From the NCBI RefSeq assembly GCF_028657945.1, contig NZ_CP059693.1:2728001-2792000 (forward strand): a DNA stretch of 64,000 nucleotides, read 5' to 3'. The stretch's first letter is position 1, and each line of letters begins with the position of its first letter. This document shows positions 1 through 64,000 of the stretch, in pieces. A model generated the notes under the pieces. That model was not told the origin of the DNA and made no database searches. It saw nothing but the letters and a program-made list of their open reading frames with translations. Position numbers and translations under genes: made by a program. The DNA is from Thalassomonas haliotis (lineage in GTDB: Bacteria; Pseudomonadota; Gammaproteobacteria; Enterobacterales; Alteromonadaceae).

Positions 1-1
1 C

Positions 2-757
2 ATCACCCGAAATTCCCTGATCGCCAGCGGCCTGCCCAATTTGCGGCTCACCGGTTTCTACGGCTGGCATGATATTGATACCCCTTTTGCCGGTGTTACT
101 TCCCCCGACAGGTTACTTGGCCTGTTAGCCCAGGCCGATACCGCCTGGGATAATAGTCTAGATCTGGATATGATTTATGTGGTCAACGATAACAGTGCCA
201 ATGCCTGGTATTTGGGGCTGGGCTCTACCCAAAGATTTGGCAGCATTAATTCGACTTTCAGGATCAATACCGAGATCCCGCTGGATGAGGATCAGGGGGC
301 GCTGAGTAAAGGCACTCTGGTTACCGCGGAACTCTCGGGAGGTTTTGCCCATTCCGATGATCTCTGGTATTTCAATTCTTTCCTCAGCTTTGATGAATTT
401 TCTTCTGCTGCCCGCAGCCGCGATGCAGGCGTACCGCTGGCGAATATCGGTATGTTGTTTTCTCCTGTCGGCATGGGGTTATATGGTGTGCCCCTGGGGG
501 ACAGCATAGAGGATACTTATGGTGCAGTGGCCGGATACCAGCATTTTTTTGGCGGCATCGGCTCCCAGTTCATTGTCGAGCTGGCGGCAAGGAGCAGCAT
601 GAAAAGCCAGCAAAAACGCGATGCTGTGGGAGTTGGCTTCAGGTATCAGAAGAGCTTAAGCCGGCAAACCTTATTACGTTTTGATACTTTTTTTGCCGTC
701 AAAGAAACACAGCAGTCGGCCAAAGGCGTGCGGTTGGAATGGTTATTAAAGTTTTAA
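2..757 (+). CDS. Outer-membrane beta-barrel protein, 3' part only
   Basis: The reading frame is open from the first bases of the window, so the start lies outside and only about 251 C-terminal residues are visible. The sequence alternates polar and aromatic or hydrophobic residues in short strands and ends in VRLEWLLKF. A terminal Phe preceded by alternating hydrophobics is the usual C-terminal signature of proteins inserted by the BAM complex. No plug or periplasmic domain is visible in this part. A triheme cytochrome gene follows 82 bases downstream on the same strand, so the barrel may belong to an electron-transfer or oxidative cluster that begins upstream. I do not recognise the family. 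The barrel call rests on strand pattern and C-terminus; a specific substrate cannot be inferred. Confidence 0.6.
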   Translation: MTRNSLIASGLPNLRLTGFYGWHDIDTPFAGVTSPDRLLGLLAQADTAWDNSLDLDMIYVVNDNSANAWYLGLGSTQRFGSINSTFRINTEIPLDEDQGALSKGTLVTAELSGGFAHSDDLWYFNSFLSFDEFSSAARSRDAGVPLANIGMLFSPVGMGLYGVPLGDSIEDTYGAVAGYQHFFGGIGSQFIVELAARSSMKSQQKRDAVGVGFRYQKSLSRQTLLRFDTFFAVKETQQSAKGVRLEWLLKF

Positions 758-839
758 TATCCTGATGAAGTAGACAGGGTAATGGTGCTGCACCTTTAGG
801 TGCTTAGCGAATATCCCAGCGATTTTAAAAGGTTATGTC

Positions 840-2216
840 ATGCTAAAAACAATACAAAGTTGGCAGTGGCTAATATTGACAATTGCAATAACAATTTTAG
901 TTTCTATCCTGGTTTCTGCTTTTTTAGCCTTTGCCCGGCAACCGGCAAGTACGCCTGTGATGCGGGGATATTACCTGGCCCAGGAAATGGGCTGTTTCGC
1001 CTGCCACGGCCCCGGAGGAGTCCAGGGGGCGGCAAATTTTGGTGCGCTTTGGGGGGAAACCCCGCCTTTTAGGGCCGGGGGCGCCATTATGTCTTTTATT
1101 CAAAGCGATCAGGATATCAGGGAATGGATTTTATACGGCCTGCCGCGCAGGTTATGGAAAGATGATGTTAAGCCGGAAGTAAAAGTCTATCGTGCCAGCG
1201 AGTTCGGTAAGGACTGGGTCCATGATCTCGGGGTGGGCGGCATAGTCAAAATGCCGGCTTACGAAGGTTTGTTTTCCGAGGCTGAACTGGAAGATCTGCT
1301 GGCGTTTGTTAAGTTGATGACGGAGTCGAAAAAGCCGATCTCTGAGTTGGAACTTAAAGGACGGGAGCTGGCGTCAAACCTTGGTTGCATGGGTTGTCAC
1401 GGGCCGGACGGACGCGGCGGTATTTCCAATCCCGGCAGTTTCAAAGGTTATATTCCCCCCTGGGACGGGGATGATTATGCCGAGCTGGTCAGAAACGAAG
1501 ATGAGTTAAAGCAGTGGATCCTGGAAGGGAAAATTGACCGCCTGGAAAAAAATCCCCTGGCCACCTATTTCACCCACGGACAGACCATTCAAATGCCGGC
1601 CTTTGAAAATGTCCTTCGCGACGGGGATCTAGAGGCAATTATTGCTTATATTCATTGGCTCAGGGAAAACCCTATCAGTGACCATTCCATGAGCGACCTC
1701 GGTCCCTGGATAGCCTCGACCGTGCCCGACTTTCCCGAGATCACCGAGCGCGGTAAGTGGTTATACGAGCGCTCCGGCTGCGTATCCTGCCATGGGCCTG
1801 CCGGTATCGGCGGCGTGGCCAATAAAAATGCCTCCGGGGGATATGTGCCTTCGCTCGAAAGCCTGGCGGAAAATATGGAATTGTTTGAGCCGGAAGAAGT
1901 GGATATGGTGATCTCTATTTTAAACCGGGGGATCAGCCTGGATGATGAGAGCCTGGAGGTACCGCTGGAGCATTTTGACAGTATTTTAAGCCAGTATAAA
2001 AGCATCCGTAAATTGATCTTAACCGGGGCGAGACCCGGCAGTAAGGGACAGGCGCCGGCCATGGTGATGCCGTCCTGGCGGCATAGGTTATATACCGACA
2101 ATTCGCCGCCGTCCCAGGCGGATATCAATGCCATTATTGCCTATCTGATCAGCTTATATGAATTTGAAGAGGAAGATGGCGAAGAAATGGTCGTTGCAGT
2201 GGAAGATGAAGAGTGA
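840..2216 (+). CDS. Membrane-anchored triheme cytochrome c
   Basis: The 458-residue protein begins with an uncleaved-looking transmembrane segment (about residues 10-32) and then carries three class I cytochrome c modules. Their haem sites are CFACH (Cys52, Cys55, His56), CMGCH (Cys183, Cys186, His187) and CVSCH (Cys314, Cys317, His318). They are spaced by about 130 residues, and each is followed by a Gly/Pro-rich loop. Likely distal Met ligands lie in the 'MPAYE', 'MPAFE' and 'MPSWR' segments of the three repeats. It should be anchored in the inner membrane with its haems in the periplasm, passing electrons from a quinol or dehydrogenase partner. The C-terminus is very acidic. It lies between a barrel gene and a small membrane-protein gene on the same strand, probably as one operon. 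The electron donor and acceptor are not evident. Confidence 0.88.
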   Translation: MLKTIQSWQWLILTIAITILVSILVSAFLAFARQPASTPVMRGYYLAQEMGCFACHGPGGVQGAANFGALWGETPPFRAGGAIMSFIQSDQDIREWILYGLPRRLWKDDVKPEVKVYRASEFGKDWVHDLGVGGIVKMPAYEGLFSEAELEDLLAFVKLMTESKKPISELELKGRELASNLGCMGCHGPDGRGGISNPGSFKGYIPPWDGDDYAELVRNEDELKQWILEGKIDRLEKNPLATYFTHGQTIQMPAFENVLRDGDLEAIIAYIHWLRENPISDHSMSDLGPWIASTVPDFPEITERGKWLYERSGCVSCHGPAGIGGVANKNASGGYVPSLESLAENMELFEPEEVDMVISILNRGISLDDESLEVPLEHFDSILSQYKSIRKLILTGARPGSKGQAPAMVMPSWRHRLYTDNSPPSQADINAIIAYLISLYEFEEEDGEEMVVAVEDEE

Positions 2217-2249
2217 AGTTCTTTTGACAGTTAACTTTAGGTATTTAAG

Positions 2250-2813
2250 ATGGTCAAGAATCAAAGAAGATTGATATTAGTTAATCCCGGTTATCAAAAC
2301 AGGATAGGGATATTTTCGGGACTGATGGCGGTGATCAGTGTGCTGATCGGGGTCGGCAGCCTGACCTTATTGCCTTTGCTGGCGGGGGCCTTTTCAAAAC
2401 AGCGCACTTATATTCCCACCAATATTCTCGATATGCTGATGCTGTCATTCCCCTGGCTGGTAATGATGCTGGGTTTGATCTTTACCTGTCTGGTATTTGT
2501 CGGCATTTATTTCAGCCACCGTGTTGCCGGTCCCTTGAATAAAATAGAGAACTCCATTAAAGACAGGCTTAAGGGAGAAGAGGTGCCGCCCATTATCCTC
2601 AGGGATAAAGATCATATGAAAGATTTGGCCAACCTGTTAAACCAGCTGGTAGATAAATACACCGGATCGGAACAAATGAACCAGGCCTTGGCTGAGCTGT
2701 TGATACCTGTGTTGGCCGGAGTCAACAGGGATGAAGATAGCAGTATCACCTTGTCTTCCGGGCAGGTTGCACAATTACTGGAGATCATGCAACCGGATAA
2801 CGAACCCCTCTAG
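2250..2813 (+). CDS. Two-TM membrane protein with HAMP-like linker
   Basis: This 187-residue protein has two hydrophobic segments (about residues 20-48 and 66-92). A HAMP-like stretch follows, with RVAGPLNKIENSI after the second helix and then DHMKDLANLLNQLVDKY, and a short helical tail. There is no kinase, cyclase or methyl-accepting domain. Similar small HAMP-like proteins occur next to multihaem cytochrome genes, though this one is not of a family I can name. It starts 33 bases after the triheme cytochrome stop and is probably cotranscribed. A sensory or scaffold role in the membrane is only an inference. Confidence 0.65.
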   Translation: MVKNQRRLILVNPGYQNRIGIFSGLMAVISVLIGVGSLTLLPLLAGAFSKQRTYIPTNILDMLMLSFPWLVMMLGLIFTCLVFVGIYFSHRVAGPLNKIENSIKDRLKGEEVPPIILRDKDHMKDLANLLNQLVDKYTGSEQMNQALAELLIPVLAGVNRDEDSSITLSSGQVAQLLEIMQPDNEPL

Positions 2814-2823
2814 TCTGTGGAGA

Positions 2824-3570
2824 TCATTCTCCCTGGTTGCTGCCGCCCGTGCTGGGGGCATGGGCGAGGATCCTGTCTGCCAGGCGGGAAAACGGCAGAC
2901 TCTGGAGCCAAACACTGCCGTGACCGCTTAAGGTCGCCATAAACAGGCCTTCACCGCCAAAAAACATGCTTTTTAAGCCGCGGGTCATTTCGATGTCATA
3001 TTCTATGCCCCGGCTAAAGGCGACTAAGCAGCCGGTATCCAGGCGCAGGGTCTCGCCAGTGAGTTTTTTTTCAATTACGGTGCCGCCGGCGTGTAAAAAT
3101 GCCAGGCCATCCCCCTGCAATCTTTCCAGGATAAAACCTTCACCGCCAAAAAAGCCGCTGCCGAGACGGCGGTTAAAGGCGATATCGACCTTAGTGCCTA
3201 AGGCGGCGCATAAAAAAGAATCTTTCTGGCAGGTGATTTCATTGCCGACCTCGGCTAAATTGACCGGTATAATCGAACCCGGGAAAGGAGCGGCGAAGGC
3301 GACCTGCCTTTTTCCCTTAACCTGGTTGGTAAAATGGGTCATAAACAATGATTCCCCGCCGATCATGCGTTTGCCGGCAGAAAACAATTTGCCCATAAAG
3401 CCCTGGTTGGCATCCGAGCCGTCACCCATTTTGGTTTCAAAGTTAATACCGTCTTCCATATAGTTCATGGCGCCGGCTTCAGCAATAACGGTTTCATCCT
3501 GATCCAGTCCGATTTCCACCATTTGCATGCTATGGCCGATAATCCGGTAGTCTATTTCATCGCTGCGCAT
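2824..3570 (-). CDS. AIM24 / TIGR00266 family protein
   Basis: This 248-residue soluble protein matches the AIM24-like family (TIGR00266). It opens with a region containing [20 protein letters not shown], followed by Gly-rich beta-strand repeats including [12 protein letters not shown] and [16 protein letters not shown]. The repeated G-G-E-G/S turns form the beta-prism core of the family. The mitochondrial member affects inner-membrane organisation; the bacterial function is not established. It converges on the membrane-protein gene ending at 2813, and no operon partner is visible. Family call is firm, role unknown. Confidence 0.88.
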
Positions 3571-3937
3571 AATAATTCCTTGGTTTATTGCCAGTAGCAG
3601 AATATTTGCTGTCTAAATAATATGCCAGTTATGACTAAGGGATGTAATAGCAAGTGTAATAATTATCTGCTTTTCTTGACATGGCCTAAGCTGCCAGCGG
3701 TTGCGCTGCTGTTAATCCCAAGAACTTGCTACGGCTCTTGCAAACTTCTTAAGTTTGAAAACTTATCTTTATCGAATGTCGACCATTTATTGCTTGTCCT
3801 TGGGGTAAGCTTTTATGGCTGGCGCCGGTTTTTAGCGCGAGCTTAGAAATCATTAAACTTTTTTCTGCTGTTGCCGATTAATTAAACAACAGGAGCAACT
3901 TTTGATAGTAACCGGCTTTTAAGGGGAGGAGGCTTAT
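3571..3937. other. Intergenic region, no gene recognised
   Basis: This stretch separates the divergent AIM24-family gene and the small gene starting at 3938. A short open frame on the plus strand (3622-3846) has no convincing ribosome binding site or protein-like composition. The last 20 bases hold the strong Shine-Dalgarno of the downstream gene (GGGGAGGAGG). Confidence 0.5.
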
Positions 3938-4243
3938 ATGAATTACATCGCACAACTGCTGCCGTCGCAGCGCCCGGTAAAGCCTGAGCATTCCCATAAG
4001 GATAAGAAACAAAAAAATCCTTTGCCTGGCCCGGATGAAAAAGCGGAGCAGGAAAACCGTTCACAGGGAGAGCCGGAAAGTGCCGATATTATTGCTGATT
4101 TGGAAACAGGTAGCGATGAGCTTTTTGAAGAGCGCCGCAGTGGCGACGATCGCCGTATTAAGAATATCACCCGGGGCCGCTGGCTTGATTCCCGGGAAAA
4201 GCAGGACCGGCGAAAACCCCTCGATATTTACGTTAAAATTTAA
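3938..4243 (+). CDS. Small hydrophilic protein with RRSGDDRR motif
   Basis: This 101-residue protein is preceded by a very strong ribosome binding site (AGGGGAGGAGG ending about 8 bases before the ATG). It is hydrophilic and disordered-looking in its first 60 residues, rich in Lys, Glu and Pro. It then carries ERRSGDDRR followed by DSREKQDRRKP. Arg-rich ERRSG(D/E)DRR motifs recur in small uncharacterised gammaproteobacterial proteins. No membrane segment or signal peptide is seen. It is flanked by an AIM24-family gene and an AraC regulator, neither of which suggests a role. Confidence 0.65.
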   Translation: MNYIAQLLPSQRPVKPEHSHKDKKQKNPLPGPDEKAEQENRSQGEPESADIIADLETGSDELFEERRSGDDRRIKNITRGRWLDSREKQDRRKPLDIYVKI

Positions 4244-4301
4244 TCATTTCTTGAAACTCTTCCTTGGCGCTAAGCGCTATAAACCTGAATTGACCAGGTG
4301 C

Positions 4302-5204
4302 TTATAACTTGATGTGCCGGCTCCGGTATTGGCGCGGACTCAGGCCGAAATATTGTTTAAAGCGGCGGCTAAAATGGCTGGCGTTGCCAAAGCCGAGTTC
4401 AAAACAGACCTTGGTAATTTGTTTACCGCTTTTAATTAAATTCGCGGCCTGCCGGATCCGGGTTTGCTGCTGGAAGGCCAGCGGACTGCAGCCGAGGTGA
4501 TTTTTAAATTCGCTGAAAAACTTACTGCGGCTCATACAGGCAATCCGGGATAAGGCATCAATGTCGAGCTCTTCATGCAGATGGCTGGTGATATGCTGGA
4601 GCACGGCATTGATGCCGTTAAAGTCGGGTTCATTGCTGGCAAAGGAGAGCAGTAGCTCACGGCTTTGCTCGCGCAGTAAGCGTATGGTGAGTTCTGATAC
4701 CGCCAGATTTATCATATAGCTGCGATCCGGGTGATTTTCACTGTAGATCCCCAGCATCCTGTCCAGCAGCGCCTGGGTCTGGCTGTTGTGATGCAGGTGG
4801 AGCAACTTATCCCGGTATTGCCAGGGCTCCATTGCCCGGGCTTTGGGGCAGGTTTTATCCAGGTGTGCGGCTATTTCGTTGATCCTCTCCTTTGATATTT
4901 CTATTGCCAGGCAGCGGGTGGGGCGATCGAGCCGCGCCCCGGGAAAGTCGATTTCTACCGGGCTGTCCGGCGCCATCACAAAAGATTCATGGGGTAAAAA
5001 CGGCCGCTGAAATGCCCCGTCTTCGCCATGCATCACCTTTTTGCCGCTGACCATGGCACAGAACAATAACTGATCTGATTTTAACGGTACCCGGGTAGCA
5101 GCTTCGTAGGTGTCATAAATACTGAGTTCGGACTGGGGACCGGCAAAGGTGATCTTATTTTCAATCAGAACCTGGGGATTGGCTTTACATTTTTCAGTGA
5201 TCAT
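4302..5204 (-). CDS. AraC-family regulator, divergent to aldehyde dehydrogenase
   Basis: This 300-residue regulator has an N-terminal cupin-like sensing half (about residues 15-180) and a C-terminal AraC/XylS double helix-turn-helix (about 200-298). The DNA-binding half includes IDALSRIACMSRSKFFSEFK and, in the second HTH, the family signature ending FGLSPRQYR. The gene is transcribed away from an AldB/ExaC-type aldehyde dehydrogenase across a 170-base shared promoter region. That arrangement suggests it activates the dehydrogenase gene in response to an alcohol or aldehyde signal, which is inference from layout. No operator could be assigned by eye. Confidence 0.9.
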   Translation of the reverse strand: MITEKCKANPQVLIENKITFAGPQSELSIYDTYEAATRVPLKSDQLLFCAMVSGKKVMHGEDGAFQRPFLPHESFVMAPDSPVEIDFPGARLDRPTRCLAIEISKERINEIAAHLDKTCPKARAMEPWQYRDKLLHLHHNSQTQALLDRMLGIYSENHPDRSYMINLAVSELTIRLLREQSRELLLSFASNEPDFNGINAVLQHITSHLHEELDIDALSRIACMSRSKFFSEFKNHLGCSPLAFQQQTRIRQAANLIKSGKQITKVCFELGFGNASHFSRRFKQYFGLSPRQYRSRHIKL

Positions 5205-5374
5205 AAATTTATCGTTATTATTATGTCGATATGAAAGTTATAGACCGCCAGTATTGGACTGACAGTCAAGTTATTCGTATTTTGGGCACAGTTGCCTGCT
5301 GGCTTTAAGCATAAGGTAATAGTCACAGGCGATAAATGCAACATACCTTAGCGAACAAAAAAGAGGAATACTTG

Positions 5375-6895
5375 ATGATTTATTCACCACCGGGAACAGA
5401 CGGCGCATTATTTCATTTTAAAGAGCGCTATCAAAACTATATCGGCGGCCAGTGGCTCGAACCCCTGAACGGCCAGTACTTTGAAAACATCAGCCCGGTG
5501 AACGGCCAGGTTTTTTGCCAAATTCCACGCTCAGATCATCAGGACATCGCATTAGCCTTAGATGCCGCCCATAAGGTTAAGGCCAGCTGGGGCAAGACTT
5601 CGGTGACCGAACGCTCAAACATGTTATTAAAGATTGCCGACCGTATCGAGCAGAACCTGGAGATGCTTGCGGTAGCAGAAACCTGGGATAATGGTAAGGC
5701 GGTGCGGGAAACCCTTGCCGCCGATATTCCGCTGGCGGTGGATCATTTCAGGTATTTTGCCGGTTGTTTGCGCGCCCAGGAAGGCAGTTTGGGAGAAATT
5801 GATGAACATACGGTTTCTTATCATTTCCATGAACCTTTAGGGGTGGTCGGGCAGATCATTCCCTGGAATTTTCCTTTGCTGATGGCGGCATGGAAGCTGG
5901 CGCCGGCACTGGCAGCGGGTAACTGCATTGTGCTGAAACCGGCGGAGCAGACGCCGGCATCCATTTTAGTTTTGATGGAATTGATTGGCGACCTCATTCC
6001 TCCCGGGGTACTCAATGTTGTTAACGGCTTTGGCGGGGAAGCCGGGCAGGCGCTGGCATCGAGCAAACGTATCGCAAAAATTGCCTTTACCGGCTCGACT
6101 CCGGTAGGCTCCCATATCTTAAAATGCGCCGCGGAAAATATTATTCCTTCAACGGTTGAACTGGGGGGCAAATCTCCGAATATCTTTTTTGAAGATGTTT
6201 TAGACCATGAAGATGATTATCTCAGCAAATGCATAGAAGGGGCGGTATTGGCCTATTTTAATCAGGGAGAGGTGTGTACTTGTCCGTCACGGTTATTTGT
6301 CCATGAGAACATTTATGAGCGTTTTGTTGAAAAAGTCATAGCACGTACCAAAGCGATCACCCGCGGCAACCCGCTTGATACCGAGACCATGGTGGGGGCA
6401 CAGGCTTCACAGGAGCAGTTTGACAAGATTTTAAGTTATGTAAAAATCGGCCGGGATGAGGGGGCCGAGGTATTGATGGGCGGAGAGATAGCGCAAGTCT
6501 CGACCGAGCTCTCGGGCGGTTATTATATTGAACCTACCCTGCTCAAGGGCACAAATGATATGCGGGTATTCCAGGAAGAAATTTTTGGCCCGGTGATTTC
6601 CCTGACCACCTTTAAAGACGAAGCCGAGGCCTTAGCAATGGCCAACAGCAGTGAATTTGGCTTGGGGGCCGGTGTCTGGACCCGGGATATGAATTGTGCC
6701 TACCGCATGGGCAGACAAATAGAGGCGGGCAGGGTCTGGACCAATTGTTATCATATGTATCCGGCCCACGCGGCTTTTGGCGGTTATAAAAAATCCGGTG
6801 TTGGCCGGGAAACCCATAAGATGGCGCTTGAGCATTATCAGCAAACCAAAAATTTACTGGTGAGTTATGATGTTAAACCTTTAGGTTTTTTTTAA
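5375..6895 (+). CDS. NAD-dependent acetaldehyde-type dehydrogenase (AldB/ExaC group)
   Basis: This 506-residue enzyme has the full aldehyde dehydrogenase fold. The general base is Glu262 in ELGGKSPN, and the nucleophile is Cys301 in [11 protein letters not shown], a form typical of the AldB/ExaC branch that oxidises acetaldehyde and related short aldehydes to acids. The NAD-binding PWNFPLLM and the FTGSTPVG loop are intact, and the length equals that of ExaC-type enzymes. I place the start at the ATG at 5375, with AGAGGA at 5362-5367, rather than the upstream ATG at 5336, because the N-terminus MIYSPPGT fits the family. A terminator follows at 6927. The AraC gene upstream is the likely regulator. 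Confidence 0.93.
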
Positions 6896-6926
6896 AGGGT
6901 TTTATTTAGTTGTTATTCGTTAATAC

Positions 6927-6956
6927 AGTCCGCTTATTTTCAGGCGGACTTTTTTA
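6927..6956 (+). terminator. Rho-independent terminator after aldehyde dehydrogenase
   Basis: A 7-bp stem, AGTCCGC (6927-6933) with GCGGACT (6944-6950), has a 10-base loop and is followed by a run of T. It lies about 30 bases after the dehydrogenase stop. Confidence 0.85.
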
Positions 6957-7042
6957 TGCTTGTAAAAAAAGCCTGCGCATGGATAACACCGGGCTGCCAT
7001 GTATAATAAACAATTTAGTCATTTGAATTGATAGGGCTTCTT

Positions 7043-8290
7043 TTGAGATCTCTTTTATTATGCGCTTTTTTCCTGCTGGCAATACCTGTGGCAAATGCCG
7101 GGCAGGCGAAGGCATCGGCTGTGACCGGGCAGGCCCAGCCATCAGGCTTGTCGCTTGGACAGCAAACGTTTTTGCAGGCTTTTGAAAGCTTTTTATTGGC
7201 TGAGGTCGCGCCGAAAACCCCGGGTTTTGCCGTTGCCGTGGTCCTTGGCGGTGAGGAGCATTTGCTTAAAGGTTACGGGGTGACCAATGTCAGTTCACCG
7301 GAGAAGGTGGATCCGGATACCGTGTTCCGTTTGGCCTCGGTTTCAAAAACTTTTACCTCGGCTGCGGTCGGTATCTTAGTGGCACAAGGCAAGCTTTCCT
7401 GGGACAGCAAATTAAGTGATTATGTCGAGCACCTGAGTTTTAACAAGCCTGATTATGGCAGTGCCTTGACGTTACGTCACCTGTTATCCCATAGCAGCGG
7501 TTTAATGCCGCATGCCTACACCAATTTGATTGAAGACAGGGTCAGCTACAAAAAAATATTAACAAAAATGGCGCAGGTGCCTTTTATTTGTGCCCCCGGT
7601 ACTTGTTACGGCTACCAAAATGTTGTCTATAGCCTGGCAGGTGATGTGGTTGAAGCAGTCAGTAGCAATAGCTTTGAGCAGGTGGTGCAGAATGACCTGT
7701 TTACGCCGCTGTCGATGAAAAATGCCTCTTATGGATTAACGGCATTTCTCGGTAATGAAAATCGTGCCCAGCCCCATAAATGGCACCGGCAAGCGAAAAA
7801 ATGGCTGCCGGCAAAGGTGAACAGCAATTATTACCGGGTAGCGCCGGCGGCCGGTATCAATGCCAGTATCCGCGATATGAAATACTGGTTAATGGCGCAG
7901 CTGGGTAAGCACCAGGCGGTGTTAAATGATGATATTCTTGATGAAATGCACGGTAAACAGATCAAAACCAGTGCAGCCCAGGGACATTACCGTAAAAGAG
8001 ACTGGCAAAACCTGGGCAAAACCTATTATGGACTGGGCTGGCGTATCTTTGATTACAATGGCCGGGAAAGTTTTGTTCATCACGGCGGCTGGGTCGAAGG
8101 CGCCCGCACTGAGATGGTATTTAATGAAGCGCTGCAAATGGGGCTGGTTTTTTTAACTAACTCAGATACCAAGATGGCCAGTAAGGTGGTGCCGACCTTT
8201 TTACGCCTGTACAGCCAGATGGAAAGCGGCGAATTAGCGGTTAATGCCAGGGAAATGCCGCAGCAATCTCCCCAGGTTTTAGTTGAGTAA
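7043..8290 (+). CDS. Secreted serine beta-lactamase-like hydrolase (class C / PBP fold)
   Basis: An exported protein of about 415 residues from the beta-lactamase/penicillin-binding (Pfam Beta-lactamase, S12) family. The nucleophile motif is SVSK in RLASVSKTFT, the second motif is YQN (in the Tyr-x-Asn position), and HHGG stands in the third (KTG-like) position near the C-terminus. The N-terminus is a signal peptide ending near VANA. I prefer the TTG at 7043, with AGGG at 7032-7035, over the TTG at 7028. Members of this family are mostly esterases or D-amino peptidases rather than resistance enzymes; HHGG in place of KTG favours an esterase or peptidase. It stands alone between two terminators or convergent genes. 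Confidence 0.85.
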   Translation: MRSLLLCAFFLLAIPVANAGQAKASAVTGQAQPSGLSLGQQTFLQAFESFLLAEVAPKTPGFAVAVVLGGEEHLLKGYGVTNVSSPEKVDPDTVFRLASVSKTFTSAAVGILVAQGKLSWDSKLSDYVEHLSFNKPDYGSALTLRHLLSHSSGLMPHAYTNLIEDRVSYKKILTKMAQVPFICAPGTCYGYQNVVYSLAGDVVEAVSSNSFEQVVQNDLFTPLSMKNASYGLTAFLGNENRAQPHKWHRQAKKWLPAKVNSNYYRVAPAAGINASIRDMKYWLMAQLGKHQAVLNDDILDEMHGKQIKTSAAQGHYRKRDWQNLGKTYYGLGWRIFDYNGRESFVHHGGWVEGARTEMVFNEALQMGLVFLTNSDTKMASKVVPTFLRLYSQMESGELAVNAREMPQQSPQVLVE

Positions 8291-8346
8291 TAGTATCGTC
8301 TTTTATCCGGGGCAGGGCTGTCTTAACGCTCTCCCGGCTTAGGTCG

Positions 8347-8766
8347 TTAACTTAGCACCAGGCTTTGCTGATAAATGTCGTTAACCATAGGAATAAGTGC
8401 ATTGGCCATGTCCGATTTACTTAAGGTGTAATCGGCGCCTTTTTCTTTGGCCTGCTCCAGTGCCGATTCGGCGCTGCCTCTTTCACCTCCTCTGCCGTTG
8501 CCGCAATCAAAGATCCCGGAAGACAGGGCCAATATCGGGGTCTTACTGAGCTCTTTGATATAATCAATTAATTCAAAGCCATTAAACTCCGGCATATAAA
8601 TATCGGTGATCACTAAGTCCGGCTGGATAAAGATAAAACGCTCTTTGGCCTCTATGCCGGTTAAAAAAGTGTAAAAGCAAACCGGAAACTTGAGTTGTTT
8701 TTCCAGCAGGTTTTTTACGGTTTTCAGATTGATTTCAGAGTCATCGACAATCATCACTTTAAACAT
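8347..8766 (-). CDS. Stand-alone response-regulator receiver protein
   Basis: This 139-residue protein consists only of a CheY-like receiver. The acidic pair is Asp8-Asp9, the phosphoacceptor is Asp55 in VITDIYMPEFNG, and the conserved Ser/Lys positions lie in ILALSSG and YTLSKSD. A Gly/Glu-rich insertion (GNGRGGERGSAES) sits between beta4 and alpha4, where CheY proteins are normally shorter. With no output domain it must act by protein contact. No histidine kinase gene is adjacent, so its partner is elsewhere. Confidence 0.88.
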   Translation of the reverse strand: MFKVMIVDDSEINLKTVKNLLEKQLKFPVCFYTFLTGIEAKERFIFIQPDLVITDIYMPEFNGFELIDYIKELSKTPILALSSGIFDCGNGRGGERGSAESALEQAKEKGADYTLSKSDMANALIPMVNDIYQQSLVLS

Positions 8767-9208
8767 TTGCTACATTCCTTGTAATTAGGTGTATTGGTGA
8801 GATTTGCTATGGATTTTATATAAAAGTTAACTGTTTTTTAAGGTGATCACTAGCAGGTACAAGCCACGGGTTTTCCAATAGCCACCTTGAAGCTATTACT
8901 TTACCTAAACACCTTAAACAGCACTTTTTTATGACCACAGTGTTAACTAACCTGTGCAAAAGAGATAACACCACTATACCTGAGAAAACCCGGGATAGGG
9001 CGCCGCACCTTATTAATTATGGCAAATAATGCTAAAAGTTGATAAAAGTCAAGAAAAATAGCCTTTGATGGTTAAACCTGGCCTTAGCTGAAATCAACTA
9101 GTGCAGCTCTATCCATTATAGTGTTTTTTTGTCTGTTATAGTGGATGTTGACTGGGATAGTGTCTATGATAGCCGTATTCATTTGTCAAACCGCCAAGGA
9201 GCAGAGTA
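8767..9208. other. Divergent regulatory region with repeated ATAGTG motifs
   Basis: This 442-base region lies between the divergent receiver gene and the XRE-cupin regulator gene. No gene is seen. Near the regulator, an imperfect inverted repeat is formed by ATCCATTATA (9111-9120) and TATAGTGGAT (9137-9146). Further ATAGTG/ATGATAG copies follow before the start codon. This is a plausible operator for autoregulation by the XRE protein, but that is inference. Confidence 0.4.
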
Positions 9209-9763
9209 TTGCAACTAGATCCGAGTAAAGACATTGCCCAGAGAATTAAATATGAGCGGGAAAGTCGAGGTTGGTCTTTGGCGGAACTGGCGAAACGCTC
9301 CGATGTTTCCAAAGCCATGATCAGTAAAATTGAGCGCCAGGAAACCAGCCCCACCGCGGTTTTATTAGGCCGGTTGTGCGGGGCTTTTCAGCTCTCCCTG
9401 TCAACCTTGCTTGCCCGTGCCGAGCAGCAACAGCGTTTGCTGCGTCAGCATCAGCAAGCGGTTTGGCAAGACCCGCAAAGTGGCTATATCCGTACCCAGG
9501 TCTCCCTTGCCATGAACAGCCCGCTGGAATTGACCAAAATAGACTTGCCTCCCGGGGCTGAAATTGCCTTTCCGGCGGCATCCGTGGTGTTTTTGCGCCA
9601 GGTTATCTGGATATTGCAGGGCTGTTTAACCTTTGTTGAAGGAGAACAGCTGTATCATTTACATCCGGGTGACAGTTTTACCCTGGGGGAGTCCAGCGGG
9701 CATGTGTTTCGCAATGAAAGCCAGCGCTCATGTCAATATCTGGTGGCTGTTGTCAGGCAATAA
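9209..9763 (+). CDS. XRE-family regulator with cupin sensor domain
   Basis: This 184-residue regulator has an N-terminal helix-turn-helix of the Cro/CI type (about residues 8-62, with LAKRSDVSKAMISKIERQ) joined to a C-terminal cupin_2 barrel (about 105-180, including HPGDSFTLGESSGHVF). This XRE-cupin architecture is widespread for small-molecule-responsive repressors. Translation probably begins at the TTG at 9209, preceded by AAGGAG at 9196-9201. A GNAT acetyltransferase gene follows 55 bases downstream and may be cotranscribed. Such regulator-GNAT pairs are common, but the ligand is unknown. Confidence 0.9.
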   Translation: MQLDPSKDIAQRIKYERESRGWSLAELAKRSDVSKAMISKIERQETSPTAVLLGRLCGAFQLSLSTLLARAEQQQRLLRQHQQAVWQDPQSGYIRTQVSLAMNSPLELTKIDLPPGAEIAFPAASVVFLRQVIWILQGCLTFVEGEQLYHLHPGDSFTLGESSGHVFRNESQRSCQYLVAVVRQ

Positions 9764-9818
9764 ATGTGCTTTGCCGGGGTTATGGCTACGGCTGTATAAG
9801 CAGTAATTAAGGGGGTTT

Positions 9819-10280
9819 ATGGAAATCAGACGTGATGATCTTGCCGGGCAAGCAGTACAAGACTTGTTAAGCCGGCATTTGCAGACCTGTGCCTTGCACT
9901 CGCCGCCTGAAAGTGTTTTTGCCTTAGACCTGGACGGTTTGCGCGCACCTGAGCTGACCTTCTGGACTGTCTGGCAGCAGGATATTTTACTTGGCTGCGG
10001 GGCGCTTAAAGAAATAGCCCCGGGCCATGGTGAAATTAAATCTATGCATACCTGCCAGCGGCAACGGGGTAAAGGGGTGGGATCTTTTATGGTGGAATTT
10101 ATTATTAATGAAGCAGTCAACAGGCATTATCAGCGCCTGAGCCTGGAAACTGGCGCTATGGCGGCTTTTGCTCCCGCTCACAAGTTATATCAAAAATTTG
10201 GCTTTGATGAATGCCCGCCCTTTGGCGATTATCGTCTTGATCCCCATAGTTTATTTATGACGCTAACTTTATCGCGGTAA
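9819..10280 (+). CDS. GNAT-family N-acetyltransferase
   Basis: This 153-residue acetyl-CoA-dependent N-acetyltransferase has the beta4 strand GEIKSMHTCQRQRGKGVGS, holding the acetyl-CoA pyrophosphate-binding R-G-K-G-V-G loop. Motif B follows with HKLYQKFGFDECPPFGDY, the pattern of small-molecule or protein N-acetyltransferases of the YsnE/PhnO-like branch. It lies directly after the XRE-cupin regulator and may share its transcript. The substrate is unknown. Confidence 0.87.
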   Translation: MEIRRDDLAGQAVQDLLSRHLQTCALHSPPESVFALDLDGLRAPELTFWTVWQQDILLGCGALKEIAPGHGEIKSMHTCQRQRGKGVGSFMVEFIINEAVNRHYQRLSLETGAMAAFAPAHKLYQKFGFDECPPFGDYRLDPHSLFMTLTLSR

Positions 10281-10653
10281 GGACAGGTATCTGGGCCGGT
10301 CGTTGATGTTACTTTGAATACGCCTTAAAAGGAGATGCCTCTGGCTTCATGTTGGCTGAAATCAAAGTAGCTGTCTGTGCTGTCCATGTTTTCCTCGGTT
10401 AAAATACCTGAGTTGCCGGGCAGCATGTCTTAGAAAGCCCAACGAGAAAAATAAAGGTGAAACTTTCATCACAGCTGGCGATGAAATGGGCGTTATTGAG
10501 GTGAAAGCCATGACCGCCGGCGACAGTATAGATAACATTTAGGCCTTATCCCATTATGTTTGCCGTTTAGCGGCAAAGCCGAGTCCCGGCTGAGCTTTCT
10601 CTGCGCCATACTGTGATATTCTTGAGCTAGAACACCGATTTTCTGGAGCGAAC
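10281..10653. other. Intergenic region with possible gene remnant
   Basis: There is no intact gene in these 373 bases. Two short open stretches look protein-like. On the plus strand, about 10440-10543 ends in ...VKAMTAGDSIDNI and a stop. On the minus strand, a 20-codon frame starts MDSTDSYFDFSQ, with GAGGAAA before its ATG near 10390. Neither matches a family I know, so this may be a decayed gene. Confidence 0.3.
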
Positions 10654-11250
10654 ATGAAGATAGAGTTCTGGTTTGATTTTGCCAGCAGTTATTCTTATCC
10701 GGCGGCTATGTCAGTCGAAGCCCTGGCCAAAAAAGAAAATGTCGAACTATCCTGGCGGCCTTTTTTATTAGGGGCAATTTTTAACCGTCAGGGATGGCAG
10801 GACTCACCTTTTAATTTGTATCCGGCAAAAGGCGCTTATATGTGGCGTGATCTTGAGCGCTTGTGTGACGAGTTAGGGCTTGCCTTTACCCGGCCGAGCC
10901 AGTTTCCCCGAAATGGCCTGCTGGCGGCACGTGTTGCTTGTCTGTCTGGAGATGCTCCCTGGCTTGCAGATTTTATCCGGGCGGTTTTTACGGCAAATTT
11001 CGCCGATGATCTCGATATTGCTTCTCCCCGGGTGATTGCCTCTTGTCTTGAAGCCAGCGGCGCGCACAGTGCTGTGATCCTGAAAAAAGCGCAGCTGCCG
11101 TCGGCAAAATCCCGTTTGCGGGAGCAGACAGAGCAAGCTAGTCAAAGGGGACTTTTTGGCGCTCCTTCATTTTTTGTCGGCGAAGAACTGTTTTGGGGCA
11201 ATGACAGGTTGACTAGTGCTCTTAACTGGGCTGTAAAAAATCGCTATTGA
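10654..11250 (+). CDS. 2-hydroxychromene-2-carboxylate isomerase-like (kappa GST/DsbA fold)
   Basis: This 198-residue protein belongs to the DsbA-like thioredoxin family that includes kappa-class GST and HCCA isomerase. The N-terminal strand FWFDFASSYSY places a serine pair (Ser11-Ser12) where DsbA has its redox cysteine. The cis-Pro segment GAPSFFVGEELFWGNDRL is characteristic, as is the PFLLGAIF segment. Family enzymes use glutathione in aromatic degradation or conjugation. No aromatic catabolic genes are nearby, so a general glutathione-dependent role is as likely. The start has GGAGCG upstream. Confidence 0.9.
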   Translation: MKIEFWFDFASSYSYPAAMSVEALAKKENVELSWRPFLLGAIFNRQGWQDSPFNLYPAKGAYMWRDLERLCDELGLAFTRPSQFPRNGLLAARVACLSGDAPWLADFIRAVFTANFADDLDIASPRVIASCLEASGAHSAVILKKAQLPSAKSRLREQTEQASQRGLFGAPSFFVGEELFWGNDRLTSALNWAVKNRY

Positions 11251-11570
11251 TATAAGTGTTAGCCAATTGGCCCGCCTTGGCCGTCATGCCAGGGACAGAT
11301 TCCCCTTGATACAGCATGGTTGTTTGCCTGCCTTCAGCGTTTTCTGTACTCGCTGTAATGCATTAATCTGACGTGGCGCGGTTATTGACTATAATTTAAA
11401 CAATTCAGCCAATAAATTGCTGGCAGGCTCCCGCTGCGATTCAATCGGACTTGTGTTCATCATATGCGGGAACATGTTTATATTTACTTTGATATTCAAC
11501 ACGTTGTTTGCTTACGCTACAATAACAGATGTCACGTTAATAGCTCAGCATTTTCATAGAAGAAGTTATT
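11251..11570. other. Intergenic region, nothing recognised
   Basis: These 320 bases lie between the isomerase and the sulfotransferase. An open frame across its end (from 11417) overlaps the sulfotransferase in another frame and is not protein-like. No terminator or promoter could be assigned with confidence. Confidence 0.4.
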
Positions 11571-12596
11571 ATGACAATAATCAAACCTGTTTTTATATTA
11601 GGCTCACCCAGATCAGGGACGACATTATTAAACTCAGTGTTTTTTTCCACTAAGAAGTTTGCCCTGTATCAGTCCGAAACCCATCTTATGGATAAATGTG
11701 CGCCGGTTTATGGTGACTTATCCGATACAAAAAATTATCAGCGTTTTCTTCAGGACTGGTTGCAGTCGGTCAATTTTGAGCGAGCCAATCTTTGCCGAGA
11801 AAAATTTGCGCAAACGATCACTAAACAAGACCGGCAAAGTTATGCCTGTTTTTTAAAGAGGTTTATGGATCAAATCGCCATCAAGCAAGGACTGGATCAT
11901 TGGGTGGACAGTACACCGTCAAATGTTTTCCATATAGATGAAATTATTGCCACTTTCCCTGAGGTAAAAATAGTCCATGTTATTCGTGATGGCCGTGATG
12001 TCGCACAATCCATTAGAAAATTGGGCTGGCACGGCTGTAAATCAAACGATGACTCCCAATATCTGCTTTATGCCGCCCTTAACTGGCAAGAGGCTGTTAT
12101 TCAGGGACGCAAGGCCGGTGAACGTTACCCGGAGCAGTATATGGAATTGCATTATGAAAACCTGGTCAATGAGCCAGGTAAGGCCCTTAGCCGCCTCAGT
12201 GATTTTATCGGGGTCAGGTTTTGCGAACAGCAAGTGAAAAAGGTCAGGTTTGGCTCCCTCAGGGCGCCGAACTCTGAAGTGATGTCGGCGCAGGAGTCGG
12301 GCAAAGGCGGATTGATTAACTGTGCCGTAGGGCGATGGAAAAAGCTGCTTAGCGATGAAGAAAAGCAGCTGCTTAGCGGGGCTATAGGTAAAACGCTGAC
12401 ATCCCTTGGTTACCGGGAGGTAGCGGACTGTCGTCTTGGGCTGCTTGAAAAAATGAAGGTTTTTCATATAAGAAACAAGTTAAAACTCAGACGTTGGCTG
12501 CGTTTAAACACCATTCTCGGCAGATTAAGTGTTGGCCGTCTGTTGTGCTCCAAAGATGTACCCGTCAACATCAAGGAAACCAGTTACGGTGAATAA
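11571..12596 (+). CDS. PAPS-dependent sulfotransferase family protein
   Basis: A 341-residue cytoplasmic sulfotransferase. The 5'-phosphosulfate loop is GSPRSGTTLL at residues 11-20. The 3'-phosphate site is VHVIRDGRDVAQSIRKLGW in the middle of the protein, and YENLVNEPGKALSRL follows, as in the Sulfotransfer_3 family. A basic tail (KLKLRRWLRL) may associate with membrane or an acidic acceptor. It would transfer sulfate from PAPS to a hydroxyl or amine of a glycan, lipid or small molecule. No glycan cluster is adjacent and it appears monocistronic. Confidence 0.88.
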   Translation: MTIIKPVFILGSPRSGTTLLNSVFFSTKKFALYQSETHLMDKCAPVYGDLSDTKNYQRFLQDWLQSVNFERANLCREKFAQTITKQDRQSYACFLKRFMDQIAIKQGLDHWVDSTPSNVFHIDEIIATFPEVKIVHVIRDGRDVAQSIRKLGWHGCKSNDDSQYLLYAALNWQEAVIQGRKAGERYPEQYMELHYENLVNEPGKALSRLSDFIGVRFCEQQVKKVRFGSLRAPNSEVMSAQESGKGGLINCAVGRWKKLLSDEEKQLLSGAIGKTLTSLGYREVADCRLGLLEKMKVFHIRNKLKLRRWLRLNTILGRLSVGRLLCSKDVPVNIKETSYGE

Positions 12597-12632
12597 TAAG
12601 GGCCGTTGAATAAACTTATGGGAGATTTATTC

Positions 12633-12668
12633 CTGTCATTTCTCTTCAGTGACAGCCTTTATTATTCA
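12633..12668 (+). terminator. Weak terminator-like hairpin after sulfotransferase
   Basis: CTGTCA (12633-12638) pairs with TGACAG (12650-12655), followed by a T-rich but interrupted tract. The stem is short, so this is a tentative call. Confidence 0.35.
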
Positions 12669-12900
12669 TTTTCATGTTTTTGCAGATACTTGCAGTCCCA
12701 GGTAAAAATAACCTCAACTAACATATCAGGTTTTTAGTGGGGTTATCCTTTTTTCATTACATTTTAGCTATATACGTAACAAAGTGGGCTTCCTGTACCA
12801 TTGGCAGGCCCATATGTACCATTGAATATCTGATACTTGGCAGTAACGGCACTTCTTTTATAGTTTTTGGCCATTACTTCTTCATCACGGATAGCAAGCT

Positions 12901-13287
12901 ATGGCTAAAGCAAATGAGCTTCGTTTTAATGAAGCTCTGGAAACCTTACTGTTTTTGGGGTCAACAGATAATGCCGAGCTGTATAAGGCGTATCATGGCG
13001 TATTACAATGGCTGGATCATCAGGGAAACAGGCATCAGGCAATGGATACCATAGGGGAGCGCATTGCTTTACCCGGTTATGGTCGTTTCGGGGCGGTTGT
13101 AAATGCCGAATATCGTAAACGGGTACAGGCCTTATTGCTATTGCTGGCCACCCGGCATAAAAAAACCAGCGCTGAGCTTGAACAAATAAGCCGACGTTTG
13201 TGCTTGGGAGCGCCGCGAATGGACATTGTCATGGCAGAGCTTGCCGTAAATAACGGCGATATTGAAATGTCGCTTCCCTGTCATTAA
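12901..13287 (+). CDS. Hypothetical helical protein upstream of eCIS-like gene
   Basis: This 128-residue protein is predicted mostly helical, with segments such as LRFNEALETLLFLG and YRKRVQALLLLLATR. It has no signal peptide or membrane helix. I do not recognise its family. An in-frame stop lies just upstream, so ATG 12901 is the natural start, though its ribosome binding site is weak. It lies 99 bases before the 693-residue eCIS-payload-like gene on the same strand, so it could be a partner or regulator of it. The 304 bases before it hold no recognisable gene. Confidence 0.55.
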   Translation: MAKANELRFNEALETLLFLGSTDNAELYKAYHGVLQWLDHQGNRHQAMDTIGERIALPGYGRFGAVVNAEYRKRVQALLLLLATRHKKTSAELEQISRRLCLGAPRMDIVMAELAVNNGDIEMSLPCH

Positions 13288-13386
13288 CCCGGACAAGTTT
13301 TCGGGATATCTTGCTGCCCGGCCTCGAAAATTTCATGCTCTGCCCTAGAATTAAAGACGGGTCAAAGCGCAGGAAAAGGAGGGCAG

Positions 13387-15468
13387 ATGCACAGTCTTTA
13401 TGGCGTAGCACAGGCTAAATCAAGGGAGAGAACAGCAGGGCGCTCTGCCTGGTCTTTTTCTTTGCCGTATGGCAAGGAAAATGCCAGGATCCGCGAGCTC
13501 CTTCAGGCAGCCGACAGCCAGGCACAGTCGCAGCATGTTTCTTTGCAGCAAACAAGGCAACAAACAGGACGGCAAACCCGGCAGCAAAAGGCATCGCCGG
13601 GCAAGGCCGGTTCTTTGCCTGTTGCCGGCATTATTCAGCGCGATACCGGGGAGACCGCTGCCGTCATGGCACAGGGTAGCCGGGCGGGTTCGGGATTGCA
13701 GTTTTTCCCGGTAAATGTCACCGACACGCAAGTTGGCCCGGTATCCGTTGCCGGCGGCAGGCGCCATAGAAGAGCGAGCCGCTTAAATGTGATCATTGCC
13801 GCCAATATGACCCCCAGGCTGCTTGCCCGGGCATTATTGCCTTTGTGGACCGGCGCTACGCCTTTTACCCCGCCCGGGGCAACATCACCTTTACCCCTGG
13901 AAACTGTTGATGAAGAAACCCTGGCAAAAGCCCTGTTGGTGTATAACCGCAGTTATTTATCGCTACCGGATATGCCCCACTGGCAAGTCGGTTTACGCTT
14001 ACCTTTGCCGGTGCAAATCGATGAAACAACCGCCGTGGCAACAGTAAACCCGGGAGTTATCAGGTCCATTGCCGCGATGTTCCCCCAGGATATGGCGGTG
14101 TTGCTTGATAGCCATACCGCGAGCAATACCGTGCCCTCAGCCGCGATGTTGACAGCCGAAGTGGACGCCTTTTTAAGCCGATATTCAAGCGCGCAGCGAC
14201 GGGGCAGCAATCTTAGCGGCCGGGCCGAGAGAAATGTTCAGGCATTAAGGCCTTTTATTGAAGCTGTGTTTACCCGGGTTAATGCCGCTGACGGTTTTGC
14301 CCTGGCACTTGCCTTTATGACAGACCAGGTCAACCGGACTATTTCCCTGATCGGCAGCCAGCAAGACGGCGCTGCTATTCTTGGCCTGATACAAACCCGG
14401 CTAAATTCAGCTCCCGGGGATATTACTCCGGAGCAGCAAGGCCTGCTGGAGCGGGCAAACCGTATGCTGGCTCTGGTCAGCGGGGTTACAGCGGTTGCAC
14501 CGCCGGCTGAGCGGCGGCAGCGTCACAGGCGGCGCAGACTGGAAATGCGCCGCTCAAGAGTTGGACGTCCGTGTGCCTGCCTGGTGTTTATTCATAACGA
14601 TGAACGCAATGCCCGCCAGGCAGTACAAGATCTGCATTGGGCCTGCCGTTATAATCTTGCCATTATCGACCGGGGTACATTACGCAGCCGGGAGATCAAT
14701 GTCCCCGGGCAAGGCGCTACAGATCCCAATGAACTGTTTCCCGAATCGGTCCAGACAGAATGTACCGGCAATGAAGCCGCCTGCCGGCTGTATGAAGCGA
14801 GCCATAATAACCGCCGGGCAATGCAAATCCAGTTTTTCCTGACCATGAAAGCATGCTCAAAAAACTTCTCTTTGCCGACCATAGCCCTGCATAATAACCG
14901 CAGCAGTGAGACCGGTGCTTTTCGCGGCGCAGGGTTAACAGATCAGCAAAATGCTTCACTAAGGGGCGGGGTTGAGCGGGAAACGGCAAGCGGTAGCGGC
15001 AGTCGTGATGACTTGCGCAGCCGGTTACAGGCGGTCAGCCCTGGTGTCAGGGGCCGCAGGAGACCGGATTTTAGCCGGTTATTAAATTTAGGAGGCACCA
15101 CCAATATTTTTCGCTGGTGCAATATGCCGGAAATTGTCAGTTGTCATGTCGGCGATCCCGCCCACCCGGATTTTGTGATCTGGACCACCAACCGTGTCGA
15201 TTTCACCGCCTTTAGCGGACAAAACTTTAATGTGGTATTACAAGACAGGGCGGCGGGGGAGTCTGCTACCGACTTATCTACCCTATATGTGCGTCTTGGC
15301 AGCAATCACCGCTACATTAATATCGAAACCCCGCATAGCCGGCCAACCCGGTTGGACACACAAGCCGTACGCCGTGAAAATATGAATGCGATCACCGGGG
15401 CGCTGCGGGCACGTAACCTGCTTTGCTGTGATCCGGCCTTGCTTGGCTCGGTGGCGGATATGCCTTAA
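13387..15468 (+). CDS. eCIS-payload-like protein with putative M14-type metallohydrolase region
   Basis: This 693-residue protein has an N-terminal Gln/Arg-rich low-complexity stretch (about residues 48-65). A conserved module follows (about 105-385), containing NVIIAANMTPRLLARALLP, LAKALLVYNRSYL and VGLRLPLPVQIDE. From memory this module recurs in large proteins carrying the eCIS core (DUF4157) domain in myxobacteria, cyanobacteria and marine proteobacteria. The DUF4157 HExxH itself is absent. The C-terminal part has an HNDE pattern (His403, Glu406), a DPN at 446-448 and ALHNN with His502. That order resembles the HxxE...H zinc site of M14 carboxypeptidases and related amidohydrolases. It has several Cys residues and no signal peptide. 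AGGAGGG precedes the ATG closely. The eCIS link is family memory; the enzymatic call is inference. Confidence 0.6.
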   Translation: MHSLYGVAQAKSRERTAGRSAWSFSLPYGKENARIRELLQAADSQAQSQHVSLQQTRQQTGRQTRQQKASPGKAGSLPVAGIIQRDTGETAAVMAQGSRAGSGLQFFPVNVTDTQVGPVSVAGGRRHRRASRLNVIIAANMTPRLLARALLPLWTGATPFTPPGATSPLPLETVDEETLAKALLVYNRSYLSLPDMPHWQVGLRLPLPVQIDETTAVATVNPGVIRSIAAMFPQDMAVLLDSHTASNTVPSAAMLTAEVDAFLSRYSSAQRRGSNLSGRAERNVQALRPFIEAVFTRVNAADGFALALAFMTDQVNRTISLIGSQQDGAAILGLIQTRLNSAPGDITPEQQGLLERANRMLALVSGVTAVAPPAERRQRHRRRRLEMRRSRVGRPCACLVFIHNDERNARQAVQDLHWACRYNLAIIDRGTLRSREINVPGQGATDPNELFPESVQTECTGNEAACRLYEASHNNRRAMQIQFFLTMKACSKNFSLPTIALHNNRSSETGAFRGAGLTDQQNASLRGGVERETASGSGSRDDLRSRLQAVSPGVRGRRRPDFSRLLNLGGTTNIFRWCNMPEIVSCHVGDPAHPDFVIWTTNRVDFTAFSGQNFNVVLQDRAAGESATDLSTLYVRLGSNHRYINIETPHSRPTRLDTQAVRRENMNAITGALRARNLLCCDPALLGSVADMP

Positions 15469-15495
15469 AAAGAAGATAAAGAGTGACAGGGACAG

Positions 15496-15526
15496 CGGCA
15501 GCGTTTACCTGAAGTAAACACTGCCG
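15496..15526. repeat. Hairpin between eCIS-like gene and DUF1244 gene
   Basis: CGGCAGCGTTTAC (15496-15508) and GTAAACACTGCCG (15514-15526) form a 13-bp stem with one mismatch and a 5-base loop. There is no T tract on either side, so it is a structured transcript end rather than a typical intrinsic terminator. Confidence 0.5.
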
Positions 15527-15550
15527 GTGAAAAAGTGCTTTGGCGATTAG

Positions 15551-15841
15551 TTATTTTTTCGGGTTTAATTCGTTGAACCTGGCCAGTTGTTCCGGGGTTG
15601 CCGGCAGCTGATGTTTTTCTTTCCATTCGCTATAAGGCATGCCGTAAACCTGCTCGCGGGCGGTATCTATGTCGATTTCTACACCGAGTTTTTCCGCTTC
15701 GGCTACCGTCCATTTAGAAAAACAGTTACGGCAAAAACCGGCTAAATTCATCAGCTCGATATTCTGCACATCTTTGCGGCTATCCAGGTGGGCTAATAAA
15801 CGGCGAAAAACCGCCGCCTGTATTTGATCTTGTTTGTCCAT
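15551..15841 (-). CDS. DUF1244 family protein
   Basis: This 96-residue cytoplasmic protein fits DUF1244. It has a helical N-terminus ending FRRLLAHLDSRKDVQNIE, then LAGFCRNCFSKW with a C-x2-C pair that could bind metal, then YGMPYSEWKEKHQ near the end. I place the start at the ATG at 15841 (MDKQDQ) rather than the TTG at 15853. The family's function is unknown. It lies 62 bases after CsiV on the same strand and may share the Mfd-CsiV transcript. Confidence 0.92.
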   Translation of the reverse strand: MDKQDQIQAAVFRRLLAHLDSRKDVQNIELMNLAGFCRNCFSKWTVAEAEKLGVEIDIDTAREQVYGMPYSEWKEKHQLPATPEQLARFNELNPKK

Positions 15842-15903
15842 GGTAACTCTCAACTCTTGTTAACCGGGTGAATGAAGCAGCGCGGTAGCGCTGACTCTGT
15901 TGT

Positions 15904-17511
15904 TTAGTCGTTTTCTTGTGTTTCTGGTGCCGGTGGCTCGGGCCGTTGATAGCGGCGGATCTGTACTATCATGCCCATATAGGGATGATCGAAATAATGG
16001 ATTTCACCGCTGATCACCCGCCGGTTCTGCTTAAAATTAATCGCTTTAGGCCGTTGAGGCTCTTGTAAGCTAGTTCCCTGTGCAGCCAGTGCCTGGGTGG
16101 CCTGCTGCGCCAGTGTCATATCCATGATATTAAAGTCGGCGGTGATATATAAATAATGGTTGACATGTACCTTAAAGAAGCCGTCGAGAAACCAGGGCTG
16201 CACCGGCGGCTCGGGGGCATTGGCCAGCATCAGCTGCTCGCTGAAATCTTCGATATTTTGCTCAAGCGCCATCGGCGGTTTATTCAGCTCGTCAATCAAG
16301 CTGGTATCGCTAAGGGCAGCAGAAGTTAGCTTTTGCCCGGTTTCATCCAGGGTATCGATTTGTGCAAGAATATCCTGGATTTGCAGGTTCAGCCTTTGTT
16401 CGATAACCCGGGCCGGATCTGCTTGTGGCTCTTGGGCTAAACCAGGCAATTGGCCTGCCAGGGTTTGAGCCAAGACCTGCTCTTGTTCCCTGGACTTTGC
16501 CATGTCCTGCAGATATGACTTATGGGCCGCCTGGTAATAGCTTTGCAGGTTGTCACCGGCAAAGATGCGTAGCGGCAGCGCGCGGCGGCGTGATACTGTG
16601 GGTTGACGCCAGCCCAGGTGTAATAGCGGCTTAAAGTTTTTACTGCGTCTGAGCTGGGTAACTATGCTGCGCAATTTCAGCGAGTCTCTGCTCAATAAAT
16701 AGGGCACAGACGAGTACTCGTCTTCGATGCCGTCAATGTGCAGCGGCATTTTGGCTAGGGTAAAACCATCGAGGCTATATTCATTGTGATCTTGCTGATA
16801 TTGTTCAAAAAGTGCCTGCTCAAGGCGGCAAAGCGTACCGGGAAGAGCTTGTGGCGTATAGTGAAACTGAATTGGGGAAAATTCCTGCTCGGCTAAATCA
16901 ACCAGCTCAAGCTGCTCCGGGCTAAGTCCGGGAGCAAGTTCAGGATTTTCATCGATCCCTTCATTGGCATTGATGGCTTCAGGCAATGTCTGTCCAGCTT
17001 GCGCCGTCAGGTCGCTCTCAGCCCCCGTCTGCTCGTCGGCATCGCCGGTAAAGTCGCTGTCCGATGGTCTCTCGGTACCTGAGACAGCACTTAACTCAGG
17101 GCTGTAAAAAGCGGGCTCAGCAAAGTCAGCGGTAAGTGTCTGCTCCCGGGCAAGCCGGGTTAGCTGAATTTGCTCCAGGGTTTTGGGATTAAAGAGCTGC
17201 TGGCGGCTGTCGGCTATCGCCTGAGTGATCAGATCCAGGCTCTGCTGCTCATCACCACAGGCAGCAAGTTGCTGCTTTAAGGCGCCAATATCCGGGTTGA
17301 GATAAGGGGTCAGCAAATCCAGCACTTTTTTATATTTAGGTAGTGGTTGGCTGTCGGGAAAGTTCTCCTTCAACAAGGCCTTATCCGAAAGCTGGCTAAA
17401 TAAAATAACTTCCATTTCAAACCAGCGCTGATTGCTGCCTTTACTGGCTGCAAGGGCGCTGGCTGACATCAAAATGGCGCTGCCCAAGGCTAAAGCCCGG
17501 TTAAATTTCAT
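15904..17511 (-). CDS. csiV: CsiV-like peptidoglycan-binding protein
   Basis: A 535-residue exported protein with a signal peptide ending near ALA (about residue 22). The family-defining start of the mature domain is RWFEMEVILFSQ. The C-terminal section contains FFKVHVNHYLYITADFNI and IHYFDHPYMGMIVQIRRY, as in CsiV proteins. In Vibrio cholerae CsiV binds peptidoglycan and is needed for cell integrity in the presence of D-amino acids. The gene lies next to mfd there as well, and that linkage supports the call. The central section (about residues 135-210) is an acidic Glu/Asp/Ser-rich linker, longer than in Vibrio. Confidence 0.85.
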   Translation of the reverse strand: MKFNRALALGSAILMSASALAASKGSNQRWFEMEVILFSQLSDKALLKENFPDSQPLPKYKKVLDLLTPYLNPDIGALKQQLAACGDEQQSLDLITQAIADSRQQLFNPKTLEQIQLTRLAREQTLTADFAEPAFYSPELSAVSGTERPSDSDFTGDADEQTGAESDLTAQAGQTLPEAINANEGIDENPELAPGLSPEQLELVDLAEQEFSPIQFHYTPQALPGTLCRLEQALFEQYQQDHNEYSLDGFTLAKMPLHIDGIEDEYSSVPYLLSRDSLKLRSIVTQLRRSKNFKPLLHLGWRQPTVSRRRALPLRIFAGDNLQSYYQAAHKSYLQDMAKSREQEQVLAQTLAGQLPGLAQEPQADPARVIEQRLNLQIQDILAQIDTLDETGQKLTSAALSDTSLIDELNKPPMALEQNIEDFSEQLMLANAPEPPVQPWFLDGFFKVHVNHYLYITADFNIMDMTLAQQATQALAAQGTSLQEPQRPKAINFKQNRRVISGEIHYFDHPYMGMIVQIRRYQRPEPPAPETQEND

Positions 17512-17611
17512 TTATTATCTGACCCTTATCTATGGTTATTTTGGCACTGCTGGCAGTTATGATAACAAAATTCATCGCTGATTTAATACGTTTTATCATG
17601 TCGTTACAATA

Positions 17612-20600
17612 TTAGTGTTTTGCCAGGTCATTTATCATATGGCTGACCAGGTCAAAACGCGCCTTGGCATCTTCTGTCGGCTGCTTAAACTTGAGTTTGT
17701 TGGCCCCTTCCATTTTATAAATTGCCGGTTGCTGCTGGATCAAGCCGATAATAAACATGGGATCAACCTTAGTATCATCGCTAAATTCAATCGCGCCCCC
17801 TGCCGGGCCCGCTTCGAGGCGGGCGATGCCGATTTTTTGTGCTTTTAAACGTAATTTGGCGATTTGTATCAGGTTTTTGGTGGCTTGGGGCAAGAGGCCG
17901 AAACGGTCAATCAGCTCCACCTGGATTTCATCGAGCTGGTTTTTATGCTTACAACTGGCAATACGTTTATACAGGCTTAAGCGGATGCTGACATCAAAAA
18001 TATAATCATCCGGCAGCAGGGCGGGCAAGCGTAAATCGATTTCGGTTTGCGAGGAGGTGACCTGGTTCAAGGTCGGTTCTTTGCCTTCTTTTAAGGCATC
18101 CACCGCCAGATCCAGCATTTCCATGTAGAGGCTGAATCCTATCTGGCTCATCTGGCCGCTTTGATCTTCCCCTAATAATTCCCCGGCGCCGCGGATCTCC
18201 AGATCATGGGTGGCCAGGGTGAAACCGGCGCCGAGATCTTCCAGTGAAGCAATGGCTTCGAGACGCTTTTTCGCGTCTTTGGTCATGCGCTTTTCATGGG
18301 GGGTTAATAAATAGGCATAGGCCTGGTGGTGAGAGCGGCCGACTCGGCCCCTGAGTTGGTGCAGTTGCGCCAGTCCGAGATGATCTGCCCTGTCCATAAT
18401 AATGGTATTGGCACTGGGGATATCGATACCGGTTTCAACTATGGTGGTACAGACCAGTACATTGTACCTCTGGTGATAAAAGTCACTCATGATACGTTCA
18501 AGTTCGCGCTCGCGCATTTGCCCGTGGGCGGTAATGATTTTTGCTTCCGGCAATAGGGTTTGCAGGTCGGCGGCGGTTTTTTCTATGGTATCGACATTGT
18601 TGTGCAGGAAATAAACCTGGCCGCCGCGCAGGATCTCCCTGAGCACAGACTCGCGTATCAGGGCGTCATCGCGCTGGCGAACAAAGGTTTTTACTGCCAG
18701 GCGTTTTGCCGGTGGCGTGGCGATAATCGACAGATCCCGCATGCCGCCCATGGCCATATTTAAGGTTCTTGGGATCGGGGTGGCGGTCAGGGTCAGGATA
18801 TCGACATTGCTGCGCAGTTTTTTGATTTTTTCTTTTTGCTTGACCCCGAACCTGTGTTCCTCATCGACAATCAGCAAACCTAAGTCTTTATAGCTTATGC
18901 TGTTTTGCAGCAGTTTATGGGTGCCGATCAAAATATCCACCTGGCCGGATTCGACCCGGGAGATCACCTCGTTTTGCTCTTTGGCGGATTTAAAACGGGA
19001 CAAGACTTCTATGGTCACCGGCCAGTTGGCGAAGCGATCACGAAAATTTTCATAATGCTGCTGGGCCAGCAAAGTGGTCGGCACTAAGATGGCGACCTGT
19101 TTGGAGTCATTAACGGCCACGAAGGCTGCACGCATTGCCACTTCGGTTTTACCAAAACCGACATCGCCGCACACCAGGCGGTCCATAGCTTTTGGCTGGA
19201 GCATGTCGCCGATCACGGCATTGATCGCCTGCTCCTGATCTAAGGTTTCTTCAAAACCGAAACTGTCGCTAAAGGCCTGGTAGTCCTTTTTATCGCGGCT
19301 AAATTTATAGCCCTGGTTGCTGGCGCGTTTGGCGTAAATATCCAGCAATTCTGCGGCAACATCACGTACTTTTTCGGCGGCCTTTTTCTTGGCTTTGCTC
19401 CAGCTGTCGGTGCCTAATTTATGCAGCGGCGCACGGTCGCCGTCGGCGCCGCTATAGCGGCTGATCAGGTGCAGTGAGGCCACAGGTACATATAGTTTGG
19501 CGTCATTGGCATAACTGAGCATTAAAAATTCTGTGGTGATACCGCCGGTTTCCAGGGTTTGCAAACCCAGATAGCGGCCGATGCCGTGCTCGAAATGCAC
19601 TACCGCCTGGCCGATAGAAAGTTCTGCCAGGTTTTTAAACAGGGCATCCGCCTGGACATCCTGTTGTTTGTTGCGGCGGCGGGTCTGTCTGACCCGGTCG
19701 CCGAGCAATTCTGCTTCGGTGATCAGGGCTATCGGCTCGGGGCCGCGCTTGCCTTTGCTTTCCTTTAGAGCTGTGCCTGGGCCGCTGCTTTGGAAAATAA
19801 AGCCGGTGCTGAGGGCATTAACGGTAATGCCCAGCTTGATATCGCTGTTGATAAATTCATCTATGCTCTCTACCAGCTGCGGCTTGATATTATCCCGCAA
19901 AAGCAATTCCAGTACGCTTTCCCTACGTCCCTGACTTTCGGCGACAAACAGGATTTTATCCGGAGTATGTTTATCGGCAATAAACTTATCCAGTAACTCA
20001 AACGGCTGCTTTAATTTATGGTTTACGCTTAAATCCGGCAGTTCACTGACATCGAAATTGATGGTGCCGGCTTTTGCTTCGCTGGCCTGGTCCTGCTCGC
20101 CGGCAGCGCTGAGCTTGATGCGGTCAAAAGGTTTTAAGGCGCTATAAAGTTCATCACTGCCCAAAAATAGCCGTTCGGGCGGTACCAGCGGGCGGGATCT
20201 GTCATAACGTCTTTCTTCATAACGATAGTTGATATCATGCCAGTGCTGGCTTAACGCCTGGTCGATATTGCCGTACAACATAACTAAGGTGTGCGGGGAT
20301 AAATAATCGCATAAGGTACTGGTTTGCTGGAAAAACAGCGGCAGGTAATATTCTATGCCGGCAGGTAAGATGCCGCCGCTGACTTTATGGTAAACGGATT
20401 CTTTATCTATGGTGCCGCTAAAGAGTTCCCGGTACTGGCTGCGAAATAAACTAATGCCTGCCTGGTCGATGGGAAATTCATGGGCGGGTAATAAATTAAT
20501 GCCGTCGATTTTATCGTTTGAGCGTTGGCTGTCGGGATCAAATAAGCGGATTTCGTCGATTTCGTCGTCAAAAAAATCCAGCCTGAACGGCGTGGTGCTG

Positions 20601-21151
20601 CCCATGGGGAATAAGTCCAGGATGGCGCCGCGCGCGGAAAATTCGCCGTGTTCCATGACCTGGTCGACATGGCGGTAACCGCTGGCCTCAAGTTCCTGCC
20701 TGAGCAGGTGCAGATCTTTCTTATCGCCTTTTTTAATCACCAGGCTATTGGCATCCAGGTACTGTTTGGGCGCCAGTCGCTGCATCAAGGTGGTGACCGG
20801 TACTATGACTATGCCTTGCTTTAGCCGTGACAGCTGGTACAGGGTCGACAGGCGCTGGGAAATAATGTCCTGGTGCGGTGAAAAACTGTCATAAGGCAAG
20901 GTTTCCCAGTCGGGAAATAAACAAATGGACAAGCTGTTATCAAGATTTAAACTGAGTAGCTCCTGCTCCAGGCGTAATGCCGACGGCGTATCAAAAGTGA
21001 TCAGCAATACCGGCGATTGGGCATTTTTCGCGCCATGATAAATGGCCAGCGCACTACTGCTGCCGGCCAAGTTGCTCCATACTTTTTTATCGGCAAGGTC
21101 ACCGCGGCGTTTGGCGATGATAGGTTCGAAAATATTGCTTGTTTGACTCAT
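17612..21151 (-). CDS. mfd: Transcription-repair coupling factor Mfd
   Basis: Full-length Mfd of 1179 residues. It couples nucleotide excision repair to stalled RNA polymerase by dislodging the polymerase and recruiting UvrA. The UvrB-homology region is N-terminal (residues about 20-350). The CarD-like polymerase-interaction domain starts near residue 508 with IGQAVVHFEHGIGRYLG. The RecG-like translocase has Walker A GDVGFGKTE (about 660), Walker B in LLIVDEEHRFGVKQ, and ATPIPRTLNMA. The TRG motif and the TRCF C-terminal domain (ETEIDLRLPALLPDDY region onward) complete it. It sits upstream of csiV with a 100-base gap, as in other gammaproteobacteria. Confidence 0.98.
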   Translation of the reverse strand: MSQTSNIFEPIIAKRRGDLADKKVWSNLAGSSSALAIYHGAKNAQSPVLLITFDTPSALRLEQELLSLNLDNSLSICLFPDWETLPYDSFSPHQDIISQRLSTLYQLSRLKQGIVIVPVTTLMQRLAPKQYLDANSLVIKKGDKKDLHLLRQELEASGYRHVDQVMEHGEFSARGAILDLFPMGSTTPFRLDFFDDEIDEIRLFDPDSQRSNDKIDGINLLPAHEFPIDQAGISLFRSQYRELFSGTIDKESVYHKVSGGILPAGIEYYLPLFFQQTSTLCDYLSPHTLVMLYGNIDQALSQHWHDINYRYEERRYDRSRPLVPPERLFLGSDELYSALKPFDRIKLSAAGEQDQASEAKAGTINFDVSELPDLSVNHKLKQPFELLDKFIADKHTPDKILFVAESQGRRESVLELLLRDNIKPQLVESIDEFINSDIKLGITVNALSTGFIFQSSGPGTALKESKGKRGPEPIALITEAELLGDRVRQTRRRNKQQDVQADALFKNLAELSIGQAVVHFEHGIGRYLGLQTLETGGITTEFLMLSYANDAKLYVPVASLHLISRYSGADGDRAPLHKLGTDSWSKAKKKAAEKVRDVAAELLDIYAKRASNQGYKFSRDKKDYQAFSDSFGFEETLDQEQAINAVIGDMLQPKAMDRLVCGDVGFGKTEVAMRAAFVAVNDSKQVAILVPTTLLAQQHYENFRDRFANWPVTIEVLSRFKSAKEQNEVISRVESGQVDILIGTHKLLQNSISYKDLGLLIVDEEHRFGVKQKEKIKKLRSNVDILTLTATPIPRTLNMAMGGMRDLSIIATPPAKRLAVKTFVRQRDDALIRESVLREILRGGQVYFLHNNVDTIEKTAADLQTLLPEAKIITAHGQMRERELERIMSDFYHQRYNVLVCTTIVETGIDIPSANTIIMDRADHLGLAQLHQLRGRVGRSHHQAYAYLLTPHEKRMTKDAKKRLEAIASLEDLGAGFTLATHDLEIRGAGELLGEDQSGQMSQIGFSLYMEMLDLAVDALKEGKEPTLNQVTSSQTEIDLRLPALLPDDYIFDVSIRLSLYKRIASCKHKNQLDEIQVELIDRFGLLPQATKNLIQIAKLRLKAQKIGIARLEAGPAGGAIEFSDDTKVDPMFIIGLIQQQPAIYKMEGANKLKFKQPTEDAKARFDLVSHMINDLAKH

Positions 21152-21495
21152 GATTTCTCTTTAGTTAATAAAAGCCTGTGGTAATGCCCGGGGACAGCCT
21201 GCCTGCTCAGGTTAACAGTACCGGTTAAAAGCAAACCCGAATGATACTGTTTGTTTATACAGTTTTAAAGCGTTATTTGTTCACTGTGTTAACTGATATA
21301 AATTGCCCGCGGGGAGCCGAACTTGTGATACATTTGCTTAAAAACCTGGTTAAAGCCTGTTTTCTTTCACAAAAATACGGCTGTTAGATTGCGCCATATT
21401 CTAATTAACTAAGAGAAAAAGTGCCAGTAGCAGAGCCGATTTTGAAAAGGGCTTAAGCGCGAATAAACAGGCCCTGATAAAAGAAAATAAAGGAC
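21152..21495. other. Divergent promoter region, mfd and SRPBCC gene
   Basis: These 344 bases separate the divergent mfd gene and the small gene starting at 21496. No gene or repeat is recognised. It should contain both promoters, but none could be assigned by eye. Confidence 0.4.
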
Positions 21496-21957
21496 ATGAA
21501 AATGAAGGAAGTTGGGAAACAGGGTATTAATATCTGTTTGCACCAGGAAATTGCAACCGGCCCGGAGCAATTGCTGGAGATATTATTGGATCACCCCAGG
21601 CTGGGGCGCTTTTTTAAAGCCGGGTTTGTCGTGGTTAAACCCGAGGACGAAGGGCAAATGATCGGCGGAAAAGGCTGTATCCGCCAGGTGACTATTGGCA
21701 GGCAGCAATTTTTAGAGGAAATTATCTCAGCTTCGCTTTCGGGCATCGGCTATCAAATCACAGGTCCGGGGCCGGTTTCTCAGCATCAGGGCAATATCGC
21801 CTTTGTTGAACGGGACAAGTCCACCCTGGTTGAATACCGGATCCGCTGTAACGGACCGAGATGGCTCCCGGATGTGCTCGTTAAATATATTATTGAACGG
21901 GATATCAAATTTGCTTTAAAGCAATTGGCAAGTTTTTTCCAAAACAGGGCGGCTTGA
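21496..21957 (+). CDS. SRPBCC-like (START/Bet v1 fold) protein
   Basis: A 153-residue cytoplasmic protein with the layout of polyketide cyclase/SRPBCC proteins. An N-terminal strand is followed by helix GPEQLLEILLDHPRLGRFF, then strands with GGKGCIRQVTIG and VSQHQGNIAFVE, and a C-terminal long helix KYIIERDIKFALKQLASFF. The family binds hydrophobic ligands in a helix-grip cavity. AAAGGAC stands before the ATG. There is no operon partner; the ligand is unknown. The fold is inferred from secondary-structure pattern. Confidence 0.65.
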   Translation: MKMKEVGKQGINICLHQEIATGPEQLLEILLDHPRLGRFFKAGFVVVKPEDEGQMIGGKGCIRQVTIGRQQFLEEIISASLSGIGYQITGPGPVSQHQGNIAFVERDKSTLVEYRIRCNGPRWLPDVLVKYIIERDIKFALKQLASFFQNRAA

Positions 21958-22137
21958 TGCCCTTGGGGTTTGCTGAGTCAGGCTACCGGGACAAACGGGG
22001 GGCGGCCATTGCTTTTGATATAGAGGTGTGTAGATAGGCTAGACTGAGTGGCTGAAAAATAATAAGTTTTGCTTAAGTTTGCATGGACTTTGCCCGGGTT
22101 TTAGTACCTGATCGCTACTAAATCACAGGGGAGTGCG

Positions 22138-22272
22138 ATGATTTGTTTGATATACACCAGCTCGGCAGTCGGATTTGCTGACATTTTCCAACAGGGATTT
22201 GCTAAAGAGACGCTGATGAATAATGGCGGGGTTGCGAAAAAATCATCATTGAATTTTGCCTCGAATGTCTAA
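22138..22272 (+). CDS. Mini-ORF, BLUF-like N-terminus (possible remnant)
   Basis: A 44-codon frame has GGGGAG seven bases before its ATG and begins MICLIYTSSAVGFADIFQQ. The LIYTSSA strand resembles the first strand of BLUF flavin-binding photoreceptors, but the domain is not completed in this or a neighbouring frame. It is either a truncated remnant or an unrelated microprotein. The surrounding 21958-22381 has no other recognisable feature. Confidence 0.3.
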   Translation: MICLIYTSSAVGFADIFQQGFAKETLMNNGGVAKKSSLNFASNV

Positions 22273-22381
22273 CCTGCCACTAAAATTTATTTATCAGCAA
22301 AACAGAAATCAAGCCGCTGCAGACGCCTTAATTTGGGCTGTTAGCTTAATGGCGCAGCTGAAATTATCAAGCTGAGTTAAG

Positions 22382-22843
22382 CTAGTTGCCATAATGGCGG
22401 TAACTGGTGTGCTGATAGGGAATAAGCTCGTAATGGGGTTGTAAAAACCACACCAGGTCAATCAGTTCCTGTACCGTCATCACCTCATTGAAGACTGTCA
22501 TTTTAGACTTTCCCTCAACCTGGATAGTGGCTAACGGATAGCCCTTGGCAAGCTTATGGGAGGGATTAATTACAGCCGTGACCAGTTGGGCATAGGTTTT
22601 TACCTGGGGGCTTTTACCGCCGAGTTTGACATTAAGCCCGGGATTGTCTGTGATACCCGGCTGACTGATACCTTTAAGCTGATGGCAGGACAAACACCGG
22701 TATTTAAGAAAAACAGCTTTACCGGCATCAATATCTCCCTCAGGTAAACTAAAGCCCCGCGGTGCGTCCGGGCCGAGGTCGCAACTGGCCAATAAACCAA
22801 GGGAAAACAGGGAAATCAACACAACCGATATTAATATCTTCAT
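22382..22843 (-). CDS. Monohaem cytochrome c lipoprotein
   Basis: A 153-residue protein with a lipoprotein signal peptide, lipobox LLASC (Cys20), so it should be tethered to a membrane on the periplasmic side. The haem site is CLSCH in YRCLSCHQLKG, and a probable axial Met lies in SKMTVFNEVM. It is a class I cytochrome c of the type used as a donor subunit or small electron carrier. It stands alone, facing away from the SRPBCC gene; the partner oxidase or reductase is not in the window. The 293 bases upstream of it hold nothing recognised. Confidence 0.88.
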   Translation of the reverse strand: MKILISVVLISLFSLGLLASCDLGPDAPRGFSLPEGDIDAGKAVFLKYRCLSCHQLKGISQPGITDNPGLNVKLGGKSPQVKTYAQLVTAVINPSHKLAKGYPLATIQVEGKSKMTVFNEVMTVQELIDLVWFLQPHYELIPYQHTSYRHYGN

Positions 22844-23136
22844 TGCAACTCACTCCTATAAGTGGTTATTTAACCGTTTTATGAAAAATGGCTGAATGTT
22901 CAATGAATTTTTATGCTCAATAACAGTCCCTTGATTGTTAAGCTATGGTCAGTATAGACAATTGCCCGGGTAAAGCTGATATATCAGCACAGGGCACTTT
23001 ATCGGACTATCACTCGGGTTATCACAGTCGTGCGGCGCTGCGATAAGCGTCGGCGGAAGGCTTTATTTCAGCTGTTGAATAATCGGGGGCAAAGTGCCCC
23101 GGTGCCTGAATATGCTAGGCACTGTGGGCCGTTTCA

Positions 23137-24000
23137 TTAATTGCTATCGGGTTCTTTTTTATAAACATCAAAATTGATGTCTCCAACTTTGAGCATACGC
23201 AGAATAGTGGCAATAGCAAAAGCGGCGAGTAGCTGGAAATAAAGGCTGTTCAGAATAATTTCCAAATATTCCAGCTCATGTACTTTCATTGCCTTTAGTG
23301 CCAGCAGGTAAAAACTGAGCGCCATGCTGATATACACCAGGGATTTTACGCTAAAACCAATTTGCCTGTTCCTGTCCTGAAAGCTCTGGTGGGGATCGAG
23401 TTTTTGACCATAGATATTCCAGAAGATGATGCCGCCAAGCAGCAGGTTGCACAGGGTTATTGCCGCTATCCGGACAATACTGTCTGCCGTTAATTGATAG
23501 CCGGATAAGGATAGTTCCAACAGGATAAAAGTCAGGTACAAGACAATCGCAGCGACAACAACTGCCGGGGAGATAAAGGTAAACAAACGGCGCGGGGTTA
23601 ACTCGGCCCTGCGCTGGCTGCTGATGTTTGCCTGGCGCATCAGCTTAAATTGCCTGAAACCGGATATTTCCATCAGAAAATAGGGAATATACTGGCAGAG
23701 GCCAAAAAATATCGGCAGGCTTTCGGCGTGTTTCCCATTGGCTGAGTATTCGCTCGATAACATGGCGTATAACACTAGCATCACCGCCCCGGCTGCGGTT
23801 ATCAGGTAATTGATCACCATAAAATTGCGCAGTCCTTTTTTATAGGCTGCCTGTGGTTTAGGGTAAAGTTTGGGATAGGTTTGTGGCGGGTAATTATCCA
23901 GCACATAACGGGTGCGAGCCTGAATCTTTTTTGGAAAATAATAAGAAATCAGCAATATCTGGCTGATAAATATGACGTAAAATAAAATATTGTCCCACAT
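23137..24000 (-). CDS. Multi-pass membrane protein paired with GntR regulator
   Basis: A 287-residue inner-membrane protein with about six or seven hydrophobic helices. They include VIFISQILLISYYF at the N-terminus, VINYLITAAGAVMLVLYAML, and LLAAFAIATILRML near the C-terminus. No transporter or enzyme motif is evident. It begins 10 bases after the YtrA-type GntR regulator on the same strand, a two-gene operon controlled by the palindrome at 24405-24438. YtrA-type regulators commonly control adjacent ABC or membrane-protein genes, so a cell-envelope stress role is possible. Confidence 0.75.
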   Translation of the reverse strand: MWDNILFYVIFISQILLISYYFPKKIQARTRYVLDNYPPQTYPKLYPKPQAAYKKGLRNFMVINYLITAAGAVMLVLYAMLSSEYSANGKHAESLPIFFGLCQYIPYFLMEISGFRQFKLMRQANISSQRRAELTPRRLFTFISPAVVVAAIVLYLTFILLELSLSGYQLTADSIVRIAAITLCNLLLGGIIFWNIYGQKLDPHQSFQDRNRQIGFSVKSLVYISMALSFYLLALKAMKVHELEYLEIILNSLYFQLLAAFAIATILRMLKVGDINFDVYKKEPDSN

Positions 24001-24010
24001 GTCGCTTTCC

Positions 24011-24391
24011 TTAATTTTGCTTGTTGTTCATGGCCTGGCTAAATGCTATCCGGATCTCTGAGTCGGTAATGCCGGCGGCTTTTAGCTTGCCTATGGTGTC
24101 GTTTAACGTCGTATGCAGCCATTCATTTAAATCAAGCGTACTGTTTTGCTTCGCATCAGGGTGGATAAAGGTGCCGCGATAACCCCGGGCCTGAATCACG
24201 CCGTCACGCTCCAGTAAACGGTAGGCTTTTGCTACGGTTTTACTGTTCATTGTCAGATCATTTGCCAGTTGCCTGATAGAGGGCAGGGCATCACCCGCTG
24301 TTAGTTTCTCCTGGTTTACTGCCTGTTTTATCTGGGTGACCAATTGGGCAAACAAGGGCACGGGATCGTCGATATCTATGTTTATTTCCAT
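24011..24391 (-). CDS. GntR regulator, YtrA-type short form
   Basis: A 126-residue regulator consisting of a winged helix-turn-helix (about residues 10-78) and a short helical tail, the length of the YtrA subfamily. The HTH contains LPSIRQLANDLTMNSKTVAKAYRLLERDG, split here into LPSIRQLANDLTMNSKT and VAKAYRLLERDG. I place the start at the ATG at 24391 (MEINIDID), which puts the operator palindrome immediately upstream. The longer TTG start at 24454 would run through the operator. A membrane-protein gene follows directly. It probably autorepresses. Confidence 0.9.
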   Translation of the reverse strand: MEINIDIDDPVPLFAQLVTQIKQAVNQEKLTAGDALPSIRQLANDLTMNSKTVAKAYRLLERDGVIQARGYRGTFIHPDAKQNSTLDLNEWLHTTLNDTIGKLKAAGITDSEIRIAFSQAMNNKQN

Positions 24392-24404
24392 AATTTTTCT
24401 TGTG

Positions 24405-24438
24405 CCAGCTGTACCATGTGTTGTGATGGTACAACTGG
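24405..24438. promoter_or_regulatory. Palindromic operator for the GntR regulator
   Basis: Two 13-base arms, CCAGCTGTACCAT (24405-24417) and ATGGTACAACTGG (24426-24438), are inverted repeats with one mismatch and an 8-base spacer. The site begins 14 bases upstream of the regulator's ATG, on the promoter side. Its size, symmetry and position fit autoregulation by the YtrA-type protein; the GGTAC cores are the likely contacts. Binding is inferred. Confidence 0.75.
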
Positions 24439-24579
24439 TTTGTTGAAAGATCAATCATTAAGTTTTAGCGGTTTGCTTATTTGCAGAAAAAAATGTCACT
24501 GCCGAAAATGGCCGGTCTTGGCAAATTGGCCTCTGTACACTGGCTCTATGCTTATATCTTTTTACTTTTTGGAGTTATT

Positions 24580-25086
24580 ATGACCATAGATTTTCAGATC
24601 ACCCCGCTTGATATCCACGTCTTTCAATCTTTGTTAACTTTAGAGCCAGAGGTGTTGGCAAGCGCCCATGCAATAGTGCTTGATGTTGATGAGTATCCCG
24701 GTTACCCGTGCCGGGTCTCTTTAATTGATGCCAGAGTTGGTGAGCAGGTACTGGCCTTACCCTATAGCCATCATGATGTTGACTCGCCGTATCGGGCAAG
24801 CGGACCTGTTTTTGTCCGTTTAAATGCACAAAGCCATCTGCCGGCAATCAATGAAATCCCCGAAGTGGTCAAGTTCAGGTTGCTGTCGCTCAGGGCCTAC
24901 AACCATGAGCATATGATGATCTATGCCCTGGTAACGCCGGGCGGTGAGCTTAAAGCTGCCATTGAAACTATGTTCGCCCGGGAGCAGGTAGCGTACCTGC
25001 ACATCCATAATGCTAATCCCGGTTGTTTCAGCTGTGCGGTGCACAGGGTTAACCGGGAGTATCGGGGGATTTTTCAGCGGTGCTGA
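24580..25086 (+). CDS. DUF1203 family protein
   Basis: A 168-residue cytoplasmic protein with DUF1203 hallmarks. These are YPCRVSLIDARVGEQVLALPY, given here as PCRVSLIDA then GEQVLALPY, then SPYRASGPVFVR and a C-terminal CFSCAVHR. I use the ATG at 24580, which has GGAG at 24571-24574, rather than an upstream frame extension with no family similarity. The family function is unknown. It is divergent from the GntR gene, so the operator region might also affect it. Confidence 0.88.
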   Translation: MTIDFQITPLDIHVFQSLLTLEPEVLASAHAIVLDVDEYPGYPCRVSLIDARVGEQVLALPYSHHDVDSPYRASGPVFVRLNAQSHLPAINEIPEVVKFRLLSLRAYNHEHMMIYALVTPGGELKAAIETMFAREQVAYLHIHNANPGCFSCAVHRVNREYRGIFQRC

Positions 25087-25223
25087 CAAATTGTTGTGGT
25101 GATTGCTGGGCCGGGGGAAATGCCATTAACCGCAAAAATGAGTTAATCAGCCGCAAGGGATAGCTTTTTGCATGAAAATTCGTCTATTATCTTGACCACT
25201 ATAACTAGAAAAAAGACAAATTT

Positions 25224-25691
25224 ATGAGTGAGTTAATAACTATAAACGGACAAGCGCATGAAATAGATGTCGACGGCGATATGCCTTTGCTGTGGTTTTT
25301 GCGTGATAAATTGGAATTTACCGGCACCAAATTCGGTTGCGGCAGCGGACTGTGCGGCGCCTGTACCGTACATGTTGACGGCCAGGCCACCCGCTCCTGT
25401 ATCACCACAGTGGGCACCTTGGCGGGGAAAAGTATTACCACCATAGAAGGTTTATCACAAAACGGCGATCATCCGCTGCAAAAAGCCTGGTTAAACAACA
25501 AGGTACCCCAGTGCGGTTATTGCCAGGCGGGACAGATCATGAATGCTGCCAGTTTACTGGCCGTTAATGCCGCCCCGAGCGAAGCCGAAATCGATACCGC
25601 AATGCAGGGCAATATCTGCCGCTGCGGTACTTATCAGCGCATTAAAAAAGCCATCGGCGAAGCCGCACAAGAAATGCAAGAGGATGCCTGA
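25224..25691 (+). CDS. iorA: 2Fe-2S subunit of IorAB-type molybdenum hydroxylase
   Basis: A 155-residue small subunit carrying both iron-sulfur clusters of xanthine-oxidase-family enzymes. The plant-ferredoxin-type cluster uses [12 protein letters not shown] plus a following Cys (RSC). The second, four-helix domain uses CGYCQAG and CRCGT. The length and lack of an FAD subunit match isoquinoline 1-oxidoreductase alpha-type and aldehyde-oxidising two-subunit enzymes. It passes electrons from the molybdopterin subunit to an external acceptor such as a cytochrome. The stop is one base from the start of the large subunit, so the two are translationally coupled. Confidence 0.93.
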
Positions 25692-25692
25692 T

Positions 25693-27957
25693 ATGACTAA
25701 GTTAACGGATCTTGATAATAACGGGCAAAGCGGACAAGCAGGCAGTGAGCATGCGAGCAGCGATTTGCCGAGTAAAGGCCGGCGCAGCTTTATGAAAATG
25801 GCCGGGGTTGCCGGCGGCGGCCTGGTGATCGGTATCAGCCTGCCGGTTTTGGCCGGCAATAACGCTGAAAAAATAGCGGCGCAGGCAGGCGAGAAAATTT
25901 TTAACCCCAATGCCTTTATCCACTTAAGTGAAAACGGCGATACCCTGATTTATTGCGGCCGATGTGAAATGGGCCAGGGGATCAGCACGGCATTGCCTTC
26001 GGCGGTGGCGGATGAAATGGAAGCGGACTGGTCGCGGGTGCGTATCGAGCAGGCAGACGGCGACGAAGAAAAATATGGTCCCCAGGCGACCGGCGGCTCG
26101 GCCAGTATTGTGCGCATGTACCAGCCGATGCGTGAAGCGGGGGCAGCGGCCAAAGCCATGTTGGTTGCGGCGGCGGCCAAGGTATGGAAAACATCGGTAG
26201 ACAATTGTTATGCCAAATCGCATTTTGTCTACAATAAGCTCAATCAGCAAAAACTTGCCTATGGCGAGCTGGCCACGCTCGCCGCCAATATGCCGGTGCC
26301 GGAAAAACCGCAATTAAAAAGCAAAGATGAATTTCGTTATATCGGTCATGCATTGCCGCGCCATGATCAGGGTGAAGTGGTACTCGGTAAACGTATTTAC
26401 GGCGTCGATACTAAGATCCCCGGGATGAAATATGCGGCGATCAGCCATTGTCCCGTACTCGGCGGTAAGCTGAAAAGCCTGGATAAAAGCGAAGCCCTTA
26501 AAGTTAAAGGCGTACTCGGCGTTGTAGAAATTCCCCGCTTTGACGTGCCATATGGCTCTATCGGCGGGGTTGCCGTGGTGGCCGATAACAGCTGGACCGC
26601 ACAACAGGCACTGAAAAAGCTGAAAATCAGCTGGGACCTGGGGGAAAACCAGGTTTACAATACTAAGGCCTATAAACAGCAGCTGGTGGCAAATGTTGAA
26701 AAACCGGCCGAGCTTACCCATGAGCGGGGTAACGTCGAGCAGGCTTTTGCCAGGGCAAAACAAAAAGTCAGCGCCACCTATACCGGCGGCCATTTGTCCC
26801 ACTCTCCGATGGAGCCCAATGCCAGTGTGGTCTGGGTGCAGGATAACAGCTGTGAAGTGTGGGCGGCGACCCAGAGTCCGGCGGATATCCAAAAGGTCCT
26901 CGGGCAGTATTTAAAACGTGATCCTAAAGATATTCTTGTACATGTGACTATGGCTGGCGGGGCATTTGGCCGTAAGTTCAAATGTGATTATGTGCATGAA
27001 GCCGCGGTGATCTCCCGGCAAATGAAGATGCCGATCCAGCTTATCTGGTCGCGTGAAGAAGATATGCGCACCGGTTATTACCATTCCACCAGTGCCCAGC
27101 ATATCGAGGCGTCACTGGATGAAAACGGCAAAGTGACCGGCTGGCTGCACCGCGCCGCGTTTCCCTCTATCGGCTCCCTGTTTAACCCCTCGCTGGACCG
27201 GGCGTCAAAAGGCAGCCTGGAAGATGTTGCCAGCCATCCGTTTGCCATTGAGAACTTCCGCGCCGAGAGCGGGCAGGCCAAGGCTCATACCCGTATCGGT
27301 TGGTACCGGGCGGTTTATGCCATTTTCTACGGTTTTGCTTTTGGCACCTTTGCCGACGAGTTGGCGCATAAAGCGGGTAAAAATAGCTTTGATTTCCTCA
27401 ACCAGCTTTATGACGACAGCAGCAATATCAACGACAGGCAAAAAGAGCGGGCGGCGCGCTCGAAAGCGGCACTGGCGCTGGCGGCGAAAAAAGCCGGCTG
27501 GGACAACCGGGATAAACTGCCTAAGGGGCAGGGCATTGGCCTGGCGGTGCATTTCAGCTTTAACTCTTATGTGGCAATGGCGGTGCGCGTTGAAGTAAAC
27601 GGCGACAATATCAAGGTGCTTAAGGTGGATTGTGCCCTCGATTGCGGGCAGATCCTCAATGTTGACGGCGCTACCGCGCAAATGGAAGGGGCCGTGGTGA
27701 TGGGCATGTCGCTGGCGCTAAGCACGGAAATCGTCTTTAAAGACGGCGCCGTGGTCAACTCTAACTTCCACGATTATCCTGTGATGCGCATTTCGGATAT
27801 GCCTGAGGTTGCCGTGCATATGGTGGCATCGGATCATTCACCCACCGGCCTGGGCGAACCCGGGGTAGCACCGTTTGCACCGGCATTGAGCAATGCTATC
27901 TTTGCCGCATCCGGTAAACGTTATCGCGACTTGCCCATGTTACCTTTGTCCGTGTAG
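25693..27957 (+). CDS. iorB: Molybdopterin-binding large subunit, IorB type
   Basis: A 754-residue catalytic subunit of the xanthine-oxidase family. A Tat-type signal near the N-terminus (GRRSFMKMAG followed by a Gly/Val/Leu-rich segment ending near LAGN) indicates export folded to the periplasm together with the small subunit. Molybdopterin-contact segments are visible: GRCEMGQGISTALPS, the AGGAFGRKF loop, and the C-terminal GEPGVAPFAPALSNA, which holds the catalytic Glu. I start at ATG 25693, directly after iorA. Substrates of this branch are N-heterocycles or aldehydes; this one's substrate is unknown. A strong terminator follows. No accessory XdhC-type gene is adjacent. Confidence 0.92.
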   Translation: MTKLTDLDNNGQSGQAGSEHASSDLPSKGRRSFMKMAGVAGGGLVIGISLPVLAGNNAEKIAAQAGEKIFNPNAFIHLSENGDTLIYCGRCEMGQGISTALPSAVADEMEADWSRVRIEQADGDEEKYGPQATGGSASIVRMYQPMREAGAAAKAMLVAAAAKVWKTSVDNCYAKSHFVYNKLNQQKLAYGELATLAANMPVPEKPQLKSKDEFRYIGHALPRHDQGEVVLGKRIYGVDTKIPGMKYAAISHCPVLGGKLKSLDKSEALKVKGVLGVVEIPRFDVPYGSIGGVAVVADNSWTAQQALKKLKISWDLGENQVYNTKAYKQQLVANVEKPAELTHERGNVEQAFARAKQKVSATYTGGHLSHSPMEPNASVVWVQDNSCEVWAATQSPADIQKVLGQYLKRDPKDILVHVTMAGGAFGRKFKCDYVHEAAVISRQMKMPIQLIWSREEDMRTGYYHSTSAQHIEASLDENGKVTGWLHRAAFPSIGSLFNPSLDRASKGSLEDVASHPFAIENFRAESGQAKAHTRIGWYRAVYAIFYGFAFGTFADELAHKAGKNSFDFLNQLYDDSSNINDRQKERAARSKAALALAAKKAGWDNRDKLPKGQGIGLAVHFSFNSYVAMAVRVEVNGDNIKVLKVDCALDCGQILNVDGATAQMEGAVVMGMSLALSTEIVFKDGAVVNSNFHDYPVMRISDMPEVAVHMVASDHSPTGLGEPGVAPFAPALSNAIFAASGKRYRDLPMLPLSV

Positions 27958-28016
27958 TGCTATGGCTTAATCGTGAGTCTTGATAGCTAAAATTGACCGT
28001 TAAAAGATGATAGTAA

Positions 28017-28054
28017 AGCCTGCTTGCTAAATGAATGCGCAAGCAGGCTTTTTT
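28017..28054 (+). terminator. Rho-independent terminator after iorB
   Basis: An 11-bp perfect stem, AGCCTGCTTGC (28017-28027) with GCAAGCAGGCT (28039-28049), is followed by a T tract. It lies 60 bases after the iorB stop and separates it from the convergent pdsS gene. Confidence 0.93.
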
Positions 28055-28100
28055 GTCAGGGTTATTTGTATAGCGAGGGGCAACAAAAATTGCCGTATTG

Positions 28101-30281
28101 CTAACTTTTCGAGCCTAACGGCAAGCTGATGGTAACGGTCACCCCGTCCGGCTGGTGATGGTTGCTGGCGCTGATTTTGCCCTGGTGGAATTCACAAATT
28201 AACCGGGCGATATATAAGCCCAGGCCCAAATGCGGCTGTTCCTGCCTTTTTGAAGATCTCACCGAGACCATAGAGTCGAACAAGCGCCCCTGCATCTGCT
28301 CGGGCAGTAATTCGCCGTTATTGCTGATGGTTAATAGCAGCTGAGACTTTTCCTCGCAGATGGCCAGTTTAACTGACTTGTCCTGGGTGAACTCCACCGC
28401 ATTGGCGACCACCTTATCCAGCAGCTGGGCAATATGCTCCGGCGAGCCGAGAAAATTTACCGTCTCAAGCTGCTCGTCGACGTCAATGGCAAAGCTGATA
28501 TTGGGGTAGATTTGCTGATACCCCTGGACACAGCCTTTTAAGACCTGGATAAAATCAAAGTCCATTTTATCTGTGGTATGTAACATCTGTTCGATACGGG
28601 TGGCTTCGCTCATATTGGTTAAGATCAGGTTGAGGCGGGTGATCCCCGATTGTGCCCGGTCGATATAGGCACTGGCACTTTCCGGCATGGTTTGCATCGA
28701 CAGGTTTTCCAGTGAGGTCCTGACCACGGCAATTGGCGTTCTCAGCTCATGGGACAGGCGCGACGACATGTTTTCCAGGTAATGGTTATACTGGCTTAAA
28801 CGGTTGACAGCCGTGGTAAAACTGCGGGACAAGTCGCCGATTTCATCATTGGTGCTTGACGGTGGTAGCGCCTGTTTGATACGGCCATGTTCGTCGATAG
28901 CCTGCTCCGCCTGATTCCTTAAGGTACGGATACGGCTGGAAATACGCGAGGCAAACAGGAAAAACGCCACTGCCCCGAGCAACATAATGGCCAGTATCGA
29001 GCTGAATAACTTCTCCAGCGCCCGGTTCCTCAGGGTGCGTATGCCGTTGGTGGTTTCTTCAACGATCACCGCCCCCTGTACCTGGTTATTGATAAAGATC
29101 GGATAGGCGGCGGATAAGATCACCGCCTGCTGGTCCTGGGTCAGGCGCCATTGCGAGGTAGCAGCCCCTTTAAGGGCGCCGACAATATGTTTGCCGGTAA
29201 GATTACTGGCATCATAAAGCTGGTCGATAAAATCACTCGGTGGCCGGGTCAGTACCATGTAATACAGGGGAATGAGCCATTTTTGCTCTAAGCCCCGCCA
29301 CCAGCTGGTGCTTTCGCTGTTGGCGCTTTTTTTATGCCAGACTCCGGCCGCCTGGCGGATATCGCCTGCGGTGGCCAATACCCTGTGGTGTTGATCTACC
29401 ACCCAGATGCTGGAGTTGGTATAACGCATGCTGCGCACGATACGCTCGATTTCCGGCGACGGCACTAAAACCGTGCCTAAGGTTTTGGCAAAACGGGGAT
29501 CTGCCGAACCTACGGTATGGCTGACCTTGCCCTGAGCCTGGTCGACATCATGTACCGCGAAGGCGATTTTATCGCCGACCATAGACAGGGGCACGCGCAA
29601 TTCTATGTTATAACCCTGAGGGGTTGTCAGCCATTGCCCCTGAATTTGTGGGGTGACCACGGGAATATTGTTTTCCAGATCGGTAATGCGGTAGGTATCG
29701 AGCCAGCCGGGTTTTTTATTGCTGATCAGGTAGCGGCTGAATTTTCCCGCCTGATCGACAAACGCCAGCTCCAGATGATCATTACGGTTGATATTGATCA
29801 TATTTTTATCGCGAAATACCAGCTTATCGTCGGTGACGCTAAAAAACAGGTACAGGTACTTGTCGTATTTGCCCAGGGTGGTTTTAAACTCCATGGTCAG
29901 GGCTTTGCCGGTGGCGTTAGCCTCTTGCCGGTAAAGCAGGTGATCCTGACCGTATTCATGGGCGCGGCTGGTAAAATTGGGCCAGTCGCGGTATTGGCCG
30001 TCGAGACGGATGGGGTTTTTCAGCTGGTAGCCGTATAAGTCCCGGCCTTGTTCCACGCTGGGCAAAAAGCTGGCATGGCTGTTAAACAAATTCGGCCGGT
30101 CGTGTAAGGTGGTGGCCAGGGCGCGCGCCGTACCCACCAGGGTTTGCTCCTGGCCGTAGCGTAAATATTTTTCCATTTCCCAGACATATTGATAACCGAA
30201 CCAGGGAATGGAAAACAAAAACGTCGATAATAAAAACAGTTTACTGCGCAGGCCAAAACGTATCGGCAATGATAAAGCCAT
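28101..30281 (-). CDS. pdsS: Sortase-system histidine kinase PdsS
   Basis: A 726-residue sensor kinase matching the proteobacterial dedicated sortase system kinase (TIGR03785). A first TM segment (about 12-30) is followed by a periplasmic domain with carbohydrate-binding-like beta strands (NPIRLDGQYRDWPNF, then FSVTDDKLVFRDKN). A second TM lies near residues 425-445, with HAMP and DHp after it. The phosphoacceptor is His511 in SSRLSHELRTP, and the ATPase domain ends with GLGLYIARLICEFHQGK. It overlaps the PdsR stop by one base and is cotranscribed. Known systems pair it with a sortase and a target protein; neither is visible here. Confidence 0.9.
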   Translation of the reverse strand: MALSLPIRFGLRSKLFLLSTFLFSIPWFGYQYVWEMEKYLRYGQEQTLVGTARALATTLHDRPNLFNSHASFLPSVEQGRDLYGYQLKNPIRLDGQYRDWPNFTSRAHEYGQDHLLYRQEANATGKALTMEFKTTLGKYDKYLYLFFSVTDDKLVFRDKNMININRNDHLELAFVDQAGKFSRYLISNKKPGWLDTYRITDLENNIPVVTPQIQGQWLTTPQGYNIELRVPLSMVGDKIAFAVHDVDQAQGKVSHTVGSADPRFAKTLGTVLVPSPEIERIVRSMRYTNSSIWVVDQHHRVLATAGDIRQAAGVWHKKSANSESTSWWRGLEQKWLIPLYYMVLTRPPSDFIDQLYDASNLTGKHIVGALKGAATSQWRLTQDQQAVILSAAYPIFINNQVQGAVIVEETTNGIRTLRNRALEKLFSSILAIMLLGAVAFFLFASRISSRIRTLRNQAEQAIDEHGRIKQALPPSSTNDEIGDLSRSFTTAVNRLSQYNHYLENMSSRLSHELRTPIAVVRTSLENLSMQTMPESASAYIDRAQSGITRLNLILTNMSEATRIEQMLHTTDKMDFDFIQVLKGCVQGYQQIYPNISFAIDVDEQLETVNFLGSPEHIAQLLDKVVANAVEFTQDKSVKLAICEEKSQLLLTISNNGELLPEQMQGRLFDSMVSVRSSKRQEQPHLGLGLYIARLICEFHQGKISASNHHQPDGVTVTISLPLGSKS

Positions 30282-31027
30282 TAACTTTCTTTCGCACCTG
30301 TTTGCTCTTTACCTGTATGCTCTCTACTTGCAGACAGGGGCTCATTCCAGCGGTAACCCATGCCGTAGACGGTTTCAATGCAGTCAAATTCGCTATCGAT
30401 ACGCATAAACTTTTTACGGATACGTTTGATATGGGAGGTGATGGTGCTGTCGTCGACATAAATTTTCGAGTCCTGCATCAGCTGCTGGCGGTTTTTGACA
30501 TGGCCCGGGTGCTTGGCCAGGGCGAATACCATCCAGAATTCGGTCACCGTCAGGTCGACGGTTTGCTGCTGCCAGGCAATAGACATGCGCTGGCTGTCGA
30601 TGCTTAACGGGCCGGAGATCAGCATATGCTCTTGTTGGGTCGGCTGGTCCAGGGCGTCCTGGCGTCGGAACAGGGCGGCAATGCGGGCGCTTAAATGGGG
30701 TAAACTGATGTCTTTAGTTAAATAGTCATCTGCGCCCATGCGTAATCCTGAGACGGTATCAAAGTCGTTGTCCCGCGCGGTCAGGAAAATAATAGGTAAG
30801 GTTTTCGACAAGGTTCTCAGCCACTGGCACAGGGTAAAACCGCCGTCATACTCCTGCTCCAGGCCGATATCTAAAATGACTAAATGGGGCAGGCGCAAGT
30901 TAAAGGCGGCGGTGGCGGTTTCGCGGTTTTCATAGGTTTGCACTTGGTAGCCCTGGGTACGCAGGACATCGGCATAGTTTTCCCGGATTGCCGCTTCATC
31001 TTCTACTATGGCTATACGTTTGCTCAT
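30281..31027 (-). CDS. pdsR: Sortase-system response regulator PdsR
   Basis: A 248-residue OmpR-type regulator of the dedicated sortase system (TIGR03787). The receiver has the phosphoacceptor Asp53 in LVILDIG, and the C-terminal winged helix contains SKIYVDDSTITSHIKRIRKK. I start at the ATG at 31027 (MSKRIAIVEDE), which has AGAGAAAG before it, instead of the TTG at 31045. It is followed by pdsS with a one-base overlap and faces away from pdsO across a 204-base region. It probably controls pdsO from that shared region; no repeat was confidently assigned. Confidence 0.9.
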   Translation of the reverse strand: MSKRIAIVEDEAAIRENYADVLRTQGYQVQTYENRETATAAFNLRLPHLVILDIGLEQEYDGGFTLCQWLRTLSKTLPIIFLTARDNDFDTVSGLRMGADDYLTKDISLPHLSARIAALFRRQDALDQPTQQEHMLISGPLSIDSQRMSIAWQQQTVDLTVTEFWMVFALAKHPGHVKNRQQLMQDSKIYVDDSTITSHIKRIRKKFMRIDSEFDCIETVYGMGYRWNEPLSASREHTGKEQTGAKES

Positions 31028-31249
31028 TGCTTTCTCTTTTTTCACTGCTGGGGCATCTTATGGGGCCACTATAACGAAAAATTTTCCTTACTGCGCTGTT
31101 TTATTGAAATTGCCATTTTGTTGCCACATTTTCCCGGTAAATTGCCTTTTTTGCGTCTGCTTAGTGTCGTTTTTATCGCGTTTAATAGGAGTCATCAAGC
31201 AAAGCGTAACGGCAACTAACATGACCGCAACTAACAGGGTGATACCATT

Positions 31250-32077
31250 ATGAACAAGATTAAACTTACCGCTTCAAACAACAACTTGGACAACAAAGCT
31301 ACCGGCAAAGTAAAAATGATCAACATGCTGCTTATCGGCGCCTTAAGCTGCGCCCCTTTACTGAGCACTAATACTTATGCCGAATCCGGGCACGGGGTTA
31401 TGAAAACCCCGCAGGAATTACAGGAATCGGCGAAAGTACGTGAAGAAGTCGGCTTAGGCACAGGTATGGTATTGGGGGCAATCTTTGGCGGCCCGGCGGG
31501 GGCTTTTGTTACCGCTATCGCCGGTACTTTTATTGCTAAAAATATCAACGCCACCGAAGAAGTGGATCAGCTTGAACTGGCTTTATCTGAGCAGGAGCAA
31601 GAACAGCAACATAGCCTGATGGCCCTGAACCGTAAACTTGAGCTGGCAGAGCAGGCTTACCAGGCAGAGCTATTGGCATTGCAACAAAGTTACCAGGCCA
31701 CCGGACAACTGCAGGCGGAAAACTTGTTAATGAGTTTGCAGTTTTCCACCGGTTCCAGTGAAATAGCCCCCCATTACCAGGAGCAAATCTCGGCTCTGGC
31801 CAAGCTGTTAAAACGCTCGCCGAATTTGTCGATAGACCTTTCCGGTTATACCGATTTACAGGGAGATGAAACCTTGAACCAGAACTTATCCCTTGCCCGG
31901 GTGACCTCAGTTAAAAATGCCCTGATAGCCCAGGGAATCGCCGGACGCCGCGTGCAAACCTATGCCCACGGCGAAAATAATCCGGTTGTCGCCAGTGCCG
32001 AAAAAGAAGTCAGCTTTTATGATCGCCGCGTGGTGGTGAAGTTACACCGGAATTTAGAGCAAACCGCGAAAAACTAA
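31250..32077 (+). CDS. pdsO: Sortase-system OmpA-like protein PdsO
   Basis: A 275-residue protein matching PdsO (TIGR03789). The N-terminus has a signal or anchor segment (MLLIGALSCAPLLSTNTYA, about residues 25-43). A Gly-rich membrane-type segment follows (GTGMVLGAIFGGPAGAF, about 73-95), then a coiled coil rich in Gln/Glu/Leu (110-155). The OmpA-like peptidoglycan-binding domain closes it, with FSTGSSEIAPHYQEQI, the SGYTD loop and RVQTYAHGENNP. It should tether envelope structures to peptidoglycan. It is divergent from pdsRS. In other marine species it accompanies the sortase and its target, which are absent in this window. Confidence 0.88.
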   Translation: MNKIKLTASNNNLDNKATGKVKMINMLLIGALSCAPLLSTNTYAESGHGVMKTPQELQESAKVREEVGLGTGMVLGAIFGGPAGAFVTAIAGTFIAKNINATEEVDQLELALSEQEQEQQHSLMALNRKLELAEQAYQAELLALQQSYQATGQLQAENLLMSLQFSTGSSEIAPHYQEQISALAKLLKRSPNLSIDLSGYTDLQGDETLNQNLSLARVTSVKNALIAQGIAGRRVQTYAHGENNPVVASAEKEVSFYDRRVVVKLHRNLEQTAKN

Positions 32078-32214
32078 TCTCTGTGACAAAGCAAATTAAA
32101 CCCAGGTAGTAAGGAGGTGAGGCCGGGTATTGTAAAGTGGATACCAAGACGCTAACCGTTAAGTTAAAACACTTTTTTTAAAGTAAATGTTTAAAGTAAA
32201 AGACAATAAGTGAA

Positions 32215-32254
32215 AGCCGGGTTTTGAGGAGAGAGCAAAACCCGGTTTTATTGT
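32215..32254 (+). terminator. Rho-independent terminator after pdsO
   Basis: A 10-bp stem, CCGGGTTTTG (32217-32226) with CAAAACCCGG (32236-32245), is followed by TTTTATTGTTT. It lies 140 bases after pdsO and before the class D beta-lactamase gene, suggesting they are separate transcripts. Confidence 0.85.
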
Positions 32255-32315
32255 TTGTGATAAGCCCTCTCCACTTTTTAATCACTTGTAAAAGCATCAA
32301 GTAAAGGAAACTATT

Positions 32316-33146
32316 TTGTCCGAGTCCCGATTGGCCCCGTTAGGTTTTATTGCTGCAATCACGGCAATGAGCGTTACTACCAGCACTCAGGTAAAAGCCG
32401 CTGTTGAACTTCCCTGTGAAAATCCGAAAAACCAATGTACTTTTGTCTTGCTGAGCCAGAGCCATGCCAACCAAGACATAAAAGATGAGCTGTTAAAGGT
32501 TAATCCCGCCAGGGCGGCACAAGCCCAGTCGCCTTATTCCACCTTTAAAATTGCCAATTCGATGATAGCGCTGGAAACCGGCACGGTAAGTAGCATTTAT
32601 CAGCCGCTTAGTTATGATAAGGAAAAATATCCATTTCAGGCCTGGTGGCCAAAAGCCTGGCAGAAAAAGCACGATTTAAAAAGCGCCTTTAAACATTCGG
32701 TGGTGCCCATCTACCGGCATCTGGCGGGAGATATCGGCGCGGCTAAAATGGCGGCTTATATGCAAAAATTTCAATACGGCAACCTGGATATCAGTTCGGG
32801 CTTAGATAATTTCTGGTTGAACGGCAGCTTGAAAATTTCCGCCATAGATCAGGTATATTTCTTACGGGCGCTAAAAAACAATGATTTTGCCTTATCCCAG
32901 CTCAGTATCGGCAAGTTAAAAGACTTGATGTTTGTTGAAGAAGGGCAGCACTATCAACTTTTTGCCAAAACCGGCACAGGTCCCATAGGCAAGCAGCAAT
33001 ATATTGCCTGGTATGTCGGTTTTGTCGAAAATAATAACGGCACTTTTTATTTTGCTTTTCATGTCGGCGGCAAGACCTTTGCCGAAGTGCAGCAAAAAAG
33101 GCCGGTATGGGTCAAGGCGCATTTAAAGGCTTTAGCTCTTATCTAG
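32316..33146 (+). CDS. Class D (OXA-type) serine beta-lactamase
   Basis: A 276-residue exported enzyme with every class D landmark. These are STFK (Ser75-Lys78, the nucleophile and carbamylated Lys), SVV (Ser128-x-Val130), YGN, FWLNGSLKIS carrying the conserved Trp, KTG (Lys218-Gly220) and WYVGFVE. The signal peptide ends near VKA (about residue 28). The TTG start has AAAGGAAA five bases upstream. The family hydrolyses penicillins and sometimes other beta-lactams; chromosomal homologues are common in marine Gammaproteobacteria. No integron, IS or plasmid feature is beside it. Spectrum cannot be read from sequence. Confidence 0.93.
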   Translation: MSESRLAPLGFIAAITAMSVTTSTQVKAAVELPCENPKNQCTFVLLSQSHANQDIKDELLKVNPARAAQAQSPYSTFKIANSMIALETGTVSSIYQPLSYDKEKYPFQAWWPKAWQKKHDLKSAFKHSVVPIYRHLAGDIGAAKMAAYMQKFQYGNLDISSGLDNFWLNGSLKISAIDQVYFLRALKNNDFALSQLSIGKLKDLMFVEEGQHYQLFAKTGTGPIGKQQYIAWYVGFVENNNGTFYFAFHVGGKTFAEVQQKRPVWVKAHLKALALI

Positions 33147-33208
33147 TTTATTCTTTAGATAATATTTAGCGATAAGGTTCGCGATCACGGCCAGGCTCCA
33201 GGGGCCGG

Positions 33209-36200
33209 TTAATTAATCTCGCGCCAGTAAAGAATACGGTCATTGCCTCGGTATTGGCCGAAGCTGGCCAGGCCCTTGGGGTTATTATCATGATTGGTGT
33301 CGCTGTCCCAGTCGTATTTTAACCAGGAGGGGGTGACATCATTGGTGCCGCCGTAGATATAATAGGTATTACCGACATTTTCTGCGCCGGGGGCGGCAAG
33401 TATCAAGGGGGAGAGGCTGTTGCTGCCGTTAAGGAAAGTCCCTGTGCCGGTAGTGGCGTTTATGTCCGGATTTGCGGCCAGCGCCGGGTTAAGGCCTGTG
33501 GTGTCAAAGGCATAGTTATTAACGGTTTCCCCGTTATAGGGGGTGCAGCTGTCATCGAGATTGGTGATAAAACCGCTGCCGTCCCAGTATTGCACCGACA
33601 TCACTATCGGCAGGTCTTCGGTTTCCGGGCCAAAATTATTTTCCACATACCAGCGGCCAAAGCGGATGTTTGCACTGCCGCTTAGTTGTTTGGCGCTGCA
33701 ATCGGTGGCCGGATCTGTCTCTGTGGTGCAGGCATTATCGGTATCCGGGCGCATATCCAGGCCGGTCAGTAAAGAGACCTGTGTTGGCGTTTCGCCGTCA
33801 TCCAGGCCTATGCCCACTACCAGGTCTTCAAACGGACCATCCGGAGCCGCTGCGCCGCGGCTAAAATTACCTTTGCTGTTGTCAAGGGCATAAACCCCTT
33901 CAAGCCAGTTACTGGAAAAGCCCGAAAGCCTTGATGCCAACTCGTTGCCGTCATTATTATTTTCCGCCACCAGGGTGATACCGGCTTTGGCGTAATCCTG
34001 GGCGCTGTCGACGTGGTCAAAGTAGTTTTTGGTAACTTCTCCCCCCTGGTTCAACGCCTGAAGTTGATAGCTGATTTTCAGCTCTTCCTGGTCCATATAA
34101 ACGAAATTCTCGGGATCGCCTGCGCCGCACCAGCCTGAAACCTGGGAGCTGAATAAGGTAAAATGATCCGGGACAAAACGGCCGATATCTATGGCACCGG
34201 CCGCTATTGTCAGGCTGCCGTCGCCATAAGCGCTGTCCTGTATATCCAGGTTAAGCAAACCGACATCGGAATATTTGGCGCCGCTGTAGCTGGAGTTACC
34301 GGCAGTAAAACTGGTTAAGGTGACATCGACAAAGGCGGGAGTCAGCGAGCTTGGCAGGCTGTTACTGGCGGCATAGGTGAAATTGCCTTCGTTGCTGCCC
34401 GAGGTGGGGCCGGTTCTTTCTAGCTTTAACTGAATTTGCCCGGGCGCATAGTTAAGCGTTGTGTCGCCGTCGGCATTGATTGCGGTGACGTTAAAGTCAA
34501 AATCGGCGCCTGCTTTATGGCTCGGGTTCGCGTCAACGGTGGCGGCATCGAGCTTTGTGCCATCGGCTTGTACACTTAATTTCAGGGCATCGGGTCTGAC
34601 CCAGAAACTGTTGCTGCTGCCGGTAATATCGGTACCGCCGTTGTTATAACTGGCCTGCAGGCGTATTTGTCCGGCATCTTTATAGTTAGGCTTGGGGATA
34701 ATGGCCTTAGCTTCGGCATCAAACACCAGCTCTACTGAGGTAAAACTGGGGTATTTAGCCAGGCTGCTGGCATCGCTATCTACAGTAAATAACAAGCCGC
34801 CGGTGCCTGTCGGGGCAATATTTTCCTGGGCCAAGTCTATGGTGACGGTTTTACTGACAAAGGTGTCGTCGCTGATACAGGAAAATCCGGCACCGGCACG
34901 TTTAGACTTAGTCGCGGTTAACACTATATCGGTAAATTCTACCCCCGCCACCTGGTTCGTTATCGTGGAAAATGAAAAGTCGGCATCGCTAAAAGTGATT
35001 TCACAATTGGCATACGAGCACTCTGGATCATCGGTGGCGCCGGGACTGATATTATCCAGGGACAGGGAAATAGTTTCTGCGGTGGAATAAGTAAAATCAA
35101 AGGTGCTGGTGCCCTGGAAGCTGAGGGCATCGGCAATTTTTGTGCTGCCCGCGTAGACATCCATAGTCACATTTTGTGTGCTTAATACCGAACAGTCGGC
35201 AACTTCACAGGCATTAATGGTGATCTCTTCGTCGGCGCAGGTTAATCCCTGGTTATTATGGATTATTTGATAATGATGAATATCTGTAACAGCTTCACAG
35301 AGTCCGTTAAGGGTTAAACCGGCAATGCCCTCATAGTTGGCGCTTGCCGAGTTTTTAATTTCAAGTTTGCCCTTTGCCGAAATAACCCCGGTATGCCTGG
35401 CGTTATTGTGAATATGAATATCCTGGCCCGCTCCGTAAAGCACCGCCTTTACCTGTACTTCATTTTTTAAGTGGATTTGCTCATAACCGATAAATGCCAG
35501 GTTTCGGGCAACACCGCCGACATTTACCAGGCTGTTGTTTTCAATGTCAAAGTGTTGGTTGACATAAATAACGACCGGGCCATTGATGATGACCTGGCTG
35601 GAATTGAATATTTCGAGAAAGTCGAACCAATAAGTGCCGGCATTAAGGGTGATGATGGAATTATTGTGAAAATAACCTGTGGTAATTTTATAGTCGGTTG
35701 GCGAGGATAAAAAAGTTACATTGGCATTGCCGGTTAAGCTGAGCTGATCAATTTCCGTCAGGTTGTAATCGCCCCCTGGGCCTATGGTGGAGGTGCCTGC
35801 GGATAAAGCGATATCGGTTGTCGTTGAAGTGGTTTCAAATACCGGCAGGGTTAAGGCCGCCGCGGTTGTGCTGGTAATGGCGCAATCTGCGCTCGCACAG
35901 GTATTGTGGCTGGGATCGGTTTCATCGGTTAGCGACGGAAATGCGAACAGGTTAGCGGCATCGCCCACGACTTGGCCGTTATTTTTAAATTTTAATGAAC
36001 TGTTGGCATCATGTCCCTGTACCGTGTTGGGGAAATAGGCCGAGCACACATTGCTGCAACCGGTTGAAGAAAAACTGATATCGCAACTGGTGCCGCCACC
36101 GCTATCACATTCGGGGGCATTTGTTGCCGTGACCGTTGGATTTGCCACCGATAAGCTCAGGGTTTCTGCCGTGGTATGGTCGAAAGTAAAGCTGGTGCTG

Positions 36201-36985
36201 CCGGTAAAGCTTGGTGTTGTTTTTGTAATGCCGCCGGCCTGGAACTCTAAGGTAATGGCATCTGTGCTTAAACTTGAGCAGGCTCCATCCAGGCAGGCTT
36301 TTACGGTAACCGTTTCAGCCACACAGACCGAACCGCTGCCGTCGTGGACAATTTCATAATGATGTACCGAGGGGGCGCTTTGATCGCAAAAATCCTGGGA
36401 GTCGAGATTATTCAAATCGGAAGGTGTATAAGTAAAGGTGCTGTTTTCTTTGAGAATAACATCTTTTTTAGCGGCTATGCCGCCGTCGATTTCTGAGTCT
36501 TTTTCTATGGTGAGCTCATTGCCTTTGACATAAATAAAGGCGTTGATCCTGGCATTTTCTTCTATTTTTAATTTTCCTTTAAAGACCAGCAAGACATTGG
36601 CGGGATCTCCCCCCTGGTTGATTTTTACGCCTTTTTTAAGCACGACATCGTTATCTTTAAAATAGAGCACGGCGGTGCCGTTGCCGGCGCCGGTATAGGT
36701 CACGGTTTTATTGTCGCCCAGGCCCCAGCCGTTATAGTCTGTGACCCCGTCGGAAATGGTACTGGCATTGAAATCACCGCCGTTACTGATGCTTTTTAAG
36801 GTTACCTCGGTAAAGCCGGCGGCGCTGCAGCTGGTGCCGTTACAGGTGACACCGCTTTCTGTGCTCAGGCTGCCTTTGACGGCAAAGCTTTGCGGCCCGG
36901 GAAAGACGTCGGTGCAGTCGGTGGCCTGGCTAAAAAACACAGGAAATAAACAAAGAATTAAAAAGAGAAACAGGCGAATTGACAT
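33209..36985 (-). CDS. MshQ-like surface protein with DUF6701, larger paralogue
   Basis: A 1258-residue exported protein: signal peptide to about residue 21 (FFSQA), then Cys-rich and Asn/Ser-rich beta-helical repeats. Polymer-forming-like stretches (ILVFKGKLKIEENARINAF and FIGYEQIHLKNEVQVKAV) recall DUF7305. Two copies of a roughly 100-residue Cys-containing module start at HHYEIVHDGSGS and HHYQIIHNNQGL (about residues 208 and 585). The C-terminal half is DUF6701, closing with ASFGQYRGNDRILYWREIN. MshQ is a component of MSHA pilus loci in Vibrio and Shewanella, but no pilin or assembly gene is present here. It is probably cotranscribed with the paralogue upstream, across a 223-base gap with a small hairpin. 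Confidence 0.85.
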   Translation of the reverse strand: MSIRLFLFLILCLFPVFFSQATDCTDVFPGPQSFAVKGSLSTESGVTCNGTSCSAAGFTEVTLKSISNGGDFNASTISDGVTDYNGWGLGDNKTVTYTGAGNGTAVLYFKDNDVVLKKGVKINQGGDPANVLLVFKGKLKIEENARINAFIYVKGNELTIEKDSEIDGGIAAKKDVILKENSTFTYTPSDLNNLDSQDFCDQSAPSVHHYEIVHDGSGSVCVAETVTVKACLDGACSSLSTDAITLEFQAGGITKTTPSFTGSTSFTFDHTTAETLSLSVANPTVTATNAPECDSGGGTSCDISFSSTGCSNVCSAYFPNTVQGHDANSSLKFKNNGQVVGDAANLFAFPSLTDETDPSHNTCASADCAITSTTAAALTLPVFETTSTTTDIALSAGTSTIGPGGDYNLTEIDQLSLTGNANVTFLSSPTDYKITTGYFHNNSIITLNAGTYWFDFLEIFNSSQVIINGPVVIYVNQHFDIENNSLVNVGGVARNLAFIGYEQIHLKNEVQVKAVLYGAGQDIHIHNNARHTGVISAKGKLEIKNSASANYEGIAGLTLNGLCEAVTDIHHYQIIHNNQGLTCADEEITINACEVADCSVLSTQNVTMDVYAGSTKIADALSFQGTSTFDFTYSTAETISLSLDNISPGATDDPECSYANCEITFSDADFSFSTITNQVAGVEFTDIVLTATKSKRAGAGFSCISDDTFVSKTVTIDLAQENIAPTGTGGLLFTVDSDASSLAKYPSFTSVELVFDAEAKAIIPKPNYKDAGQIRLQASYNNGGTDITGSSNSFWVRPDALKLSVQADGTKLDAATVDANPSHKAGADFDFNVTAINADGDTTLNYAPGQIQLKLERTGPTSGSNEGNFTYAASNSLPSSLTPAFVDVTLTSFTAGNSSYSGAKYSDVGLLNLDIQDSAYGDGSLTIAAGAIDIGRFVPDHFTLFSSQVSGWCGAGDPENFVYMDQEELKISYQLQALNQGGEVTKNYFDHVDSAQDYAKAGITLVAENNNDGNELASRLSGFSSNWLEGVYALDNSKGNFSRGAAAPDGPFEDLVVGIGLDDGETPTQVSLLTGLDMRPDTDNACTTETDPATDCSAKQLSGSANIRFGRWYVENNFGPETEDLPIVMSVQYWDGSGFITNLDDSCTPYNGETVNNYAFDTTGLNPALAANPDINATTGTGTFLNGSNSLSPLILAAPGAENVGNTYYIYGGTNDVTPSWLKYDWDSDTNHDNNPKGLASFGQYRGNDRILYWREIN

Positions 36986-37100
36986 TCTTTCCTTCCTTGC
37001 AGCTTAACGGCTAATGCTAATATCGGTATTGTTAAATGCGTTTAGGTTTTTGCTTATCTGCTTACTTGAGTATGGTGGCAAATGAGGGGAAGACCAATAA

Positions 37101-37129
37101 ATCTTGATATTTCCATCGTTTATCAAGAT
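37101..37129. repeat. Hairpin between the two MshQ-like genes
   Basis: ATCTTGATA (37101-37109) and TATCAAGAT (37121-37129) form a 9-bp stem with an 11-base loop. No T run follows on the transcribed (minus) strand, so a terminator is unlikely; it may be an attenuator, an operator or nothing. Confidence 0.35.
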
Positions 37130-37208
37130 ATTTGCTTAGGAAAAGCTAAATTAACCACAGGAGGAAGTTACCGGGAAAATACCGGTAACTTGAATCGTTA
37201 GGCTCCTG

Positions 37209-40181
37209 CTAGTCCACTTCGCGCCAGTAGATAATCCGGTTATTGCCGTGATACTGGCCGAAACTGGCCAGGCCTTTGGGGTTATCGTCATAGGGGCCGT
37301 CTAAATTACCGTCTTCGTTGTCCCAGTCATATTTTAACCAGGCCGGGGTGATATTATTGCTGCCGCCGTAGATATAGTAGGTGTGGCCGACATTACCGGC
37401 GCCGGGGGCGTTTAACATCAGCGGCAAAAGACTGTTGCTGCCGTTAACAAAAGTACCTATGCCTGTGGTGACGCTTATGGTGGGAGCATCGCTCAGGGCG
37501 GGGTTAAGATTGCTGTTGTCAAAGGCATAGTTATTGATGGTTTCGCCGTTGTAACTGGTACAGCTGTCGTCAAGGTTGGTGATAAAGCGGCTGCCGCTCC
37601 AGTATTGCAGCGACATTATCATGGGCAAGCTGACGGTTTCCGGGCCAAAGTTGTTTTCGATATACCAGCGGCCATAAAGTATTTTCGCACTGCCCGAAAG
37701 TTGAATGGCATTGCAGTCGCTCAGGGCATCTTCATCTTGGGTGCAGAGGCCGGCTGCGGTTGCCAGCATATCAAAAGGTTCGTCCAGCACAGGGCCGTCG
37801 TCATCTTGCAGGGTTAAGCCAAACTGCAGCCGTTCAAAAGGCCCGTCGACAAGAGTGCCTTTTCTTGGAAAGGCTGCCCTGGTGTTGGCGGGTTGATAGC
37901 TGCCCTCAGCCCAGGTGCCGATAAAAGCGCTGATCCTGTCGGGGTAGGTTGCACCGTCACCGTTGTTATTATTTTCTGCCACTAAAGCGACACTGGCTTT
38001 GGCATAGTCCTGCTCGGGGGCAACATGGTCGAAGTAGTTTTTGGTGACCCCTTCCGCTTTATTCCGCGCTTCGAGCACATAGTTTACCTGCAGCTGCTCC
38101 TGGCCCATATAGGTAAAGTTGTTGACGCCATTGCCGCACCAGCCGACAACTTCAGCGGGGTTTTCAACCAGGGTGAAATGATCCGGGATAAAGCGGCCAA
38201 TATCGATGGCGCTGCCGGACACAGTCATAGCGCTGTTGGCATAGTTGCTGTCTCGTACATCCAGGTTAATAAGGCCTACTTCGCTATAACTGGCGTTTTT
38301 ATAGGTGGAACTGCCGTTGTCAAAGGAGGTTAAACTTATATCCTTAAAGTCGGCGGTGAGGGCAGATGTCAGCTGTTTGTCCTCGCCATAGGTTAATGTA
38401 CCTTCGTGGCCGCCGCTGGTGGGGCCGGTTCTGGTGAGTTTTAGCTGTATTTGTCCGGGAGTATAGTTAAAGGTAGCATCGCCTGAGGCATTGAGGGCAG
38501 TGACTTTTAGCTCAAAGTCTTCACCGGCTTTATGGCTAGGGCTGCCGGAGACTGTAGTGGCATTTAAATCTGTGCTGTTAACCCGGGCGCTAAGAGCCAG
38601 TGCCTCCGGGCGGACCCAGAAACGGTTGCTGATGCCTGTGATGTCGCCGCCGGATGCGGTGTCAAAGCCGGCGCGTAACTGTATTTCTCCCGCATCCAGG
38701 TAAGTGGGGTTGCTGATAGTGGCGTAGCTGTTGACAAATCCCAGCGATACCGCCCTGGTGCCGGGATATTTGGGCAAGGTCGTGTTGTCATCAATGATCA
38801 AAAAATTCCGCCCGGTAGCGCCCGAGGGAGTGACATTTTCCTGCGACAGCGCTATGTCAACTCTGGTGTCGGCAAAACTGATATTGGGGTCGCAGCTAAC
38901 GCCGCCGCTGCCGTCGTCCCCGGCCTGCACCGCTTGTATGCTGATATCCGGGAAGGACTGACCCGCTATCTGGTTGTCGATGGCGGAAAAAATAAAACCG
39001 GCATCATCGAAAGTTATTTTACAGTCGGCGGTTGAGCACAGCAGATCATTAGCGCCATTGGGGATGGTATTGTCCAGCGATAAGGTCAGGGTACCCGGTG
39101 TTTTATGTTGCAGGTTAAAGGTGGTACTGCCTAAAAAGCTGATGGAGTCGCCGAGTTTGCTATCATCCACGAGAAAGTCCAGGGTGATGTTTTGTGTGCT
39201 TAAGGTGCTGCAATCGTCGACCTCACAGGCCCTGATGGTAATTTCTTCCGCTTTACAGGTTAATGCCCGATCGTTATGGATTATTTCATAGTGATGTACC
39301 GCCGTGGCGGCCGGGGTTATGGTGGCGGTGCCAATGTGATTGATGATGTTGGCATTGCCGGAGTTCTCGATAAATAAGGAGAAATTCCGGGTGATATTAT
39401 CTCCTAAGCTTTGGGTGGCTATGGTGACTGCGGTTTCGCTCGTTCCCGCTAAAATTGTCGCGCTGGTATTGGTGTCGGTATAATAGCTGCGCTCTTCATC
39501 CGTATTGTCGAAGGTATAATAGTCAAAGCTGACATCACTGGCGCTGCTTGCTGACATGCTAATGGTGAAGGTGGCGCTTTCTCCCTGCATCACAGTGACA
39601 TTATTGATGCTGATGTCGGGGTCGCTACTGTCACTGCCTTCGTTGACATCACCTCGGGTATCTCCTCCCGAGTTACCGTTACCGGCAATTGCCCAGTCGC
39701 CGGTAGCGTCAGGTTTCCTGATATAATCATGGCTGTTGGTGTCGTCGATAGACCAATCAAAATCCGGAGTACAATCGCCATCCTGCAATGAGGTACTGCC
39801 TACACTTAAATAATCTATGGTGTTGTCGCTAGCGTCTTGCAGCAGAATATCAAAAGGTTTGTTATTGGGAATGACACTGGTATCCAGTATCAGGTACACA
39901 TTGTTATTTAGTGTGGCGGTACTCAGGGATAAATCCTGGTAACAGGTGAATTCACTTTTGTTTTTATTTTTTTGCACACAGATATCAAGCTTCCAGTTAC
40001 GGTAGGTACTGCGGGTGATCGCGGCATTCAGTAATTTCACCTCAACAAAGCCCACCATACCGGCTTCATTGATGCTTGCCTGGCCTTTATAGCTGGAGCA
40101 GTCGGCAGAGGCAAACTGGCTGTAGCCGGCAGACAGTAAACATAATAATGCATTACCTGTGCGGGTAAATATTTTGTTCAT
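37209..40181 (-). CDS. MshQ-like surface protein with DUF6701, smaller paralogue
   Basis: A 990-residue exported protein: signal peptide to about residue 26 (QFASA), then a jelly-roll-like N-terminal domain (about 30-150) with VDAxx strand patterns. A Calx-beta-like repeat follows (about 185-290, SINNVTVMQGESATFTISM). One copy of the HHYEIIHNDRALTCKAEEI module comes next (about 293-400), and a DUF6701 C-terminal half ends NNRIIYWREVD. The last 400 residues are close to those of the downstream paralogue, so the pair came from a duplication with divergent N-terminal halves. A surface or pilus-tip role is inferred from the MshQ family. Confidence 0.85.
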   Translation of the reverse strand: MNKIFTRTGNALLCLLSAGYSQFASADCSSYKGQASINEAGMVGFVEVKLLNAAITRSTYRNWKLDICVQKNKNKSEFTCYQDLSLSTATLNNNVYLILDTSVIPNNKPFDILLQDASDNTIDYLSVGSTSLQDGDCTPDFDWSIDDTNSHDYIRKPDATGDWAIAGNGNSGGDTRGDVNEGSDSSDPDISINNVTVMQGESATFTISMSASSASDVSFDYYTFDNTDEERSYYTDTNTSATILAGTSETAVTIATQSLGDNITRNFSLFIENSGNANIINHIGTATITPAATAVHHYEIIHNDRALTCKAEEITIRACEVDDCSTLSTQNITLDFLVDDSKLGDSISFLGSTTFNLQHKTPGTLTLSLDNTIPNGANDLLCSTADCKITFDDAGFIFSAIDNQIAGQSFPDISIQAVQAGDDGSGGVSCDPNISFADTRVDIALSQENVTPSGATGRNFLIIDDNTTLPKYPGTRAVSLGFVNSYATISNPTYLDAGEIQLRAGFDTASGGDITGISNRFWVRPEALALSARVNSTDLNATTVSGSPSHKAGEDFELKVTALNASGDATFNYTPGQIQLKLTRTGPTSGGHEGTLTYGEDKQLTSALTADFKDISLTSFDNGSSTYKNASYSEVGLINLDVRDSNYANSAMTVSGSAIDIGRFIPDHFTLVENPAEVVGWCGNGVNNFTYMGQEQLQVNYVLEARNKAEGVTKNYFDHVAPEQDYAKASVALVAENNNNGDGATYPDRISAFIGTWAEGSYQPANTRAAFPRKGTLVDGPFERLQFGLTLQDDDGPVLDEPFDMLATAAGLCTQDEDALSDCNAIQLSGSAKILYGRWYIENNFGPETVSLPMIMSLQYWSGSRFITNLDDSCTSYNGETINNYAFDNSNLNPALSDAPTISVTTGIGTFVNGSNSLLPLMLNAPGAGNVGHTYYIYGGSNNITPAWLKYDWDNEDGNLDGPYDDNPKGLASFGQYHGNNRIIYWREVD

Positions 40182-40995
40182 AGGGCGATGGTTATCTTAT
40201 TATTAGTGATACCGCTTATCCGGTGCTGCTCATTTTGTTATAAGGGGACCGGTGTATTTTGCCATTATGTCCTAAATCTTTATTAAAAACAAAAGATTGC
40301 CATCCTATCCAAAAGATTGGCTTTAAGACTCAATGAGATAAACTCCTGACTCCTGGGTTTTATTGCCCGCATGGCGGCCACTTGACTGCGCCCGGCTATT
40401 CTTACCCTCCCGAGATTTTTATGTTCAATAGCGGTACTGAGTATCCTTAAATCTTTTCAAAATATAAACAGCAGTAAATTCAGATGTTTGATTTGGTGTG
40501 CAAAATTTACTGTGATTTCAATGGCCGTCAGGTGGGATCTTTACCCTCTAAGTAGCACTTGTAAGAAGGGGGATGCTGGCGTGTTCATGCAAAGGCAATT
40601 TACACAAGTTTTGCTTGAATAAACGACCAGGATTTTGTGTAAACAAGCTCTGAGATTAAAGACATAGATAAGTATTAAATGAAAAGCTTGGCACTTTTTA
40701 CTTTATACCGGGTTTTCTCTGATGTGCAAAAACGGCAGTTCTGGAAAATAGCGAATAACATATTCAATATTATACGAAGGGTTACGTACATTCTGCTGAT
40801 ACTTGTCTACACTATCTAAGCTCATACCAGCCAACACTAAGGAGGATAGCCGTTGGGTCATTTCTGGTCTGCTGCCACCTTTATGAACCAGCGAAAATGA
40901 ACAATATTTTTCTGGCGTATATGTTGTCCGCTGCAACAAGAGTATTCAACAAAACTGTACATGTCGGCAAACTGATAATGTAAGGAGGTTTTGCC
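40182..40995. other. Long intergenic region with an orphan coding remnant
   Basis: These 814 bases separate divergent genes. A frame on the minus strand (40703-40939) encodes about 78 residues with a protein-like end, IEYVIRYFPELPFLHIRENP, but only a TTG start and no clear ribosome binding site. I do not recognise it and suspect a remnant. The strong AAGGAGG at 40983-40989 belongs to the composite gene at 40996. The rest is AT-rich without a recognised gene. Confidence 0.4.
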
Positions 40996-43900
40996 ATGAC
41001 TAGACTCATTAGAGCCATTTTCGCATCAATAATGCTAACGACAACATCGTTAGCAACCGCGGTACCGATAACATTCGATACCCTTTCTGATCTTGAAACT
41101 GTGACGACCCAGTTTGCCGGATTGACTTTTTCCGGAGCAAAGGTTTTGACCGCAGGCATCTCATTGAACGAGTTTGAGTTTCCGCCGGTCTCCGGAGACA
41201 ATGTTGTCTTCGACGAATTTGGCTCGATTGAGGTCTTGTTCGATACGCCGGTAGCCAGTGTCTCGGGTTTGTTTACTTATAGCGCAGCCCTGAGTGCGGC
41301 AGCGTTTGACTTGAGTAATTCGTTGCTCGATAGCGTTAGCTCCAGTTTTTTCAATAATCTTGCGCTCAGCGGTGAGGCAGGCTCTTCGCCTAATGAACTG
41401 TTGTCGCTAAACTCAGCCTTGGGCATTTCCCGGGTGGTTTTTGAAGGCGACCCCTTAGGCGGCTCTTTCACCCTGGACCAGTTTGACTTTAGCCCCCTGG
41501 ATACGTCTGTGCCTGAGCCGTCGATATTGCTCCTGATGCTGTTTGCCTTGTTCGTCTTATTTGTGATGCGTGCTAAGCCGGTCAAGTATCACAAAGTAAA
41601 GCTAATGCTGGCATTTGGCGTTGCTGTGGTAACCGCATCTCCGTCTTACGCCGTGCAGCGGGTCGAGTCCGTTGTTGCCACCCCGGCGCTGGTATTTGTT
41701 GATACCCCAACCTCGGTCAGGTTTTCCGCCAGGGTAGCGCCGGACGATAACCTGATCCCGGCAAGCGTGCGTTTGTTGCAGGAGCAGGAAGACGGCAGGC
41801 TTGCGGTTGCAGCAACAATGTTTGATGACGGCAGCAATGGTGACAGCATCGCGGGGGATCTGGTTTTTACCACTGAACTTGCCGTGCTGGTGGCAAGTCC
41901 GAGTGTCCTGAAATACCGTGTTGCTGTGGCCTACCGGGGCACAATGCGGCGGACCCAGTCCGAGACGGTTTTGGTGCGCACCGATCTCGAACCTTTCTTC
42001 AGCCCGACCCCTGATGACAAGCTGGTTAGCAGTGAAGGGGTTGAGTTTGCCGTTGATGAAGTACTGGTATCCCTTATCGACGGCGAGGACATCACAACGG
42101 CACAAAGCCTGGCCGCAAGCCAGGCGGGCGCAGTGGTAGGTTTTGCACCGACGGCTAATCTGTATCAGCTCAGGGTGCCAAGCGCGAGCATAGCAGCACT
42201 TGATCTGATTATTGATGCTTTGCTTATAGATCCCAGGGTGGTGATGGCGATACGTAACTACACCACAGACTCGGTACTTGAGCCTGATGCTGCAAATAAC
42301 GATGCACAAGCCTTACCGGCAATAAATAACAGTGCTTATGAGCAAATTAAGGCCTTTGATGCCTGGGATCTTTTATTTGATATCGGCCATAGCTTTTCGC
42401 CTGTGGTCGTCGGGGTGCTCGATCGGGGATTTCAGCGACATGACGAATTCAGCGGTGTCGCCTTTACCCCGGGTTCAACCCGCAGCGATGTCGGCTGGGC
42501 AGCCCGGGCCGGCTGTAGCACCGGCAGTAAAGATCACGGCACGGCTGTTGCCGGGTTGATAGGTGCCGGTAATAAAGGGGGCAGCGGAGGTGATTTTCAA
42601 ACCAACGGTGTGCTCGGGGGGGTAACCGATGCTTCGGCTGACGGCTCAAGTGTGCCCTATAAACTTGATACCCGGCGACTGGGCTCTACTTTCATAGAAA
42701 ACCAGACCCTGATCTCACGTATGGTAAACGCCGGTGCTAAAGTCATTAATATGAGCTTTGGCGGTTCGCGTAAAAGCGCATTGCCGGTGGATACAGTGAT
42801 CGTTTTTTTTAATCCGGGAGCCCCTGCGGGCACGGCGGCAGCCCTGGCGACCTTAGTGGGCGGGACTGTGCTTCGTGAAGGCAGTACGCGGGTCAAGTTA
42901 AAGGTGAATGCAGCTACTGAGGCACAAACACAAGTACATATAGCTACGCTACAAGCCCAGGCAACGGTTGCCAGCGCAAAATCGGAGCGGCAATGTTTTG
43001 GCGTGCAGAATGTAGACTTTAACGCAATAACCAACTTCTATCGGGCTCGCTTTAATGCACATCCGGATGTGATGTTTGTTGTGGCTGCCGGAAATAGCTC
43101 ACTGGCAGTATCCGATGCTTTTCCTGCAAACATTAATGCCGACAATGTTTTGACCGTGGGGGCCTCGAATGAACTGGCCGACCCCGACACCGCAGGTGCG
43201 GCAAAATTTACCAATACCGGGGCTGGTGTTGATATTGCCGCGCCCGGGGTATCTGTGTATGCACCGACGGATTTTACTGCGCCGCTTGATGCTGCAGATT
43301 ACCGGCGGGTGGACGGCACTTCATTTTCCGCCCCTATCACGGCGGGAGCATTAGGACTTATGTTAGCAACCGATGGTGCGCTGGAAGTAGAGCAGTTGAG
43401 AAAAATATTGCTGGCAACCGCAACTAAGAATGCAGCGGTAAATACCATCAGCGGCAAGATAGTGGACTTAGGGGCCGCTATTGAATTTTTGCTGGTGCCT
43501 GTCGATGTCTTTATGGTGGTGGATACGTCCGGCAGTTTCAGTGATGATCTGGCTTCTTTTCGTGCCGAGGCGATTTCTTTAGTGGATGAGTTGGATAACA
43601 GCGGGTTGAATATCCATATAGGCTTGGCTCAATTTGAAGATTATCCGATTGCGTCATGGGGAGGCAGCGCAGACAGGGCTTATAATCGGGTATTGGATAT
43701 ACAAAGTATTGAAGATGGCGGCGGAGGTAAGCCGATAATTAACAGTATCAATGGTTTGACGGTCCGCAGCGGCAGTGATATTCGTGAGAGCCAACTGGTG
43801 GCCTTGTTCCAGGGAGCTACGGGCTCAGGACAGACTGTGGCTGGGCATCCAGGCGCGAATATTCCAGCCGGCAAAGGAGCAACCTTTCGTAATCCGACGG

Positions 43901-44271
43901 TAACAGCCCTGAAACCTATCCGGATCATGATCCTTTGGACGGATGCTGATTTTCATGTCAAGAATGATTCAAACTCACTTGTTGAGCCTGTTATAGGCTA
44001 TCCTGGTCCTACTTTTGAGCAGACCATTGATGCCTTGAATAATAAAGGCATTAAAGTGATCGGTATCGGGGCGGGCAATAATGCGATTACCGATCTACGC
44101 AAGGTTGTAGAGGGCACAGATACCCTGGCGCCTGCAGAAGGGGTTAACTGCGACAGTGATGCTGCCATTGAAATACCGGCGGGACAGCCTATTGTCTGTC
44201 CGATTTCAACCAGCGGTAGCGGCATAGGGGAAGCGATATTTAACACAGTGATCGCCGTGGTGAAATCCTAG
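40996..44271 (+). CDS. Composite PEP-CTERM / subtilase (S8) / vWA protein
   Basis: One uninterrupted 1091-residue frame contains what looks like two secreted proteins. Residues 1-195 have a signal peptide (ending near TAV), a beta-rich domain and a PEP-CTERM-like signal: VPEPS (172-176), a hydrophobic helix and the basic run MRAKPVKYHK (191-200). Normally such a protein would end there. A second signal-like segment (VKLMLAFGVAVVTASPSYA) follows, then a subtilase domain with Asp476 (VLDRGF), His514 (DHGTAVAG) and Ser776 (GTSFSAP). A large insert lies between His and Ser. A vWA domain carries the MIDAS residues Asp843-x-Ser845-x-Ser847. Strong AAGGAGG precedes the ATG. An internal ATG at 41566 could start the second part alone. 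No exosortase gene is visible. Confidence 0.82.
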   Translation: MTRLIRAIFASIMLTTTSLATAVPITFDTLSDLETVTTQFAGLTFSGAKVLTAGISLNEFEFPPVSGDNVVFDEFGSIEVLFDTPVASVSGLFTYSAALSAAAFDLSNSLLDSVSSSFFNNLALSGEAGSSPNELLSLNSALGISRVVFEGDPLGGSFTLDQFDFSPLDTSVPEPSILLLMLFALFVLFVMRAKPVKYHKVKLMLAFGVAVVTASPSYAVQRVESVVATPALVFVDTPTSVRFSARVAPDDNLIPASVRLLQEQEDGRLAVAATMFDDGSNGDSIAGDLVFTTELAVLVASPSVLKYRVAVAYRGTMRRTQSETVLVRTDLEPFFSPTPDDKLVSSEGVEFAVDEVLVSLIDGEDITTAQSLAASQAGAVVGFAPTANLYQLRVPSASIAALDLIIDALLIDPRVVMAIRNYTTDSVLEPDAANNDAQALPAINNSAYEQIKAFDAWDLLFDIGHSFSPVVVGVLDRGFQRHDEFSGVAFTPGSTRSDVGWAARAGCSTGSKDHGTAVAGLIGAGNKGGSGGDFQTNGVLGGVTDASADGSSVPYKLDTRRLGSTFIENQTLISRMVNAGAKVINMSFGGSRKSALPVDTVIVFFNPGAPAGTAAALATLVGGTVLREGSTRVKLKVNAATEAQTQVHIATLQAQATVASAKSERQCFGVQNVDFNAITNFYRARFNAHPDVMFVVAAGNSSLAVSDAFPANINADNVLTVGASNELADPDTAGAAKFTNTGAGVDIAAPGVSVYAPTDFTAPLDAADYRRVDGTSFSAPITAGALGLMLATDGALEVEQLRKILLATATKNAAVNTISGKIVDLGAAIEFLLVPVDVFMVVDTSGSFSDDLASFRAEAISLVDELDNSGLNIHIGLAQFEDYPIASWGGSADRAYNRVLDIQSIEDGGGGKPIINSINGLTVRSGSDIRESQLVALFQGATGSGQTVAGHPGANIPAGKGATFRNPTVTALKPIRIMILWTDADFHVKNDSNSLVEPVIGYPGPTFEQTIDALNNKGIKVIGIGAGNNAITDLRKVVEGTDTLAPAEGVNCDSDAAIEIPAGQPIVCPISTSGSGIGEAIFNTVIAVVKS

Positions 44272-44280
44272 CTTGAAGAC

Positions 44281-44313
44281 AGGGGCAGGTAGTGGAACCG
44301 CCCCTTTATTTTT
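44281..44313 (+). terminator. Rho-independent terminator after the subtilase-vWA gene
   Basis: AGGGGC (44281-44286) pairs with GCCCCT (44300-44305), extended by GGT/ACC past a bulged A, and is followed by TTATTTTT. It lies 10 bases after the stop and separates the gene from convergent dinG. Confidence 0.85.
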
Positions 44314-44342
44314 AACAAAAGCTATTTAACATTCGACAATTG

Positions 44343-46463
44343 TCATTCAACAATACGCTTAAACGGCGGCAGGGAGTCGAGCAGCTGTTTGCCGTAACGC
44401 TTGCTGACTACGCGCCGGTCCATCAGGGTGATAATACCCTGGTCTTTTTCGTTACGTAATAACCGGCCGCTGGCCTGGATCAGTTTTTTTGAGGTTTCCG
44501 GTACCGAAATCGACATAAAGGGGTTGCCGCCTTTGGCGGTGATATATTCCGCCTGTGCTTCTTCTACCGGCGACGTGGGTACGGAAAACGGCAATTTGGT
44601 AATGATCAAATTGGTCAGGTATTTGCCGGGTAAATCCAGCCCTTCGGAAAAACTCTGGGTGCCGAAAATAATACTGGTTTGCTCTTTATCGCAACGCTTT
44701 TTATGTAAATCGATAATATGCTGGCGCGACTGCTCTCCCTGCACTTGTATGTCCAGCTTATGTTTGTCCCTCAGGGCGGCGGCCACTTTGTCCATCTGCC
44801 AGTAGGAAGAAAACAAGACCAGGGAAGCATTGCCTTGTTTTAACAGTTTCGGCAGTTTGCTTATTACTTCATCGGTAAACTGATCGGCACTGGGCTCATA
44901 ACGCATTTTCGGGATCACCAGTTTGGCCTTGTTGATATAGTCAAAAGGTGAGCCTACCTGCTGGTATTGTGTGCCGTCGTTGGCTTTGAGTCCCGCCTGG
45001 AAACGGAAATGATCAAATGAATTCAGCGCCATGATAGTGGCCGAGCACAATACTGCCCCCTCGCATTGGCTCCACAGCTTATCTTCCAGTGTAAAGCCGA
45101 CCTCAATCGGGGAGGCGGACAGCAGGTAGTCCTGGCGTTTGCCTTCTAATTTTTCAATCCAGCGGGCGAGCGGCGCGCCTTTTTCACTGTCGGTTTTATC
45201 GAACATCTGCCACAGGGCGGCGAAATTTTCCAGCCGCGAGATCATAAAGCCGGCTTCCGCCAATAAAGGCTCTGCCAGGTACATCTGGGTATCGCCGTCT
45301 TTGACCGACTCCATTAGCTGGGCGTAGAGTTTGTTGATATGGCCGAGGGCTTTTTTACTGAGCTCGCTGATATCTGCCGACCAGGTTTTTAATGTTTTCG
45401 GCAAGATGCCGTTTTCAAAGCGGTAGACCCCTTCGGCGTGAAAATAAACGCTTTGGTTACTCTCGATAAAGGTATGTACTTTTTGCAGCTCCACCAGCAA
45501 ATCCTGGCAATCGTCCGCCAGGCTGATTGATGGGTTTATCGCCCGTTGCGACTTGATCAGCTTGGCAATTTTATCGCCGGTTTCCCTGAGCTTGCCGAGC
45601 CAGTCAATCGCCCCTTTAACGGTGACGCCGGCGCTGGCAAAATCGCGGGTGACTTTTGGCAGGTGATGGGCTTCGTCGATAATATAATAGGTATCTTCCG
45701 GTGACGGTAAGATCACGCCGCCGCCGAGATCTAAATCTGCCAGCAGCAGGCTGTGGTTGATCACCAGCACATCCGACTCGTCCATGGTGTCGCGGGCTTT
45801 ATGGAACGGACAATGGCTGTGCTCGGACAAATGGCGTAAACAGCTGTGTTTATCGCTTTGTATCTGCTGCCAGATAGTGTGATGTATGCTTTCCGGCCAG
45901 GAGTCGATATCACCCGACCAGCTGCCGTCGTTGAGGGCCTTGAACATTTTGTTCAGGGTTTTGATATCGCTCGCCTTAGGTTTTTCGGCAAAGGTAAAAC
46001 CTGCCTGGGGATCGTCTGTGGTCACCGCATGGCTGAGCTTTTGCCGACAGACATAACGCTGGCGGCCCTTAACCAGGGTGAATTTGAAATTTAACCCGGA
46101 ATGCTGTTTTAAAAACGGCAGATCTTTATCCACCAGCTGCTCTTGCAGGGCGACGGTGGCGGTAGAGATGCAGACTTTCTTTTGTCTGGACAGGCCGATG
46201 GGGATTGAACCCAGGCTATAGGCCAGGGATTTTCCTGTGCCGGTGCCTGCTTCTATGGCAATGATTTTACGTGTTTTATCGTAATCGCCCGCCAGGGTTT
46301 TGGCAATTTCTGCTATCAGAAAAGTTTGCTGTTGGCGGGGATTAAAGTTAGGCAAGTTTTCACCTATGGCTTTGTATGCTTGTCTGATTGCTTGCTTTAA
46401 CTTATCGCTTAACATGCCTGCGTTTGCTTCCTGATATTCAAGGTTGTTTAAATTTTCTAGCAA
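44343..46463 (-). CDS. dinG: DinG-family ATP-dependent DNA helicase
   Basis: A 706-residue XPD-like superfamily 2 helicase that unwinds 5'-tailed duplexes, D-loops and R-loops. Walker A is AGTGTGKS; the DEAH box is IIDEAHHLP. The helicase C-terminal region has FSEGLDLPGKYL and the QASGRLLRNEKD arginine-finger segment. The Fe-S region shows RYVCRQKL and SCLRHLSEHSHC. Compared with E. coli DinG, which has four cysteine ligands (the last three as C-x4-C-x5-C), only two remain here and a His-rich stretch sits where the middle one belongs. It is divergent from polB across a 211-base region. Confidence 0.93.
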   Translation of the reverse strand: MLENLNNLEYQEANAGMLSDKLKQAIRQAYKAIGENLPNFNPRQQQTFLIAEIAKTLAGDYDKTRKIIAIEAGTGTGKSLAYSLGSIPIGLSRQKKVCISTATVALQEQLVDKDLPFLKQHSGLNFKFTLVKGRQRYVCRQKLSHAVTTDDPQAGFTFAEKPKASDIKTLNKMFKALNDGSWSGDIDSWPESIHHTIWQQIQSDKHSCLRHLSEHSHCPFHKARDTMDESDVLVINHSLLLADLDLGGGVILPSPEDTYYIIDEAHHLPKVTRDFASAGVTVKGAIDWLGKLRETGDKIAKLIKSQRAINPSISLADDCQDLLVELQKVHTFIESNQSVYFHAEGVYRFENGILPKTLKTWSADISELSKKALGHINKLYAQLMESVKDGDTQMYLAEPLLAEAGFMISRLENFAALWQMFDKTDSEKGAPLARWIEKLEGKRQDYLLSASPIEVGFTLEDKLWSQCEGAVLCSATIMALNSFDHFRFQAGLKANDGTQYQQVGSPFDYINKAKLVIPKMRYEPSADQFTDEVISKLPKLLKQGNASLVLFSSYWQMDKVAAALRDKHKLDIQVQGEQSRQHIIDLHKKRCDKEQTSIIFGTQSFSEGLDLPGKYLTNLIITKLPFSVPTSPVEEAQAEYITAKGGNPFMSISVPETSKKLIQASGRLLRNEKDQGIITLMDRRVVSKRYGKQLLDSLPPFKRIVE

Positions 46464-46630
46464 TGGCTAGTTGTTAACATCTACTGCCAACAAAGGTATT
46501 GCCCGCGCGTTATTTCACTTGCTTAACCGGTATAAGGCAAGGAAAATAGCTGTGGTGGCAGTTTTTATTTCACTTTGACCGGCCAAGATGACAATTTTGA
46601 TGTTCAAAGTGTAGTAGATGTTTTACACTG

Positions 46631-46646
46631 CTGTATATATTACCAG
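46631..46646 (+). promoter_or_regulatory. Putative LexA (SOS) box upstream of polB
   Basis: The 16-base CTGTATATATTACCAG keeps the CTG-N10-CAG frame of the gammaproteobacterial LexA consensus with an AT-alternating centre. It ends 28 bases before the chosen polB ATG. In E. coli polB is LexA-regulated. The site lies upstream of ATG 46675 and would fall inside the coding frame if the more distal start at 46618 were used, which favours the later start. Confidence 0.7.
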
Positions 46647-46674
46647 GTTTATTTTATCAGTTTATCTCAGCTTA

Positions 46675-49107
46675 ATGAATCAATTAGTGAAAAATGGTTT
46701 TCTGCTTACCCGCCAATCGCAGGATCACGGCCACGGCACAGTGATCACCCTGTGGTTAAAAACGGCGCAGGGAGCGGTTAAGTTACTGATAGAAAATGAA
46801 CAGTCGGTATTTTTTGTTATAAACGACCAGGTGGCCTTTGCCCAAAAGCTGTTAGGCGAGCAGCAGATAGCGGTCTCCAAAATATCTCCTCTAGCCTTAA
46901 AAACCTTTGGCCAGGATGAGGTCACAGGTTTTTATTTTAATACCATGCGGGACTTTTACAGCGCCCGCGATTGTTTAAAAACCGGCGGTATTAAATGTTA
47001 TGAAGACGACTTTCGCCCGGATGATCGTTATTTGATGGAGCGTTTTATCACCGCCGGGATCGCTTTTGTCGGTGGGCAAGGTGCTGGTAACGAGCGTTTA
47101 CGTGAGGTTAAAACCGCTGACGGCCCGGGCAATCAATACCTTGAAGTGGCCAAGGCCCGTTGTCGCCCGCAGCAGGTAGATATTGATTTGGTGATGGTAT
47201 CAATTGATATTGAATGCGCCATGGACGGTACCCTGTATTCCATAGGCGCCTACAGTGATAGCTGTCAAAAAGTATTTATGATAGGCCCGGCGCCGGCCGA
47301 TATTGATAGCCGGGAGGGCGGCACATCTGCTGACTATATTGTCTGGATAGAAAACGAAGTGCAGCTGCTGCATAGCTTTTTAGCCTGGCTGCGCGAGTAT
47401 GATCCCGACATTATCATCGGCTGGAATGTTATCAACTTTGACATGGACCTGCTGCAAAAGCGCTGCGATAAATACGGCATCAGCTTTACTATTGGCCGCG
47501 ACAACAAACCCGCTTATTGGCGTAAAAATAAAAACAGCGAACAAAAGTACCTGGAAATAGCCGGCCGCGTGGTGCTCGACGGTATCGATGTCTTAAAAAC
47601 CGCCACCTATAATTTCCCGAGTTTTACCTTAGATTATGTCGCCAATGCCTTGCTCGGCATAGGAAAAAAAGTTGAAGATGTTGATAACCGCCTTAAAGAA
47701 ATCACCGATAACTTTCTTCATAACAAACCGGCGCTGGCCGCCTATAACCTGGAAGATTGCCGCCTGGTATGGCTGATTTTCGAAGAAACTCTGTTGCTCG
47801 ATTTTGCCAAACTCAGGGCACAACTGACCGGACTGGCGATTGACCGGGTTGGCGGCTCGGTGGCGGCTTTTACTAACTTATACCTGCCGAAACTGCACCG
47901 CAGCGGTTATGTCGCCCCCAATATGGGAGACGGCCATTCCGGCCTGGTATCTCCCGGCGGCTATGTGATGGACTCTATTCCCGGCCTTTATACCAATGTG
48001 CTGGTGCTGGACTTTAAAAGCCTGTACCCGAGTATTATCCGCACCTTTAAAATTGACCCTATGGGTATGATAGAAGGTTTAGCGGCACCGGATACCAGTA
48101 TCCCGGGATTTGACGGTGCTTATTTCTCCCGCGGGCAGCATTTTCTGCCCGATATTATCGAGTCGTTATGGTCGGAGCGGGACAAGGCCAAGCGGGATAA
48201 AAATGCCGCCCTGTCGCAGGCGATTAAAATTATCATGAATTCTTTTTACGGTGTGCTTGGCTCTAACGGTTGTCGCTTCTATGACCCGCGCCTGTCCGGC
48301 TCTATCACCAAACGCAGCCATGCCATATTAAAAACCACCCAGGAGTGGATTGAAGCCAAGGGCTACAAGGTGATATACGGCGATACCGACTCGATATTTG
48401 TTGATATCAGCGCCGAGTATAACCGGGAGCAGAGCAGGGCGCTGGGCAAGGAATTGCAGGATTTAATCAATGACAAGTGGCAGCAAACCATTCGCGATGA
48501 TTATGGCCTGCAAAGCCAATTGGAAATAGAATTCGAAACCCATTTTAGCAAGTTTTTAATGCCCACTATTCGCGGCCTGGATGTCGGTACGAAAAAACGT
48601 TATGCCGGTTTAGTGGAAAATAGCGGCGAACAAAAGATCATCTTCAAAGGCCTGGAAAGCGTGCGCACCGACTGGACCGAGCTGGCGAAAATATTTCAGC
48701 GGGAGTTATACCACAGGGTGTTTAACAATCTGGAAGTGGCGGATTATGTTAAAGATATGGTGGCGAAAACCCGCGCAGGAGCGTTTGATGATTGCCTGGT
48801 TTATCGCAAACGCCTGAGGCGAAAGCTAAAAGATTATGTGAAAAATGTGCCGCCCCATGTAAAAGCCGCCCGGCTGGCGGATGAGCAAAATGCGAAAGAG
48901 GGTAAACCGCTGCGCTATCAGAATAAGGGCTGGGTGGAATACTTTCTCACCTTAAACGGCCCGCAAACTAAAGAGCATTTATCGGCAGCACTGGATTATG
49001 ATCTTTATATTGAGCGTCAACTGGAAGCGGTTGCGGATGCAATTTTACCTTTTATTGGTACCAGTTTTGCTGAAATTACCGATGCTCAGTTGAGTTTGTT
49101 TTCTTAA
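46675..49107 (+). CDS. polB: DNA polymerase II (family B)
   Basis: An 810-residue family B polymerase for replication restart and translesion synthesis. The 3'-5' exonuclease has Exo I SIDIECAM and the Exo II region DPDIIIGWNVINFD. The polymerase has motif A DFKSLYPSI, motif B KIIMNSFYGVLGS and motif C YGDTDSIF, so both activities look intact. E. coli Pol II is 783 residues. The start MNQLVKNGFLLTRQ aligns with the E. coli beginning. A LexA-like box precedes it, and dinG, a second SOS-type gene, is divergent. The ribosome binding site is weak. Confidence 0.95.
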   Translation: MNQLVKNGFLLTRQSQDHGHGTVITLWLKTAQGAVKLLIENEQSVFFVINDQVAFAQKLLGEQQIAVSKISPLALKTFGQDEVTGFYFNTMRDFYSARDCLKTGGIKCYEDDFRPDDRYLMERFITAGIAFVGGQGAGNERLREVKTADGPGNQYLEVAKARCRPQQVDIDLVMVSIDIECAMDGTLYSIGAYSDSCQKVFMIGPAPADIDSREGGTSADYIVWIENEVQLLHSFLAWLREYDPDIIIGWNVINFDMDLLQKRCDKYGISFTIGRDNKPAYWRKNKNSEQKYLEIAGRVVLDGIDVLKTATYNFPSFTLDYVANALLGIGKKVEDVDNRLKEITDNFLHNKPALAAYNLEDCRLVWLIFEETLLLDFAKLRAQLTGLAIDRVGGSVAAFTNLYLPKLHRSGYVAPNMGDGHSGLVSPGGYVMDSIPGLYTNVLVLDFKSLYPSIIRTFKIDPMGMIEGLAAPDTSIPGFDGAYFSRGQHFLPDIIESLWSERDKAKRDKNAALSQAIKIIMNSFYGVLGSNGCRFYDPRLSGSITKRSHAILKTTQEWIEAKGYKVIYGDTDSIFVDISAEYNREQSRALGKELQDLINDKWQQTIRDDYGLQSQLEIEFETHFSKFLMPTIRGLDVGTKKRYAGLVENSGEQKIIFKGLESVRTDWTELAKIFQRELYHRVFNNLEVADYVKDMVAKTRAGAFDDCLVYRKRLRRKLKDYVKNVPPHVKAARLADEQNAKEGKPLRYQNKGWVEYFLTLNGPQTKEHLSAALDYDLYIERQLEAVADAILPFIGTSFAEITDAQLSLFS

Positions 49108-49603
49108 TTTGGTTTCAGGTTTGGACTCAGTGATGAACTTTTGTCGTCAGTTAAGCTGTTGAACAATGCCATGATAAGGTCGGGCTTGATTTGTTCGACG
49201 TTGGTTTAATAAACACTTTAGGCGTGAGCCTTGCTTGAGGGGCTTTGTTTATCTTTATCGTAAAATTAATATCGTGATGAGCATGTAGCGCTCTCCCGAA
49301 GAGTTTAAGGAGATTCACGATAGTGCCGGTGAAAGCTGTGATTATGGTGCAATGCGCAGCGATGTTTGCGATACATTATTTAACGGGGCTTCAGACTTTT
49401 CATTCTCTGCACTTTTAGTCGAGTCATCTAACTCAGTTTCAGGCTCAACGGGTGATTTTGGCGGAGGTAGTGGTGGCTTCGGTGGGGGAGATAGCGGTGG
49501 TGATTAATCGCCTTTTACCCATTCAAATCACAAGCACCAGCAAAGCTGGCAGAAGCTACACATTGCGCGCTTCGGCCCGCGTTTGAGGCATTGGTATTTA
49601 GAT
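49108..49603. pseudogene. Glycine-rich coding remnant and intergenic sequence
   Basis: A plus-strand frame ending at 49507 reads ...SGSTGDFGGGSGGFGGG and a stop, with codon usage like a real gene. It has an in-frame TAG at 49286-49288, and no start with a ribosome binding site precedes the intact part; the first ATG is at 49352. Upstream of the TAG the same frame stays open back to 49190. I read this as the 3' end of a decayed gene encoding a Gly-rich-tailed protein; the family is not recognised. Confidence 0.35.
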
Positions 49604-50080
49604 ATGAGTAAAATTGAATTTGTAAGTTTCAATCAGGTAGAGCCAGAGGATTTATTGCCTATTGTTAATGAGCCGATGTTGAGAAAACACCTGGTTGATC
49701 ATCCCATTTTTGATTCTGTCAGCATCAAAGAATGGATGGACGGGAAGATTAAAACAGGATCTATACCGGGTTGTCGTGTTCGGGCAGTATTCATAGGCGG
49801 GATACTTGCTGGCTGGTGTGGCATTCAGCCGGACGATAATGGTTTTGAAATTGCAATTGTTATCTCCAAGTCGTTTTGGGGTTTTGGTATATCAATATTC
49901 AGCTCCTTGATGTGCTGGGCCAAAGCCTTGGGACATAAGGAAATAATGTTTCATTTACTTGAAACTCGCCCTGAATATAAGGCCTTAAAAAGCAAGGCCA
50001 CTAAAGTTCAAAAAACAGAACTTTTGGGTCGAAACTTTACGACTTACTTTATATCGGTAGATAAATGGTATGCAGAGTAA
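49604..50080 (+). CDS. GNAT-like acetyltransferase domain protein
   Basis: A 158-residue protein with the layout of GNAT enzymes: N-terminal strand and helix (EFVSFNQVEPEDLLPIVNEP), a central strand FEIAIVISKSFWGFGISIFS and a C-terminal LETRPEYKALKSKATKVQKT. The pyrophosphate loop is degenerate (SFWGFGIS instead of Q/RxxGxG/A), but the Gly-x-Gly is kept. I use the ATG at 49604 in preference to a TTG at 49583. It resembles GNATs annotated as DUF-like in mobile or accessory regions. No partner is evident. Confidence 0.65.
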   Translation: MSKIEFVSFNQVEPEDLLPIVNEPMLRKHLVDHPIFDSVSIKEWMDGKIKTGSIPGCRVRAVFIGGILAGWCGIQPDDNGFEIAIVISKSFWGFGISIFSSLMCWAKALGHKEIMFHLLETRPEYKALKSKATKVQKTELLGRNFTTYFISVDKWYAE

Positions 50081-50199
50081 CCTCAATTGGTTTTTGAAAG
50101 CTTCAATCAAGGTGACGTTTACGGGATTATGATGTTATGGCGATATTGATAAAATGGTGGAGTATTTGATAACGAGTAGCATAACCTGTGTAAGCACAT

Positions 50200-50439
50200 G
50201 GAGCATCCCTGATGCCTGGCCGGTGTCGCGGGCCTTATATTGTGGTGGGGGAAGATGAAACAGCAGAGTTTGTTGCCCAGTCACAAGCGTATGCTAAGAA
50301 GTTACAGGACTCTGAAAGCTTGGATGAATATCTGCTTTTAGAAGGTAAAAACCACTACACAGTATCTCGCCTGCTTAGCAGCAGTAATAACCTTTTAATG
50401 ACAAGAATACTCGGCATGTGCGGTGCGCTTTCTGATTGA
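50200..50439 (+). pseudogene. 3' remnant of an alpha/beta hydrolase (kynurenine formamidase-like)
   Basis: The frame ending at 50439 contains YIVVGEDETAEFVAQSQAYA and, further on, LEGKNHYTVSRLL. These match the C-terminal third of arylformamidase-type alpha/beta hydrolases, where the catalytic Asp loop (GEDE) and catalytic His (GKNHYT) occur. The N-terminal two thirds, including the GxSxG serine, are absent, and the frame is closed by stops just upstream of 50212. It is therefore a truncated, non-functional fragment rather than a gene. The rest of 50081-50601 has no recognisable feature. Confidence 0.7.
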
Positions 50440-50601
50440 GGGCGGCAAGTACGATCAAAGAGTTTTTAAATGAGTGTCGATAACATAAGCCCGATGTCTT
50501 TGAGCAATTAATAGCGAGCAAATTACGGTTTTATTTCACATCAGTTTCACATCACGCCCACTATCTTTGCCTTACTTTTAAACGCGAAGAAAGAAAGTGT
50601 T

Positions 50602-51339
50602 ATGACTCAGAAATATGCTTGGCGCTTAGCCTGTGTTGGTTGTTTTATTCATGCACACGCGGCAGAAACCCAAACAGCGACGCCAACAATAATTAAACAA
50701 AAAGTTATTCAGGCGATCGCCGATATAGCCGATGCGCCCCGCAAAGAGTGGGCGGTAAAAATATCTCATTATGAAAATGAAGAGGGGGATATCACCAGCA
50801 GTATAACGCGTTACACACCAAATCAGGATAAAAATAAACAATGGACCTTGTTACGTATCAACGACCAAACGCCGAGCCAAAAGCAATTAAGGCAATTTGC
50901 CGAAAAGAAACAAAAGCATGCTGAAGATAAGGCCGAAGGTAGAAGTTACCGCCTCAATCTGAAAACATTAATTAAACAAGAGAGCCTTCAACTGCTAACG
51001 GATAATGGCAGCCATGTTCAGCTAGGTTTTCAAGTGCATATGCAAGACCTGGGAGAAGACGCAATAGGCAAGTTGGCAGGCACGCTTTTGTACAGTAAAC
51101 AACAAGCATATATTGAAGCCATTACTATTGTTAATCATGACGAATTTTCTCCCATGCTCAGCGCTACTATTTCAGATCTCATGTTGTTTTTTAGTTTTAT
51201 TAAGCTCAATAACGTGGTGTTACCCCAGCAGCATGAAATGCGTATGAAAGGTCGCTTTGCCTACTTTACTGAAATAGACGAAGTATCAACAACAACCTAT
51301 TCCGGCTATCAACATACCAGCACTTTATTAACTGAATAG
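50602..51339 (+). CDS. Hypothetical exported protein
   Basis: A 245-residue protein with a short hydrophobic N-terminus ending at the likely signal cleavage HAHA-AET (about residue 21). The mature part is hydrophilic and rich in Lys/Gln/Glu, with a beta-sheet-like tail (SGYQHTSTLLTE). I do not recognise its family. It lies 125 bases upstream of the aspartic protease gene, on the same strand, and both are exported, so a joint role is possible. AGAAAGAAAG lies before the ATG. Confidence 0.65.
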   Translation: MTQKYAWRLACVGCFIHAHAAETQTATPTIIKQKVIQAIADIADAPRKEWAVKISHYENEEGDITSSITRYTPNQDKNKQWTLLRINDQTPSQKQLRQFAEKKQKHAEDKAEGRSYRLNLKTLIKQESLQLLTDNGSHVQLGFQVHMQDLGEDAIGKLAGTLLYSKQQAYIEAITIVNHDEFSPMLSATISDLMLFFSFIKLNNVVLPQQHEMRMKGRFAYFTEIDEVSTTTYSGYQHTSTLLTE

Positions 51340-51464
51340 GCCCAAGGGTAACCGATATCTACTTCGGTTAAAAATAGCAGGATGATCAGGCATGCATTTC
51401 ACATTTATTTCACCTGCCTTTGCTTAACCTAAGGTCACTGTATATAACGAAAATATGATGAAAT

Positions 51465-52703
51465 ATGTTTAAAAAAATATTAATAAATCTAGCTGCTGTG
51501 ATTGCCTTTAGTTTGAGTTTAGGCGGCTGCGATACCCTCAACTCTATCCGCATGATGCAAATAAATTCAGACGCCGAGCCGGTATGGACCGGTAAAGAAC
51601 GCATTAAGTTAAAGTCAGTATTCTTGGCCGAGAAGCCCTATGTTTATGCCACTGTCGACGGTGAAGAATTGCTGTTTTTGCTTGATACCGGCGCAAGCTT
51701 TTTTATTTTAATGGATACGCCAAAAGTACAAAAACTCGGCTTAAATCGCGACTTTGATTTATCTTTGGGGGGATGGGGCGAGCAAGAGGATAGCAAAGCG
51801 TTTAAAACGGATATTGGCCGCATCGATCTCGGTGGTGTGCATTTCAACAAGATGAAGGCCGCCGTTATTCCTGTCTCCAAAAGCCACTACTATTTGCGTG
51901 ACGACGAGGCTATTGATGACGGCGTTATCGGCCACGATATCATGAAACATTTTACCTGGGAGATAGATGCCGCCAATAATGAAATTTATATTTCTCAAGC
52001 CAAATATCAACCTGAAGCAAACGCCCGGTATTTTGAATTGCATGAGTTCTTTAACAAAATTAGTATCAAAGGCGACTTGGCATTTAATCAGGAAGATGTT
52101 GCAGAAGATGCTGAATTCATCATTGATACCGGCAGCCGTCACTACGCTAAACTCAGCGCTGCATACCCGGAAAACAATGAGATTAAAATAGCGTCAAGCC
52201 GCGTGCGTGCCGCGGATTTTGGTTTAAGCGGCAAAGTGGAACATGACCGGGTTATTCTACCTTCGTTGAAGCTGGGCGGTATTAACATAGACAAGGTTAA
52301 AGTTAACTTAATTCCGGGTGACGATGAGGATGACTGGTGGGTGTTAGGTAATGCGCTGATGAATCAATTTAAAACCGTGATTGATTATAAACACCAGGCT
52401 TTTTATTTAGTCCCGCAACAAAAATTTGTCACCGACCATAATTTATTCGGACTGGAGTTACGAAAAATTCGCAGCGGTGAATTTGTGATACGCTATGTTT
52501 TTCCTCAATTACCCGCAAGCAAGTTAGACCTTGAAGTCGGCGACCTTGTCACTAAAATAAACAGCAAAAACTCGTCGGATATTTCGTTAAGTCAATACAA
52601 TGATATCGCTTCTGAAATTGGCACACACCAAATATGCATTCAACGGCAAAACCAGTGTTTTACTATTGAAGCAAAACATATCGAGGGATATTCAAATTTG
52701 TAG
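51465..52703 (+). CDS. Lipoprotein with two retropepsin-like domains and PDZ
   Basis: A 412-residue lipoprotein: signal peptide with lipobox LGGC (Cys22), then two retropepsin-like aspartyl protease domains. The catalytic triads are LLDTGAS (Asp74) and IIDTGSR (Asp221). A C-terminal PDZ domain (about residues 340-410) includes LEVGDLVTKINSKNSSD. Both active-site loops keep the D-T-G core. In retroviral proteases the two come from a dimer; here they occur in tandem in one chain, the arrangement known from bacterial aspartyl proteases of the gag-polyprotein type. It should be an envelope protease with a PDZ-controlled substrate. It may act with the upstream exported protein. Confidence 0.8.
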   Translation: MFKKILINLAAVIAFSLSLGGCDTLNSIRMMQINSDAEPVWTGKERIKLKSVFLAEKPYVYATVDGEELLFLLDTGASFFILMDTPKVQKLGLNRDFDLSLGGWGEQEDSKAFKTDIGRIDLGGVHFNKMKAAVIPVSKSHYYLRDDEAIDDGVIGHDIMKHFTWEIDAANNEIYISQAKYQPEANARYFELHEFFNKISIKGDLAFNQEDVAEDAEFIIDTGSRHYAKLSAAYPENNEIKIASSRVRAADFGLSGKVEHDRVILPSLKLGGINIDKVKVNLIPGDDEDDWWVLGNALMNQFKTVIDYKHQAFYLVPQQKFVTDHNLFGLELRKIRSGEFVIRYVFPQLPASKLDLEVGDLVTKINSKNSSDISLSQYNDIASEIGTHQICIQRQNQCFTIEAKHIEGYSNL

Positions 52704-53273
52704 CTGTTCAGCCGTGATCTGATACCGGTTTGTTAGAGCCAGTTGCTAATCACACGAATACCATTGTTCGGCTTTTCAGGTATTCATTGCAGCAAAATAA
52801 ACTTGGCATAGGGGCAGGTGTTGCAATGAAGCATGCATTTGCCTCAATCTGAATTTTCGAAAAACTAAGCGCTTAGTTTTTGGCTGTCCCGTACCTTCTG
52901 CCGTCTCGTACCTTCTGCCTTTGCCCAGCCAGTCATGGGTTAAGTGGCTGTAAAGGTTGAGAAAACCATACGGCAAACACCTAAGGCCAGTGACGCTGAA
53001 ACGGCCTGTCTCACAGGCTCAGCCACGAGCAAAAAAAGAGCATGTTAACCCCTGTCTACAGCAGATATTAATCTAAAAAACAATCAGCTCACCGTTGCTT
53101 TATCCCGTAAAAAGGTCTTCCTTATAGGTGCCCCTAAGCAACAAAGGAGCGCCCCAGCACCAGTGACAACAGTTATTCTCAATGTCGCGCACTGTGCGCA
53201 ACAATAACCGCAACCCCTGGGGGCAGACACACCCAGAGATTGCTAATCGCAACGAATTAAATCGGAGTCCGCC
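52704..53273. other. Intergenic region with perfect palindrome and repeats
   Basis: These 570 bases hold no convincing gene. A perfect 22-bp palindrome lies at 52861-52882 (AAAACTAAG to its complement). A tandem direct repeat of CGTACCTTCTGCC occurs twice at about 52890-52920. A short palindrome (GCGCACTGTGCGC, 53187-53199) is 75 bases before SymE. GGAG at 53264-53267 serves the SymE start. A SymR-type antisense RNA could be encoded over the SymE start, but none is recognised by eye. Confidence 0.45.
52861..52882. repeat. Perfect 22-bp palindrome
   Basis: The two 11-base halves are exact reverse complements, with an AAAAACTAAGC arm. It could be a regulator binding site or an intrinsic terminator-like structure without a loop; there is no loop sequence, so a hairpin would be strained. 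No known consensus was recognised. Confidence 0.7.
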
Positions 53274-53543
53274 ATGGCTGAATCTAATCATAGATCAGAG
53301 CCAAGCCCGGCAAAAGTAAAATATCCCGCAACCCGCCAACTTACTGTTTTAGAAACCATATGTGAGAACGCCGCCAAAACCCGCGGGGTTGGCCTTAATT
53401 ATGTGCCGGTAACCTTAGAGCCTTATATGGTATTAAGAGGCAAATGTCTCACGCAGGCCGGTTTCACTGTAGGGGATAAGGTAACGGTTACTGTTCATCA
53501 AGATAAATTGATGATAACGCCAGCCCCAACTTCCCCCGAATAG
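53274..53543 (+). CDS. SymE-family toxin-like protein
   Basis: An 89-residue protein with the SymE fold: an N-terminal basic strand region (KVKYPATRQLTVLE), VTLEPYMVLRGKCL, then AGFTVGDKVTVTVHQDKLMI ending in TP. The AbrB-like swapped-hairpin core resembles antitoxin folds, though E. coli SymE is a toxin that condenses the nucleoid and is repressed by the SymR antisense RNA. The ATG has GGAG seven bases upstream. A terminator follows. Whether this member is toxic is unknown; no neighbouring antitoxin protein is visible. Confidence 0.85.
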   Translation: MAESNHRSEPSPAKVKYPATRQLTVLETICENAAKTRGVGLNYVPVTLEPYMVLRGKCLTQAGFTVGDKVTVTVHQDKLMITPAPTSPE

Positions 53544-53565
53544 CTAACCCCTAACTGATAACACT

Positions 53566-53605
53566 AGCTGCTGCCCACCGGTGTTCGCGCAGCAGCTACT
53601 TTTTA
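53566..53605 (+). terminator. Rho-independent terminator after symE
   Basis: AGCTGCTGC (53566-53574) pairs with GCAGCAGCT (53589-53597), with a 14-base loop, and is followed by ACTTTTTA. The stem is strong and lies 23 bases after the symE stop. Confidence 0.85.
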
Positions 53606-53882
53606 CAAGCAATACCGAGGCCCGCTAGCGGTTGTAGTTAACGGTGACAACAGCACAGAAACTGATTGCGGCAAGTGACACATCCCTAACGGAATTAAGG
53701 AAGAACAGGCTGCTATGAACGCTCCAAGCCCGCTGGTAAAAAAGCCATACCAATGGACAATAAAGAACAAAGCTGGAGGTAATCGCTTTACTTTTATTGA
53801 CTTATTTTGAATTCTAGGTGATGTTTGTATATGTATTAACATACATTTAACTAATTTAAGAAGAATAAATAGGGACATGTCG

Positions 53883-54056
53883 ATGAAATTAAAATTAAAT
53901 AAGAAAAAAATAAAGAACCTGTCTAAAGACAATAAAGCACTGCCCATGGTGCTTACCGCGCAAGTTGCCGGTGGTGGGGTTGAACGGTTCGAAGGGACGC
54001 ATTACGATCATTGTTTACCGCCGACAGAGCGTGAAACTGATTTTCTCCGTAAATAA
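53883..54056 (+). CDS. Short peptide with double-glycine-type leader (RiPP-like)
   Basis: A 57-residue peptide gene. The ATG at 53883 (or the in-frame ATG at 53877) follows AGGGAC. The leader MKLKLNKKKIKNLSKDNKA is Lys-rich and is followed by a hydrophobic LTAQVAGGG stretch, so a double-glycine-type cleavage site is at Gly30-Gly31 or Gly31-Gly32. The remaining core (VERFEGTHYDHC onward) is short, charged and has one Cys and two His. Such leader types occur on gammaproteobacterial precursor peptides exported by peptidase-containing ABC transporters. No modification or export gene is adjacent; an M19 dipeptidase follows 440 bases later. The precursor-peptide role is inference. Confidence 0.6.
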   Translation: MKLKLNKKKIKNLSKDNKALPMVLTAQVAGGGVERFEGTHYDHCLPPTERETDFLRK

Positions 54057-54499
54057 GACCCATACCTGATTCATTGGTTATGATTGAGCGGTTGATAAGA
54101 GCACGTTAATTGTTTTCGTGCCTTAGCAATGCTGAACATCCGCTTGATGATAGAAAGACATGCAGGACATCATATACGTCTTTAACAGCAGAAAAACTGC
54201 AGCAGATAATTCCACCGCCTGTTAATCCAAGCTTATTCATTCAATGTCGGCAGCCGTATATGCGATGCCTTAAAGACGGGCGGTCACTGTTGGCTCGGTT
54301 TTGTTTTATATTTCTGGCCGCTACAACCTGGAGCTTAGCTGCATTTACGCCGTTTAACTTTGCGTTGCTTTATAGCAACAATGAGTGATTTGAGCACTGG
54401 TAAACCTACGAATAATTAAAGCAAATGACTTTATTGACAACCGACCAGCAAATCCGGTTGAAAAAACTCGTAAGTCATTTAAAGGAAAATTAAAATAAA
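54057..54499. other. Intergenic region before the dipeptidase gene, nothing recognised
   Basis: These 443 bases hold no frame with a convincing ribosome binding site and protein-like composition. The promoter of the dipeptidase gene should lie here; no motif was assigned. Confidence 0.4.
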
Positions 54500-55705
54500 A
54501 TGAAAACAACTGATAACACCGGCAATTCGCGAAGAAAGTTTCTGAAAAACCTAGCGGTAGCATCAGTAGGAGCAAGCGGGCTGCTGAGTGCGACTTCTGG
54601 TTTTGCTCATGCTGCTAATGTCGCCGCGGCGATAAAAAGTTCAAACCGTAAAATACGGGACTGGTTAATCATTGATGGCTTAGGCGCAATATATGATCCA
54701 AATTTCGATTATGCAGCCAATCCCGATGTCGATCCCTACTTGATCACTGAGCGGGCTAAACGCGACATCAGAGCGTCCGGTTTAACCGTCCTCAGGCAAA
54801 CGACCGGCGCTGTAAAAGCTTCTTATCCAGGCGATAACACCCTTGAAACGGCCATTTCCAATATCAGTTGGGTGCATGAATGGATTTACCGGAACAGTGA
54901 TTTCCTGACATTGATAAAAAGCGCTGACGATATATTGGCAGCCAAGAAAAACAACCAAGTAGGGGTAACGTTAGGGTTTCAGAATTCGCACGTTCTGGGC
55001 AAAAATGTTGAAATGGTTGATGTCTTTAGAGCGCTTGGCGTGTTGACCATGCAGCTGACCTATAATGGCCAGAACCAGTTAGGGGGCGGGGCAAACGTCA
55101 ATGAAAAAATAAAGCTGACTGACTTCGGACACAAAGCTGTTGAGAAAATGAATGACAGCAAAGTCATCATTGATTTGAGCCATGCCGGTCGCCAAACTTG
55201 TTTGGATGCCATAAAAGCCAGTAAATCACCGTTAACCATTAGTCACAGCGGTTGTCGTGCCTTGGCAGACTTTCCCAGAAATAAAACTGACCAGGAGATG
55301 AAGTTATTGGCAGATAACGGCGGGCTTTTTGGCCTTTATTTTATGCCGTTTTTAGCGGCTGACAGCAATGCCACCGGCAGCCATTTAGTGGCTCATATTG
55401 AACACGCGTTAAATATTTGTGGTGAAGATCATGTGTCATTTGGTACTGACGGCACTTATGTCGGCATAGATGACATGGAAAAGCACCGCGAAAATACGGC
55501 AAAGTTCACGCAAAGAAGACTCGACTCGGGTACCGCCGCTGCCGGTGAAAAAATTGGCAATGTTAACCTGTTGCCGGATCTGGCCGGGCCTGAGCAATTT
55601 CTTCGCATCGCGGATATGTTATCAAGCCGCGGCCATAAGGAAGCAACCATAGAGAAAATATTTGGCCGCAATTCCATGCGGCTGATGCAAGAGGTGTGGG
55701 GATAA
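54500..55705 (+). CDS. Tat-exported M19 dipeptidase homologue with altered metal ligands
   Basis: A 401-residue protein with an N-terminal Tat signal (SRRKFLKNLAVAS, cleaved near AHA) and a M19 (renal dipeptidase) domain. The second-site ligands are kept: His in IDLSHAG, His in ISHSGCRAL and Asp in SFGTDGTY. In the usual enzyme the first site is DGHxD and a Glu (IGIEGG); here these are DGLGA and LGFQNS, so the His, Asp and Glu are lost. The enzyme may bind one metal or act differently. A subfamily with this DGLG/FQNS pattern seems to exist, so the change looks ancestral rather than damage. AAGGAAA precedes the ATG. Confidence 0.85.
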   Translation: MKTTDNTGNSRRKFLKNLAVASVGASGLLSATSGFAHAANVAAAIKSSNRKIRDWLIIDGLGAIYDPNFDYAANPDVDPYLITERAKRDIRASGLTVLRQTTGAVKASYPGDNTLETAISNISWVHEWIYRNSDFLTLIKSADDILAAKKNNQVGVTLGFQNSHVLGKNVEMVDVFRALGVLTMQLTYNGQNQLGGGANVNEKIKLTDFGHKAVEKMNDSKVIIDLSHAGRQTCLDAIKASKSPLTISHSGCRALADFPRNKTDQEMKLLADNGGLFGLYFMPFLAADSNATGSHLVAHIEHALNICGEDHVSFGTDGTYVGIDDMEKHRENTAKFTQRRLDSGTAAAGEKIGNVNLLPDLAGPEQFLRIADMLSSRGHKEATIEKIFGRNSMRLMQEVWG

Positions 55706-55880
55706 TCGCCGGTGCAAAAAAGAAAGCGACAAAGTTGTTATCAACTATCAAAGAGCTGGCTGGCCTTAAGTTGCTATTCCTGCGCTTATCCGGGTGAATG
55801 TATACAAACAAAAATTAGCCTGACTGTGAATTGAATAAATCACAACATCAGGGGAAAGGATTTACTGAGGAGATAACCGG

Positions 55881-56249
55881 ATGGATGTCAGAGACAAAAC
55901 TTTCAAATACGCTTTAGCCGGTTTTTGCTGGCGCTAACATTTGGCCTGTGCCAGGCGGATGAAAATCCACAAGATTCAGCATTCGCCGCATGTAGCAGAT
56001 GGCCGGGATGCGGTATTAAGCTTGTTTGCCAGAAAGTTTAAGCATTATGCTGAAATTTCAACCTCAGTGTAACGAACGGCTGCTGAAGGGGAGCTTGTTT
56101 GGCACCACCAGCATGTTAAACGCTTGCCTGAGGCTCCCGGTCGTGCGGTTGTCAATATTTTCCGGATGGAAGGCGGAAAATTTGCCGGGCATTGGAATGT
56201 TGTACAGGCGGTGCCCGAAAAGTTTAAAAACAAGCATACCATATGTTAA
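55881..56249 (+). pseudogene. SnoaL-like (NTF2 fold) remnant, frameshifted
   Basis: An exported SnoaL-like protein is decayed here. A signal-like segment (FLLALTFGLCQADENPQ) is seen in one frame near 55920. The body continues in another frame with HVADGRDAVLSLFARK and, after an in-frame TAA near 56070, EGELVWHHQHVKRLPEAPG and VVNIFRMEGGKFAGHW, ending at a TAA at 56247. The typical family motifs (VADGRDAV, IFRMxxGKFxxHW) are present but split by a frame change and a stop. No intact reading frame connects them. Surrounding 55706-56402 holds nothing else. Confidence 0.75.
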
Positions 56250-56402
56250 AACGAGAGAGCCGGCTGTTGCTGGGCAGTTCAGTGGTTGGCTGTTCAGTTC
56301 AGCAGTCTTATGATGTGATGGTACTTATGATGTAATGGTACTATAGCTAAAAATATAGGCAGCTAAAAATATAAGCTCCCCGCTGGCTGGGGACATGAAT
56401 AA

Positions 56403-56813
56403 ATGGCAGGTTTTTCCATGTTCGAAGTAGTTGAAAAAGTAGTTGATGTCGATAATTTTATTCGCCTGAGGAATATAACCGGGTTAACTCCCAGGCCCAG
56501 GGAAGCGGCGGTAAAAGCCTTGCCCAACAGTCTTTACGGCGTGCATATAAAGCACGAAAGCCAGGTAGTTGCCATGGGGCGTATCGTCGGTGACGGCGCG
56601 TTAAATTACGATATTGTCGATATTGCCGTGCAACCTGAATTCCAGGGACAGGGGTTAGGCCGGGAAATCATGCAGCATATTATGGATTATTTAGACCGGC
56701 AAGCACCAAAAGGCGCATACATTTGTTTGATGGCGGATGTGCCGGCGCTTTATGAAAAATTTGGCTTCAGGCTTTCCCGGCCGCGCAGCGAAGGCATGTT
56801 TATTGTCAAATAA
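56403..56813 (+). CDS. GNAT-family N-acetyltransferase
   Basis: A 136-residue GNAT. Motif A is VDIAVQPEFQGQGLGREIMQ with the Q-x-x-G-x-G acetyl-CoA loop (QGQGLG), and motif B is PALYEKFGFRLSRPRSEGM. The compact length and the N-terminal LRNITGLTPRPREAAVKAL match the small GNATs often annotated as acetyltransferases of unknown substrate. An alternative start ATG lies at 56418, with GGCAGG before it. It is probably monocistronic. Confidence 0.87.
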   Translation: MAGFSMFEVVEKVVDVDNFIRLRNITGLTPRPREAAVKALPNSLYGVHIKHESQVVAMGRIVGDGALNYDIVDIAVQPEFQGQGLGREIMQHIMDYLDRQAPKGAYICLMADVPALYEKFGFRLSRPRSEGMFIVK

Positions 56814-56882
56814 CCCTGGCGAGGTGCGGCATTTACTTCGTATACTCTTGTTGGTCAATTACTCACAGAGTCCATGTAAATT

Positions 56883-57356
56883 ATGAAAATAATCAGTGTA
56901 TTGCTCACGTTTTTTTTCGGTTTTTTCTGCTCGTATGCCGATGCCCGGCCTTGTAATTCCCTCAGAGCCGTTGACTGGCTGTTGGGGAGCTGGCGCGGGA
57001 CCGATGGCAATAATGTGATAATCGAGTCATGGCAGAAAGTGAGTCCTTTGACTTATGAAGGGTTGGGGGAGACAAGATCTAAAGCGTCGAATGCCCTTAA
57101 AGGCAGCGAGTCGATGAGGCTTGTTGAAATGTCTAATCATGTTTTCTACCTGGCAAAAGTGAGACATAATGAGCTGGCAGTCGCTTTTAAGCTCACCCGG
57201 TGTTCAAAGCGCAGCGCCGTTTTTGAAAACCCCGAGCATGATTTTCCTCAAAAATTACATTATCAGCTCCAGGGCGAGCATAAATTAACCGTGACCGTCA
57301 GCAATGGTAAAGATGAAGGTTTTACCATTAATTTAGATAAGCGGGATGTCCGCTAG
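56883..57356 (+). CDS. DUF6265 family exported protein
   Basis: A 157-residue exported protein with a signal peptide (ending near ADA, residue 20). The DUF6265 pattern follows: DWLLGSWRGTDGNNVIIESW, then SPLTYEGLGETRS, and FENPEHDFPQKLHYQ towards the end. It has an eight-stranded beta-barrel-like layout, so a lipocalin-type ligand-binding role is possible. The family function is unknown. A membrane-protein gene follows 27 bases downstream, probably in the same transcript. Confidence 0.85.
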   Translation: MKIISVLLTFFFGFFCSYADARPCNSLRAVDWLLGSWRGTDGNNVIIESWQKVSPLTYEGLGETRSKASNALKGSESMRLVEMSNHVFYLAKVRHNELAVAFKLTRCSKRSAVFENPEHDFPQKLHYQLQGEHKLTVTVSNGKDEGFTINLDKRDVR

Positions 57357-57383
57357 CCGGCAGCCAGCTTGTAAGGAAGTTCT

Positions 57384-57755
57384 ATGTTAATTATTGGCGC
57401 GTTGTTACTGGTGCTTATTGGTTTTATCCATTCCTGTTTAGGCGAAAAGTATATTTTGACCCGTTTATTTCGTCGGGATAATTTACCTAAGTTACTCGGC
57501 AGTGACTGGTTTACCAAGCGTGTATTAAGGTTTGCCTGGCATTTAACCACGCTTGCCTGGTGGGGCTTTGCTGCTATCTTGTATGTATTGTCAAAACCAC
57601 AGGAAAATAGTCAGGGGGAAATCTTGGTGATTATTGCCCTGGTATTTGCCTTGAGCGGCTTAGTGTCCTTGTTTTTTTCTCGGGGTAAACATTTGTCGTG
57701 GATGTGCTTTTTTGCCATCGCTTTTACCAGCTATTACGGCTCCCTGTACGGCTGA
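57384..57755 (+). CDS. Small multi-pass membrane protein
   Basis: A 123-residue protein with about four hydrophobic helices (IIGALLLVLIGFIHSCLG, WHLTTLAWWGFAAILYVL, LVIIALVFALSGLVSLFF and WMCFFAIAFTSYYG). AAGGAAG lies before the ATG. It is of a type frequent in Alteromonadales and annotated hypothetical. It follows the DUF6265 gene by 27 bases and may be cotranscribed. I do not recognise a function. Confidence 0.7.
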   Translation: MLIIGALLLVLIGFIHSCLGEKYILTRLFRRDNLPKLLGSDWFTKRVLRFAWHLTTLAWWGFAAILYVLSKPQENSQGEILVIIALVFALSGLVSLFFSRGKHLSWMCFFAIAFTSYYGSLYG

Positions 57756-58488
57756 AGCGGCAGTAGCCAAGTAGAATTGATGTTGTATTTTTATCCGCAA
57801 TCCCCTTGGCTGCTGGCAGTACCGAGGCGGTAAAACAAGGCTGTGCGATTGGGAGGACTGCTTAGCACATCTATCGCCAATTTTTAAGCCGACCGCTGGC
57901 TACATTACAGCACAGCTGTTTTGAGCGATGTTTGAATGCTTGATAAAGCTATGTTCTGGCCTGGGCGCGACCAGGCCAGGGTTGTATTGGATAATCATAA
58001 ATTATCAAGGCATTATTGGTAAGACTTACAAGTCACCGAATCCAGGATGGCATAACAGCGGTTGCTGCTGCCGCTGTCTTTTTCTACCCAGCGGCCGTTG
58101 GCATAATTGACAAAGGTCATTTCATCTTCACCACAAGTTGTAGTAAAAGTTTTTTCATTTTTATTTTCCTTTCTTTTAAATCATCTGTGAATATGTGTCG
58201 CAATCCGCATCTGCATTGCGCAAATATCACCACCTGCTTATGTTGCATTTAGAGGTCTTTGGTGTTTCGTTTTTGTTAATATGTTTGGGCGTGATACCAA
58301 AGCAGCTGAGGGGGATATGAAAATTAACCAGACGAAAAATGTCAGCAACCCAGGGCTGCCAGCCAATAATGCAAATTAATTGGTGCACTCTTTTGTTTTT
58401 CGGGTTATAAAGATGTTTAGATGGCTAGATAGCTGGTATGACAGCGTAAGTTATCGATTATATTTCACGTTACAGCATTGGAACAGGT
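57756..58488. other. Region with candidate microproteins around metC
   Basis: This is a 733-base stretch without a full gene. Besides the frameshifted peptide entered separately, short frames include MKINQTKNVSNPGLPANNAN at about 58318 (with GAGGGGGAT before its ATG). A 39-codon frame at 58413-58532 (MFRWLDSWYDSV) overlaps the metC start. Neither has a recognised family; they are low-confidence candidates. Confidence 0.3.
58013..58158 (-). pseudogene. Cys-containing small peptide gene with a -1 disruption
   Basis: On the minus strand, an ATG at 58158 has AAAGGAAA upstream. A run of six A (T on the plus strand, 58150-58155) separates it from a frame that is one base off. That frame reads TTCGEDEMTFVNYANGRWVE, and later SSNRCYAILDSVTCKSY, then a stop at 58013-58015. 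In the start's own frame translation ends after 13 codons. Adding one A would give a 48-residue peptide with three Cys. It may be a real gene broken by a slip in the homopolymer, a sequencing error or a programmed shift. The family is unknown. Confidence 0.5.
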
Positions 58489-59667
58489 ATGAAAAAAGAC
58501 ACAAAAATAATAAACGCCGGGCGGCATTCTAAATGGACGCAAGGGGTGGTTAATCCTTCGGTTACCCGGGCTTCTACCGTGGTGTTTGACAGTGTTAAAG
58601 AGATGAAACATGCTAGCGCCAATAAGGCCAACCAGGTGATGTTTTATGGCCGTCGCGGCACTACTACCTCTTTTGCTTTTTCTGATGCCATGACCGAGCT
58701 TGAAGGCGGGGCAGGGTGCGCCATTTATCCGTCCGGTACCGCCGCTATTACCAATGCGATTTTATCTTTTATCAAAACCGGCGATCACCTGCTGATGGTG
58801 GATACCGCCTATGAGCCGACCCGGGATTTTTGCGATAAAATGCTGGTAAATCTCGGCGTGGAAACCACTTATTATGATCCCCTGATTGGCGCGGGTATAA
58901 AAGCCTTGATCCGTCCCAATACCCGGATAATTTTTCTCGAATCTCCCGGCTCGCTGACCATGGAAGTGCAGGATGTGCCTGCCATCGCCGAAGTGGCCCA
59001 TCAGCATGACTGCATTGTGATGCTCGATAATACCTGGGGTGCGGGCATTAATTTTCAGCCGTTTGATTACGGGGTGGATGTTTCCATTCAGGCGGCGACC
59101 AAATATATTGTCGGCCATTCGGATGTGATGCTAGGTACTGCCACCGCCACCGAGAAATGCTGGCCACAGCTGAGGGAGAACTCTTACCTGATGGGGCAGT
59201 GTACTTCCCCTGATGACCTATACCTGGCCCTTCGCGGCATACGTACCTTAGGGGTACGCATGAAGCAGCACCAGCAAAGTGCGCTGAAGGTGGCCAACTG
59301 GCTGGCAAGGCGGGAGGAAGTAGAAACCATTTTACATCCCGCCTTTGCAAGCAATCCCGGGCATGAGTTCTGGCAACGGGATTTTACCGGCGCCAACGGT
59401 TTGTTCTCTTTTGTGCTCAATAAGGGCAATCAGGCGGCATTAACGGCGTTGCTTGACGGTATGGAGCATTTTAAAATGGGTTATTCCTGGGGCGGTTTTG
59501 AAAGCCTTATTCTTGGCGTAAACAGCATCGGCTCTATGCGTACGGCTACTCAGTGGCCGTACCGGTATCCTTTGATACGTTTGCATGTCGGCCTGGAAGA
59601 TGTCGATGACTTAATCGAAGATTTGGCAAAAGGTTTTCAGCGTTTTAATCAGGTATTAACAAGCTAG
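58489..59667 (+). CDS. metC: Cystathionine beta-lyase
   Basis: A 392-residue PLP-dependent enzyme of the Cys/Met metabolism family. It cleaves cystathionine to homocysteine, pyruvate and ammonia. The Schiff-base Lys is Lys205 in AATKYIVGHSD. Other landmarks are YGRRGTTTSFAF, YPSGTAAITNA and NTWGAGINFQPF. The MetC branch, rather than gamma-synthase or gamma-lyase, is indicated by the WGGFESLILGVN segment. The ATG has GGAACAGG upstream. A bidirectional terminator follows, shared with the convergent alpha-oxoamine synthase. Confidence 0.92.
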   Translation: MKKDTKIINAGRHSKWTQGVVNPSVTRASTVVFDSVKEMKHASANKANQVMFYGRRGTTTSFAFSDAMTELEGGAGCAIYPSGTAAITNAILSFIKTGDHLLMVDTAYEPTRDFCDKMLVNLGVETTYYDPLIGAGIKALIRPNTRIIFLESPGSLTMEVQDVPAIAEVAHQHDCIVMLDNTWGAGINFQPFDYGVDVSIQAATKYIVGHSDVMLGTATATEKCWPQLRENSYLMGQCTSPDDLYLALRGIRTLGVRMKQHQQSALKVANWLARREEVETILHPAFASNPGHEFWQRDFTGANGLFSFVLNKGNQAALTALLDGMEHFKMGYSWGGFESLILGVNSIGSMRTATQWPYRYPLIRLHVGLEDVDDLIEDLAKGFQRFNQVLTS

Positions 59668-59680
59668 CAGACCTTACCAT

Positions 59681-59711
59681 AAAAAGGGAGCCGAATGAGG
59701 CTCCCTTTTTT
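59681..59711. terminator. Bidirectional terminator between metC and the AOS gene
   Basis: The stem AAAAAGGGAGCC (59681-59692) with GGCTCCCTTTTT (59699-59710) has a 6-base loop and is flanked by A and T runs on both sides. It can serve both convergent genes. Confidence 0.92.
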
Positions 59712-59725
59712 GTTGTTAACGCGGG

Positions 59726-60970
59726 CTAAAAAGCACGTTTAAAGGCTTTGTCGATAAAGGCGCGGGTTTCATCCGAGACTTCACGTTTGAGTATGTCCGC
59801 CAGGGTTGCCACCAGCCGGTGGATTTGCGCTTCTGTCAGGTGGTTGGTTATGCCCAGGCGCAAACCGGTTTTATTTTTTGAGACCGAAGGATAACAGACC
59901 GCAGAGGCATAAAAACCTTGCTCCAGCAAAGCCTTGGTCACATTATTGGTGGTTTGCTGTTTGCCCAGGCCAATATAACGAATGGGGGTATCATTGTTGG
60001 CAATCAAGGGGATCTGGTATTGCCGGCATAAGCGGTTAAACAGTTTGATTTTTGCCATCAAGCTTTGCTGTAGTTTACTGATGGTGCCGTCGAGGTGTAA
60101 TTTAGCTGAGGCGACCGCAGTGCCTAATACCGGCGGTGCTATCGGGCTGCCCCAGTAGAAAGGTCCGCCAAGCAGACGTACCTGATCCCGGGTTTGCTGA
60201 TCCGGAAATACCACGCAACCGCCACTGCCGCCAAAGGCTTTAGTGAAGGAATGGGAAACTATCATGCGCGGGTGTCGGCCCTGCTCCAGGGCGTAACCCT
60301 GGCCGTTTTCTCCGGTCCAGCTGGTGCCGTGGGCATCGTCAACATAAAGGTGAAGTCTGGGGTGGCGATCTAACATGGCTAGCAGCTCAGGTATGGGGGC
60401 ATAGTCGCCGTACATGGAATAGAGGCCGTCGATCAGGTACCAGATGTCTTGCTCCGGATGGGCAAAGATCTCCTGCTCCAGTTGCTCCAGGGCGTTATGG
60501 CGGATGGTTTTGCTGCTGATCCCCCGGTTTGCCAGGTAGTCGGCGCTCATGCGCAGGCAATGGTGTGACTGGATATCCAGCACCAGGTGGCTGTTGTCTT
60601 TGACCAGTATCGGCAAAGTGGCAATATGTCCTATGGTGGTGCTGAGGTTGGCCAGTGTTGGCGCCTGGAAAATCTGCGACAGCAAGTCTTCCAGTTCATC
60701 ATACAAAGGGCATTGGGCAAAAGCCCGGCAGGAAGAGTACTGGGTGCCGAATTTCCTGGCGGCATCCGCGGAGGCTTGTACCAGCCTGGGGTCGAGTTCC
60801 AGTCCCAGATATGAACACGAAGACAGGTTGATCACAGGTTTACCTTTGAGGTTAAACCTGCCTTCGCTAAATTGTTCGTCGTCCGGGGTTATAAAGAACA
60901 GGCCTTGATCTATTGCTGCCTGACCACTTTGCTTCATGGTTTTTAACTGAGCTTCATACTTCGTCAGCAT
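59726..60970 (-). CDS. Alpha-oxoamine synthase-family PLP enzyme
   Basis: A 414-residue member of the alpha-oxoamine synthase family (with KBL, BioF, SPT, HemA and CqsA), which condense an amino acid with an acyl-CoA. The PLP Lys is Lys244 in SHSFTKAFGGSGG. DDAHGTSWTG and LNLSSCSYLGLEL-type strands (INLSSCSYLGLEL) are conserved. The product cannot be set from sequence. There is no biotin, sphingolipid, threonine or autoinducer partner gene adjacent, so it could make a sphingoid base, an alpha-hydroxyketone or another oxoamine. It is monocistronic. Confidence 0.8.
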   Translation of the reverse strand: MLTKYEAQLKTMKQSGQAAIDQGLFFITPDDEQFSEGRFNLKGKPVINLSSCSYLGLELDPRLVQASADAARKFGTQYSSCRAFAQCPLYDELEDLLSQIFQAPTLANLSTTIGHIATLPILVKDNSHLVLDIQSHHCLRMSADYLANRGISSKTIRHNALEQLEQEIFAHPEQDIWYLIDGLYSMYGDYAPIPELLAMLDRHPRLHLYVDDAHGTSWTGENGQGYALEQGRHPRMIVSHSFTKAFGGSGGCVVFPDQQTRDQVRLLGGPFYWGSPIAPPVLGTAVASAKLHLDGTISKLQQSLMAKIKLFNRLCRQYQIPLIANNDTPIRYIGLGKQQTTNNVTKALLEQGFYASAVCYPSVSKNKTGLRLGITNHLTEAQIHRLVATLADILKREVSDETRAFIDKAFKRAF

Positions 60971-61110
60971 AATATTTTATCCTTAAAACTACTGAATATT
61001 TTTGTTATTTTGCTTAGCTATTATCACCGGATAAGTTCTCTAGGGCAATGCCTGGCTCTGGAAGGCTTTTTTATTCCGGTGTGCCCTGAGGCGGGGGATT
61101 GTTTCGGGTA

Positions 61111-61140
61111 AATAAAAAGGGCGTATAAAACGCCCTTGGT
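61111..61140 (-). terminator. Rho-independent terminator after alkaline phosphatase
   Basis: On the minus strand, AAGGGCGT and ACGCCCTT form an 8-bp stem (61117-61124 and 61130-61137 on the plus strand) with a 5-base loop, followed by TTTATTT. It lies just after the phosphatase stop. Confidence 0.85.
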
Positions 61141-61165
61141 AAGTCTTGCTTGAACCGGTTTTCGG

Positions 61166-62536
61166 TTAGTTTTTACCCAGCAAGGTAAAGATTTTCTTGG
61201 CGATATCGGTATTATCCTGTAAGCCGTTAAACAGCTCGCTTTGTTGGCCAAAAGCATACACAGGTACATCGATGCCGGTATGGCCGTCTGAGGTCCAGCC
61301 GGTATTGGTGCGTTTGTCGAGCAAGTGTTTTACACTGGTTGCCAATACCCAGACAACCTCTTTAGGCTTGCTGAGATCTTCTGCCTTACCGGCCGCCTTG
61401 GCTGCCTCATAGCTTTTAACTTCGGCCTCGGCATTGGCTTTGTCCCGTTGCAGCTGTGCCAGTTCAACATCGGTTAAGGCAAAATTAAACAGTTTTTTGG
61501 CGAAAGCTTTGTTGATGTCTTTTTCGCTGAGTTTTTCCGCTATGGTTTCCGGCGACATGATCATAGTGTGCAGTACGTCCGGGCGCCAGGCGTATTCACC
61601 ATTAGCGCCGATAGTGAAACCGCCGGTGCTGTGATCCGCCGTTAATACCACCAGGGTATTGGGATTTTTTGCAACATAGCTTTCCAAAAACTCCAGGGTT
61701 TTGGCCAGGTCGTCCATTTCCGCCATAGCGGCGGCAATGTCATTGCTGTGTCCGCCCCAGTCTACCTGGCTGGCTTCAATCAGCATAAAGTAGCCGTTTT
61801 TATTTTCTAACTGGCCGGTTGCGGCCTTGGCCATAGCCGATAACCTGTGTTTATTGCTGTCATCAAGGGCCCAGGGCAGGCCGCCGTTGGCGAACAGGCC
61901 GAGTACCGGCTGGTTTTTTGGTAAATCGCTTAACTGGTCGTAGCTGTCGAGGTAATGAAAACCTGCCTGCTTAAATTCGTTGACCAGGTGGCGGTCATCG
62001 CGGATAAAGTGCTTCCAGCCGCCGCCGAGCATAAGGTCGGCTTTGAACTGGCCGTTAACTTTGTTGTCGACATAACTGTCGGCTATTTCATCATAGTTGC
62101 GGCGGCTTTCATTATGGCTCAGGTAAGAGGCCGGGGTGGCGTGGTTGATGCGCGAGGTGACAACAACACCGGTTTTTTTACCTTGTTTTTTCGCCCATAC
62201 CAGTACGCTTTCCAGCGGTTTTTTGTCAACGTCGACGCCGATGGCGCCGTTATAGGTTTTTGTGCCCGTGGCCAGGGCGGTGGCGCCGGCGGCCGAGTCG
62301 GTAACATAACCGGAAACCCGTGCCGGATAGGTGCTGCTCATGCCGACTAAGTGGCGGTCGAATACGGTTTGTTCAACGGCCCGGGTGTCGGGATCATCAT
62401 GAAAATAACGATAGGCGCTGGTGTATGCCGGCCCCATGCCGTCGGCGACTATCATGATGACATTTTCCGGGGCGGTTGTTTTGGCATAAGAGACTGAACT
62501 TATACAGAGAAAAAGTGTAGATAATACGCGTTTCAT
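61166..62536 (-). CDS. Periplasmic alkaline phosphatase
   Basis: A 456-residue exported enzyme. The signal peptide ends near SYA (residue 18). The nucleophile is Ser81 in VTDSAAGATALATG. Metal-binding residues are in VIMIVADGMGP (Asp32), ADHSTGGF and DGHTGIDVPVYAFG, and the NHATPASYLSHN segment is present. It hydrolyses phosphomonoesters for phosphate supply. It lacks the disulfide pattern of E. coli PhoA and is closer to the marine PhoA-like group. A C-terminal helical insertion (Glu/Ala/Lys-rich, about residues 355-395) is present. No Pho box was identified. Confidence 0.92.
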   Translation of the reverse strand: MKRVLSTLFLCISSVSYAKTTAPENVIMIVADGMGPAYTSAYRYFHDDPDTRAVEQTVFDRHLVGMSSTYPARVSGYVTDSAAGATALATGTKTYNGAIGVDVDKKPLESVLVWAKKQGKKTGVVVTSRINHATPASYLSHNESRRNYDEIADSYVDNKVNGQFKADLMLGGGWKHFIRDDRHLVNEFKQAGFHYLDSYDQLSDLPKNQPVLGLFANGGLPWALDDSNKHRLSAMAKAATGQLENKNGYFMLIEASQVDWGGHSNDIAAAMAEMDDLAKTLEFLESYVAKNPNTLVVLTADHSTGGFTIGANGEYAWRPDVLHTMIMSPETIAEKLSEKDINKAFAKKLFNFALTDVELAQLQRDKANAEAEVKSYEAAKAAGKAEDLSKPKEVVWVLATSVKHLLDKRTNTGWTSDGHTGIDVPVYAFGQQSELFNGLQDNTDIAKKIFTLLGKN

Positions 62537-62611
62537 ATACTTTCCTGAGGTTATTAAGCGAATATAAGCCGTTATGGCTGTTTGTTATTGTACTGTGCTT
62601 GTTTCATTGTT

Positions 62612-62645
62612 ACTTGTAATAAGCACTTGTAATAAGCACTTATAG
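62612..62645. repeat. Short tandem repeats upstream of alkaline phosphatase
   Basis: ACTTGTAATAAGC occurs twice in tandem (62612-62624 and 62625-62637) and a partial third copy follows. It lies between the convergent-facing EEP gene's stop and the phosphatase start, about 75-110 bases upstream of the phosphatase ATG, so it could hold regulator sites. Confidence 0.6.
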
Positions 62646-62691
62646 ATTAGCTACTTGTATATTAACGGGCCCTAAGCGGACCCGGTGTTGT

Positions 62692-63966
62692 TTATTTGTT
62701 GGCAGCCGCTGGCAATTCCAGATCAACCCAAACCAGGCGGTGATCCGACGATGCCTGGCGGTCTTTGATCAAACGGTAGGTTTCATCATCTGCCTTGGGC
62801 CAGAATACGCCGGAGTCTTTAATTTTCCAGCCGAAAGAAGAAGGCAGCACATAATCGGCGCGCATTCCCCAGTAGGCGGTATGATGTTTGCCGTGGGGAT
62901 TGCCTTGGGTATATTCTGCTGCGCCGGCGCTTTCGGGGTGGGGATCTTGCACTTGTTCGCTGCTGAGCAGGGCTTGGATGCCGGAATTGATGGCGTCGCC
63001 TTCGACACTGGAGGCATTTTGATCTCCCATGATCACAAACGGCTCGTGGCTTTGGTATCCGCCTTTAACGGCGTTATCGTCATAGATATAGCCGCCTTTA
63101 CCCGGGGTGATGTAGTCAAGCCAGAAACGGATTTCGTCATGGTTGCGTTTGCCGTTGCGATCTTCCGGGCCGTCAAAGACCGGCGGGGTCGGGTGGCTTG
63201 CCAATACATGTATGGTTTGGCCGTTGACGCTCACCGGTACGTCCCAATGGGATTTGGAAGATAAGCGCATTTGCTGCCAGGCATCAGTATTGTACCAGGG
63301 CTTGCCGGTTTCTGGGTCTACCGGTTGCAGCGCTCCCGGCATATCCTGCCACTTAAAGTGCTGAAAGGTTCTGATCTGCTCATGCGAGATCGGATGTTTG
63401 GATAATAACGCCATGGCAAAATGGCCGGGGAAAAAGCCAAAGCCGTAGGTATCGGCCGGGGATTCGCCGCTTTGACCATTGTTATTTAAATCAAAAGGGG
63501 CGGCTACGCCGGTATTTACCGGTCCCTGGAAAAAGTAAGGGAAGTTTTGCGGTGCTTGCCCCTGCTGGCTTTTGCCCAGGTAGTTTTGTAAAAATGTTTT
63601 CAGGGCCTGGTGCGAGTCATCGCGGCGGTCGAATTCATTGAGCAGGATAATATCCGGGTTGATACGCTGGATAATTTCGGCAATATTGCGGATTTGCTGA
63701 TGATTAGCGGCCAGGGAATGCGCCAGTTCATCACCTTTTACCTGTGGTGCCTGTCCCTTTACGTGAGGCAGATAATTTAATGCTTCCATGCTGACATTAA
63801 AGGTGGCGATACGCACCTTGGTTTTTTGTTTGCTTATGGCGGTTTCTTGGCTCACGGCTGATTGTTTGCTCACGGCTGTTTTTTCGCTCACGGCTGTTGG
63901 CTTATTGATGCTAGTTCCCTCACAGGCAGTTAACAGCATTAAGGGTAACATTAAATAGCGTTTCAT
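62692..63966 (-). CDS. Endonuclease/exonuclease/phosphatase-fold lipoprotein
   Basis: A 424-residue lipoprotein with lipobox LLTAC (Cys15). A short linker is made of four hexapeptide repeats of the form (T/S)A(V/I)S(E/K/Q)(K/Q/E), about residues 23-46. The EEP domain follows, with IATFNVSMEAL, ILLNEFDRRD (metal Glu), the catalytic His region near ASHPTPP, VIMGDQNASS (Asp/Asn) and SSDHRLVWVDLEL (catalytic Asp-His). The fold cleaves phosphodiesters or phosphomonoesters, so it may release phosphate from nucleic acids or lipids. It is upstream of and co-directional with the alkaline phosphatase, separated by 155 bases. Joint phosphate scavenging is inferred. Confidence 0.87.
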   Translation of the reverse strand: MKRYLMLPLMLLTACEGTSINKPTAVSEKTAVSKQSAVSQETAISKQKTKVRIATFNVSMEALNYLPHVKGQAPQVKGDELAHSLAANHQQIRNIAEIIQRINPDIILLNEFDRRDDSHQALKTFLQNYLGKSQQGQAPQNFPYFFQGPVNTGVAAPFDLNNNGQSGESPADTYGFGFFPGHFAMALLSKHPISHEQIRTFQHFKWQDMPGALQPVDPETGKPWYNTDAWQQMRLSSKSHWDVPVSVNGQTIHVLASHPTPPVFDGPEDRNGKRNHDEIRFWLDYITPGKGGYIYDDNAVKGGYQSHEPFVIMGDQNASSVEGDAINSGIQALLSSEQVQDPHPESAGAAEYTQGNPHGKHHTAYWGMRADYVLPSSFGWKIKDSGVFWPKADDETYRLIKDRQASSDHRLVWVDLELPAAANK

Positions 63967-64000
63967 TTTACTTCCTAAAATTAATCGATTAATCCGCAGC

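Follow-up and report, generated by a model that had tools for sequence, protein, structure and literature searches.

The window, a stretch of 64,000 nucleotides that corresponds to positions 2,728,001-2,792,000 of the 6.45-Mb single-contig genome of Thalassomonas haliotis, contains an open reading frame (ORF) with an ATG start and no internal stops, and the predicted product of this ORF is referred to here as P0001 (Table 1; the gene begins at genome position 2,741,387). This is a real gene and not a chance ORF, since it is syntenic, has orthologues in all four genomes of the genus examined and is under purifying selection. The same four genomes are the only ones among 196 genomes of the family in which the gene was found, and a single named relative was identified, Thalassomonas sp. 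RHCl1 (87% identity over the best segment). Besides the value for the whole gene given in Table 1, a dN/dS of 0.06-0.08 was obtained for residues 381-693 and of 0.23-0.62 for residues 1-99. The gene immediately upstream encodes a small protein, P0002. In one of the other genomes of the genus (G095) a DSBA-like gene, 78% identical to that of the window, lies directly before P0002, whereas in the window a sulfotransferase gene is found between the two, so that P0002 and P0001 stay paired despite a change of neighbour. P0002 has no match in Pfam and no homologue in the DNA stretches that were fetched (the best other ORF has an E-value of 0.35). A role for P0002 as a metallohydrolase was considered and rejected, the match to TIGR04338 being weak (E 0.0032; 17.3 bits, with a cut-off of 90) and the protein having no HExxH motif.

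Table 1. Features of the P0001 locus; positions are those of the window.
Feature	Position	Strand	Remarks
Neighbour gene P0002, 128 aa	12901..13287	+	99 bp upstream of P0001; pair kept in all 4 genomes; partner
Payload-like gene P0001, 693 aa	13387..15468	+	No stop in frame; three further genomes of the genus have orthologues with 76-87% identity; dN/dS 0.10-0.15
N-terminal tail, residues 1-99	13387..13683	+	Hydrophilic, Gln-rich; proposed loading signal; least conserved part, 46-72% identity between orthologues
NARIRELL, residues 32-39	13480..13503	+	First half of N-terminal signature common to eCIS-2 proteins
IIQR, residues 82-85	13630..13641	+	Second half of N-terminal signature
Middle module, residues 100-380	13684..14526	+	Found solely in the four orthologues
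Basic cluster RRHRRASR, residues 125-132	13759..13782	+	Invariant in 4 orthologues
Basic cluster RRQRHRRRRLEMRRSR, residues 376-391	14512..14559	+	376-390 invariant in 4 orthologues; boundary of middle module and hydrolase domain
Predicted M14-like zinc-hydrolase domain, residues 392-693	14560..15465	+	Homologous to C-terminus of G540 eCIS_core protein and to a cellular hydrolase family
HNDE, residues 403-406	14593..14604	+	Predicted zinc ligands H403 and E406 (HxxE); H and E invariant, 11/11
R435	14689..14691	+	Invariant Arg, 11/11
DPNE, residues 446-449	14722..14733	+	DPN 11/11; next residue Arg in 7 cellular rows, Glu in 4 eCIS-type rows
H502 in ALHNN	14890..14892	+	Predicted third zinc ligand; 11/11
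E647 in RYINIET	15325..15327	+	Predicted catalytic Glu, in the place of Glu270 of carboxypeptidase A; 10/11, the eleventh (G540) by local alignment

A sequence-only reading of this locus had suggested that P0001 could be a free-standing payload of an eCIS injection system, with a Gln-rich N-terminus that may be the loading signal, a middle module of the kind associated with proteins that carry the DUF4157 core and a putative M14-type hydrolase at the C-terminus, and had noted the absence both of DUF4157 from the protein and of injection-system structural genes from the window. That absence was confirmed for the proteins scanned. No match to P0001, and hence no DUF4157, was found in Pfam at E<=5; the neighbours of the gene that were scanned (DSBA-like, sulfotransferase, DUF1244, CsiV and Mfd) include no eCIS gene; and a Pfam scan of 18 proteins encoded in the window revealed no eCIS structural family. 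The whole of P0001 also gave nothing in PADLOC, PHROGs and the PDB at E<=5 and a single chance-level match in NCBIfam (E 1.1), and its C-terminus had no match in Pfam at E<=10. Matches of the profiles and proteins to talin, dehydroquinase and ribosomal proteins were dismissed as chance, and a match to an Acinetobacter plasmid at E 7 was dropped.

The three strings quoted from the middle module (NVIIAANMTPRLLARALLP, LAKALLVYNRSYL and VGLRLPLPVQIDE) are present in P0001. The proposed connection of this module with DUF4157 was not supported. Within the collections searched, namely samples of Pseudomonadota genomes together with plasmids, phages and viral contigs, no relation of residues 100-390 to DUF4157 proteins was seen. 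Neither the 196 family genomes nor 369 genomes of the class yielded a homologue of the middle module from beyond the genus. In plasmids the sole match was to HrcA, an unrelated protein, at E 8, and there was none in phages or viral contigs. A set of 88 loci with 8716 ORFs, in which 40 stretches around eCIS_core genes were included, gave a best match from outside the genus with an E-value of 0.93. The identification as a DUF4157-associated module was therefore abandoned. The module lies between two Arg-rich segments, the second of which, RRQRHRRRRLEMRRSR, has 10 K/R in 16 residues, a density reached by no other ORF when 80 ORFs of at least 250 residues from the window and seven stretches of the same genome were compared.

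When injection-system genes were looked for elsewhere in the genome, as had been recommended, three eCIS_core matches were found, spread over two eCIS loci. The first, eCIS-1 (about 3.41-3.44 Mb; 3,408,381-3,438,336), contains a sheath gene and two eCIS_core genes; the second, eCIS-2 (about 2.15-2.17 Mb; 2,147,687-2,172,034), contains genes for sheath, gp19 tube, Pvc16_N, CIS_tube and Phage_base_V and an eCIS_core gene, the CIS_tube match falling below its curated cut-off. eCIS_core genes are present in all four genomes of the genus. P0001 lies about 0.57 Mb from eCIS-2 and about 0.66 Mb from eCIS-1; it is not encoded in or beside an eCIS operon and neither carries nor neighbours DUF4157 (eCIS_core). 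What it does have in common with a protein of an eCIS operon is its putative effector domain. A profile of the four orthologues searched against the 369 class genomes gave only one match outside the genus (E 2.3e-48, profile positions 385-631), in another gammaproteobacterium, G540. This homologue is a protein of 646 residues with eCIS_core at 118-194 (Pfam E 1.3e-32) and the P0001-type C-terminal domain behind it, and it is surrounded by an eCIS operon with Baseplate_J, gp25 and Phage_base_V, a second eCIS_core gene and an AAA ATPase. The proteins scanned from this contig, of which 20.0 of 27.4 kb was read, included no product of a sheath or tube gene. No further significant homologue of the C-terminal domain was present in 398 genomes of the phylum, 54 of the order of G540 or 120 of the order of a further genome, G517 (the samples of 196, 369, 398, 54 and 120 genomes overlap), and none was found in plasmids, phages or viral contigs. 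The whole G540 protein does match 87 plasmid records and, in the best 30 of these 87, the match is to the first 197 residues, that is, to the DUF4157 part. Three matches to the C-terminal domain with E-values of 0.27-0.62 and lengths of 23-30 residues were dropped as chance.

The N-terminal tail is indeed Gln-rich in the window; in the orthologues the Gln-rich part is shorter or gapped, most of all in G095. The N-terminal signal of payloads has been reported to be disordered and hydrophilic, to carry a slight positive charge and to have an aromatic residue among its first eight, and for PVC and Afp cargo it is stated in the same account that no specific conserved sequence had been detected (PMC11297309). 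A second account describes, in the part bearing on this point, loading signals of 50-70 residues that are disordered and can be grouped by sequence alignment (PMC11495950). In P0001 the Kyte-Doolittle sum of the first 35 residues is -24.0, the charge of residues 6-21 is +3 and there is one F/W/Y in the first eight; the Kyte-Doolittle value in G095 is -1.5, counted, however, from a start upstream of the aligned one. A two-part signature (an IREIL-like motif followed by IIQR, LIQR or VVQR) occurs in P0001, in the eCIS_core protein of eCIS-2 and in the uncharacterised 321-residue gene behind the latter. Among 1223 ORFs of at least 150 residues that are distinct over their full sequence, taken from all fetched DNA and the window, nine carry the signature and eight of these nine are payload-type genes of the genus: the four P0001 orthologues, two eCIS_core proteins of the eCIS-2 type and two copies of the neighbouring gene, with one other ORF (L085) making up the count. 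In L096, another eCIS_core protein from the genus, the signature is limited to its first half, and even this half is absent from 20 DUF4157-like ORFs picked by motif, those of eCIS-1 included. The link that this signature makes between P0001 and eCIS-2 is suggestive only, because the pattern was written after the sequences had been seen and the eight carriers represent three protein families.

The motifs from which a C-terminal zinc site had been proposed, HNDE (403-406), DPN (446-448) and ALHNN with His502, are where they were said to be. In a joint alignment of 11 sequences H403, E406, R435, D446, P447, N448, F451, A500, H502, N503, N504, T601, F606, N615 and N645 are invariant, and E647 is conserved in ten. 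In G540 the corresponding RFINIET follows an insertion at which the aligner was displaced; local alignment of RFINIET...CCD with RYINIET...CCD gave a score of 42, as compared to 21.9 +- 3.7 for shuffled sequences, one in 1000 of which reached that score. The four orthologues and G540 all have DPNE and not DPNR. The remainder of the alignment comes from an unnamed cellular hydrolase family with the same motif order. Seven members of this family (L103-L109), each from a different genome, were collected by means of a loose consensus when 368 other class genomes were searched. An HMM of these seven was then run against 9681 ORFs, made up of those of the window and of the remaining fetched DNA. The top ranks were taken by the four orthologues together with the protein of G540, at E-values of 1.2e-5 to 1.4e-4 (P0001, 8.1e-5), the next, unrelated ORF having an E-value of 3. 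The significant part of the match in the orthologues is confined to profile positions 181-235, near the end (i-Evalue 0.0005-0.0024), and comparison with the cellular family by hhalign gave a probability of 89.5 and an E-value of 2e-6 over 58 columns of the same late stretch. Across the half from HxxE to HNN the cellular HMM scores low, at best 8.1 bits with an i-Evalue of 0.87 (G540), and in P0001 no match beyond HNN was found there; the link of this half to the cellular family rests on motif order. The cellular proteins share with P0001 the motif residues and the NVVLQ-like and YINVE motifs; they differ in their length of about 230-270 residues (about 590 in the L109 fusion), in having DPNR and in lacking the ten cysteines described below, and the P0001 domain carries insertions in comparison to them. 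L109 is a fusion to Peptidase_S66 LD-carboxypeptidase domains (E 9e-22) and has an NCBIfam match to muramoyltetrapeptide carboxypeptidase that lies below the cut-off of that model. Some of the cellular relatives have N-termini that, read by eye, resemble signal peptides.

When the C-terminal domain of P0001 was modelled alone with AlphaFold2 from five sequences the pLDDT was 34.7, whereas a model of the relative L104 (22% identical to the P0001 domain) from the 11-sequence alignment reached a pLDDT of 92.9 and a pTM of 0.88. The fold of the P0001 domain was accordingly inferred from L104. In the L104 model H21xxE24 is flanked by a strand and a helix; H113 forms part of a strand and E192 part of the last one (188-194); E647 of P0001 aligns with E192, while for G540 the equivalent Glu is placed by local alignment only. 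Foldseek comparison of this model with the PDB gave no match at E<=0.001. The best six rows (E 0.009-0.027) are four chains of 2odf, the putative metallopeptidase 2qvp and the poly-gamma-glutamate hydrolase 3a9l, after which come alpha/beta hydrolases and others, and there is no classical M14 carboxypeptidase among the best 50 rows. The best match, 2odf (Atu2144; E 0.009, probability 0.92), which we take to be a member of the N-formylglutamate amidohydrolase family, is distant, with a TM-score of 0.46 and 9% identity. In a viral fold library the best match was to a protein annotated as a Core-2/I-branching enzyme (E 0.0029) and the second to a phage poly-gamma-glutamate hydrolase (E 0.042). 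For residues 390-690, for which such matches had been sought, structural matches to zinc hydrolases or similar proteins were thus obtained, weak as they are and by way of the model of a relative.

In classical M14 enzymes the motifs follow in the order HxxE ... DxN ... H ... E, and it is in this order that P0001 resembles carboxypeptidase A. It differs in having Glu at what is presumably the position of Arg145, the carboxylate-binding residue, and in having no Pfam M14 (PF00246) match. From homology to the cellular hydrolase family and the weak PDB matches of the L104 model to zinc hydrolases or similar proteins, the C-terminus of P0001 looks like an M14-like zinc hydrolase at the level of the superfamily. 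To that extent the M14-type assignment is supported; judged by its sequence, with Glu in place of the DxNR Arg, P0001 does not belong to the classical M14 carboxypeptidases. The zinc site of carboxypeptidase A and its Arg145/Tyr248 and Glu270 are discussed in passages of PMC6506827, according to which PghL, with its His-Glu-His zinc ligands, is similar to PghP, to 2odf and to an N-formylglutamate amidohydrolase, and to a lesser degree to carboxypeptidase A; in those passages 2odf is called a hypothetical protein and is listed next to N-formylglutamate amidohydrolase. PghP/PghL (3a9l) resemble the P0001 domain in the match to the L104 model (E 0.027) and in that their His-Glu-His zinc site with a catalytic Glu (PMC6506827) corresponds to the site predicted for P0001. 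They are unlike it in that the TM-score is 0.34, that the HxxE spacing of P0001 contrasts with His40/Glu45 and that PDB searches gave no match at the sequence level.

All ten cysteines of P0001 lie within residues 396-681. The G540 domain has the same ten, eight in invariant alignment columns and the CC pair by local alignment, and two more besides. Two of the orthologues (G061 and G013) have exactly these ten and the ORF in G095 has three more further upstream. In the seven cellular relatives none of the ten is present, other residues or gaps being found at these positions, and there are 0-6 cysteines elsewhere. The ten cysteines are specific to the eCIS versions of the domain and probably form disulfides, in which case complete folding would be expected only once the enzyme has left the cytosol of the producer.

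We consider it likely that P0001 is an orphan eCIS cargo, probably of eCIS-2, that ends in an M14-like zinc hydrolase. The free-standing payload of the sequence-only reading is thereby supported, on account of the DUF4157-fused homologue in the G540 eCIS operon, the two eCIS loci of the genome itself and, more weakly, the N-terminal signature. The tail (about residues 1-99) would act as the loading signal and the middle module as a linker or cargo scaffold between the Arg-rich segments; after loading by the N-terminus, the protein would be injected and then fold, with disulfides, in an oxidising compartment. Residues 392-693 would be the enzyme, H403, E406 and H502 holding zinc and E647 serving as catalytic glutamate; within the target it would hydrolyse an amide or peptide bond in a zinc-dependent manner. 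Our best guess for the substrate is a peptidoglycan or gamma-glutamyl peptide, given the fusion of L109 to Peptidase_S66, the signal-peptide-like N-termini of some relatives and the weak match to a gamma-glutamyl hydrolase. Against a cargo role stand the distance of 0.57-0.66 Mb from either eCIS, the lack of DUF4157, a middle module seen in the genus only in our searches and the single close C-terminal homologue outside the genus in all samples.

Some of these same points, the position outside the eCIS loci, the lack of DUF4157 and the genus-only middle module, speak for the alternative that P0001 is not injected at all. It would then be a protein of the cytosol or surface, particular to the genus, that had acquired by recombination a hydrolase domain also used by eCIS payloads, and its function would be an unrelated one. 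We regard this as unlikely: P0001 shares its N-terminal signature with two products of eCIS-2 genes in the genus, and the sole close homologue of the domain found beyond the genus, which carries eCIS_core and is encoded in an eCIS operon, has the same ten cysteines. Somewhat less doubtful, though still improbable, is that P0001 is eCIS cargo whose zinc hydrolase works inside eukaryotic cells, for instance on the C-terminus or side-chain glutamates of a host protein, and not on the bacterial wall. The two Arg-rich clusters, nearly invariant in the four orthologues and one with the high K/R content noted above, could then serve as nuclear localisation or cleavage sites, and it is reported in PMC8213781 that a role in interactions with invertebrate hosts had been demonstrated for four eCISs. 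The ten conserved cysteines, if they do form disulfides, suit an oxidising compartment more than the cytosol, and the fusion of the cellular relative L109 to a murein LD-carboxypeptidase likewise points away from a eukaryotic target.

The domain might also belong to the superfamily without acting as an enzyme, being catalytically dead or a binding domain, as the replacement of the DxNR Arg by Glu in the four orthologues and G540 and the insertions relative to the cellular family could suggest. This seems very doubtful, since both predicted zinc His residues, the predicted zinc Glu and the predicted catalytic Glu are kept and residues 381-693 show the low dN/dS given above. A bolder form of the preferred reading, an orphan cargo with a hydrolase end, would make P0001 a member of a new effector family in which ten eCIS-specific cysteines lock the hydrolase, leaving it inactive or unfolded in the producer cytosol and active after oxidation in the target periplasm or another oxidising compartment, where it would cut a peptidoglycan or gamma-glutamyl amide. 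As a complete proposal this is unlikely; if true, it would account for the survival of the producer, for which no obvious immunity gene was seen. It is reported in part of one study that many tested toxins have no associated immunity gene, which was found puzzling (PMC8213781), and the ten subfamily-specific cysteines suggest a simple form of self-protection that could be tested by the redox state of the protein.

No paper on Thalassomonas with a contractile injection system was found, and a literature search for eCIS together with M14 or carboxypeptidase gave no description of an effector such as P0001, which does not prove that there is none. Judging from the criteria given in PMC8213781, searches for eCIS cargo have concentrated on the 3' end of the injection operon and on DUF4157. 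If the orphan cargo reading is correct, the existence of a conserved cargo 0.57 Mb away and without DUF4157 would imply that current counts of payloads are too low, and a testable route to more of them would be offered by the short N-terminal signature. Compared with the known eCIS-associated toxins and payloads (EATs), P0001 is unusual in having no DUF4157, in its distance from the nearer eCIS (about 0.57 Mb) and in its non-eCIS neighbours, but it is similar to them in its modular build, with a hydrophilic N-terminus and an enzyme-like C-terminus, and in having a homologue of its C-terminal domain within an eCIS_core protein.

The partner gene P0002, which encodes a candidate adaptor or immunity protein, keeps its place beside the payload gene throughout the four genomes of the genus despite one differing neighbour; a Pfam scan assigned it to no family. 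In the payload protein itself both Arg-rich clusters are almost invariant among the four orthologues; possible roles for them are cleavage, localisation or lumen binding.

Features of the probable payload gene, its partner and the eCIS-2 locus
Feature	Position	Genome position	Placement
P0002, 128 aa	window 12901-13287		adjoins payload gene
Two Arg-rich clusters	window 13759-13782 and 14512-14559		bracket most of middle module
321-aa gene	L012:16069-17034	~2.171-2.172 Mb	behind eCIS-2 eCIS_core gene

The N-terminal signature of the payload protein is also present in the 321-aa protein encoded at eCIS-2, the second of two eCIS loci in the same genome. This gene, which had no match in a Pfam scan, is probably another payload. 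At eCIS-1 an eCIS_core payload of 1594 aa (L009:13552-18336) has a weak, below cut-off match to DNA/RNA non-specific endonuclease near its C-terminus (E 5.7e-4). The second eCIS_core protein of the operon in the gammaproteobacterium G540 (L015:17392-19191) carries an OmpA-family domain.

Elsewhere in the window, two adjacent genes (33209-40181, -) encode large proteins, one of 1258 aa and the other of 990 aa, both with DUF6701 in the C-terminal region, and a Peptidase_S8 subtilase of 1091 aa (40996-44271, +) contains a VWA-like stretch.

L109:1291-3069 encodes a fusion of Peptidase_S66 LD-carboxypeptidase domains with a cellular relative of the hydrolase domain, which makes murein peptides a possible substrate of the hydrolase-domain family.
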